Part shown: one piece after another, positions 1-32,245 of the stretch
Layout of the letters: every line of letters starts with the position of its first letter
How positions within the stretch are numbered: the stretch's first letter is position 1
Assembly: GCA_020445205.1 (NCBI GenBank)
Contig: JAGRHA010000039.1
Span: 1-32,245, forward strand
DNA length: 32,245 bases
From: Gammaproteobacteria bacterium
GTDB taxonomy: Bacteria; Pseudomonadota; Gammaproteobacteria; Chromatiales; Chromatiaceae
Direction of reading: 5' to 3'
Program-made: the position numbers and the translations under genes
The notes under the pieces: model-generated
Seen by the model: only the letters and a program-made list of their open reading frames with translations
The model's database searches: none
Told to the model about the DNA's origin: nothing

Positions 1-39
1 CAGGACCGCGAGCACTGGCAGGTGTTCGACCAGACTCAC
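1..39 (-). CDS. mnhD: Mrp/Mnh antiporter subunit D, N-terminal fragment
   Basis: Only the first 13 codons are in the window; the gene runs off the left edge. A GTG start at 39-37 overlaps the stop codon of mnhC in a GTGA arrangement, so the two are probably translationally coupled. The visible peptide, MSLVEHLPVLAVL, fits the start of MnhD/MrpD proteins, NuoL/M-like membrane subunits that form a proton pathway of the multisubunit Na+(K+)/H+ antiporter. Identity rests mainly on position, because MnhD follows MnhC in these operons. It could also be a second NuoL-like subunit (the MnhA N-terminal part). Confidence 0.75.
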   Translation of the reverse strand, partial: MSLVEHLPVLAVL

Positions 40-443
40 CGGTCGCCTTCCGCATGTTTCTCGGTGGTGGCGGCCTCTGCCGTTCTCTCCGCTTCCTTGT
101 CCATGCGGTCGATGTCGGATTCCTCGACACTGCCGTAGCGCTCGTTGATGCGAACCACCAGTGCAAGACCGACAGCCGCGGTGGCGACACCGACGACGAT
201 CGCGGTCAGGATGAGGACGTGGGGCAGCGGATTGGAATACAGGCTGACGCCATCGCTGATGATCGGTGCACTTCCGCCCGCCACCTTGCCGATCGAGATA
301 TAGAAGATGAAGACCGACGTTTGGAACAAGCCGAGGCCGACGAGCTTCTTGACCAGATTTCCCTGCGCGATGACGACGTAGAAACCAGCCATCATGAGGG
401 CGACAGCGATCCAGTAGTTGAACAGCCCCGGTACGCTGTTCAT
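36..443 (-). CDS. mnhC: Mrp/Mnh antiporter subunit C (NuoK-like)
   Basis: This 135-residue inner-membrane protein has three predicted helices (about residues 8-26, 32-52 and 74-98), the usual NuoK/MnhC layout. Motifs seen are GLGLFQTSVFIFYIS in helix 2 and a run around DPLPQALVLT-type sequence, here NPLPHVLILTAIVVGVA, which is typical of MnhC. The tail from about residue 100 is hydrophilic and charged. The ATG start overlaps the stop of the upstream B subunit (ATGA), and the stop overlaps the mnhD start. It is part of the Mrp antiporter that exchanges cytoplasmic Na+ or K+ for external protons. Longer readings upstream of this ATG lie in the antisense-like shadow of mnhB and were discarded. 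Confidence 0.93.
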   Translation of the reverse strand: MNSVPGLFNYWIAVALMMAGFYVVIAQGNLVKKLVGLGLFQTSVFIFYISIGKVAGGSAPIISDGVSLYSNPLPHVLILTAIVVGVATAAVGLALVVRINERYGSVEESDIDRMDKEAERTAEAATTEKHAEGDR

Positions 444-1414
444 GTGATCCGCCTGCGGCCCGACAGCGCGTAGAAGATGCCGAGCACGACGGCAAAAACC
501 GTGATGCCCACGCCGATCTCCACCAGCAGCACGCCGAGATGTTGTCCATCGAGCGGATCCGCGGCCAGCGCGCCGTAGTCGAGAAAGGGTTTGCCGAGTA
601 ACAGGGAGAACGTGCCGACGCCGCCGTACACCAACACGCCGGCGGCCGCGAGGCGCGGCAGCCACACGGCCGGCATCACGTCGCGGGCGGCCTGGTTGCC
701 GAAGACCAGTACGTACAGCACGAACGCGGTGGCGAAGATCACACCGGCCTGGAAGCCGCCACCGGCACCGTAGTCGCCGTGGAACTGGACGTACAACGCA
801 TAGAGCAGTACGAACGGGATCAGAAACTTGACGACGACGCGCAACACGATCTGGTCGGCGATCGGTGAATGTGCCGGGCGCACGTCGGTGGCGCTGCCGG
901 TGCCGAGCAGCATCAGCACCGTAAGCCCAGCGGTGAAGATAACGAAGGTTTCGCCGAACGTGTCGTAGCCGCGATAGCTGGCCAACACCGCGGTCACGAT
1001 ATTGGGCATCCCCACTTCCGCGAGACCTTGCTGCAGATAGCGAGGAGCGACATGGTGGTGAGCCGGCGCGGATGCATCCCCGAGCAGCGGCGCGTCGGAC
1101 AGTCCGTAGATCAGCGCGCCACCGGTGATGGTCACCACCAACAAGGGCAACAGCGGACCATGCATCGGTCGCTTCTCCCAGCGCCCGACGAGGCGCAGGC
1201 TCGACATCATGAGTACGGTCGTGACGCCGGCGCCGACGGCCGCTTCCGTGAACGCGACGTCGACCGCATCGAGATCCATGAACAACACGGCCGTCAGCAG
1301 GCTGTAGATGCCGAACAGCATCACCACGGCGAACAGGTCGCGCAAGCGGATGGCCGCGACGGCGATCAGCAGCAGGAAGCCCAGCACGACGATGTCGATC
1401 AGGTCTTCGATGAT
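440..1414 (-). CDS. mnhB: Mrp/Mnh antiporter fused MbhD-MbhE-MnhB subunit, apparent AUC start
   Basis: The protein has 324 residues and three parts. Residues 1-80 are a DUF4040/MbhD-like domain (DVAFTEAAVGAG, about 52-63). Residues about 85-172 are MbhE-like, with RGYDTFGETFVIFTA at 148-162. Residues about 183-324 are MnhB-like, with GAGGGFQAGVIFA. In classical operons the first two domains form the C-terminus of MnhA, so this fusion implies a shortened MnhA-type subunit elsewhere in the operon. The reading frame has no ATG, GTG or TTG near the expected N-terminus. The family normally begins M-I-E-x-L-I-D, and here the first codon is ATC, 5 nt after a GGGGAGAA ribosome-binding sequence. The gene overlaps the end of mnhG by 16 nt. 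Function and fusion are clear; the start codon is inferred. Confidence 0.88.
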   Translation of the reverse strand: MIEDLIDIVVLGFLLLIAVAAIRLRDLFAVVMLFGIYSLLTAVLFMDLDAVDVAFTEAAVGAGVTTVLMMSSLRLVGRWEKRPMHGPLLPLLVVTITGGALIYGLSDAPLLGDASAPAHHHVAPRYLQQGLAEVGMPNIVTAVLASYRGYDTFGETFVIFTAGLTVLMLLGTGSATDVRPAHSPIADQIVLRVVVKFLIPFVLLYALYVQFHGDYGAGGGFQAGVIFATAFVLYVLVFGNQAARDVMPAVWLPRLAAAGVLVYGGVGTFSLLLGKPFLDYGALAADPLDGQHLGVLLVEIGVGITVFAVVLGIFYALSGRRRIT

Positions 1415-1743
1415 GCGTTCTCCCCGGGTGAAGGGCGTCGGTTGCCCAGCAGCGGGCGACAGCCGCCGTGCAGGGCGGCACGTGCCATCGAGTGGCTGGC
1501 CGTGGGGTTGGTTGCGAGGATGAAGACCAAGATCAAGACGATCTTGAGCAGATCCAGTGACCAGTCCATGCGCAGCATCAGGCCACTGAGCAGTAGTGGC
1601 GCCGCGAGTGTTTCGGTGAGTCCGGCCGCATGCACGCGGGCGAAGAAATCCGGCATGCGCAACAGGCCCACGCCACCGGTGATGCACAGCACACTGCCGG
1701 CAAGCAACAGCACGAAGCTCAGCCAATCGAGCAGTTCGCTCAC
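1399..1743 (-). CDS. mnhG: Mrp/Mnh antiporter subunit G
   Basis: This 114-residue membrane protein has the MnhG signature GGVGLLRMPDFFARVHAAGLTET (split here across residues 23-45) and three predicted helices. Members of the family are small subunits of the multisubunit cation/proton antiporter. The GTG start overlaps the mnhF stop (GTGA). The C-terminal 30 residues are hydrophilic and overlap the ribosome binding site and first codons of the downstream fused B subunit, which suggests coupled translation. Confidence 0.93.
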   Translation of the reverse strand: MSELLDWLSFVLLLAGSVLCITGGVGLLRMPDFFARVHAAGLTETLAAPLLLSGLMLRMDWSLDLLKIVLILVFILATNPTASHSMARAALHGGCRPLLGNRRPSPGENASSKT

Positions 1744-2021
1744 AGCGTGCCTCCTTCTTCGCCGCAATCGCCATCGGCACGCGACTCGAAGAAACGCATG
1801 ACCGCAATGGTGCCGACAAAATTGACCATCGCGTAGAGCAGGGCGACGTCCAGATGGCTGTGCCATGACAATGCATGGCCACCGATCGCGATCAGCAGGA
1901 CCGTCTTGGTGCCGAACGCATTGGCGGCGAGCATGCGATCGTACTCCGTCGGGCCCTGGAAGGCCCGGATCAGGGCCAGCATCATGGTCACGATGATCGC
2001 TATGATGGCAGCGGTGAGCAT
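1740..2021 (-). CDS. mnhF: Mrp/Mnh antiporter subunit F
   Basis: This 93-residue protein has three predicted helices. The block GPTEYDRMLAANAFGTKTV (about residues 23-41) matches the MnhF family motif GPxxxDRxxAxxxxGT, and DVALLYAMVNFVGTIAV is the third helix. It is an integral subunit of the Mrp antiporter in the inner membrane. The ATG lies 4 nt after the mnhE stop and the gene overlaps mnhG by 4 nt, so it sits in the middle of a tightly packed operon. Confidence 0.94.
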   Translation of the reverse strand: MLTAAIIAIIVTMMLALIRAFQGPTEYDRMLAANAFGTKTVLLIAIGGHALSWHSHLDVALLYAMVNFVGTIAVMRFFESRADGDCGEEGGTL

Positions 2022-2025
2022 GGAC

Positions 2026-2493
2026 TCAGAGATCCAGCCGTGCGATGCGGCGCTCCATCTCGCCGTGCCTCAGTTCTTCTATCCCTTCCGCGGACAGAGC
2101 GTGGATCATGAAGTGGTCTTCGTGGACCTGGGTCGTCAGCGTGCCGGGTGTCAGCGTGATCGAGTTTGCGTACAGCGTTTTTGCCTGTGGTGAGACGACA
2201 TGGGTATCGAGGCGCGTCCACACGGGCTCGATGGGCAGGGCAGGGTTCCAGATGCGCCTGGCGAGATCGATGTTGGATTCGATGACGAGCTTGAGCAGCC
2301 AGGCGATGTAGCCGACCAAGCCGAGCTGCGGTACGAGCTCGCCTGGCTGCCGGTCAGCGCGGTCCATGCGCCGTACCACGATCAGCACGAGCGACACCGA
2401 CAGTGCGCCGAATCCCAGCAGCAGCGGCGCGAAATGCCCGGACAGCACGACCCAGAAGAAGGCAAGCGCGACGGTTACGTAGAGATAACGCAT
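2026..2493 (-). CDS. mnhE: Mrp/Mnh antiporter subunit E
   Basis: This 155-residue protein has N-terminal hydrophobic helices (MRYLYVTVALAFFWVVLSG, then LLLGFGALSVSLVLIVV) and the MnhE core: YIAWLLKLVIESNIDLARRIWNP, ANSITLTPGTLT and VHEDHFMIHAL. MnhE is needed for assembly and activity of the antiporter complex. It is the first gene of the operon in this window. A reading frame open further upstream would add 24 residues without family similarity, so the ATG before MRYLYV was chosen. No strong ribosome binding site is visible. Confidence 0.93.
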   Translation of the reverse strand: MRYLYVTVALAFFWVVLSGHFAPLLLGFGALSVSLVLIVVRRMDRADRQPGELVPQLGLVGYIAWLLKLVIESNIDLARRIWNPALPIEPVWTRLDTHVVSPQAKTLYANSITLTPGTLTTQVHEDHFMIHALSAEGIEELRHGEMERRIARLDL

Positions 2494-2536
2494 GATCGAT
2501 CGATGTAGCGTCCACGGGTTGTGATGCCTGTAGGCG

Positions 2537-2565
2537 ACCGTAGCGAAACTCGCCGTTGCTGGCAA
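2537..2565 (-). promoter_or_regulatory. Weak candidate promoter for the mnh operon
   Basis: On the minus strand TTGCCA (2565-2560) and TACGGT (2542-2537) are spaced by 17 nt, 44 nt before the mnhE start. The -35 box is good and the -10 box is poor. The 225-nt gap to addA is long enough for a promoter, but the operon could also be read from addA. Confidence 0.25.
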
Positions 2566-2670
2566 TGTCGGAAAAGAATCGAATGCTTATCGACGACATG
2601 TCAGGCAGGAGATTCCAAGATTCGGCGCGACATTCCTGCGCCATCGACACGGCGGGCGGGGCAGTGGCCA

Positions 2671-2691
2671 TGACCCGCCGGCTGCGGGTCA
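2671..2691 (-). terminator. Stem-loop after addA, possible weak terminator
   Basis: An inverted repeat with an 8-bp stem (outer T-A pair plus GACCCGC/GCGGGTC) and a 5-nt loop lies 28 nt past the addA stop. No T-run follows on the minus strand, so it may only slow or partly end transcription between addA and mnhE. Confidence 0.3.
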
Positions 2692-2718
2692 ATGGCAGCG
2701 TCGTCCGTTCGCGCGGTG

Positions 2719-5700
2719 TCAGCCGTCGAAGTCCCACGCACGCAGCGCGGGAAACAACGGAAAGTACAGGGCGAGCCGTATGGGACGGTCGTCGATCACG
2801 CGCACGATGCGTGCGTAGTTCTCGAGTTGTGCGCGGTAGCGCTCGTGTTCGCGCTCGATGAACGCATCGACATCGTCGCCGAGGTGCTCACCGGTCTTGT
2901 AGTCGACGATCCAACGCACGCCCTGCTCATCGACGAAGCTGCGATCGATCACGAACCTCTGCGCACTGTGATCATTGCGCGTCAGTGCCCATTCGCTGCG
3001 TGCCTCGGCATGGTTGCCGAGCAACCAGCGCCCGGTGTCATCGGTGAGCGTCCGCTGCAACGCACGCCGGGTCTTGTCGACGGCGTCGGCCAGTTCGTCC
3101 GCCGCCACGCCCAGATTGCGCAACGCCACTTCAATCGCTGGCCGCATCGTGTCGATGCGTGCCGTGTCCCAGGTGTCGACGCCATGCGTGGCGATGCGCT
3201 CGAGGTGGCGATGCACCAGGGTGCCGACGTGGCGCGCGGTATCGCCCGCCCATAGGAAGTCGATCGCCGTGTCGGTTGCGCCGTCTTCGGGTGACGCCAG
3301 CGCAGCGAGGTCTTCAGGCGGCGTGGCGGGACTCCAATCGGCAGCAAGGCGCTGCAACGGTATGCGCGGTATGGCGATATCCGCGGCCGCGCGATGGCTG
3401 TCTGTTGCCGAGTAGACGCGGGCGATCTGTGGCCACAATTGCTCCAGCAGACTGTCGCGCGCCGGTTGGCCGGGGCCGCCCTGTTTGTCGACGTTGACGT
3501 GTCCGATCAGGTGCAGGCAGCGTCTGGCACGTGTCGCTGCCACGTAGAGCAGGCGTGCGATCTCCAGCCGCGACTTGTCACGATCGAGTTCGCGCAGATA
3601 GGCCGAGATCGGTTCGTTGTCGTCGTCGGCGGCCCGTATCGGTGCCATCAGCAATGCCAGCTTGCCGTTGCGGTCCGGGCGTTCGAGCCAGTACAGCAGT
3701 TCTGCATCGGGCGGCGGCGGGTTGCGCCCCAGGGCCGGCAGTATCACGGTATCGAACTCGAGGCCTTTCGCCTTGTGCATGGTCATGAGTTGGACGCGGC
3801 CGTCGGCATGGCTGTCAGGGGCGGCGTAGAGTCGGGCGATGGCGCTGTCGAGGCGATCGAAGTCGACCAGGCCGCCGGCATCGGCGACATTGTCGAGCAG
3901 GGCGAGGAATGCCTGTGCATCATCCGCTGCGTCGACGCCGGCGGCCGCGAGGCCACCGAGTCGCAACCAGATTCCTTCCACCCATTGACGCAGCGGGCGT
4001 CGGCCGCGTGCCGGGAGCTGGCTGTCGACGACACCGAGCAGTCGCTCGACGCGTTGCTGGCCGTCGGCGCTGAGTTGCGCGCACAGCGTGCTGTCGTGCA
4101 ATCGTGTCAATACGCAGGCCGGTGTCTGCTCGGCAATCCGCAGCAGGTCCTCGACGGCGAGGCCAAGCCAGGGTGCACGTAACACGACCAGCCAGGCAAG
4201 GCGATCGGCCGGATGCAACAGGGCCCGCGTCAGGTGATACAGGTCTTGCACCACCGCCTGTTCGCCGAGCGGCCGGATATCGACGGCCTGGTAGCGCACG
4301 CCAGCGGTATCGAGCGCCAGAGCGATCGCGTGCAGGTGCGAGCGTGCGCGTCCGAGTACGGCGATGCTCCCGCTGTCATCGCTTGCGAGCGCCTGCTGTA
4401 CGAGGTCGGCGACCAGGTAAGCCTCGGCGGCATCGTCGCGACCGACGAACGGATGGACCGTCACGGCCTGGTATGCCGTCGTCGGATCGAACGCACTGGC
4501 CGCGGCATACGTCACGGCGCCGCGTGCGATGTCGACCTGGCGCGGGAAGATCTGTGTAAAACAAGCATTGACCCAATCGACAACAGCGCGTGTGGAGCGG
4601 AAGTTGACTTCGAGGGTAAGCGGTTCGAGATGCAGTTCACCGATGCCGTTTTCGCGTGCGGCCAGGTAGAGACCGACCTCGGCTTCACGGAAGCGGTAGA
4701 TCGACTGCATGGGATCACCGACGGCGAACAGTGTACGTCCGTCGCCGATGGTCCAGTTTGCCGTCAATGTCGAAAGCAGCTGGTATTGACTGCTCGACGT
4801 GTCCTGGAACTCGTCGACCAGCAGGTGTTGCAGGCGGTAATCGAGTGCCAATGCCAGGTCGGTCGGTGAGTCGGGCGAACCCAGGGCGCGCAGGGCGCGC
4901 GTCTGCGTCTCGGCAAAATCGACTTCGCCACCTTCGCGGAAGGCCAGGATGAGTTCTTGCGCCGCGTGCAGCAGAACGTACAACAAACTTTCCAGCACGG
5001 CGTGCTGACCGCCGGCCAGCGTGCTCGTCGGGAGGATCTTCAGCATCCGCCACAAGGCGGCTTCCGTATCATCGTCGCGCAATCGCTCGGTCAACGCAGC
5101 CGCTTCATCCTTCGCTTGCCTGTAGCGCTGTTCGCGCTGCGTGTCGCGTGCGCCACTGGGTGCGGGGAAGCCGAGCTTCGCATCCCAACGCTTGCGCAAC
5201 TCGCCCTTGGCGGTGAGCAGCAGATCGGCGAGTGCCAGCCATGCCGGCAGTTCCTCCCAGCGTGCCTGCGGCAAGGTTTCACGTTCGAACCACGGTGCGT
5301 CGCCCGGTATCTTGAGATTGGCGGCCGCCCAGGTCGCGAGCGTGCACAGGCGCTCGAGCTGGTGGCGGTCGCAGTGTTCCAGCAGCGTCTGCAAGTGCTC
5401 TTCGACGGCTGTTCGCAGCGCGGCTTCGAGCGCGTCGCCGCGCGGCGATGCCAACGCATGCCGCAACCACTGGTCGCGCCGTGCGAGCATGGCCGTGAGC
5501 AGGTCTTCGATCTGCCCCATGCGGTTGTCGCGGTGACGGAGCAGGCGTTCCAGATGTGGCCCGAGGACGTCATCGTCGAGTTGGCGCAAGGTCGCGCGCG
5601 CCGCGCTGCGGTAATAGAGCTCCGCCTGTTCCGTGGTCACGGGCGGCGCGCCGAATTCGCTGAGCAACGGTAGCTGTCGCGCCAGCGCATGCGCGAGGCT

Positions 5701-6063
5701 GTCGAATGTCTGGATGCGTAACCGGTTCGGGTTCTGTGCCAGCTGCCAGTCACGCGCACGGTCCTGGGCGAGTGCGGCACGCGCGAGCTGCCAAGTTTGC
5801 CGCTCGTGCGCCTTGGACGGTTCGGGCGCATGCGCCCGATCGAGTGCGTTGAGTACACGATTGCGCATTTCGGCCGCGGCCTTGCGCGTGAACGTGATCG
5901 CGCAGATCTCTTCGGGGTTCGCGACGTTGGCCAGCAGGCAAAGGTAGCGTTGGGTGAGCAGCTCGGTCTTGCCCGAGCCTGCGGGCGCCTGGACGATAAA
6001 CGACCGCGTTACGTCGAGTGCCTGCGCGCGTTGTGCGGCATCGACGATGGCAGGGTCAGACAT
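2719..6063 (-). CDS. addA: AddA/RecB-like UvrD-family helicase-nuclease
   Basis: This 1114-residue protein processes double-strand DNA ends for recombination. Helicase motifs seen are Walker A APAGSGKT (26-33), ITFTRKAAAEM (about 56-66), DEFQD (417-421), GDPMQSIYRFRE (449-460), MTMHKAKGLEFDTVILP and LLYVAATRARRCL. A C-terminal RecB-type nuclease follows: GTLVHRHLE, then D1040 and D1054-Y-K1056 in the order expected for PD-(D/E)XK enzymes, so both activities look intact. The ATG (6063) overlaps the addB stop by 8 nt. A longer frame upstream (94 codons) lies inside addB and was rejected. With addB it should form a two-subunit helicase-nuclease replacing or complementing RecBCD. Confidence 0.92.
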   Translation of the reverse strand: MSDPAIVDAAQRAQALDVTRSFIVQAPAGSGKTELLTQRYLCLLANVANPEEICAITFTRKAAAEMRNRVLNALDRAHAPEPSKAHERQTWQLARAALAQDRARDWQLAQNPNRLRIQTFDSLAHALARQLPLLSEFGAPPVTTEQAELYYRSAARATLRQLDDDVLGPHLERLLRHRDNRMGQIEDLLTAMLARRDQWLRHALASPRGDALEAALRTAVEEHLQTLLEHCDRHQLERLCTLATWAAANLKIPGDAPWFERETLPQARWEELPAWLALADLLLTAKGELRKRWDAKLGFPAPSGARDTQREQRYRQAKDEAAALTERLRDDDTEAALWRMLKILPTSTLAGGQHAVLESLLYVLLHAAQELILAFREGGEVDFAETQTRALRALGSPDSPTDLALALDYRLQHLLVDEFQDTSSSQYQLLSTLTANWTIGDGRTLFAVGDPMQSIYRFREAEVGLYLAARENGIGELHLEPLTLEVNFRSTRAVVDWVNACFTQIFPRQVDIARGAVTYAAASAFDPTTAYQAVTVHPFVGRDDAAEAYLVADLVQQALASDDSGSIAVLGRARSHLHAIALALDTAGVRYQAVDIRPLGEQAVVQDLYHLTRALLHPADRLAWLVVLRAPWLGLAVEDLLRIAEQTPACVLTRLHDSTLCAQLSADGQQRVERLLGVVDSQLPARGRRPLRQWVEGIWLRLGGLAAAGVDAADDAQAFLALLDNVADAGGLVDFDRLDSAIARLYAAPDSHADGRVQLMTMHKAKGLEFDTVILPALGRNPPPPDAELLYWLERPDRNGKLALLMAPIRAADDDNEPISAYLRELDRDKSRLEIARLLYVAATRARRCLHLIGHVNVDKQGGPGQPARDSLLEQLWPQIARVYSATDSHRAAADIAIPRIPLQRLAADWSPATPPEDLAALASPEDGATDTAIDFLWAGDTARHVGTLVHRHLERIATHGVDTWDTARIDTMRPAIEVALRNLGVAADELADAVDKTRRALQRTLTDDTGRWLLGNHAEARSEWALTRNDHSAQRFVIDRSFVDEQGVRWIVDYKTGEHLGDDVDAFIEREHERYRAQLENYARIVRVIDDRPIRLALYFPLFPALRAWDFDG

Positions 6064-8734
6064 CGGCTTCCTCCGTCGCGTGCCCGCGGACCCGGCACAA
6101 GGCCCCGAAGGGGCAGTAGGTGCATGCCTCCCGCGACGGCGTGGCCTCCGCGCGGCCGGCGACCACCTCACGTGCGAGGTCGGACAATGCGCGTTGCCAG
6201 TGCTGCAGTGTCGCCGGCCAATCGAAGCCCTCGCGCGCACCGGCCGTCTCGACGCCCGGTGCGAATCCTGCGTCGCGGCTGAGTCCGACGAATGCACACC
6301 CCGGCTTGCCATGGCGCACGCGCGCCAGCAGGGCGGCACTGACATCGTCCGTCTGTTGCAGGCAGTAGAGCGGTAGCTGCGGTTCGCCGGGACGGGCGTC
6401 GAACCAACTGTCGATGCGTACCTGGCGGCCAGTCTTGTAATCGATCACGGCGAGGCTGCCGTCGGCGAGCCGGTCGATACGGTCGACGCGCGTGTCGAGC
6501 TGCAGGCCGGCGATCTCCACGCGCTGTTTGCGTTCGAGCGCCGCGACTTCGAACGCCTGGGGGCGATCACGTTCCACCGTGAGCCATTCGCACACCAGCC
6601 CGGTCAGGCGCTCGGCCTCGATGGCCTGGAAACGGGGACCGAACAGGTCGGGTCGGCGCCGGCCCAGGTCGGCAACGACAGCGGCGGCAAGCGGGGCGAC
6701 GATTTGTGCGAGCACGTCGTCCGTCATCGCTGCAAGGCGTCGAGAGCTGCCGATCTGTTGCCAGGTGCGTTGCAACAGATCGTGCACGAGACGACCGATA
6801 TCGGCGCCGTCCATGGCGTGGCTGGCTTCGGCCAGCGGTGTTGCGGCGAGACGATATTGCGCGACGGCCTTGAACGGACAGGCTGCCTGCGCCGCCAGCA
6901 GGCCGGCGCCGCCGGCCTGCGACGCCGGCGCCGGCGTAGCGTGGGCAGCGGGCATTTCCTCGATCTGGCCGGCATGCGCGCACAGCGCATGCACTCCCGA
7001 GGCCCCGTCGGCACCGAGGGTAGCCGGTTCGACGCACGGCCATTCACGGATCAGGGCACTGGGGCGTTGTTCGCGGTCGCCGTCTTTGCGTGCATGGCTG
7101 GCGACGAGTTGTGAGCACCCTTGCGCCAGGCGGGCCGTGACGCTGCGCGCGAACGTGAGTTCGCGCTCGGCCGAGGCGTGCGGCATACCGAGTTCACGCT
7201 GCAAGGCACTCGGCAGCAGCGGGTCCGGTTGCGGCGACGGTGGCCAGCACTGGTCGTCTGCACCGAGCAGCCACACCGCGTCGAACGTGATGCCCGCGGC
7301 CTCGAGCGGACCGAGAATCTGGATCGGTGCGGCAGACGATTCGGGTTGAAACACCGTGTCCGCGGCCAGGCTGCGCAACAGGTGCACCGCCTCGCGCTGA
7401 TGCAGTTTGCTGCGGACCTTGCCGAGCGCGGCGAACTCGCTGAACAGGCGGCGCACGCGTTCGTGCGCCTGGTATTCGGCGCTGTCCAGGGCACGGTCGC
7501 CGGGCCAACCGAACAGAGCGAGCAGGCGCTGCAAATGTCCCGCCCAGCCGTTGGGTGTGTCGCGTGCGGGAAGTGCCGCACTGAGTTCGATGACGTGCTC
7601 CAGGCGGCGCCTCAAGTCCGGACAGTGTCGTGCATCGTCGGCGGCGAAGCGACTGAGTTGGCTGTGCAGGCCCCGCAATGTGAACGACGGTGCGCCGAGC
7701 TCGCGCAGCGCTGCGTCGACGCGGGCGCGGCCGTCCCATTCTGCTGCGTGCCCACCGACGAAGGGGCTGCGCAGCAACTGCCCGACCTCGCCGAGAGACA
7801 GACTGTCGGTGCTCAAGGTCAGCAGCTTGATGGCCGCTGCCACCGCTGCGAATGTGGTGAGTGGCAAACCCAGTGACACGTTGAAGATTTGCTGCGTATC
7901 GCGTTGCAGCAGGTAATAAGCCGGTGAGCTCTGCGCGGCGAAGATGCGTGCGAGATCACTGCGGTATTGCGTCAGCTGCGGTACGACGATAGCGATGCGC
8001 TGCGTACTGTCGTCGCGCAGGCGTTGTGCCGCCCATGCCGCGGCCAGCTGGATCTCGTGTTCACGATCATCGGCTTCGATGCGTGTGCCCGTGGCCGTGG
8101 CCGTGGCGCTGTCGATGTCATCAATCAGAACTTCGCAATCCAGCGCCGCGAGCTGATCGAGCAGGGCCTGTTGTGTCGGCGCCAGTGCATCGAATCCGCT
8201 GAGCCGCAGCTGTCGTGGCGGTGTCAACCGGTGTTGGGCGAATGCCGTACCCAGCAACGCCGGTAGCCGACTGCGCGTGAGCAGGGCTCGTGCAGCAAGC
8301 GTTTGTTCGAATGCCGCATGCCAGTCGAGGAAGATACGGGTTTCGTCACTGCCGAGTGTGTGCAGCGGATGGCGCTCGAGCTGCCAATCGACATACAGCC
8401 GCGCTGTGGCTTGCGCCGATTGTGCGGCGGCTGCGGGTCGCAACAAGCCATGGCGGCCGACCGCGTGTTCGATCACCTCCTGCCACAGCAGTCGTTCCTG
8501 CGTGGTACTGAGCAGGTCGAGCGCGATGTCGCCGGCGTCGAGCAGTTGCACGTAGAGACGATCGAGCCAGGCGTCCCAGGGCAGGATGTCGGGGCTCGGC
8601 CAGACCTGCAGTCCTTCGCGCTGGCGTGCCGCGTCGTAACGTCGTCGGTATTCACTGGCGAGACGCCGGTTGACGGTCAGCCAGGTCACCGACGTGCCAG
8701 CGGATAGCGGTAGGGTGGTGTCGCTCGGCTTCAA
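6056..8734 (-). CDS. addB: AddB-like nuclease subunit (PD-(D/E)XK, Fe-S type)
   Basis: This 892-residue protein resembles the gammaproteobacterial family named 'probable DNA repair protein' (TIGR03623), an AddB relative. The N-terminal helicase-like part has no intact Walker A. The C-terminal nuclease shows GRLVHDLL (H651), D754 in DRIDR, D765-Y-K767 in VIDYKTG, and QLPLYCLQ. Four cysteines, C619 and C871, C874, C880 (C-x2-C-x5-C), match the iron-sulfur staple of AddB nucleases. The start is a TTG whose TTGA overlaps the stop of the upstream ABC ATPase; GTG at 8689 is a less attractive alternative because it would trim the conserved N-terminus. It is the partner of addA, which overlaps its end by 8 nt. 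Confidence 0.9.
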   Translation of the reverse strand: MKPSDTTLPLSAGTSVTWLTVNRRLASEYRRRYDAARQREGLQVWPSPDILPWDAWLDRLYVQLLDAGDIALDLLSTTQERLLWQEVIEHAVGRHGLLRPAAAAQSAQATARLYVDWQLERHPLHTLGSDETRIFLDWHAAFEQTLAARALLTRSRLPALLGTAFAQHRLTPPRQLRLSGFDALAPTQQALLDQLAALDCEVLIDDIDSATATATGTRIEADDREHEIQLAAAWAAQRLRDDSTQRIAIVVPQLTQYRSDLARIFAAQSSPAYYLLQRDTQQIFNVSLGLPLTTFAAVAAAIKLLTLSTDSLSLGEVGQLLRSPFVGGHAAEWDGRARVDAALRELGAPSFTLRGLHSQLSRFAADDARHCPDLRRRLEHVIELSAALPARDTPNGWAGHLQRLLALFGWPGDRALDSAEYQAHERVRRLFSEFAALGKVRSKLHQREAVHLLRSLAADTVFQPESSAAPIQILGPLEAAGITFDAVWLLGADDQCWPPSPQPDPLLPSALQRELGMPHASAERELTFARSVTARLAQGCSQLVASHARKDGDREQRPSALIREWPCVEPATLGADGASGVHALCAHAGQIEEMPAAHATPAPASQAGGAGLLAAQAACPFKAVAQYRLAATPLAEASHAMDGADIGRLVHDLLQRTWQQIGSSRRLAAMTDDVLAQIVAPLAAAVVADLGRRRPDLFGPRFQAIEAERLTGLVCEWLTVERDRPQAFEVAALERKQRVEIAGLQLDTRVDRIDRLADGSLAVIDYKTGRQVRIDSWFDARPGEPQLPLYCLQQTDDVSAALLARVRHGKPGCAFVGLSRDAGFAPGVETAGAREGFDWPATLQHWQRALSDLAREVVAGRAEATPSREACTYCPFGALCRVRGHATEEADV

Positions 8735-9819
8735 CGTTCGAGAATGCGGATGTGGGTCGGTTCGAGTGCCAACGCGACGCGATCACCGACGTTGAGCAAC
8801 GGTTCGTTGTCACGTCGTGCGCCATCCATCCACACCAGGGTGCCGGCGAGGTCGACGCCATAGCGGAGATCGGTGCCGAGAAACTCGATCAACTCAATGC
8901 GGCCACTGAGGCGGATCTGGCCGGCTGTCGGTACGCGTTTACCGCCGACGATGCGCAGATCGTACGGCCGGAACATGGCCGTCGCCTCGCGCGGGCGCAC
9001 GGGTGCGTCGTCGAACAGCGGGATCACGATGCCGTTGCGGCCACGAAACATCGCCTGTTCACCGACGAGTTCGATCTCGCCGTCGATCAGATTGACGTTG
9101 CCGAAATATTCGGCGACGAAGCGGTTCGCCGGGTTGTCGTACAGTTCGACAGGCGCACCGGCCTGCTGCAGTTCGCCGTTGTGCAACAGCACGATGCGGT
9201 CTGCGAAACGCAGCGCACAGTCACCGTCACGCGTCGCCAGCAGCATGGTCTGGCCGCCATGTTGCTGACGCCTGCGCAACAGCTGCAGCAGGCGTTCACG
9301 TAGTCGTGCCGGTTGCTCGCCGAAGGGTTCGTCGAGCAGGCAGATCGGGCTGTCGGCAGCCAGCGTGCGAGCGAGTGCAACGCGTTGGCGTTGCGCCGCC
9401 GTGAGTTGTGCCGGCAGGTGGTCGGCGAACTCCTGCAGACCGACGAAACCCAGCTCTGCCTCGACGCGATCGATCACCGCACCACGCAGCAAGCCGTGCT
9501 GGCGTGGGGCAAAAGCGACGTTCTCGGCCACGTTGCGGTTCGGCCACAACGGATAGGACTGCGGCAGCAGGGCGATATTGCGACGATGCGCAGCGACGCC
9601 GCCGAGGTTGCGCCCATCGATGCAGACATGGCCGGCAGTCAGGGTGTCGATGCCGGCGATGCAGCGTAGCAGCGCGGACTTGCCTGCACCGCCGGCGCCG
9701 AGCACGAAACACAATTCCCCCGGCAGTACGTCGATGTCGATACCGTGCAGGACTTCCTCGCGTTCGATGCTGGCATGCACGCCACGCAGTTCGAGACTTG
9801 CCGGGTGAGGTGCGTTCAC
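8731..9819 (-). CDS. ABC transporter ATP-binding protein, Fe(III)/MalK type with degenerate motifs
   Basis: This 362-residue protein has a nucleotide-binding domain (about 8-235) and a C-terminal TOBE region (about 280-362). Walker A is GAGGAGKS (41-48), the Q-loop is LLPQ (Q87), and Walker B is CLLDEP (D163, E164). Three other motifs depart from consensus: the signature is LTAAQ instead of LSGGQ (139-143), the D-loop is GEQP instead of SALD, and the switch histidine is replaced by arginine (ATRDGD, R197). Activity may be altered or lost. The GTG start overlaps the permease stop (GTGA), and the end overlaps addB (TTGA). The family couples ATP hydrolysis to import of iron, polyamines, phosphonates or sugars. 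No binding-protein gene is adjacent, so the substrate is unknown. Confidence 0.85.
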   Translation of the reverse strand: MNAPHPASLELRGVHASIEREEVLHGIDIDVLPGELCFVLGAGGAGKSALLRCIAGIDTLTAGHVCIDGRNLGGVAAHRRNIALLPQSYPLWPNRNVAENVAFAPRQHGLLRGAVIDRVEAELGFVGLQEFADHLPAQLTAAQRQRVALARTLAADSPICLLDEPFGEQPARLRERLLQLLRRRQQHGGQTMLLATRDGDCALRFADRIVLLHNGELQQAGAPVELYDNPANRFVAEYFGNVNLIDGEIELVGEQAMFRGRNGIVIPLFDDAPVRPREATAMFRPYDLRIVGGKRVPTAGQIRLSGRIELIEFLGTDLRYGVDLAGTLVWMDGARRDNEPLLNVGDRVALALEPTHIRILER

Positions 9820-11465
9820 TGGGCCTCTCCCATTTCCAGACGGTCGACGGCACTGCGCCGAGGCGGTGGGGTACGGACGCGCCATGCGGCAATGGCGAGC
9901 AGCGCCGCCCCGACCGTTGTCACGACGAGCAGCAGGCTGCCGACCTGCCAGTCGCCGGCATCGCGTGCTGCACCGAACACCCGCGCTGCGATGTGGGTGT
10001 CGGCGTCCTGCAATACGATCAGGGCAGTCGATGTCTCGCTGATCAACCCGGCTGCTCCAATGAGGAACAAAGTGGTCAGCAGCCCCGCACGCGCGTTCAG
10101 GGTGCGCCAAAAGCGGCGCGGGCGACGGCCACCTGACAGACTTGCGTCGGCGCTGCGCAAGTCGAACGCCGGCACCGGCACATACCGTGCGACGAGGTGG
10201 TCGCCAAGGGGTAGCAGCTTGAGCACGATGATGCCCACGAGCAGGCTCCAACCAGGCGCAATCCAAGCGGTGCTCAAATCGTCGCGCAGGTGCGTCGCTG
10301 CGGCCAGCCCGAGCACGATGCCCGGCAGGGCAAGTGTCGCCAGGATCAACCGCGGGGCGGCCGTGGGTCTACCGCGCATCAGGGTGGCCAGAAGGCTCGA
10401 CAGTATCATGACGCCGATGCCCGCCATCGCGGCGTAGGCCAGCGTCATAAGCAGCGGTGGATAGAGCGCAACGAACGGGGGTGACGCCGTCAGGTGCGTG
10501 GCATCGAAGGTGGGTGCGGGATGCTCGATTAACAACGTGACAACGATGATCGCGATGGGCAGGGCCAGCAGTGTCAGGGTCAGGCAACCGGCGACGATAG
10601 CGGATGCGTGCGTCTTTCCTCGATGCACGACCGTAGGCATGCCAGCGATCACCGGTGATGCGTGCAGGAACGCGGTGATGCCGTTCCACCCCAGGGCGAC
10701 AATCAGCATACACAGGGCGGTCAGCATCAGTGCTGCAGGCGCAGCGCTGGAGTAGCCTTCCAGCAGGGCGGTGCGCAGGATGTAGGGCGCGAGCATGCTG
10801 TCCCTGCCGAACAAGGCCGGCGTTGCGGCATCATCGGTGATGCGCAGCGCCATGAGTGTCGCCGCAAACCCCAGTCCCGGCCACACGGCGGGCAGCGACA
10901 ATCGTCGCCATACGGTAAATGGGGCGGCGCCGAGTGACTGCAGTGCATGGGTCAAATCGCTGTCGAGCCTGCGCAGCGCCAAGCTCATCGCGCCGACCAT
11001 GAGTGGAAAATAGTGCAAAGCGTACACCGTGCCGAGGGACACGCTGGCCACGTTCAGCGGCGCGCTTCCGGCGCTGTCTGGCAACGATACGCCGAGTGAC
11101 GTGCCCAGCAACGGCTGTATCGCGGCGCCGGTGACGAATGCCGGGATCACGAGCGGCAGGGCGACGAAGGCGAGGGCGGTGGGCGTCGTGACGCGGCCGC
11201 CGCGTGCGAGGGCGAATGCCGGCACGAGTGCGAACACCCCGGCGACGGCGCAGGCAAAGACGGTCACGACGGCCGTGTTCACGAAGGCATCGCGCAGCGT
11301 GGCGTCGTCGAAGCGCGCAGCGATGTCGGCGAGCGTCCAAGGGGTCGATGCCAACACATCGCGCAAGGGCAGCAGCAGCAAGGTGCCGGCGGCGAGCACG
11401 ACCAGCGCCAGCAGCAGCATGCCGAAACCCATCGCTGCCGGACTGTTGCGCGTGTAAGCCGTCAT
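9816..11465 (-). CDS. ABC transporter permease, duplicated FbpB-type
   Basis: This protein of about 549 residues has around 12 hydrophobic segments arranged as two permease domains, the layout of Fe(III)-type FbpB/SfuB permeases. The first EAA-like loop is clear (HALQSLGAAPFTVWRRLSLP); the second is weaker (SLSGGRRPRRFWRTL), followed by SETSTALIVL where family members have ELSATL-type sequence. It should sit in the inner membrane and pair with the downstream ATPase. The ATG at 11465 places a short cytoplasmic N-terminus before the first helix; its ribosome binding site is poor, and ATG 11432 is an alternative. Longer upstream readings have no similarity. The substrate cannot be read from the sequence. 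Confidence 0.84.
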   Translation of the reverse strand: MTAYTRNSPAAMGFGMLLLALVVLAAGTLLLLPLRDVLASTPWTLADIAARFDDATLRDAFVNTAVVTVFACAVAGVFALVPAFALARGGRVTTPTALAFVALPLVIPAFVTGAAIQPLLGTSLGVSLPDSAGSAPLNVASVSLGTVYALHYFPLMVGAMSLALRRLDSDLTHALQSLGAAPFTVWRRLSLPAVWPGLGFAATLMALRITDDAATPALFGRDSMLAPYILRTALLEGYSSAAPAALMLTALCMLIVALGWNGITAFLHASPVIAGMPTVVHRGKTHASAIVAGCLTLTLLALPIAIIVVTLLIEHPAPTFDATHLTASPPFVALYPPLLMTLAYAAMAGIGVMILSSLLATLMRGRPTAAPRLILATLALPGIVLGLAAATHLRDDLSTAWIAPGWSLLVGIIVLKLLPLGDHLVARYVPVPAFDLRSADASLSGGRRPRRFWRTLNARAGLLTTLFLIGAAGLISETSTALIVLQDADTHIAARVFGAARDAGDWQVGSLLLVVTTVGAALLAIAAWRVRTPPPRRSAVDRLEMGEAQ

Positions 11466-11849
11466 TCCCGGGATTGCCGTTCGTCGTGTGCGATGCCGCT
11501 TTCCATTGTTGACGTTCTTGCGGTTGCTGTCGGCGGCGAAGGTGGCGACGTGTCCGGTCCAGGCGCAGCGCCCTTCGCTCGCACATCGTACGGTTACGCC
11601 GATTGTGCCGCCAGCGACTGCGACTGCCAACCGCAGGTCGCGACGGGGCTTCGTGTATGCCAGCGCGCACGCGACACAACCACGATTGCAGGGCGCAGGT
11701 CGAGGCGATCGCGGGGCCGCGGCCGCGGCTCTTGCGACTTTAGAATATCGAATAAAACTAATGCTTTAGCGCGGTTCTTGTTTGCGCGTAAGTCGGCCCG
11801 GACTCGCTATACTCGGCAGACGCGAGACACCAGAATAACGACGCCGACC
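11466..11849. other. Divergent intergenic region, permease/transglycosylase
   Basis: The 384-nt gap separates the minus-strand permease from the plus-strand lytic transglycosylase. It becomes unusually AT-rich around 11738-11770, unlike the flanks, so it probably holds divergent promoters. A TATACT box at 11808-11813 is a plausible -10 for the plus gene, without a well-spaced -35. Open reading frames cross it on both strands but lack family similarity. Confidence 0.5.
11808..11813 (+). promoter_or_regulatory. Candidate -10 box of the MltF-like gene
   Basis: TATACT lies 37 nt before the proposed GTG start and differs from consensus at one position. No -35 box occurs at 16-18 nt; TTGTTT at 11778 is 24 nt away. 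An activator-dependent promoter is possible. Confidence 0.3.
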
Positions 11850-14132
11850 GTGATTGCGATCCTCCGAATGCCACTGATCTGGCTAGTGTCAGTGTCGTTG
11901 TGCCTGAGTGGGTGCAGCGAGCAGGATGCTGCGCCCAAGGCGTCGGAAGGGTCGGCAGCCCATTCGCCACCCGCCTCTTCCGAGCATTCCGTGATCGCCG
12001 AAACGGTCGAGCAACGGCCGCGTGCCGACAGGCCCAAACCGGCCGCCGCACCACAACCGGCACCCGAGCGTTACACGGGCGATCTGCCTGCACTCAAGAA
12101 ACGCGGCCGTCTACGCATCCTGATCCCGGCCAATGTCGGTGGCGAGTTCTACCTGCCGCGAGAAGGTTGGCCGGTCGAGGCGCAACACGAGGCGGCGGAG
12201 AATTTCGCCCGTCGCCATGGCATGACGCCCGAGCTGGTGCCCGTGCCGCGCTTTGCCGACATGATTCCCTGGCTGCTCGACGGCAGGGGAGATCTGATTG
12301 CGGCCAATCTCACGGTGACGGAGCGGCGGCGTGAGCAGATAGCGTTTTCGGTTCCGATCACCACCGTGCGGCAGCAGGTGCTGGTCGCCAGCACGCAGCA
12401 GGCGATCAAGGCCGTCGCCGATCTTGCGGGCAAGCGTGTGATGCTCGATCCGAGTTCGTCATTTTGGGAGCGGCTGCAGGACCTGCAGTCCGAGTATCCG
12501 GACATCGAGCTCGTCGCGCGCCCGGCCGAGATGAGTGACGAGGAAGAACTCGATGAGGTTGCGGCCGGTCGTGTCGACGCCACGATACGCGACAGCAACG
12601 TGGCGTCGATGTATCTGAGCTATCGCGACGACCTGCGTGGTGCGTTCGACCTGCGCGGCGTCGACGACATCGCCTGGGGCCTGCGACCCGGCGGACGCAA
12701 ACTGCGCGCGGCGCTCAACAAATATCTGCATCTCGAGTTCCTCGCCGATGGTCGCCAGGTCGATGCCGATGCCGATTGGGACGGTATTCTCAAACGCCGG
12801 GTGTTGCGTGTCGTGATGCCGAACAACTCGGCGTCGTATTTTTTGCATCGGGGCGAACTGCAGGGCTTCGAGTACGAGTTGGCAAAGGCCTTCGCTGACG
12901 CCAATCGCCTGCGCCTCGAGGTGCTGGTGCCGGAGAATCACGAGCAGCTGTTGAGCTGGCTCGTCGAGGGTCGCGCCGATATCGCTGCGGGTTTTCTCGA
13001 TCCCGATGCATTGCCGGATGCGTTCGCCGGTGAGGTCGAGTTCTCGCGTCCCTACCATTTCGCGCCGCGTCATCTGGTCGCACGCAGCGGAGACACGATC
13101 GACAAGTTGGAGGATCTCGCGGGTCGCAGCGTCGCGGTACGGCGCTTCAGCGCTTATTGGAACGATCTGCAGGCGTTACAGGCGCAGGGTGTCGACTTCG
13201 AATTGCGTGCCATGCCCGACGATACCGAGACCGAGGAGCTAGTCGCCCTGGTCGCGTCCGGCGAAATCGATCTGACAGTGGCGGATGGTCACGTACTCGA
13301 TATCGAGCTCGCGCGTGGGTTGCAGGTGAAGTCGGCGTTCCTTCTCAGCGAGGAACGCCCGCACGCGGTCGCCGTGCGCAATGGCAGCACCAAGTTGCGC
13401 GGTGAGCTCGATGCGTTCATCAAGAAAGAGTATCGCGGCTTGGTATACAACATCCTGTACAAGAAATATTTCACCAACCGCTCCAACGTCCGCAGCCTGG
13501 CCGAAGGGCGGATCGGACAGAACGGTACGCATGGCAAGAACGGTCTGTCGCCGTTCGACGATCTGATACGCAAGTATGCCGAGCGGTATGGTTTCGACTG
13601 GCGTCTGATCACGGCGCAGATGTTCGAGGAGAGTCGCTTTGATCCCAAGGCAGAATCATTCGCCGGTGCTCGTGGTCTGATGCAGGTGCTGCCGCGTACG
13701 GCGCGCTTTATGGGTTTCGAGGCGCTGGAAAAGCCGGAAGACGGCATCCATGCCGGGATCAAATATCTCGATTGGGTACGTAACCGCTTCGAAGACAGCT
13801 TGCCATTCAATGAACGTATGTGGTTCTCGCTGGCCGCATACAATGCCGGTCATGGTCATGTCTCGGACGCACGCCGCCTGGCGCGTCAGGAGGGTCTGGA
13901 TGGCGACATATGGTTCGGCAATACCGAGAAAGCGATGTTGCTGTTATCGAAGAAGCGCTATGCGAGCAAGGCGCGCTACGGCTATGTGCGCGGCATTGAG
14001 CCCGTGAGTTATGTGCGCGATATCCGCATGCGTTACCGGGCCTATGCCGACATCACGGAACGGAGGCTGTCGGCGAGCGTGGCACCTGAATCAATAGCAC
14101 ACGACTCGCCCGCAGCGGCCCAGGGCGGGTAG
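11850..14132 (+). CDS. MltF-like lipoprotein lytic transglycosylase with two solute-binding domains
   Basis: The 760-residue protein carries a lipoprotein signal ending LSGC (acylated Cys22), a proline-rich linker (about 23-75), two tandem SBP_bac_3-like domains (about 80-300 and 313-540), and an SLT transglycosylase domain (about 565-700). The SLT part shows MFEESRFDP with probable catalytic Glu594, ARGLMQVLPRTA and AYNAGHGHV. MltF enzymes cleave peptidoglycan glycan strands at the outer membrane, and their binding domain senses ligand. E. coli MltF has 518 residues and one such domain, so the duplication explains the extra length. GTG 11850 was preferred to ATG 11868 because it gives the signal a basic residue (Arg6); neither has a good ribosome binding site. 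Confidence 0.88.
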   Translation: MIAILRMPLIWLVSVSLCLSGCSEQDAAPKASEGSAAHSPPASSEHSVIAETVEQRPRADRPKPAAAPQPAPERYTGDLPALKKRGRLRILIPANVGGEFYLPREGWPVEAQHEAAENFARRHGMTPELVPVPRFADMIPWLLDGRGDLIAANLTVTERRREQIAFSVPITTVRQQVLVASTQQAIKAVADLAGKRVMLDPSSSFWERLQDLQSEYPDIELVARPAEMSDEEELDEVAAGRVDATIRDSNVASMYLSYRDDLRGAFDLRGVDDIAWGLRPGGRKLRAALNKYLHLEFLADGRQVDADADWDGILKRRVLRVVMPNNSASYFLHRGELQGFEYELAKAFADANRLRLEVLVPENHEQLLSWLVEGRADIAAGFLDPDALPDAFAGEVEFSRPYHFAPRHLVARSGDTIDKLEDLAGRSVAVRRFSAYWNDLQALQAQGVDFELRAMPDDTETEELVALVASGEIDLTVADGHVLDIELARGLQVKSAFLLSEERPHAVAVRNGSTKLRGELDAFIKKEYRGLVYNILYKKYFTNRSNVRSLAEGRIGQNGTHGKNGLSPFDDLIRKYAERYGFDWRLITAQMFEESRFDPKAESFAGARGLMQVLPRTARFMGFEALEKPEDGIHAGIKYLDWVRNRFEDSLPFNERMWFSLAAYNAGHGHVSDARRLARQEGLDGDIWFGNTEKAMLLLSKKRYASKARYGYVRGIEPVSYVRDIRMRYRAYADITERRLSASVAPESIAHDSPAAAQGG

Positions 14133-14152
14133 ACTGCCCGGCACGGTCAACG

Positions 14153-14171
14153 ACCGGCAGTAAGTGCCGGT
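14153..14171 (+). repeat. Inverted repeat between transglycosylase and DsbA-like gene
   Basis: A perfect 7-bp stem (ACCGGCA/TGCCGGT) with a 5-nt loop lies 20 nt after the upstream stop. No T-run follows, so it is a poor terminator; it may act as an mRNA stabiliser or partial terminator. Confidence 0.35.
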
Positions 14172-14192
14172 GATGAATGTGCAGGTTAGGTT

Positions 14193-14876
14193 GTGATCAC
14201 CATCGATTATTTTTCCGACGTGCTTTGTGTCTGGGCCTACGCGGGTCAGATCCGACTCAATGAGCTCGAGCATTCGTTTGGTGATGACATCCTGGTACGA
14301 CAGCGTTTCATGACCCTGTTCGGTGACAACGACATGCGTATCGGGCAGGGATGGGAAGAGGGCGGTTACGAGGGATTCGGTCGCCACGTCCGTGCGCTGT
14401 GCGCGAAGTGGGAACACACGCGTGTCCACAAGGATGTCTGGACACACTGCCGGCCCGCGAGCTGCACTACCGCGCATGTCTTTCTCAAGGCCACGGCCTT
14501 GTGCCTCGACATCGGTGACGAAGCGGGAGACCCTGCGGCCCGCCGGGTATACGCTCGCCTGATTGCAGGCGTGCGTGCGGCGTTCTTCGAGCAGGCGGTG
14601 AACATTGCCGAGATTGACGCTTTGTATCCCCTGCTCGGCGAATTCGGTGTGTCGCGCGACGCCGTGCAGGCGCGGATAGACGACGGCAGCGCCTACGCGG
14701 CGCTGCACCGCGACGCCGAGCTGATGAAGACCTTCGGTGTGCAGGGAAGTCCAACCTACGTGTTCAACGAAGGGCGACAGATGCTCTACGGCAACGTCGG
14801 TTATCGCATCATCGAAGCCAACGTGCGCGAGCTGCTCGAGGCCGGCACGATCCACGGCACGCCCAGCTGGTGCTGA
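14193..14876 (+). CDS. DsbA/FrnE-family thioredoxin-fold protein, incomplete CxxC
   Basis: This 227-residue cytoplasmic protein has no signal peptide. The N-terminal strand ITIDYFSDVLCVWAY and the later VQGSPTYVFNEGR segment with its cis-proline (SPT) match DsbA-like oxidoreductases of the FrnE/2-hydroxychromene-2-carboxylate isomerase group. FrnE-type proteins usually have CPWC; here it is CVWA, so the resolving cysteine is missing and a normal disulfide exchange cycle is unlikely. A glutathione-dependent or isomerase-like role, or a chaperone role, would fit better. The start is GTG after a weak AGGTTAGG ribosome-binding sequence. It probably forms a transcription unit with the MOSC gene 28 nt downstream. 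Confidence 0.8.
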   Translation: MITIDYFSDVLCVWAYAGQIRLNELEHSFGDDILVRQRFMTLFGDNDMRIGQGWEEGGYEGFGRHVRALCAKWEHTRVHKDVWTHCRPASCTTAHVFLKATALCLDIGDEAGDPAARRVYARLIAGVRAAFFEQAVNIAEIDALYPLLGEFGVSRDAVQARIDDGSAYAALHRDAELMKTFGVQGSPTYVFNEGRQMLYGNVGYRIIEANVRELLEAGTIHGTPSWC

Positions 14877-14904
14877 AGACCTCGGCGCGTGAGGGTGCAC
14901 CAGG

Positions 14905-15444
14905 GTGCCTGAAAAACAAAGCCGTCTGTTCAGCTGGCTCAATACCTGGCGGCCTGACGAATGTCGCGGGCAGCTGCGCGAGATCTATATTGCGGCGGCA
15001 AGCGGCGATGCCATGCAGGCGCTCGATGCGGTCGATTGTATCCGTGGCCGCGGTCTGCAGGGTGATCGCTACGCCAGTGGGTGCGGTCACTGGATCGCGA
15101 CGGACGGCTGTGAAGTCACCCTGATCACGCGCGAGGAACTGGCATACGCCCAGCGCTTTGGTGCCGGCCAGTGGCCGCTCGGTTGGCATCGTCGGAACCT
15201 CGTGGTTGACGGCATTCCGGTGGCCGCGATGCGTCGACATCGTTTGCGCATCGGCGAGGTCGAGTTCGCCTTTCATCGCCTGCGACCGCCGTGCGCTTAC
15301 CTCGACCGTCTCGTCGCACCGGGGTGCGCTGCCAAGGCGTTGGGCAAAGGCGGGGGGATTGGTCTTCGCGTGTGCCGCGATGGTCGCATCCGCTGCGGTG
15401 ACCGTGTCGAGCTCATTATCGATGGCGCTAACGGCGCGCGCTGA
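14905..15444 (+). CDS. MOSC-domain protein
   Basis: This 179-residue soluble protein matches the MOSC fold: GLQGDRYA near residue 50, VTLITREEL, GWHRRNLVVDGI, then RPPCAYLDRL, which contains the conserved cysteine. MOSC domains occur in molybdenum cofactor sulfurases and in YiiM/YuaD-like proteins that bind sulfur on the conserved cysteine or act with the molybdenum cofactor. The substrate here is unknown. The GTG start has a GAGGGT sequence upstream at suitable spacing. Its stop is 12 nt from the stop of the convergent DUF3465 gene, with no visible terminator between them. Confidence 0.85.
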   Translation: MPEKQSRLFSWLNTWRPDECRGQLREIYIAAASGDAMQALDAVDCIRGRGLQGDRYASGCGHWIATDGCEVTLITREELAYAQRFGAGQWPLGWHRRNLVVDGIPVAAMRRHRLRIGEVEFAFHRLRPPCAYLDRLVAPGCAAKALGKGGGIGLRVCRDGRIRCGDRVELIIDGANGAR

Positions 15445-15456
15445 TCTCTTAGGGGG

Positions 15457-15930
15457 TTACTGGTAAGTGCGTCCCGCGTGCTGCAGCCAGCCGTCGACAT
15501 GGCGGTGGCGCGGATCGCGATGTGTCCAATGCAGTACGCCACCCTGGTTGTTCCATTCGTACTCGCCGAAGAATCTGACTTCATCGCCTTCGCGCAGGTC
15601 GTCGATGCGCGGTGCCAGATCGATGTTATGCGCGACCAGCAGTGTCTGCTTGTTGTCGAGCCGCAGCAGGAAGCGCTGGTGGCGGCTGCCGTCGTTGTCG
15701 TCGCGCAGGACCTTCTTGACGATGCCACGCCCCTCGACCTGGACGTCGCTGCGCTGTGCACGATACGCAGCGGCGATGGCGGCAGTGCCCGCGTCGGCAG
15801 CTTGCGTCTCGACGACACGCTGATCGGCACCGTTCGACGGCAAGTCGAGGTTCAGGAATCCCTGATCGTTGAGATAGACGGCGACCGCGGCGATCACGGC
15901 AATCAGAGAGGCGAGGGCTTTGTTCTTCAT
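15457..15930 (-). CDS. DUF3465-family exported protein
   Basis: The 157-residue protein has an N-terminal hydrophobic segment (about 5-19) that may be a signal anchor, and the DUF3465 core: GRGIVKKVLRDDNDGSRHQ, LLVAHNIDLAP, GDEVRFFGEYEWN and LHWTHRDPRHRHVDGWLQH. These conserved histidines and aromatic residues define the family, whose function is not known. The fold resembles small OB-like domains. ATG 15930 was chosen since the open frame upstream reads back through the neighbouring gene. It begins 8 nt after the stop of the upstream cyclotransferase-like gene and is probably cotranscribed with it. Confidence 0.86.
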   Translation of the reverse strand: MKNKALASLIAVIAAVAVYLNDQGFLNLDLPSNGADQRVVETQAADAGTAAIAAAYRAQRSDVQVEGRGIVKKVLRDDNDGSRHQRFLLRLDNKQTLLVAHNIDLAPRIDDLREGDEVRFFGEYEWNNQGGVLHWTHRDPRHRHVDGWLQHAGRTYQ

Positions 15931-15938
15931 GGCCAGTG

Positions 15939-16445
15939 TCAGCGGTTGTTGATTCGGTCGACGTAGATGGACAATTCGCGTGCGTGACGTTCGCGATCGG
16001 GATCGTCGCATGCGACGGTATCGCGGATCATGGCGACGTAGTCGTGCGGAAGCGCATGTTCGATGGCGCCTGCGAGTACGTGGTGCAGGTACCAGGCGTA
16101 GGGCCGCAATAAAGGGTCTACGGCGGTGGCGACATATGCAAACGCATCGAGTGGCTCGCCACTGCTGGCGTGCACACTGACCTGCTGGACGCTGTAGCCC
16201 CTGCCGAGTCCTTCGGCCTCATCGAGCATGCCGCGTTCCGCGAGGTCGATGACGAAAACGACGCCATGAACGCCGACAGCGTGATCGTCACTGACGATGT
16301 CGCACTTGGCCGAACCGTCACGCCCGATCTTGTGAAACGCAAGCCGGTGGCGCGGCAGGTACGCGCGGCCGAGTGCCACGGCCGACGGCACGCGCGCTCG
16401 CAACCGCGCCGTCGACATGTTCGAACCGTAAGCGAAATACAACAC
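15939..16445 (-). CDS. Gamma-glutamylcyclotransferase-like (AIG2/GGCT fold) protein
   Basis: This 168-residue protein starts with LYFAYGSNMS, the hallmark nucleotide/substrate loop of GGCT-fold proteins, and continues with RAYLPRHRLAFHK and VHGVVFVIDLAERGMLDEAEG. The glutamate in LDEAEG aligns with the catalytic acid of gamma-glutamylcyclotransferases. The enzyme class releases 5-oxoproline from gamma-glutamyl amines or peptides such as glutathione breakdown products. The exact substrate is uncertain. Start is GTG (16445), directly followed by an alternative TTG; no ribosome binding site is evident. It lies 41 nt downstream of the EncFtn gene on the same strand. Confidence 0.84.
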   Translation of the reverse strand: MLYFAYGSNMSTARLRARVPSAVALGRAYLPRHRLAFHKIGRDGSAKCDIVSDDHAVGVHGVVFVIDLAERGMLDEAEGLGRGYSVQQVSVHASSGEPLDAFAYVATAVDPLLRPYAWYLHHVLAGAIEHALPHDYVAMIRDTVACDDPDRERHARELSIYVDRINNR

Positions 16446-16486
16446 GCTGCGCGAGCCGCCAGGTCAGCGTCGCCCGTGGCGCACGC

Positions 16487-16780
16487 TCACTCGTGGTGAT
16501 GGGTGATCGGCTTCTCGGTGAACAGGTAATCCTTGAGTTCGTGGTCGAACTTGGGATCACGTCGACGTATCCATTCCAGCACCATGGCCGCGTGTTCCTT
16601 TTCCTCGTCGCGGTTGTGTTCGAGGATCGCTTTCAGTTCGTCGTCTTTGCACGCGTCGACCCGCTGGTTGTACCAATCGACGGCCTCGAGTTCTTCCATG
16701 AGCGAGACGATCGCCCGATGCATGTCACGGGTTTCGTCGCTGAGTTCGGCGATGGGTTCATGGTAGCCTTCGTTCGACAT
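16487..16780 (-). CDS. Encapsulin-type ferritin (EncFtn) without cargo-loading tail
   Basis: This 97-residue protein closely resembles EncFtn of Rhodospirillum rubrum, a two-helix protein that assembles as a ring of dimers and oxidises Fe(II). Family residues are present: ferroxidase ligands Glu30, Glu60 and His63, Tyr37, and entry-site residues Glu29, Glu32 and Trp36, within HRAIVSLMEELEAVDWYNQR and HNRDEEKEHAAM. Encapsulated members end in a Gly-Ser-Leu type tail that docks into the encapsulin shell. This one stops after YLFTEKPITHHHE, and no encapsulin shell gene is in the window. It may work as a free ferroxidase or use a distant shell. A strong GAGGAG site precedes the ATG by 7 nt. Confidence 0.92.
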   Translation of the reverse strand: MSNEGYHEPIAELSDETRDMHRAIVSLMEELEAVDWYNQRVDACKDDELKAILEHNRDEEKEHAAMVLEWIRRRDPKFDHELKDYLFTEKPITHHHE

Positions 16781-16801
16781 GCGGTACTCCTCGTCGTCAA
16801 T

Positions 16802-16843
16802 GTTTCCGACTGTCGATCATAACCGCAAATGCACATCGGAAAC
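16802..16843 (-). promoter_or_regulatory. Inverted-repeat operator candidate with possible -10, upstream of EncFtn
   Basis: GTTTCCGA (16802-16809) and TCGGAAAC (16836-16843) form a perfect 8-bp inverted repeat with centres 34 bp apart, about three helical turns. A TATGAT box on the minus strand (16821-16816) lies between the arms, 35 nt before the EncFtn start, with no good -35 box. The layout fits a regulator binding on both sides of a promoter. Confidence 0.4.
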
Positions 16844-16863
16844 CCCGTAAACAATACCCCTCC

Positions 16864-17382
16864 TTACTCTTCCTCCAATGCGAGAAAGTCGCGGTAGCGC
16901 GCCAGATCGGACGCGCAGAAGCAGCAGAAAATGACTTCCAGTCCATCCGTGTAGGCGGCGGTCTCGGCGCGTACCGTGTCGATGGCGATGCGTGTCGCCG
17001 CGTCTGCGGGATAGCCGTAGTTGCCCGTGGAGATGGCGGGAAACGCGATGCTGTTCAATCGGTGCTCGGCCGCGAGTGCCAGCGCGCTGCGGTAGCAGCT
17101 GCGCAGCAACGCCGGCTCGTCGTGGCCGCCACCTCGCCACACTGGGCCCACGGTGTGTATTACGTAACGCGCGGGCAGATCGAATCCCGGCGTGATGCGC
17201 GCCTCACCGGTCGGGCAACCGCCGAGTTCCCGGCATGTGGCGAGCAGCTGCGGGCCTGCTGCGGCGTGGATCGCACCATCGACACCGCTGCCACCCAGCA
17301 GGCTGCGATTGGCGGCGTTGACGATGGCGTCGACGGCGAGCGTCGTGATGTCGGCAAGTTCGGCGATCAGTCGCGTGGGCAT
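16864..17382 (-). CDS. YmdB-like macrodomain ADP-ribose hydrolase
   Basis: This 172-residue protein matches E. coli YmdB, an O-acetyl-ADP-ribose deacetylase that can also modulate RNase III. Seen motifs are [52 protein letters not shown] and [13 protein letters not shown], which form the ADP-ribose pocket; the NAAN asparagine and the GVDGAIH aspartate are kept. It should hydrolyse acetyl-ADP-ribose or remove ADP-ribose from proteins in the cytoplasm. ATG start at 17382; the gene ends 83 nt upstream of the EncFtn start on the same strand. Confidence 0.93.
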
Positions 17383-17540
17383 CCTAGACTCCAGGCTTTA
17401 CGGCAGCCGCGGTACGCGTCGTAGGCCGTGGCAGGACGCCACTGTACGCGGGAACAAAAAGCACCAACTGCTCAATCCGGGCGCCGCAATGCCGTTATTC
17501 AGGATGTAGCGTATTCCATCAGGCTTGGTATGGCTCTGGA

Positions 17541-17611
17541 ACTGACGCTCTCCTCTGGCGCAAAGATAGCGCTTTATGGGTGACTGCTCTCCCCGCAGTC
17601 ACCCTTTTTTT
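17541..17611 (+). ncRNA. Candidate small RNA ending at a strong terminator
   Basis: A textbook terminator at 17578-17611 on the plus strand has no plus-strand gene in front of it; the neighbours are both on the minus strand. A transcript must therefore start in the gap after 17383. A TGG-TATGGC extended -10-like box (17526-17534) would start RNA near 17541, but the 5' end is a guess. A GCGC/GCGC stem lies just ahead of the terminator. Small open frames end inside the terminator stem (GTG 17428 or ATG 17530 to TGA 17583), giving 51 or 17 residues of no recognised family. Confidence 0.35.
17578..17611 (+). terminator. Rho-independent terminator, orphan
   Basis: A perfect 10-bp stem (GGGTGACTGC with GCAGTCACCC, loop of 7 nt) is followed immediately by seven T. 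The minus strand has no T-run on the other side, so it acts in the plus direction only. Confidence 0.9.
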
Positions 17612-17658
17612 ATCCCCGGCGTTTTCGTCAGGCGCGTGATGCGCAGCGTGCCTGCTGC

Positions 17659-17988
17659 TCAGCGCTTGAGATTCATGAGGCGCTTGTTCCCGGGTTTGCC
17701 GCCGGTATCCTCGAACAGGATATTCGACAACAGATCCTTGCGATCCGACGCCTGCTGCTGGCGTGCCGAGGTCTGGTGGCTGTCACACACTGTTTCGGCG
17801 ATGGCCTGCGCGCGGCTGACCGTGTCGCTACCGGGTGCGAGCAGCCCTGCAGCGTCGAGCCGTGCGACCAGATCGGCCGATGTGTGGTTACATTGCAGGT
17901 CGATCGGGTCCGCGTTTGCCGGTGCAACGGCCAGCGTCATCAGGGTAAAAGCCGCGATGCGGCAGACGGGTGGCAAGTGAGGTTTCAT
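17659..17988 (-). CDS. Small exported protein of unknown function
   Basis: The 109-residue product has a clear signal peptide: basic start MKPHLPPVCR, hydrophobic core IAAFTLMTLAV, and an ANA cleavage site before DPIDLQ. The mature part of about 83 residues contains two cysteines (in DLQCNH and ETVCDSH), which could form one periplasmic disulfide, and a polar C-terminus rich in Lys, Arg and Gln. I recognise no family. The ATG at 17988 was chosen because it begins the signal peptide; the longer frame runs back through the tRNA gene. A terminator separates it from the upstream tRNA, so it needs its own promoter, which I cannot identify. Confidence 0.7.
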   Translation of the reverse strand: MKPHLPPVCRIAAFTLMTLAVAPANADPIDLQCNHTSADLVARLDAAGLLAPGSDTVSRAQAIAETVCDSHQTSARQQQASDRKDLLSNILFEDTGGKPGNKRLMNLKR

Positions 17989-18049
17989 CGGCGGCGCCTG
18001 AATGGTCGATGCGGTAACGCCAAGCATGCCGCGTCGACGCGCGCGGGAC

Positions 18050-18084
18050 AAACAAAAAACCCCGGCAATCGCTGACCGGGGTTT
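18050..18084 (-). terminator. Rho-independent terminator of tRNA-Leu
   Basis: On the minus strand a CCCCGG/CCGGGG stem, extended by three A-T pairs, with a 10-nt loop is followed by TTTTTTGTTTG. It begins 11 nt after the encoded CCA end of the tRNA. Confidence 0.9.
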
Positions 18085-18094
18085 GATGTGGGTA

Positions 18095-18181
18095 TGGTGC
18101 CGAAGAGAGGACTTGAACCTCCACCGGGTTTCCCCGACATGGACCTGAACCATGCGCGTCTACCAATTCCGCCACTTCGGC
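18095..18181 (-). tRNA. tRNA-Leu (anticodon CAG)
   Basis: The 87-nt gene folds as a class II tRNA. The acceptor stem is GCCGAAG/CTTCGGC with encoded CCA, and the D-arm holds GGAATTGGTAGAC. The anticodon stem CATGG/CCATG encloses TTCAGGT (anticodon CAG, reads CUG). A long variable arm CGGG-GAAA-CCCG and a T-arm with TTCAAGT complete it. Sequence and length closely follow E. coli tRNA-Leu(CAG). It is a single-gene unit with its own promoter and terminator. Confidence 0.97.
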
Positions 18182-18184
18182 TCG

Positions 18185-18205
18185 CGTTTTGGGCGCCCCA
18201 AAACG
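18185..18205 (-). repeat. Inverted repeat in the tRNA-Leu 5' leader
   Basis: A 9-bp perfect inverted repeat (CGTTTTGGG/CCCAAAACG) with a 3-nt centre fills almost the whole predicted leader between the transcription start (about 18208) and the mature 5' end at 18181. As RNA it would be a hairpin next to the RNase P site; as DNA it could be a protein site. Confidence 0.6.
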
Positions 18206-18214
18206 GAAGCGCGG

Positions 18215-18243
18215 ACTCTACAGCGACACCGTGGGGCTGTCAA
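18215..18243 (-). promoter_or_regulatory. Sigma-70 promoter of tRNA-Leu
   Basis: TTGACA (18243-18238) and TAGAGT (18220-18215) on the minus strand are separated by 17 nt, followed by a GC-rich stretch (CCGCGC) typical of stringently controlled stable-RNA promoters. Confidence 0.85.
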
Positions 18244-18252
18244 CGCTACAAT
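18223..18252 (+). promoter_or_regulatory. Candidate promoter of rnr, interleaved with the tRNA promoter
   Basis: TACAAT (18247-18252) is a good -10 box. GCGACA (18223-18228) is a fair -35 box at 18-nt spacing. Both boxes overlap the divergent tRNA promoter, so polymerase could probably occupy only one at a time. Confidence 0.55.
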
Positions 18253-18289
18253 AAGGTCCGAATCGCCAATAAAAGAAAGGCCCAGTTAA

Positions 18290-20629
18290 GTGTCAAAACG
18301 CAAACCGCGTCGTGCCTCCCGCGACCGCGATCCCTACCAGGCCCGCGAGGCCAAGAAGTACGCGAATCCCATCCCAAGCCGTGAGTTCATCCTCAGTCTG
18401 ATGGAGGAACATGCGGCGCCATTGCGTTTCGAGGACCTGGCCGAAGCGCTCGCACTGCGCGATCCACAGCAGGTTGACGCCCTGTCGCGGCGTCTCAACG
18501 CCATGTCGCGCGATGGCCAGGTGGTGTGCAACCGGCGCGGCGGATACTGCGTCGTCAACCATGAAGACCTGATCCATGGTCGTGTGATCGGTCATCCCGA
18601 CGGCTTCGGCTTTCTGCACCCGGACGAGGGTGGCGACGACCTGTTCCTGAGCCCGCGCGAGATGCGCCGCCTGTGGCACGGTGACCGCATCGTCGCCCGT
18701 GTCGCCGGAATGGATCGCCGCGGGCGGCGCGAGGCCGCCGTGGTCGAGGTGTTGGAACGGGCTTTCGAAAACATCGTCGGGCGCATGCAGATGGAGGCCG
18801 GCGTGGCGTTCGTGCTGCCCGACAACAAGCGCGTGACCCACCAGATCCTGGTCACGCCGGAACGCCTGGGTGGCGCGAAAAGCGGACAGATGGTCGTCGT
18901 GCACATCACCGACCATCCGGAAAGCTGGCGGCAGCCGCTCGGCGAGGTCATCGAGATCCTCGGTGATCACCTTGCGCCGGGCATGGCGACCGACGTCGCG
19001 ATCCGCGCGCACGACATCCCGCTGGACTGGCCCGACGCCGTGGAGCAAGAAATCGCGTCGCTGTCGGCCGAGGTGCCCGAAGATGCCAAGCGTGGCCGCC
19101 AGGACCTGCGCAAGGTGCCGCTGGTGACGATCGACGGCGCCGATGCGCGCGACTTCGACGATGCCGTGTTCTGTGAGCGTACCAAGAAGGGCTGGCGGCT
19201 GCTGGTCTCGATCGCCGACGTATCGTCCTACGTGAACCCCGGAACCGCGTTGGACGAAGAGGCCTACAAGCGCGGCAACTCGGTCTACTTCCCGGACCGC
19301 GTGATCCCCATGCTGCCGGAGATCCTGTCCAATGGCCTGTGCTCGCTGAACCCCAAAGTCGACCGTCTGTGCATGACGGCCGAACTGTATTTCGATGCCT
19401 CGGGCCAGCTGTTCCGTTCGCGCTTCTTCGAGGCCGTGATGAACTCGCATGCGCGCCTGACCTACGACCAGGTCGGTGCGATGCTGCTCGATGGCGATCC
19501 CGAACTGTGCCGGCAGCACGCAAAGCTGTTGCCGCATCTGCACGATCTGTACGGGCTGTTCCAGCTGTTACATAGCGCGCGCGAGGAACGCGGTGCGATC
19601 GATTTCGATACCGTCGAGACGCGTTTCCGCTTCGATGCCGATGGCAAGCTGGCCGGGATCGTGCCGCTGGTCCGCCACGATGCGCACAAGATCATCGAGG
19701 AGTGCATGCTGGCGGCAAACGTTGCCGCGGCGCGCCACCTGTTGCGTAACAAGATGCCTGCGCTCTACCGCATCCACGAAAAACCCAGTGCGGAAAAGCT
19801 CAGCGACCTCGGCGAATTCCTCGCCGAACTCGGTCTGCGACTCGAGGGCGGCACGAGCCCGACGGCCAAGGACTACGCCAACCTGCTCGAGCGGGTCAAA
19901 GAGCGGCCGGACTTTCACGTCATCCAGGTCGTCTTGCTGCGGTCGATGATGCAGGCGGTGTACTCCGACAACAACGTGGGCCACTTCGGTCTCGCGTTCC
20001 CGGCATATACCCACTTCACGTCGCCGATCCGCCGCTATCCCGACCTCATGGTGCATCGTGCGTTGAAGCACCTGCTGACCAGCGAACCGCCGGAGGCGTT
20101 CGAGTACACGCACCAGCACCTGCAGGCCATGGGTGAGCATTGTTCGGCGACCGAACGTCGGGCCGACGACGCGACACGCGATGCCGCCGACACGCTCAAG
20201 TGTGAGTTCATGCTCGACAAGGTCGGCGAGACGTTCGACGGCGTGATTTCAGGTGTCAACAGTTTCGGCATCTTCGTCGAACTCAACGACATCTATGTCT
20301 CGGGCCTGGTACACATCACCGCACTCGACTACGACTATTTCCACTTCGACCCGATCGGGCATCGCCTGCGCGGTGATCGTACGGGGCGCGTGTACCGCCT
20401 CGGCGATACCTTGAAGGTGCGCGTGGCCGCCGTGAACATCGACGATCGCAAAATCGACTTCGTCCTTGCCGACAAGGTCGAGGGGCCCGGTAAAGGTCGG
20501 CAGCGGCCTGCGGGCGAGCCGCGGCGGCGTGACGACAAGGGCAAGAAGGCCGCCCAGAAGAGTGAACGCGGCGATGGCCGCAAGAGCAGCGGCCGATCGT
20601 CGGGTAAGCGTCGACGCCGCGGATCCTGA
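18290..20629 (+). CDS. rnr: Ribonuclease R
   Basis: This 779-residue 3'-5' exoribonuclease degrades structured RNA and takes part in tmRNA quality control. It has an N-terminal basic region, a winged helix (about 30-90), cold-shock domains (about 95-240), the RNB catalytic domain (about 265-600) with IDGADARDFDD giving metal ligands Asp282, Asp288, Asp290 and Asp291, an S1 domain (about 640-725, VGETFDGVISGVNSFGIFVEL), and a Lys/Arg-rich tail typical of RNase R rather than RNase II. The start is GTG, 9 nt after a GAAAGG ribosome-binding sequence. rlmB follows after 3 nt, so the two are cotranscribed. Confidence 0.97.
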   Translation: MSKRKPRRASRDRDPYQAREAKKYANPIPSREFILSLMEEHAAPLRFEDLAEALALRDPQQVDALSRRLNAMSRDGQVVCNRRGGYCVVNHEDLIHGRVIGHPDGFGFLHPDEGGDDLFLSPREMRRLWHGDRIVARVAGMDRRGRREAAVVEVLERAFENIVGRMQMEAGVAFVLPDNKRVTHQILVTPERLGGAKSGQMVVVHITDHPESWRQPLGEVIEILGDHLAPGMATDVAIRAHDIPLDWPDAVEQEIASLSAEVPEDAKRGRQDLRKVPLVTIDGADARDFDDAVFCERTKKGWRLLVSIADVSSYVNPGTALDEEAYKRGNSVYFPDRVIPMLPEILSNGLCSLNPKVDRLCMTAELYFDASGQLFRSRFFEAVMNSHARLTYDQVGAMLLDGDPELCRQHAKLLPHLHDLYGLFQLLHSAREERGAIDFDTVETRFRFDADGKLAGIVPLVRHDAHKIIEECMLAANVAAARHLLRNKMPALYRIHEKPSAEKLSDLGEFLAELGLRLEGGTSPTAKDYANLLERVKERPDFHVIQVVLLRSMMQAVYSDNNVGHFGLAFPAYTHFTSPIRRYPDLMVHRALKHLLTSEPPEAFEYTHQHLQAMGEHCSATERRADDATRDAADTLKCEFMLDKVGETFDGVISGVNSFGIFVELNDIYVSGLVHITALDYDYFHFDPIGHRLRGDRTGRVYRLGDTLKVRVAAVNIDDRKIDFVLADKVEGPGKGRQRPAGEPRRRDDKGKKAAQKSERGDGRKSSGRSSGKRRRRGS

Positions 20630-20632
20630 GAC

Positions 20633-21385
20633 ATGTCGGGACAGATGATCGTCGGCATCCATGCCGTGCGCTCGGCGCTCAAGCACGGCGCGCAACGTAT
20701 CGAACAGGTGTGGTTCGACAAGGCGCGGCGCGATCGCCGTCTGCGTCAGCTGCTCGACGAGGCGCGCGCTGCGGGCGTCGAGCCGACAGCAACCGACAAG
20801 GCCTCGCTCGACCGCATGACGGGCGGCGCAAATCATCAGGGCGTGGTCGCGCATGGCGAGATGCCGACGAGTCTGGGTGAGGCCGCGCTCGACGAACTGC
20901 TCGCGGCACTCGATGTGGCGCCGTTGTTGCTCGTGCTGGACGGTGTCACCGACCCGCACAACCTCGGTGCCTGTCTGCGCAGCGCCGACGGCGCCGGTGT
21001 GCACGCGGTGATCGCGCCACGCGATCGCGCGGGTGGGCTGACACCCGTGGTGTGCAAGGTCGCCAGTGGTGCCGCCGAATCGGTGCCGTTCGTGCAGGTG
21101 ACGAATCTCGCACGCACGCTACGTCACCTGCAGGAGGCGCACCGTGTGTTCGTCGTCGGCACTGACGGCGAAGCGGGGCTCGACCTATTCGAGGCCGATC
21201 TGCGCGGCCCGCTCGCGGTGGTCATGGGTGCCGAGGGCGAGGGCATGCGTCGTCTCACGCGCGACACCTGCGATCAGCTCGTGCGCCTGCCCATGGCCGG
21301 ACAGGTGCAGAGTCTGAACGTGTCGGTGGCGACCGGCGTCTGCCTGTACGAGGCCGTGAGGCAGCGCACCCGGTCGCACGCCTGA
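20633..21385 (+). CDS. rlmB: 23S rRNA (guanosine-2'-O-)-methyltransferase RlmB
   Basis: This 250-residue SPOUT (TrmH-family) enzyme methylates the ribose of G2251 in 23S rRNA using S-adenosylmethionine. An N-terminal substrate-binding domain (IVGIHAVRSALKHG) is followed by the knotted catalytic domain with motif 1 DPHNLGACLRSAD, motif 2 VVMGAEGEGMRRL and motif 3 QSLNVSVATGV. The ATG lies 3 nt after the rnr stop; rnr-rlmB is a conserved gammaproteobacterial pair. In many relatives the next gene is rpsF, but here a two-gene TIR cassette lies between. Confidence 0.96.
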   Translation: MSGQMIVGIHAVRSALKHGAQRIEQVWFDKARRDRRLRQLLDEARAAGVEPTATDKASLDRMTGGANHQGVVAHGEMPTSLGEAALDELLAALDVAPLLLVLDGVTDPHNLGACLRSADGAGVHAVIAPRDRAGGLTPVVCKVASGAAESVPFVQVTNLARTLRHLQEAHRVFVVGTDGEAGLDLFEADLRGPLAVVMGAEGEGMRRLTRDTCDQLVRLPMAGQVQSLNVSVATGVCLYEAVRQRTRSHA

Positions 21386-21505
21386 GACAGGTCCGCGCCT
21401 GCGCATCCGTTGCGTTTCAGCATCGCTGACCGGGTAAACCTTGCCCGCTGGAAACTCGGCGACCAAACTCCCTGCTAGTGGGAACGAGCGGCTTCGCCGC
21501 GGAGA

Positions 21506-22531
21506 ATGGTAGACGTGGCGTCGGTCGAACCGCATCGCAAGCGAACCTGGGGGCAACGTTTTGTCTACGCGCTGGCGGCGTTGTCGCTCGGGCTTGCGAT
21601 CGGCGTTCTGGTACTCGCGTTGGCTACGTTGATGCCGTTGCGCGATGGTGTACCGTTCGCGCCCACCATGGCGGTCATAGCCGTTGCGGCAGGGGTGATG
21701 GCGTTCTTTTTCTATCGAACAATGATCTCGCGCCGGCGCGGTGCGTGGTTCGCCGGTGGCGCGGCGCTTGCCGCGGTCGCGTTGCTTGTGCTCGGCCTGG
21801 GCATCTTGTCGTCGGGTCTGCTGCTGGAAAATGGTGGAGAGCCCGGCGAAACGGTAGGCAGCCCTGGGCCTGGGCCGGACGTGCCGGCGAAGCAGGACAT
21901 GCCGTCGTTCCCCTGGCCACCACCGCGTGCCTCGGCCATGCAGACCCTGCCCACGCTGTTCCTGCACGACCCGGTGTCGTTGGCCGATGTGGCGCGCACC
22001 CTGCGCATGACCCTGAGTCTCGCCGGTCGGCACGAGCTGCGCTTCTACGCGGTGCCGGACGGATTCGCCATGGTGACGCGTCTGGAGTCCATCGATGCGC
22101 AAGGCAACACGCTGGCCGGCGTCGATCGTCCGACACGGGCGTTCCTGACCTATATCCGCGATCTGTTCTGGGTGCCACCGGGACGCTACCGCATGGTGGT
22201 CTTCGTGGTGACGGATCGCGCGTTCGAGGCATCGGGCGATGCCATCGATCGCAGCGAGGCCGAGGCTTTCATGGCTGGTGGGTTCAACGACCTGCCCGAT
22301 GTCGTCGGTGCCCGCCCGTACGCAGACGGATATCGCACCACGGCCCTGGTCTACGAGTTCCACAAGGATCCACAGGATGAACGGGCGCACGTACTCATCC
22401 CGGGCCGCTTCGATGCCTACCACCACCTGCAGAAAATCGGTTGGTACTCGGCCAGTGCTGAAATCCCCGCCTACGCTGAACTGCCGGTCATCTTCCCCGA
22501 TGCGACGGCGTCTGGCGCACAACGGCGCTGA
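21506..22531 (+). CDS. Membrane protein with exported C-terminal domain, partner of TIR protein
   Basis: The 341-residue protein has a basic N-terminus (EPHRKRTWGQR), three predicted helices (about 19-44, 51-69 and 79-106), a Pro/Gly-rich linker (about 110-143) and a C-terminal domain of about 200 residues. By the positive-inside rule (RTMISRRRG between helices 2 and 3) the C-terminal domain lies outside the cytoplasm. Notable blocks are ELRFYAVPDGFAMVTRLE and LFWVPPGRYRMVVFVVTD, predicted beta-rich. I recognise no family. It ends 8 nt before the TIR gene, so the pair is an operon; it may be the sensor or a regulator of the TIR protein. ATG 21506 is used; GTG 21515 has better ribosome-site spacing. 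Confidence 0.75.
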   Translation: MVDVASVEPHRKRTWGQRFVYALAALSLGLAIGVLVLALATLMPLRDGVPFAPTMAVIAVAAGVMAFFFYRTMISRRRGAWFAGGAALAAVALLVLGLGILSSGLLLENGGEPGETVGSPGPGPDVPAKQDMPSFPWPPPRASAMQTLPTLFLHDPVSLADVARTLRMTLSLAGRHELRFYAVPDGFAMVTRLESIDAQGNTLAGVDRPTRAFLTYIRDLFWVPPGRYRMVVFVVTDRAFEASGDAIDRSEAEAFMAGGFNDLPDVVGARPYADGYRTTALVYEFHKDPQDERAHVLIPGRFDAYHHLQKIGWYSASAEIPAYAELPVIFPDATASGAQRR

Positions 22532-22539
22532 GCGGCACA

Positions 22540-23241
22540 GTGGGTGACGGCATCTTCATCAGCTACCGACGTGCAGATGCGGCCGCGATGGCCGGGCGCA
22601 TCCACGATCGTCTGCGCGCCCGGCTGCCCGGTAGAGATGTGTTCGTCGACGTCGCCGGCATCGTCCCGGGCAAAGACTTCGAACAACGTCTGCAGGAGGC
22701 ACTCTCGCAATCGCGCATCGTGCTCGTGATCGTCGGTGAACGGTGGCTGGAGAAGAGGGCAGGCGCGCTGCGCACGCGCATCTGGGACGCCGACGATTTC
22801 GTTCGATACGAGATCGCCTGGGCCCTGGGTCACGATCTCACGGTGATACCGATCCTCGTCGATGACGCCAAGATGCCAGGGCGGGACGAGGTGCCGGCCG
22901 ACGTCGCGCCGTTCGTGTCGCGGCACGCCGCCGAGGTCCGGAACTCGCGTTTCGACGATGACCTAGACCACCTGTTGCGCGTGATCGAGGGCCGTACTGA
23001 TCCGCAGCGGCAGGCCGGGCGTCGACGCTTCTGGCCCGTGGCCGGCGGCGCGCTCACGGGCCTTGTCGTGTTGCTGCTTGCGCTGATCGCCCATCGCGAG
23101 ATCACCGGCGAACCGATCGCCTCGCAGCTGGGATTGGCGGGTGCCATCGCTCTCGTCCCGATAGCACTGTTCGGTGGCGCGTTCGCGGGCTGGCGCTGGG
23201 CCTCACGACGGCCCGTCGCGGACGTCGGAGAACGCCGCTAA
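22540..23241 (+). CDS. TIR-domain protein with two C-terminal transmembrane helices
   Basis: The 233-residue protein starts with a TIR domain (about 3-150): GIFISYRRAD (strand A), DVFVDVAGIVPGKDFEQRL (BB-loop region), IVLVIVGERWL and DDFVRYEIAWALGHDLTVIPILV. Glu91 in RYEIAWAL aligns with the catalytic glutamate of NAD-cleaving TIRs (HKEIVTAL in SARM1), so NADase or nucleotide-signal activity is plausible. Two helices follow (about 168-187 and 199-222), with a basic cytoplasmic end, which tethers the TIR domain to the inner face of the membrane. The GTG start lies 8 nt after the partner membrane gene. It sits between rlmB and rpsF. The domain call is firm; defence or stress signalling is inference. 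Confidence 0.88.
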   Translation: MGDGIFISYRRADAAAMAGRIHDRLRARLPGRDVFVDVAGIVPGKDFEQRLQEALSQSRIVLVIVGERWLEKRAGALRTRIWDADDFVRYEIAWALGHDLTVIPILVDDAKMPGRDEVPADVAPFVSRHAAEVRNSRFDDDLDHLLRVIEGRTDPQRQAGRRRFWPVAGGALTGLVVLLLALIAHREITGEPIASQLGLAGAIALVPIALFGGAFAGWRWASRRPVADVGERR

Positions 23242-23245
23242 ACGC

Positions 23246-23274
23246 TTGCGTGTCGGGGAAATTTCCCGTAACAT
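23246..23274 (+). promoter_or_regulatory. rpsF: Promoter of the rpsF-rpsR-rplI operon
   Basis: TTGCGT (23246-23251) and TAACAT (23269-23274) are spaced by 17 nt, 86 nt before the rpsF start. The spacer contains a perfect 12-bp palindrome GGGAAATTTCCC (23256-23267). The -35 box starts 5 nt after the TIR stop codon. Confidence 0.65.
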
Positions 23275-23287
23275 CCCGCGCCTTTCC

Positions 23288-23336
23288 GATCTGCCGCGTG
23301 CAGATCCTCCTTGCCTCACCACCGCGAGTGGGAGGC
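23288..23336 (+). promoter_or_regulatory. Structured rpsF leader, candidate S6:S18 autoregulatory RNA
   Basis: Two hairpins stand in the 5' leader. The first has a perfect 7-bp stem GATCTGC/GCAGATC with a 5-nt loop (23288-23306). The second (23313-23336) pairs GCCTC/GAGGC and CCAC/GTGG around a bulged A, with CGCGA in the loop and a CACCG element. S6-S18 complexes are known to bind a leader hairpin with a CCG element in many bacteria, and position and shape fit. The exact consensus was not checked. Confidence 0.5.
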
Positions 23337-23359
23337 TGTTGAAACCGTAAGGAGCAACA

Positions 23360-23746
23360 ATGCGTCACTACGAGATCGTGTTTCTGGTCCACCCGGACCA
23401 GAGCGAGCAGGTCCCTGCGATGATCGAGCGCTATCGCGCGACGATCGAGAACAGCGGTGGTGTGATCCATCGCCTCGAAGACTGGGGGCGTCGTCAGCTC
23501 GCCTATCCGATCAACAAGATCCACAAGGCCCACTACGTGCTCCTCAACATCGAGTGTGGTGCAGAGGCCCTGGCCGAGCTGGAAAGCGCTTTCCGCTTCA
23601 ACGACGCCGTGCTGCGTAACCTGGTCGTTCGCCGTAAGGAGGCGATCACGGAAACGTCGCCGCTGGCCAAGGAAGACGACAAAGACGACAGCCGTCCGGC
23701 GCGCGAAAGCAACGCCGAAGCCGCAACTGAAGCCGAAGAAGCCTGA
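23360..23746 (+). CDS. rpsF: 30S ribosomal protein S6
   Basis: This 128-residue protein begins [21 protein letters not shown] and contains [24 protein letters not shown], the S6 core that pairs with S18 on the platform of the 30S subunit. From about residue 98 there is an acidic, low-complexity tail (Glu, Asp, Ala); S6 of enterobacteria also carries a tail that RimK extends with glutamate. A strong AAGGAG site lies 7 nt before the ATG. It is the first gene of the operon with rpsR, the DUF2232 gene and rplI. Confidence 0.98.
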
Positions 23747-23757
23747 GGGGATCCGCG

Positions 23758-23982
23758 ATGTCACGTTTTTTCCGTCGCCGTAAGTTTTGCCGTTTCTCCG
23801 CCGAAGGCGTTGCGGAGATCGATTACAAGGACCTGAACCTGCTGAAACAGTACGTCAGCGAGTCGGGCAAGATCGTACCGAGCCGTATTACCGGTACCAG
23901 CGCCAAGTACCAGCGTCAGCTCGCCGATGCCGTGAAGCGTGCACGCTATCTGGCGCTGCTGCCGTACTCGGACAGCCACTGA
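23758..23982 (+). CDS. rpsR: 30S ribosomal protein S18
   Basis: This basic 74-residue protein contains [34 protein letters not shown] and [21 protein letters not shown], the full S18 signature. It binds 16S rRNA as a dimer with S6. A GAGGGGAT ribosome-binding sequence stands upstream, and the gap to rpsF is 11 nt. Confidence 0.98.
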
Positions 23983-24037
23983 TCGGTTGTCGGATGCCGA
24001 CGGCACGGGGTGCGGTCGGCCAGTTTGAGGTGTTCGC

Positions 24038-24958
24038 GTGAAGGCCTTCGCCAATTGGGTGATGAAAGGCCGCATGCAGGCGGTGATCGCCGCGACTGTG
24101 TTGGCGATGCTCGCGTTGCTGGTGACGCCGCTGGCGCTGCTGAGTTCGGCAGTGATCGTACTGACGGTGCAGCGACAGGGGTGGCGCGAAGGCGGCCTGG
24201 TTGTCGCCTCGGCATTGCTGGCGTTGGCGGGTCTGGGCGGGCTGCTGTTCCAGATGCCGCTCGCCGTGGCCTTGATCGGTGCCATGTTGTGGTTGCCGGC
24301 TGCGTTGCTCGGCGGTGTTCTGGGCAGTAGCGGTTCGCTGCGTCTGGCGATCGAGACGGCCGCGATCATCGCGGGCGGGATCGTGTTCGCGCAGTATGCG
24401 CTGCTGGACGATCCCGCGGCGTTCTGGGCCGACGCGCTCAACGAGTTCGTCAACCAGCGGCTGGATGCCGAGATGCTGGCTGGATCGAACATCGGTCAGC
24501 TGGTCGATCTCATGTCCGGCTGGATGGCGGGCGGTGTGGCCGCGACCTGGTTGCTCGGCAGCGTGGTTTCGTTGTGTCTGGCGCGCTACTGGGCGGCGCT
24601 GATCGACAAACCCGGTGCATTCGCGGCAGAGTTCCGCCGTCTGCGCTTCGGTCGCTGGCTGTTGTTGCTGGTGCCGATACTGTTGGTCGCCGGCGTGCTG
24701 CTGACGGGCGGCGAACCGAACCTGCTGTCGCAGCTGTATCTCGTGGGCATGGTCGTGTTCATGGTACAGGGGCTCAGCGCGGCACACGGCCTAGTCGCCG
24801 AGTTTGGCGCTTCGCCGGCCTGGTTGTTTGGCCTGTACCTGTTGCTGGTGCTGGTCGCCCCGCAGGGTGCCACGGCACTCGCTGCCGCCGGTTATGCCGA
24901 CGGCTGGATGGATTTTCGGGCACGCGCCCGAGCGCGCCGGTCCAAGACCGGTGATTGA
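24038..24958 (+). CDS. DUF2232 (YybS-like) membrane protein
   Basis: This 306-residue polytopic protein has about eight hydrophobic segments and a short basic C-terminus (RARARARRSKTGD). Its place between rpsR and rplI, its length and the overall pattern match the YybS/DUF2232 family, found at this position in many gammaproteobacteria and of unknown function. The start is GTG with TTGAGG upstream; the next gene, rplI, begins 27 nt after the stop. It is therefore expressed with ribosomal proteins, though the reason is unknown. Confidence 0.85.
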   Translation: MKAFANWVMKGRMQAVIAATVLAMLALLVTPLALLSSAVIVLTVQRQGWREGGLVVASALLALAGLGGLLFQMPLAVALIGAMLWLPAALLGGVLGSSGSLRLAIETAAIIAGGIVFAQYALLDDPAAFWADALNEFVNQRLDAEMLAGSNIGQLVDLMSGWMAGGVAATWLLGSVVSLCLARYWAALIDKPGAFAAEFRRLRFGRWLLLLVPILLVAGVLLTGGEPNLLSQLYLVGMVVFMVQGLSAAHGLVAEFGASPAWLFGLYLLLVLVAPQGATALAAAGYADGWMDFRARARARRSKTGD

Positions 24959-24985
24959 TGAATTGCTTTGTAGAGGTCGATAACG

Positions 24986-25441
24986 ATGGAAGTCATTCTG
25001 CTGGAAAAAGTGGCCAACCTGGGTGGCCTGGGCGATAAGGTCTCGGTGAAGTCGGGCTTCGGTCGTAACTTCCTGATCCCGCAGGGCAAGGCTGTGTTTG
25101 CCAGCGCCGAGAACGTGAAGAAGTTCGAGGAGCGTCGTGCAGAACTCGAGCAACACGCCGCCGATAAACTGGGGGCTGCCGAAGCACGCAAGGCGCAGAT
25201 CGAAGGCCTGAGCAACGGCGTCACGATCTCCCACAAAGCGGGCGACGAAGGTCGCCTGTTCGGATCGGTCGGTACTGCGGACATCGCGCAGGCGTGCAGC
25301 GATGCCGGCGTCGAAGTCTCCAAGGCTGAAGTTCGCCTGCCGGAAGGTCCGTTCCGCGTTGCCGGTGAATATGAAGTCACCCTGCATCTGCACACGGATG
25401 TCGATGCGATGCTCAAGGTGACGATCGTCGCCGAAGAGTGA
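24986..25441 (+). CDS. rplI: 50S ribosomal protein L9
   Basis: This 151-residue protein has the N-terminal rRNA-binding domain [19 protein letters not shown] followed by [15 protein letters not shown], a long central helix (about 41-75) and the C-terminal domain ([33 protein letters not shown]). It sits at the L1 stalk base and affects reading-frame maintenance. It is the last gene of the operon; a terminator follows 50 nt later. Confidence 0.98.
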
Positions 25442-25490
25442 GTGCTCGCCGCCACCACGCCCGTTGGCGTGGCGAGGCACGTGCAGATAG

Positions 25491-25523
25491 GAAGCCCGGC
25501 TCAGCCCGGGCTTCGTCGTTTTT
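25491..25523 (+). terminator. Rho-independent terminator of the rpsF-rplI operon
   Basis: A 9-bp stem GAAGCCCGG/CCGGGCTTC with a 6-nt loop is followed by GTCG and five T. It separates the ribosomal operon from dnaB. Confidence 0.8.
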
Positions 25524-25600
25524 GAGTCCATCATCGTGTGCCGTTGGCGTCCGCGATGGTGTAATCTGCCCGCATTCCCCGGTAGTGATCTGGCAGCGGC

Positions 25601-27019
25601 ATGGTTGATGCGGTGTACGAATCTGTCCCCGAGTTTATGACCCGGAACGATGGCGACATGCAGATGGATGCGCTGCGTGTGCCACCACATTCGGTGCAGG
25701 CCGAGCAGGCCGTACTGGGCGGACTCATGCTCGACAATACGGCGTGGGACCGGATCGCCGATGTCGTGAGCGAGCAGGACTTCTACCGCCGCGAACATCA
25801 GCTGATCTTCTCCGCGATCTCGCGCCTCGCTGATGGCGATCGTCCGTTCGACGTCGTCACGCTGGCCGAAGAACTCGAGGGCCTGGAGTCGGGCGACGAA
25901 GTCGGCGGCCTCGCTTATCTCGGCATGCTCGCCAATGAGACGCCGAGTGCGGCCAACATCCACGCTTATGCGACCATCGTGCGCGAGCAGTCGGTGGTCC
26001 GGCAGCTGATCAAGGTCGGCAACCAGATCGCAGAAGCCGGATTCCGCCCGAAGGGGCGCAAGGTCCACGAACTGCTCGACCACGCCGAGAACATGGTGTT
26101 CCAGATCGCCGAGCAGCAGGCGCGCGGTGGTGGCGGATTTCGTTCGATCACGCGGCTGCTGACCGAGACCATCAATCGCATCGAGGAGCTGTACAGCAGC
26201 GATGATGCGCTGACAGGCGTTTCCACGGGTTTCACCGATTTCGACGGCAAGACGTCGGGATTGCAGAAATCCGACCTGATCATCGTCGCCGGCCGACCCT
26301 CGATGGGCAAGACGACATTCGCGATGAATATCGCGGAAAACGTCGCCGTGACCAGTGGACTGCCCGTGGCGGTATTCTCGATGGAGATGCCGGGCGAGGC
26401 ATTGACCATGCGCATGATCTCGTCCCTGGGCCGGGTCAACCAGCAGGCGGTGCGCTCGGGCAAGCTCGAAGACGACGACTGGCCGCGTATCACCTCGGCC
26501 GTGAACATCCTCAACAACACCAAGCTGTTCATCGACGATACGCCGGCGCTGACACCGACCGAACTGCGCGCGCGCTGCCGGCGCCTGACCAAGGAACACG
26601 GCCATCTGGGTCTGGTCGTGATCGACTACCTGCAGCTCATGCAGGCACCCGAGTCGGGCGAGAACCGTGCGACCGAGATCTCGGCGATTTCGCGTGCGCT
26701 CAAGGCGCTGGCGAAGGAACTCGCGGTACCCGTCATCGCGCTGTCACAGCTCAACCGCTCGCTCGAACAACGGCCGAACAAGCGCCCCGTGATGTCGGAT
26801 CTGCGCGAGTCCGGCGCCATCGAGCAGGACGCCGACCTCATCGTGTTCATCTACCGCGACGAGGTCTACAACGAGGACAGCCCCGACAAGGGCAAGGCCG
26901 AGATCATCATCGGCAAACAACGTAACGGACCGATCGGTTCCGTGATGTTGACCTTCCAGGGACAGTTCACACGCTTCGACAACTATGCCTACAACGCTTA
27001 CGGCGACGACGACTATTGA
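25601..27019 (+). CDS. dnaB: Replicative DNA helicase DnaB
   Basis: This 472-residue hexameric 5'-3' helicase unwinds DNA at the replication fork. The N-terminal domain starts at LRVPPHSVQAEQAVLGGLMLD; a linker is followed by the RecA-like domain with Walker A GRPSMGKTT, FSMEMPGEALTMRM, Walker B VVIDYLQLM, LSQLNRSLEQR and DLRESGAIEQDAD (arginine-finger region). It contains no intein. ATG 25601 gives a longer N-terminus than usual; ATG 25637 or 25658 would remove 12 or 19 residues that are not conserved, so the start is uncertain. In E. coli alr follows dnaB; here radA follows. Confidence 0.96.
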   Translation: MVDAVYESVPEFMTRNDGDMQMDALRVPPHSVQAEQAVLGGLMLDNTAWDRIADVVSEQDFYRREHQLIFSAISRLADGDRPFDVVTLAEELEGLESGDEVGGLAYLGMLANETPSAANIHAYATIVREQSVVRQLIKVGNQIAEAGFRPKGRKVHELLDHAENMVFQIAEQQARGGGGFRSITRLLTETINRIEELYSSDDALTGVSTGFTDFDGKTSGLQKSDLIIVAGRPSMGKTTFAMNIAENVAVTSGLPVAVFSMEMPGEALTMRMISSLGRVNQQAVRSGKLEDDDWPRITSAVNILNNTKLFIDDTPALTPTELRARCRRLTKEHGHLGLVVIDYLQLMQAPESGENRATEISAISRALKALAKELAVPVIALSQLNRSLEQRPNKRPVMSDLRESGAIEQDADLIVFIYRDEVYNEDSPDKGKAEIIIGKQRNGPIGSVMLTFQGQFTRFDNYAYNAYGDDDY

Positions 27020-27195
27020 GCCCGCGGGCGTGTCATCGGGGCCGTCGGTGCGGTGGCGGATCGGCATGGCGTCGATGTCTCGCCGACCGTGCCTCGTCGT
27101 GAGAGGCAGGTCGCCGAATGTCGCCGGTCCCGCACCCATTGTCGCTGCGCTCGCTCATTCGCTTGCGCGCGACCGCGCCACGCAGGTGATGTCGC

Positions 27196-28566
27196 GTGGC
27201 TAAGTCGGCCAAGACCATCTACGTCTGCACCGAATGCGGGGCGCAGGCGCCCAAATGGGCCGGGCAGTGTGGCGATTGTGGGGCATGGAATACCCTGCAG
27301 GAATCGGTCGCCCTGCCGCCGGCGAAACCCGACGGGCGCTTCGGTGGGTACGCCGGCGAGACCGACACGGCACAGATCCGCGTGCTCTCGGACGTGGTCG
27401 CCGAGCGCACGGAGCGCGTGACCACGGGCATGGACGAGCTCGACCGTGTGCTCGGCGGTGGCCTCGTCACGGGCTCGGTCGTGCTGATCGGCGGTGACCC
27501 CGGTATCGGCAAATCGACGCTGCTGGTGCAGGCGCTGGCATTGCTGGCCGAGCGCCTGCCGGCGCTCTACGTCAGCGGCGAGGAGTCGGCCGAGCAGATC
27601 AGTCTGCGCGCACAACGCCTGGGTTTGCCGGGAGAGCGCCTGCGCCTGCTGACCGAAACCTGTGTCGAGCGCATCCTCGCCCTGGTCGCCAGGGAACGCC
27701 CAGGTGTGTTGGTGCTCGATTCCATCCAGACGTTCTATACCGAGGCGCTGCAATCGGCACCGGGTTCGGTCGCGCAGGTGCGCGAATCGGCCGCGCGTCT
27801 GGTGCGCTTTGCCAAGCAGACCGGCACGGCATTGTTTCTCGTCGGCCACGTGACCAAGGAAGGTGCGCTGGCGGGGCCACGCGTACTCGAACACATGGTC
27901 GACACCGTGTTGTATTTCGAGGGCGAGAGCGGCAGTCCATTCCGCCTCGTGCGCGCGATAAAGAACCGCTTCGGTGCGGTCAACGAACTCGGTGTGTTCG
28001 CGATGACCGACAAGGGTCTGCGCGAAGTCGCCAATCCGTCGGCGATCTTCCTCTCACGCCACGAACACCAGGTCGCGGGCAGTTGCATCCTGGTCACGCG
28101 CGAAGGCACGCGGCCACTGCTGGTCGAAGTGCAGGCACTGGTCGACCAGAGTCCACTGGCCAATCCACGGCGCGTGGCGCTCGGTCTGGAGCAGAACCGC
28201 CTGTCCATGCTGCTGGCCGTACTGCATCGGCATGGCGGTATCGCCATGTTCGACCAGGACGTGTTTCTCAACGTCGTCGGCGGCGTGCGGGTGACCGAGC
28301 CGGCGGCCGACCTGCCAGTTCTGCTTGCCGTGCTGTCGAGTTTCCGTGACCGGCCGTTGCCCGGTGATCTCGCCACGTTCGGCGAAGTTGGGCTGGCCGG
28401 AGAGATCCGCCCCGTACCCAACGGTCAGGAGCGTTTGCGCGAAGCCGCCAAACACGGTTTCAAACGCGTGATCCTGCCCAAGGCGAATGCGCCCAAGAAA
28501 GCGGTCGATGGCGTCGAGGTGATCGGCGTCAGCCGTATTGGCGAGGCTATCGAGGCTTTGGACTGA
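27196..28566 (+). CDS. radA: DNA repair protein RadA
   Basis: This 456-residue RecA-like helicase promotes branch migration of recombination intermediates. It has an N-terminal zinc finger (CTEC then CGDC), Walker A GGDPGIGKST, Walker B VLVLDSIQT, the RadA-specific KNRFG motif (IKNRFGAVNELGVF) and a C-terminal Lon-like domain (about 300-456). The start is GTG. It lies 176 nt downstream of dnaB; that gap holds small inverted repeats (27020-27029 and 27090-27108) but no T-run and no gene. The stop faces the convergent PilZ gene 69 nt away, without a clear terminator. Confidence 0.96.
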   Translation: MAKSAKTIYVCTECGAQAPKWAGQCGDCGAWNTLQESVALPPAKPDGRFGGYAGETDTAQIRVLSDVVAERTERVTTGMDELDRVLGGGLVTGSVVLIGGDPGIGKSTLLVQALALLAERLPALYVSGEESAEQISLRAQRLGLPGERLRLLTETCVERILALVARERPGVLVLDSIQTFYTEALQSAPGSVAQVRESAARLVRFAKQTGTALFLVGHVTKEGALAGPRVLEHMVDTVLYFEGESGSPFRLVRAIKNRFGAVNELGVFAMTDKGLREVANPSAIFLSRHEHQVAGSCILVTREGTRPLLVEVQALVDQSPLANPRRVALGLEQNRLSMLLAVLHRHGGIAMFDQDVFLNVVGGVRVTEPAADLPVLLAVLSSFRDRPLPGDLATFGEVGLAGEIRPVPNGQERLREAAKHGFKRVILPKANAPKKAVDGVEVIGVSRIGEAIEALD

Positions 28567-28635
28567 GACCGGCGGTAGCCGAACGCCGCAGACTCGCGGC
28601 TGTCGTGTCGCGGCAAAGGGGGGAGGGGCGTCGGT

Positions 28636-29007
28636 TCAGTCGTGGACGAGTTCGATGAGGTCGCGCTCGAGCAGGGCATGGTCCCCCAGGTTGAGTTCCA
28701 CCATGCGTTTGAGCGTGGTCGCGCTGTCGACATCGATCGAGGTGCACAACAGGCCGATATTGTCCTGCTCCACGTGCGCCACCGTTCCCGACATGTTGAT
28801 GCCGTGAACGTCGCCGTCGATCGCGATACGTGCCTCGATGGCGGTGCCGGGGGCCGGCAGCCAGCCGTCGTTGGCCGTGAACAGCATGCCGCGCAGAGAG
28901 ACGTCGAGCACCACCCCCGTGTGTTGCTCGCCGTTACTCGAGACGGTGACGGGCTTGTCGGTCGCGATACGATGAAAACGACGACGATCGTTGGCTGGAT
29001 CAGGCAT
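28636..29007 (-). CDS. PilZ-domain protein (c-di-GMP binding)
   Basis: This 123-residue single-domain protein has both c-di-GMP contacts of PilZ domains: an RxxxR element near the N-terminus (DRRRFHRI, residues 7-14) and D-x-S-x-x-G in LDVSLRGM (about 34-41). Such proteins bind cyclic di-GMP and adjust motility, polysaccharide synthesis or pilus function. A GGGAG site lies 7 nt before the ATG. It follows the CNNM/CorC gene on the same strand after 70 nt, which include a GCGGCC/GGCCGC hairpin (29038-29052). A link with the c-di-GMP-responsive FleQ nearby is possible but not shown. Confidence 0.88.
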   Translation of the reverse strand: MPDPANDRRRFHRIATDKPVTVSSNGEQHTGVVLDVSLRGMLFTANDGWLPAPGTAIEARIAIDGDVHGINMSGTVAHVEQDNIGLLCTSIDVDSATTLKRMVELNLGDHALLERDLIELVHD

Positions 29008-29077
29008 GTCTGTGCTCCCTGCGCTGTCTGCAGCTTAGCGGCCGCCGGCCGCCTGCATTTAGCGTGAATCGCCGGCT

Positions 29078-30358
29078 TCAGCCTGCAGGCGGTGGCGAAC
29101 GGCGTTCGGCCGGGCGGATGCGCGCCGTCTTCACGGCATTGTCCTGGGTCTGTACGACCTCGACCGGATAACCGGCAATCAACAGTGTCGTACCCGGTTC
29201 CGGAATGCTTTCGAGGTGCTCGACGATCAGCCCGTTGAGGGTTTTCGGGCCGTCGGTGGGCAGTTCCCAGTGCATCGTTTTGATGAGCTCCCGCAGGTTC
29301 GCGCTGCCGTCGACGAGGAAGCTGCCATCATCCTGCGGCAGTACGTCGGCGATGCCGTCGGCGGGGTCGGTCGCGAACTCGCCGACGATCTCTTCAAGCA
29401 GGTCGGCCATGGTCACGAGTCCTTGCACGTCGCCGTACTCATCGACAACCAGTGCCGTCCGCCGCCGATTGCGTTGGAAATTGATCAGCTGGCGGTTCAA
29501 CGGCGTGCCCTTGGGGATGAAATAAGGCTCGCGGATGAGGCCATCGAGGGTCTCGCGCGTGAGCTTGCCGTCGAGTTGTGCCTTCATGACGCGACGTGCG
29601 TGCAGAAAACCTGCGACGTGGTCGATGCTGCCGCGATACACGAGCACGCGCGTATACGGCGTCTGCTCGAGCTGTTCGAGGATCACGTCGAGCGGGTTGT
29701 CCAGATCAACGCCGTCGATATCGTTGCGCGGCACCATGATGTCGTCGACGGTGACCTTCTCCAGATCGAGGATGTTGATCAGCATCTTTTGGTGGCGCTT
29801 CGGGATCATGGCGCCGGCCTCATTGACCACGGTGCGCAGCTCTTCACGACTCAGCGCGGTGCCTTCCGCATCCTCGGGGTAGATGCGCAGGGCGCGCAAC
29901 ACGGCATTGGCCATGAGGTTGACCAGCCAGACCAGCGGGAACATCACGCGCAGCAACGGCGTGTAGACCCACGATGCCGGGAATGCGACGCGCTCCGGGT
30001 GCAGTGCGGCCATGGTTTTCGGGGCGACCTCGGAAAAGATCAGCACGACCAGCGTGAGCAGTCCGGCGGCGACCGGGATCGCACCTTCACCGCCCAGTTG
30101 GATCGCGATGATGGTCGCCAGCGACGATGCCAGGATATTGACGAAGTTGTTGCCGAGCAGGATCAGCCCGATCAGACGGTCGGGTTTCCGCAGCAGACGC
30201 TCGGCGAGTCGTGCGCCCGGATGCCCGGCGTCCACCAGGTGACGCAGCCGGTAGCGGTTGAGCGTCATCAGCGCGGTTTCCGAGCCGGAGAAGAAAGCCG
30301 AGAGCAGCAGCAGGAAAACCAGGGCGCCGAACAGGGCGCCGAGTGGCAGATCGTTCAA
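29078..30358 (-). CDS. CNNM/CorC-family membrane protein (YfjD/CorB-like)
   Basis: The 426-residue protein has an N-terminal DUF21/CNNM membrane domain (about 8-190) with FFSGSETALMTLNRYRL and SEVAPKTMAA. Two CBS domains follow (about 200-325, starting VDDIMVPRNDIDGVD and ending VVDEYGDVQGLVTMADLLEEIVGE), then a C-terminal CorC_HlyC domain (about 340-415). The family includes E. coli YfjD and Salmonella CorB; members are linked to Mg2+ or Co2+ transport, and nucleotides bind the CBS pair. The start is TTG with GGATC upstream. Transcription runs away from fleQ, and PilZ lies downstream. Confidence 0.92.
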   Translation of the reverse strand: MNDLPLGALFGALVFLLLLSAFFSGSETALMTLNRYRLRHLVDAGHPGARLAERLLRKPDRLIGLILLGNNFVNILASSLATIIAIQLGGEGAIPVAAGLLTLVVLIFSEVAPKTMAALHPERVAFPASWVYTPLLRVMFPLVWLVNLMANAVLRALRIYPEDAEGTALSREELRTVVNEAGAMIPKRHQKMLINILDLEKVTVDDIMVPRNDIDGVDLDNPLDVILEQLEQTPYTRVLVYRGSIDHVAGFLHARRVMKAQLDGKLTRETLDGLIREPYFIPKGTPLNRQLINFQRNRRRTALVVDEYGDVQGLVTMADLLEEIVGEFATDPADGIADVLPQDDGSFLVDGSANLRELIKTMHWELPTDGPKTLNGLIVEHLESIPEPGTTLLIAGYPVEVVQTQDNAVKTARIRPAERRSPPPAG

Positions 30359-30469
30359 GTGTCGGGATCCGGGAAAAAGTGGATAACGGCCTTTCTATGG
30401 GCCACGGCCGAGGCTGTCAAGCCAGGGGCGAATGACGGTACGTGGCGCGATCTGCGATATGACGTAATT

Positions 30470-30498
30470 TTGACATCACTTAAAGTGCATGCTTAACT
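30470..30498 (+). promoter_or_regulatory. fleQ: Sigma-70 promoter of fleQ with internal inverted repeat
   Basis: TTGACA (30470-30475) and TTAACT (30493-30498) are spaced by 17 nt. The spacer contains CACTT-A-AAGTG (30477-30487), an 11-bp inverted repeat well placed for a repressor. The predicted RNA starts near 30505, downstream of ATG 30489, which supports the later start codon. Confidence 0.65.
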
Positions 30499-30560
30499 TC
30501 TCAAAAGTCAGAAAATTCTTGAGTTCTGTGATGCCTGTCGCAAATGCTGGAGCCGCGTGG

Positions 30561-32039
30561 ATGACACCCGACAACGCCAAGAGTGAATCGCTCACCGCCG
30601 TCACCGTGATTCTTGTCGTGTCCGACGCGGCATCGCTCGATTACCTGCAAAACATCTTGCAGTTTATCGACTGTGACGTGCATGTGCCTGATTCAGCCGA
30701 GGAACTACAGCGCCTCGTCGAGCGATTCGGCGATCGCTCGGTATCGGTTTTCCTGAGCGGAAACATGCCGGACCGCGACCGCAGCGCGTATCTGAGCGCC
30801 ATCGGTGAGTGCAGCCCGCGTCCTGCGTTGATCCAGATCCACGAGAAATCAGGCGACGAGATGCTGGTGAGTGGCGACGTGTTGGGTACCTTGCGGCTGC
30901 CCTGTCAGTACGACGCAATTACGTCGTTGCTGCATAAAGCGCAGGTATTTGCCGAATCGCAGCGCCATGGCGAGGCGCCGCGGCGCCCACTGGAGCTGTT
31001 CCGCAGCCTGTCCGGTAACAGCCGCGCGACACGCGGCATCAATAAAATGATCGAGCAGGTTGCCGACAGCGAGGCCACCGTACTGATCCTCGGCGAGTCG
31101 GGTACGGGCAAAGAGGTGGTTGCACGTAAGCTGCATTACCACTCGAAACGACGCGGACGCCCGTTCGTGCCCGTCAACTGTGGCGCGATACCGGGTGACC
31201 TGCTCGAAAGTGAACTCTTTGGCCATGAGAAGGGCGCGTTCACGGGCGCGATCACGGCACGTCAGGGACGCTTCGAGCTGGCCGAAGGCGGCACCCTGTT
31301 CCTCGATGAGATCGGCGACATGAGCATGCACATGCAGGTCAAACTGCTGCGTGTGCTGCAGGAGCGCACGTTCGAGCGCGTGGGCAGCAACCGCACGATC
31401 CACTGCAATGTGCGTATCATCGCCGCGACGCATCGCAACCTCGAGCAATCGATCAAAGAGGATCTGTTCCGCGAGGACCTTTACTACCGCCTCAATGTGT
31501 TCCCCATCGACGTGCCGCCGTTGCGTGAGCGTGTCGAAGACATCCCGGTGCTGGTCAACGATCTGATCCAGCGTATCGAGCACGAGAAGCGCGGTTCGGT
31601 GCGTCTCACGCCCGCCGCGGTTACGGCATTGACGCACTACCGTTGGCCCGGCAACGTACGTGAACTCGCGAACCTCATCGAACGCCTGGCGATCCTGTTC
31701 CCTTACGGTGTTGTCGATGTCGCCGATCTGCCCGAGAAGTTCCGTGCCGGTATCCCGATCGTCGTCAATGAAACCACGGAAGACGATGTGTTGCCCGTGG
31801 TCAGCACACACGGCGACCAGCCCAACACCGTGTCGAGCATGCCGCGGCTGCCCGCAGAGGGCATCGATCTCAAGGTGCATCTCGCCAACATGGAACAGAG
31901 CCTGATCCGCCAGGCTCTCGAAGAGTCGAACGGCGTCGTCGCCCATGCGGCGAAAAAACTCAAGATGCGGCGCACTACGCTCGTCGAAAAACTGCGCAAG
32001 TACGGCCTGCACCGCGGGCAAGAGCTGACGGGTGTTTGA
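30561..32039 (+). CDS. fleQ: Flagellar master regulator FleQ
   Basis: This 492-residue sigma-54 activator controls flagellar genes at the top of the polar-flagellum hierarchy. An N-terminal receiver-like domain (about 12-125) lacks the usual acidic pocket and phosphoacceptor. The FleQ c-di-GMP element LFRSL is at 146-150. The AAA+ domain shows GESGTGKE (178-185), GAFTGA (225-230) for sigma-54 contact, TLFLDE (245-250), and a C-terminal Fis-type helix-turn-helix ([21 protein letters not shown]). ATG 30561 was chosen over ATG 30489: it has a GGAG site 8 nt upstream, gives the normal FleQ length, and the earlier ATG lies upstream of the predicted transcription start. fleS follows. Confidence 0.93.
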
Positions 32040-32091
32040 CGTAATCGTTTCGTTCGCCCGCTAACTGATTGAATTTCAAATCATTGTCATA

Positions 32092-32108
32092 ATGGCATAG
32101 CAATTGCT
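32092..32108 (+). promoter_or_regulatory. fleS: Sigma-54 promoter of fleS
   Basis: TGGCATA-GCAA-TTGCT (32093-32108) matches the -24/-12 consensus TGGCACG-N4-TTGCW with exact spacing and intact GG and GC pairs. It lies 43 nt before the fleS start. Transcription should begin near 32119. FleQ, encoded just upstream, is the expected activator. Confidence 0.85.
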
Positions 32109-32112
32109 GAGA

Positions 32113-32139
32113 CTGTTTCCGGGTACACCTAGGAAACAG
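32113..32139 (+). repeat. Inverted repeat over the fleS ribosome binding site
   Basis: CTGTTTCC (32113-32120) and GGAAACAG (32132-32139) are a perfect 8-bp inverted repeat with an 11-nt spacer. The right arm overlaps the AGGAAACAGGA purine-rich ribosome-binding region of fleS. The left arm lies at or before the predicted sigma-54 start site. Confidence 0.65.
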
Positions 32140-32150
32140 GAATCAGCCAC

Positions 32151-32245
32151 ATGGCCGAAGCGCAAGCGGCGAGCGCCCCCCCGGTGCCGGACCTCGAACA
32201 GGCTTTCGAGGTTTTCAATGAACTGTCGGAACGCCTGACCGTGGC
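32151..32245 (+). CDS. fleS: Sensor histidine kinase FleS, N-terminal fragment
   Basis: The first 31 complete codons are present; the gene leaves the window on the right. After a variable Ala/Pro-rich start the peptide reads LEQAFEVFNELSERLT, which matches the conserved N-terminal helix of FleS (LEQAF-x2-FN-x2-S-x2-LT). FleS is a soluble kinase with a PAS domain that phosphorylates FleR to switch on middle flagellar genes. Position right after fleQ and the sigma-54 promoter support the call. An AGGA site is 9 nt upstream of the ATG. Confidence 0.85.
   Translation, partial: MAEAQAASAPPVPDLEQAFEVFNELSERLTV

Follow-up and report, generated by a model that had tools for sequence, protein, structure and literature searches.

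The window, by which we mean the whole 32,245-nucleotide stretch of DNA analysed here, carries two adjacent genes between the housekeeping genes rlmB and rpsF. The first encodes a membrane protein with a C-terminal domain predicted to lie outside, the second a membrane-anchored TIR protein. The features on which our argument draws are these:

21506–22531, + strand: gene 1, encoding a membrane protein whose C-terminal domain is predicted to be exported; intact reading frame, ATG start, 341 aa
21569–21823, + strand: three predicted transmembrane helices of gene 1, residues 22–40, 51–69 and 88–106; hydropathy 2.1–2.6, positive-inside charges
21893–22528, + strand: predicted exported domain of gene 1, residues 130–341 (~210 residues); shared by six loci
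22540–23241, + strand: gene 2, encoding a TIR protein that has two helices at its C-terminus; intact reading frame, GTG start, 233 aa
22552–22977, + strand: TIR_2 domain (PF13676), residues 5–146 of gene 2; E = 6.7e-16
22810–22812, + strand: GAG codon of Glu91, aligned with the SARM1 catalytic Glu642
23035–23184, + strand: two C-terminal transmembrane helices of gene 2 predicted by hydropathy, residues 166–184 and 197–215
23246–23274, + strand: likely promoter of the rpsF operon, TTGCGT-17-TAACAT, recognised by eye; downstream limit of the insertion

Both genes lie on the forward strand, 8 nt apart, and the reading frames and spacing given in a first-pass annotation of this DNA were borne out. 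Upstream are rnr (18290–20629) and rlmB (20633–21385), downstream rpsF, rpsR, a gene for a DUF2232-like protein, rplI and dnaB – names assigned by reading the sequences – while a tRNA gene (18098–18181, − strand; an Rfam match) sits just upstream of rnr. The view that the pair interrupts a conserved gene order is upheld by comparison within the genus: 6 of 8 other genomes have a bare rlmB–rpsF gap of 127–158 nt, and in the remaining two (G002 and G003) the pair occupies that gap. The stop codon of the TIR gene ends at 23241 and the −35 hexamer of the likely rpsF promoter begins at 23246, in agreement with the earlier statement that the pair ends 5 nt before this promoter. A consensus promoter scan did not call it; a similar promoter-like block present in the aligned empty sites supports the assignment.

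A tree of seven concatenated flanking proteins (FastTree) placed the three carriers – the window, G002 and G003 – in one clade (support 0.975), and a single gain in that clade would thus be the simplest history. The site itself is insertion-prone, since other genomes carry different genes there. At loci L083, L085 and L095 the gap contains a gene for an exported protein, a TIR-CHASE2 protein or a DMT-like transporter, and rpsF retains its promoter and leader region there.

The proposal that gene 2 encodes a TIR protein anchored by two C-terminal helices stands. The protein scores 59.3 bits against TIR_2 (curated cut-off 28), its two helices follow the domain, and positive charges predict that the TIR domain lies inside; the short loop between the helices, in which H-x-E-x-T-G-E is conserved within the genus, is presumably periplasmic. 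A sequence search of the PDB with gene 2 returned SARM1 and its worm relative tir-1, and no others. The PDB sequence alignments pair Glu91 with the glutamate of DWVHKEI, numbered 642 in the SARM1 chain of 724 residues; E642A serves as an inactive SARM1 control, and the residue has been termed the known catalytic glutamic acid (PMC11025887). Glu91 is, moreover, invariant in all four of the TIR proteins that have the partner, the distant copy in G578 (a genome of another gammaproteobacterial family) included. The suggestion that Glu91 is the NADase glutamate is supported by this alignment, and gene 2 is probably able to cleave NAD. An AlphaFold model of moderate quality (pLDDT 65) has SARM1, PdTIR and SPARTA as its best fold matches in the PDB; these confirm that the domain is a TIR, and nothing further.

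Gene 1 is of a different kind. Hydropathy and the pattern of positive charges predict an inside N-terminus, three helices and an outside C-terminal domain, in accord with the topology first suggested (sensor domain out, TIR in), and the three helices are predicted also in both orthologues of the genus. The alignment of the exported domain is marked by the motifs FPWPPP, GFAMVTRLE, YRMVVFVVTD and ALVYEF. The domain matched no Pfam or NCBIfam family at or above the cut-off and no sequence in the PDB, gene 1 drew no match from PADLOC, and comparison of the domain with phage families gave chance-level matches only. SLATT was considered for gene 1 and rejected (SLATT_1, 18 bits versus a cut-off of 41). 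An AlphaFold model of the domain, built from a two-row alignment, had a mean pLDDT of 35 and was left out of the fold searches. The concern that the domain might belong to an already described family thus found nothing to sustain it in Pfam, NCBIfam, PDB or PADLOC, and these searches support the view that it constitutes a family not described in the libraries searched.

A critical issue is whether the two genes belong together. Searches with the single gene 1 protein reached only the two genus relatives (51–55% identity; 53–56% for gene 2), but profiles and a tblastn search of plasmids extended the reach to G578, G230 and Caballeronia. The profile search with the exported domain uncovered a second, independent pair in G578. 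Here the domain forms the C-terminal end of an exported protein of 517 aa, and after 5 nt comes a TIR protein of 231 aa, again with two helices at its C-terminus. The setting is unrelated to the rlmB–rpsF site, with a DNA-glycosylase-like gene on one side of the pair and a cytochrome c peroxidase-like gene on the other, and the 5-nt gap recurs in all three relatives (G002, G003 and G578). Defined as an exported FPWPPP-type domain followed by a TIR protein with two C-terminal helices, the module is present in the window, G002, G003 and G578.

The TIR domains themselves tell a similar story. When 74 TIR domains were placed in a tree, those of the four pairs fell, with one other sequence, into a single clade (support 0.886), and the G578 member stood apart from the other sampled TIRs of its own genome, which holds about nine TIR matches. 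The fifth member of the clade is a tandem TIR of G003 that has no exported partner. A TIR gene found mostly without the partner had been named at the outset as grounds for refutation; for this subgroup the outcome favoured the pair, the partner being present in 4/4 paired cases and lacking in the one further TIR of the clade, against some 20 TIR matches in the genome as a whole. Both genes are, in addition, under purifying selection: comparison of the genus orthologues gave dN/dS values of 0.24–0.35 for gene 1 and 0.22–0.42 for gene 2, the range of 0.22–0.42 over both genes being rough, as dS is near or above 1. The pair is a true co-inherited unit.

The exported domain is not confined to the TIR pairs. 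It is rare – found in one of 61 genera of the order, in 2/369 genomes of the class sample and in 2/398 (accepted matches) of the phylum sample, the window's genome being counted in each sample – and in 2/6 loci there is no neighbouring TIR. These two are plasmid p1 of Caballeronia insecticola and G230, where the domain (L110, 5617–6962; L111, 2763–6238) occurs as a lipoprotein in Caballeronia and as the end of a 950-aa protein, repeat-like in appearance, in G230; in both a small helix-rich membrane protein adjoins it in place of the TIR. The domain is therefore not exclusive to TIR systems. We set aside further weak profile matches, at E 4e-5 to 1e-3, in G351, G283, G286, G572 and G776; the weak-match loci L107, L108 and L117 lie over unrelated genes, the loci checked being other than those of G286 and G572. 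Export appears to be achieved by three means: three helices in the window's genus, a signal peptide in G578 and a lipobox in Caballeronia, the last two read by eye. Gene 1 had been described as a three-helix membrane protein with an unrecognised exported domain; the helices and the want of a family match hold good, but G578 has a signal peptide in place of the helices, and so a three-helix anchor does not belong to every form of the module.

Our favoured interpretation, to which we assign a probability of about 0.55, is that the genes specify a two-gene transmembrane receptor–effector module in which an envelope sensor makes a cytoplasmic TIR oligomerise and cleave NAD. Gene 1 would expose the sensor domain at the outer face of the inner membrane, and the two helices of gene 2 would hold the TIR on the cytoplasmic side. 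An envelope cue – a ligand, damage to the cell wall or membrane, or phage entry – would alter the exported domain, and this change may pass to the TIRs, causing them to cluster, through physical contact between the two proteins, either helix to helix or via the short periplasmic loop of gene 2. The clustered TIRs would then cleave NAD+ by means of Glu91, and the resulting NAD depletion or ADP-ribose signal would lead to growth arrest or cell death. The benefit to the cell would be one of defence or stress response. There is precedent for each half of the scheme: oligomerisation driven by a partner domain activates TIR NADases, SpbK and others among them (PMC12847820), and a membrane sensor is coupled to a cytoplasmic effector in the phage-defence systems Kiwa and Zorya (PMC12904381). 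Several findings count against the receptor–effector reading: the occurrence of the exported domain elsewhere without a TIR neighbour suggests that, if a sensor, it is not necessarily one dedicated to TIRs; the pair is rare, being present in one of 61 genera of the order; neither site resembles a defence island, to judge from the products of neighbouring genes; and the viral scans gave no copy.

One narrower form of the receptor–effector reading has phage entry as the cue and NAD depletion as a means of abortive infection. TIR NADases are common phage-defence effectors, as SpbK illustrates (PMC12847820), and a patchy distribution with empty sites, together with a partner that faces the envelope, fits such a role; nevertheless we would wager against this narrow form. 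The check first suggested, whether homologues occur as neighbours, especially in defence islands, came out in favour in its first part only, by the pairs of G002, G003 and G578: no defence-gene neighbours are visible, and neither the rlmB–rpsF site nor that of G578 resembles a defence island, judged from the products of neighbouring genes and not from a systematic scan. PADLOC matches are partial and confined to TIR domains. Inheritance within one genus clade, with no visible spreading, also speaks against the phage reading, as do the viral scans and phages, which held no copy of the pair, and the plasmids, which yielded a lone exported domain and no pair. A phage role is possible; nothing here favours it over a role in stress.

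Two further explanations are each unlikely. The tight gap of 5–8 nt, the partner-first order and the strict pairing in four loci recall a toxin–antitoxin system, in which a constitutively toxic membrane TIR would be kept inactive by its partner and released upon the partner's loss. One would expect to find an inhibitor at the cytoplasmic face, however, whereas the conserved domain is predicted to be outside; moreover, the domain also occurs away from any TIR neighbour. Alternatively, and with similarly poor prospects, the TIR could lack an enzymatic role and serve as a scaffold, bringing other TIR proteins to an envelope receptor as a signalling adaptor. Such proteins would not be in short supply: TIR_2 has 20 matches in the window's genome (G000; 4.3 Mb, 508 contigs) and 0–18 in the other genomes of the genus, with the highest numbers in the pair-carrying clade, and TIR domains can act via self-association (PMC7075850). 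Against an adaptor stand a catalytic glutamate invariant in the paired TIRs, that of G578 included, and a nearest solved relative that is an NADase. Finally, although some 20 TIR matches in the genome and an insertion-prone site could bring an unrelated exported protein beside one of many TIR genes by accident, the order, short gap and TIR–two-helix form recur independently at an unrelated site in another family and the paired TIRs share ancestry, so that a chance neighbourhood is very unlikely.

How the receptor–effector module stands to known systems is instructive. SARM1 is an ARM–SAM–TIR protein gated by NMN/NAD; it and other TIR NADases have their catalytic glutamate in the column of Glu91, whereas in the window pair the TIR has two C-terminal helices for an anchor and an exported protein for a partner. 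Thoeris (ThsA/ThsB) likewise comprises two genes, one with a TIR, and gives weak, partial ThsB matches (PADLOC, 35.5 bits over 67/396 profile positions, short of full length; NCBIfam ThcB4, 44.9 versus a cut-off of 220). The window partner is exported, though, and is not a ThsA (SIR2–SLOG or macro domain): the genes around gene 2 are rlmB, gene 1 and rpsF, with no ThsA next door. Pycsar, CBASS TIR-SAVED and TIR-STING share the use of a TIR as likely NADase effector, but neither protein contains a SAVED, STING or cyclic-nucleotide-binding domain and no cyclase gene adjoins them, rlmB and rpsF being the flanking genes. The initial judgement that the composition differs from that of Thoeris, Pycsar, CBASS and TIR-STING was therefore sound. 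Kiwa and Zorya resemble the pair in joining a membrane sensor to a cytoplasmic effector (PMC12904381), but their effectors act on DNA; the Kiwa KwaA and KwaB profiles were not matched, gene 1 lacking any PADLOC match and gene 2 matching TIR-bearing models. Eukaryotic Toll-like and IL-1 receptors have an outside sensor and an inside TIR (PMC7075850), a likeness of layout only; they are single chains with LRR or Ig ectodomains, and shared ancestry of the receptor layout is not implied.

Nearer parallels lie in related genomes. The fused proteins TIR-TM-CHASE2 and TIR-TM-PG_binding_1 follow a like logic, with a TIR inside and an envelope-facing domain outside, but as one chain and with other outside domains; by analogy, the window pair resembles this layout divided between two proteins. 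TIR effector modules are already known, and we regard the pair as a new variant, its composition not having been found in the libraries or papers searched, the latter being open-licence papers in which we met no description of it. Tentatively, and at a little under even odds, we propose that it represents an undescribed bacterial two-component TIR receptor: an envelope sensor of a new family that would gate a membrane-anchored NADase, with the outside-in arrangement of a Toll receptor divided between two genes. Alongside it, the fused TIR-TM-sensor proteins of related bacteria (CHASE2, PG_binding) would make up a wider set.

To our knowledge, what the bacterial TIR immune systems discussed above detect takes place within the cell. 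If our reading is correct, bacteria would also have a direct link from events at the envelope to cell death or signalling based on NAD, and the fused TIR-CHASE2 and TIR-PG_binding proteins would bear on that link too. Being small and having a conserved catalytic residue, the pair itself lends itself to tests of this link.

Several of the other TIR proteins deserve mention. In G019, from another genus, a 584-aa single-chain TIR-TM-CHASE2-TM protein (L083, 3688–5442, − strand) is encoded, like the pair, within the rlmB–rpsF gap, and its gene adjoins one for an exported protein with a PEP-CTERM-like end. The TIR-TM protein of G020 (L019, 1498–2805) has PG_binding_1 in its outside part and apparently faces the cell wall. 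Several members of the window's genus encode TIR–one-helix proteins (L016, L017, L040 and L041) with an outside stretch of roughly 110 residues; in L017 the TIR is the sole Pfam match, and the outside stretches of L017 and L040, the two that were read, contain the motif AGLWYLPNGSYW.
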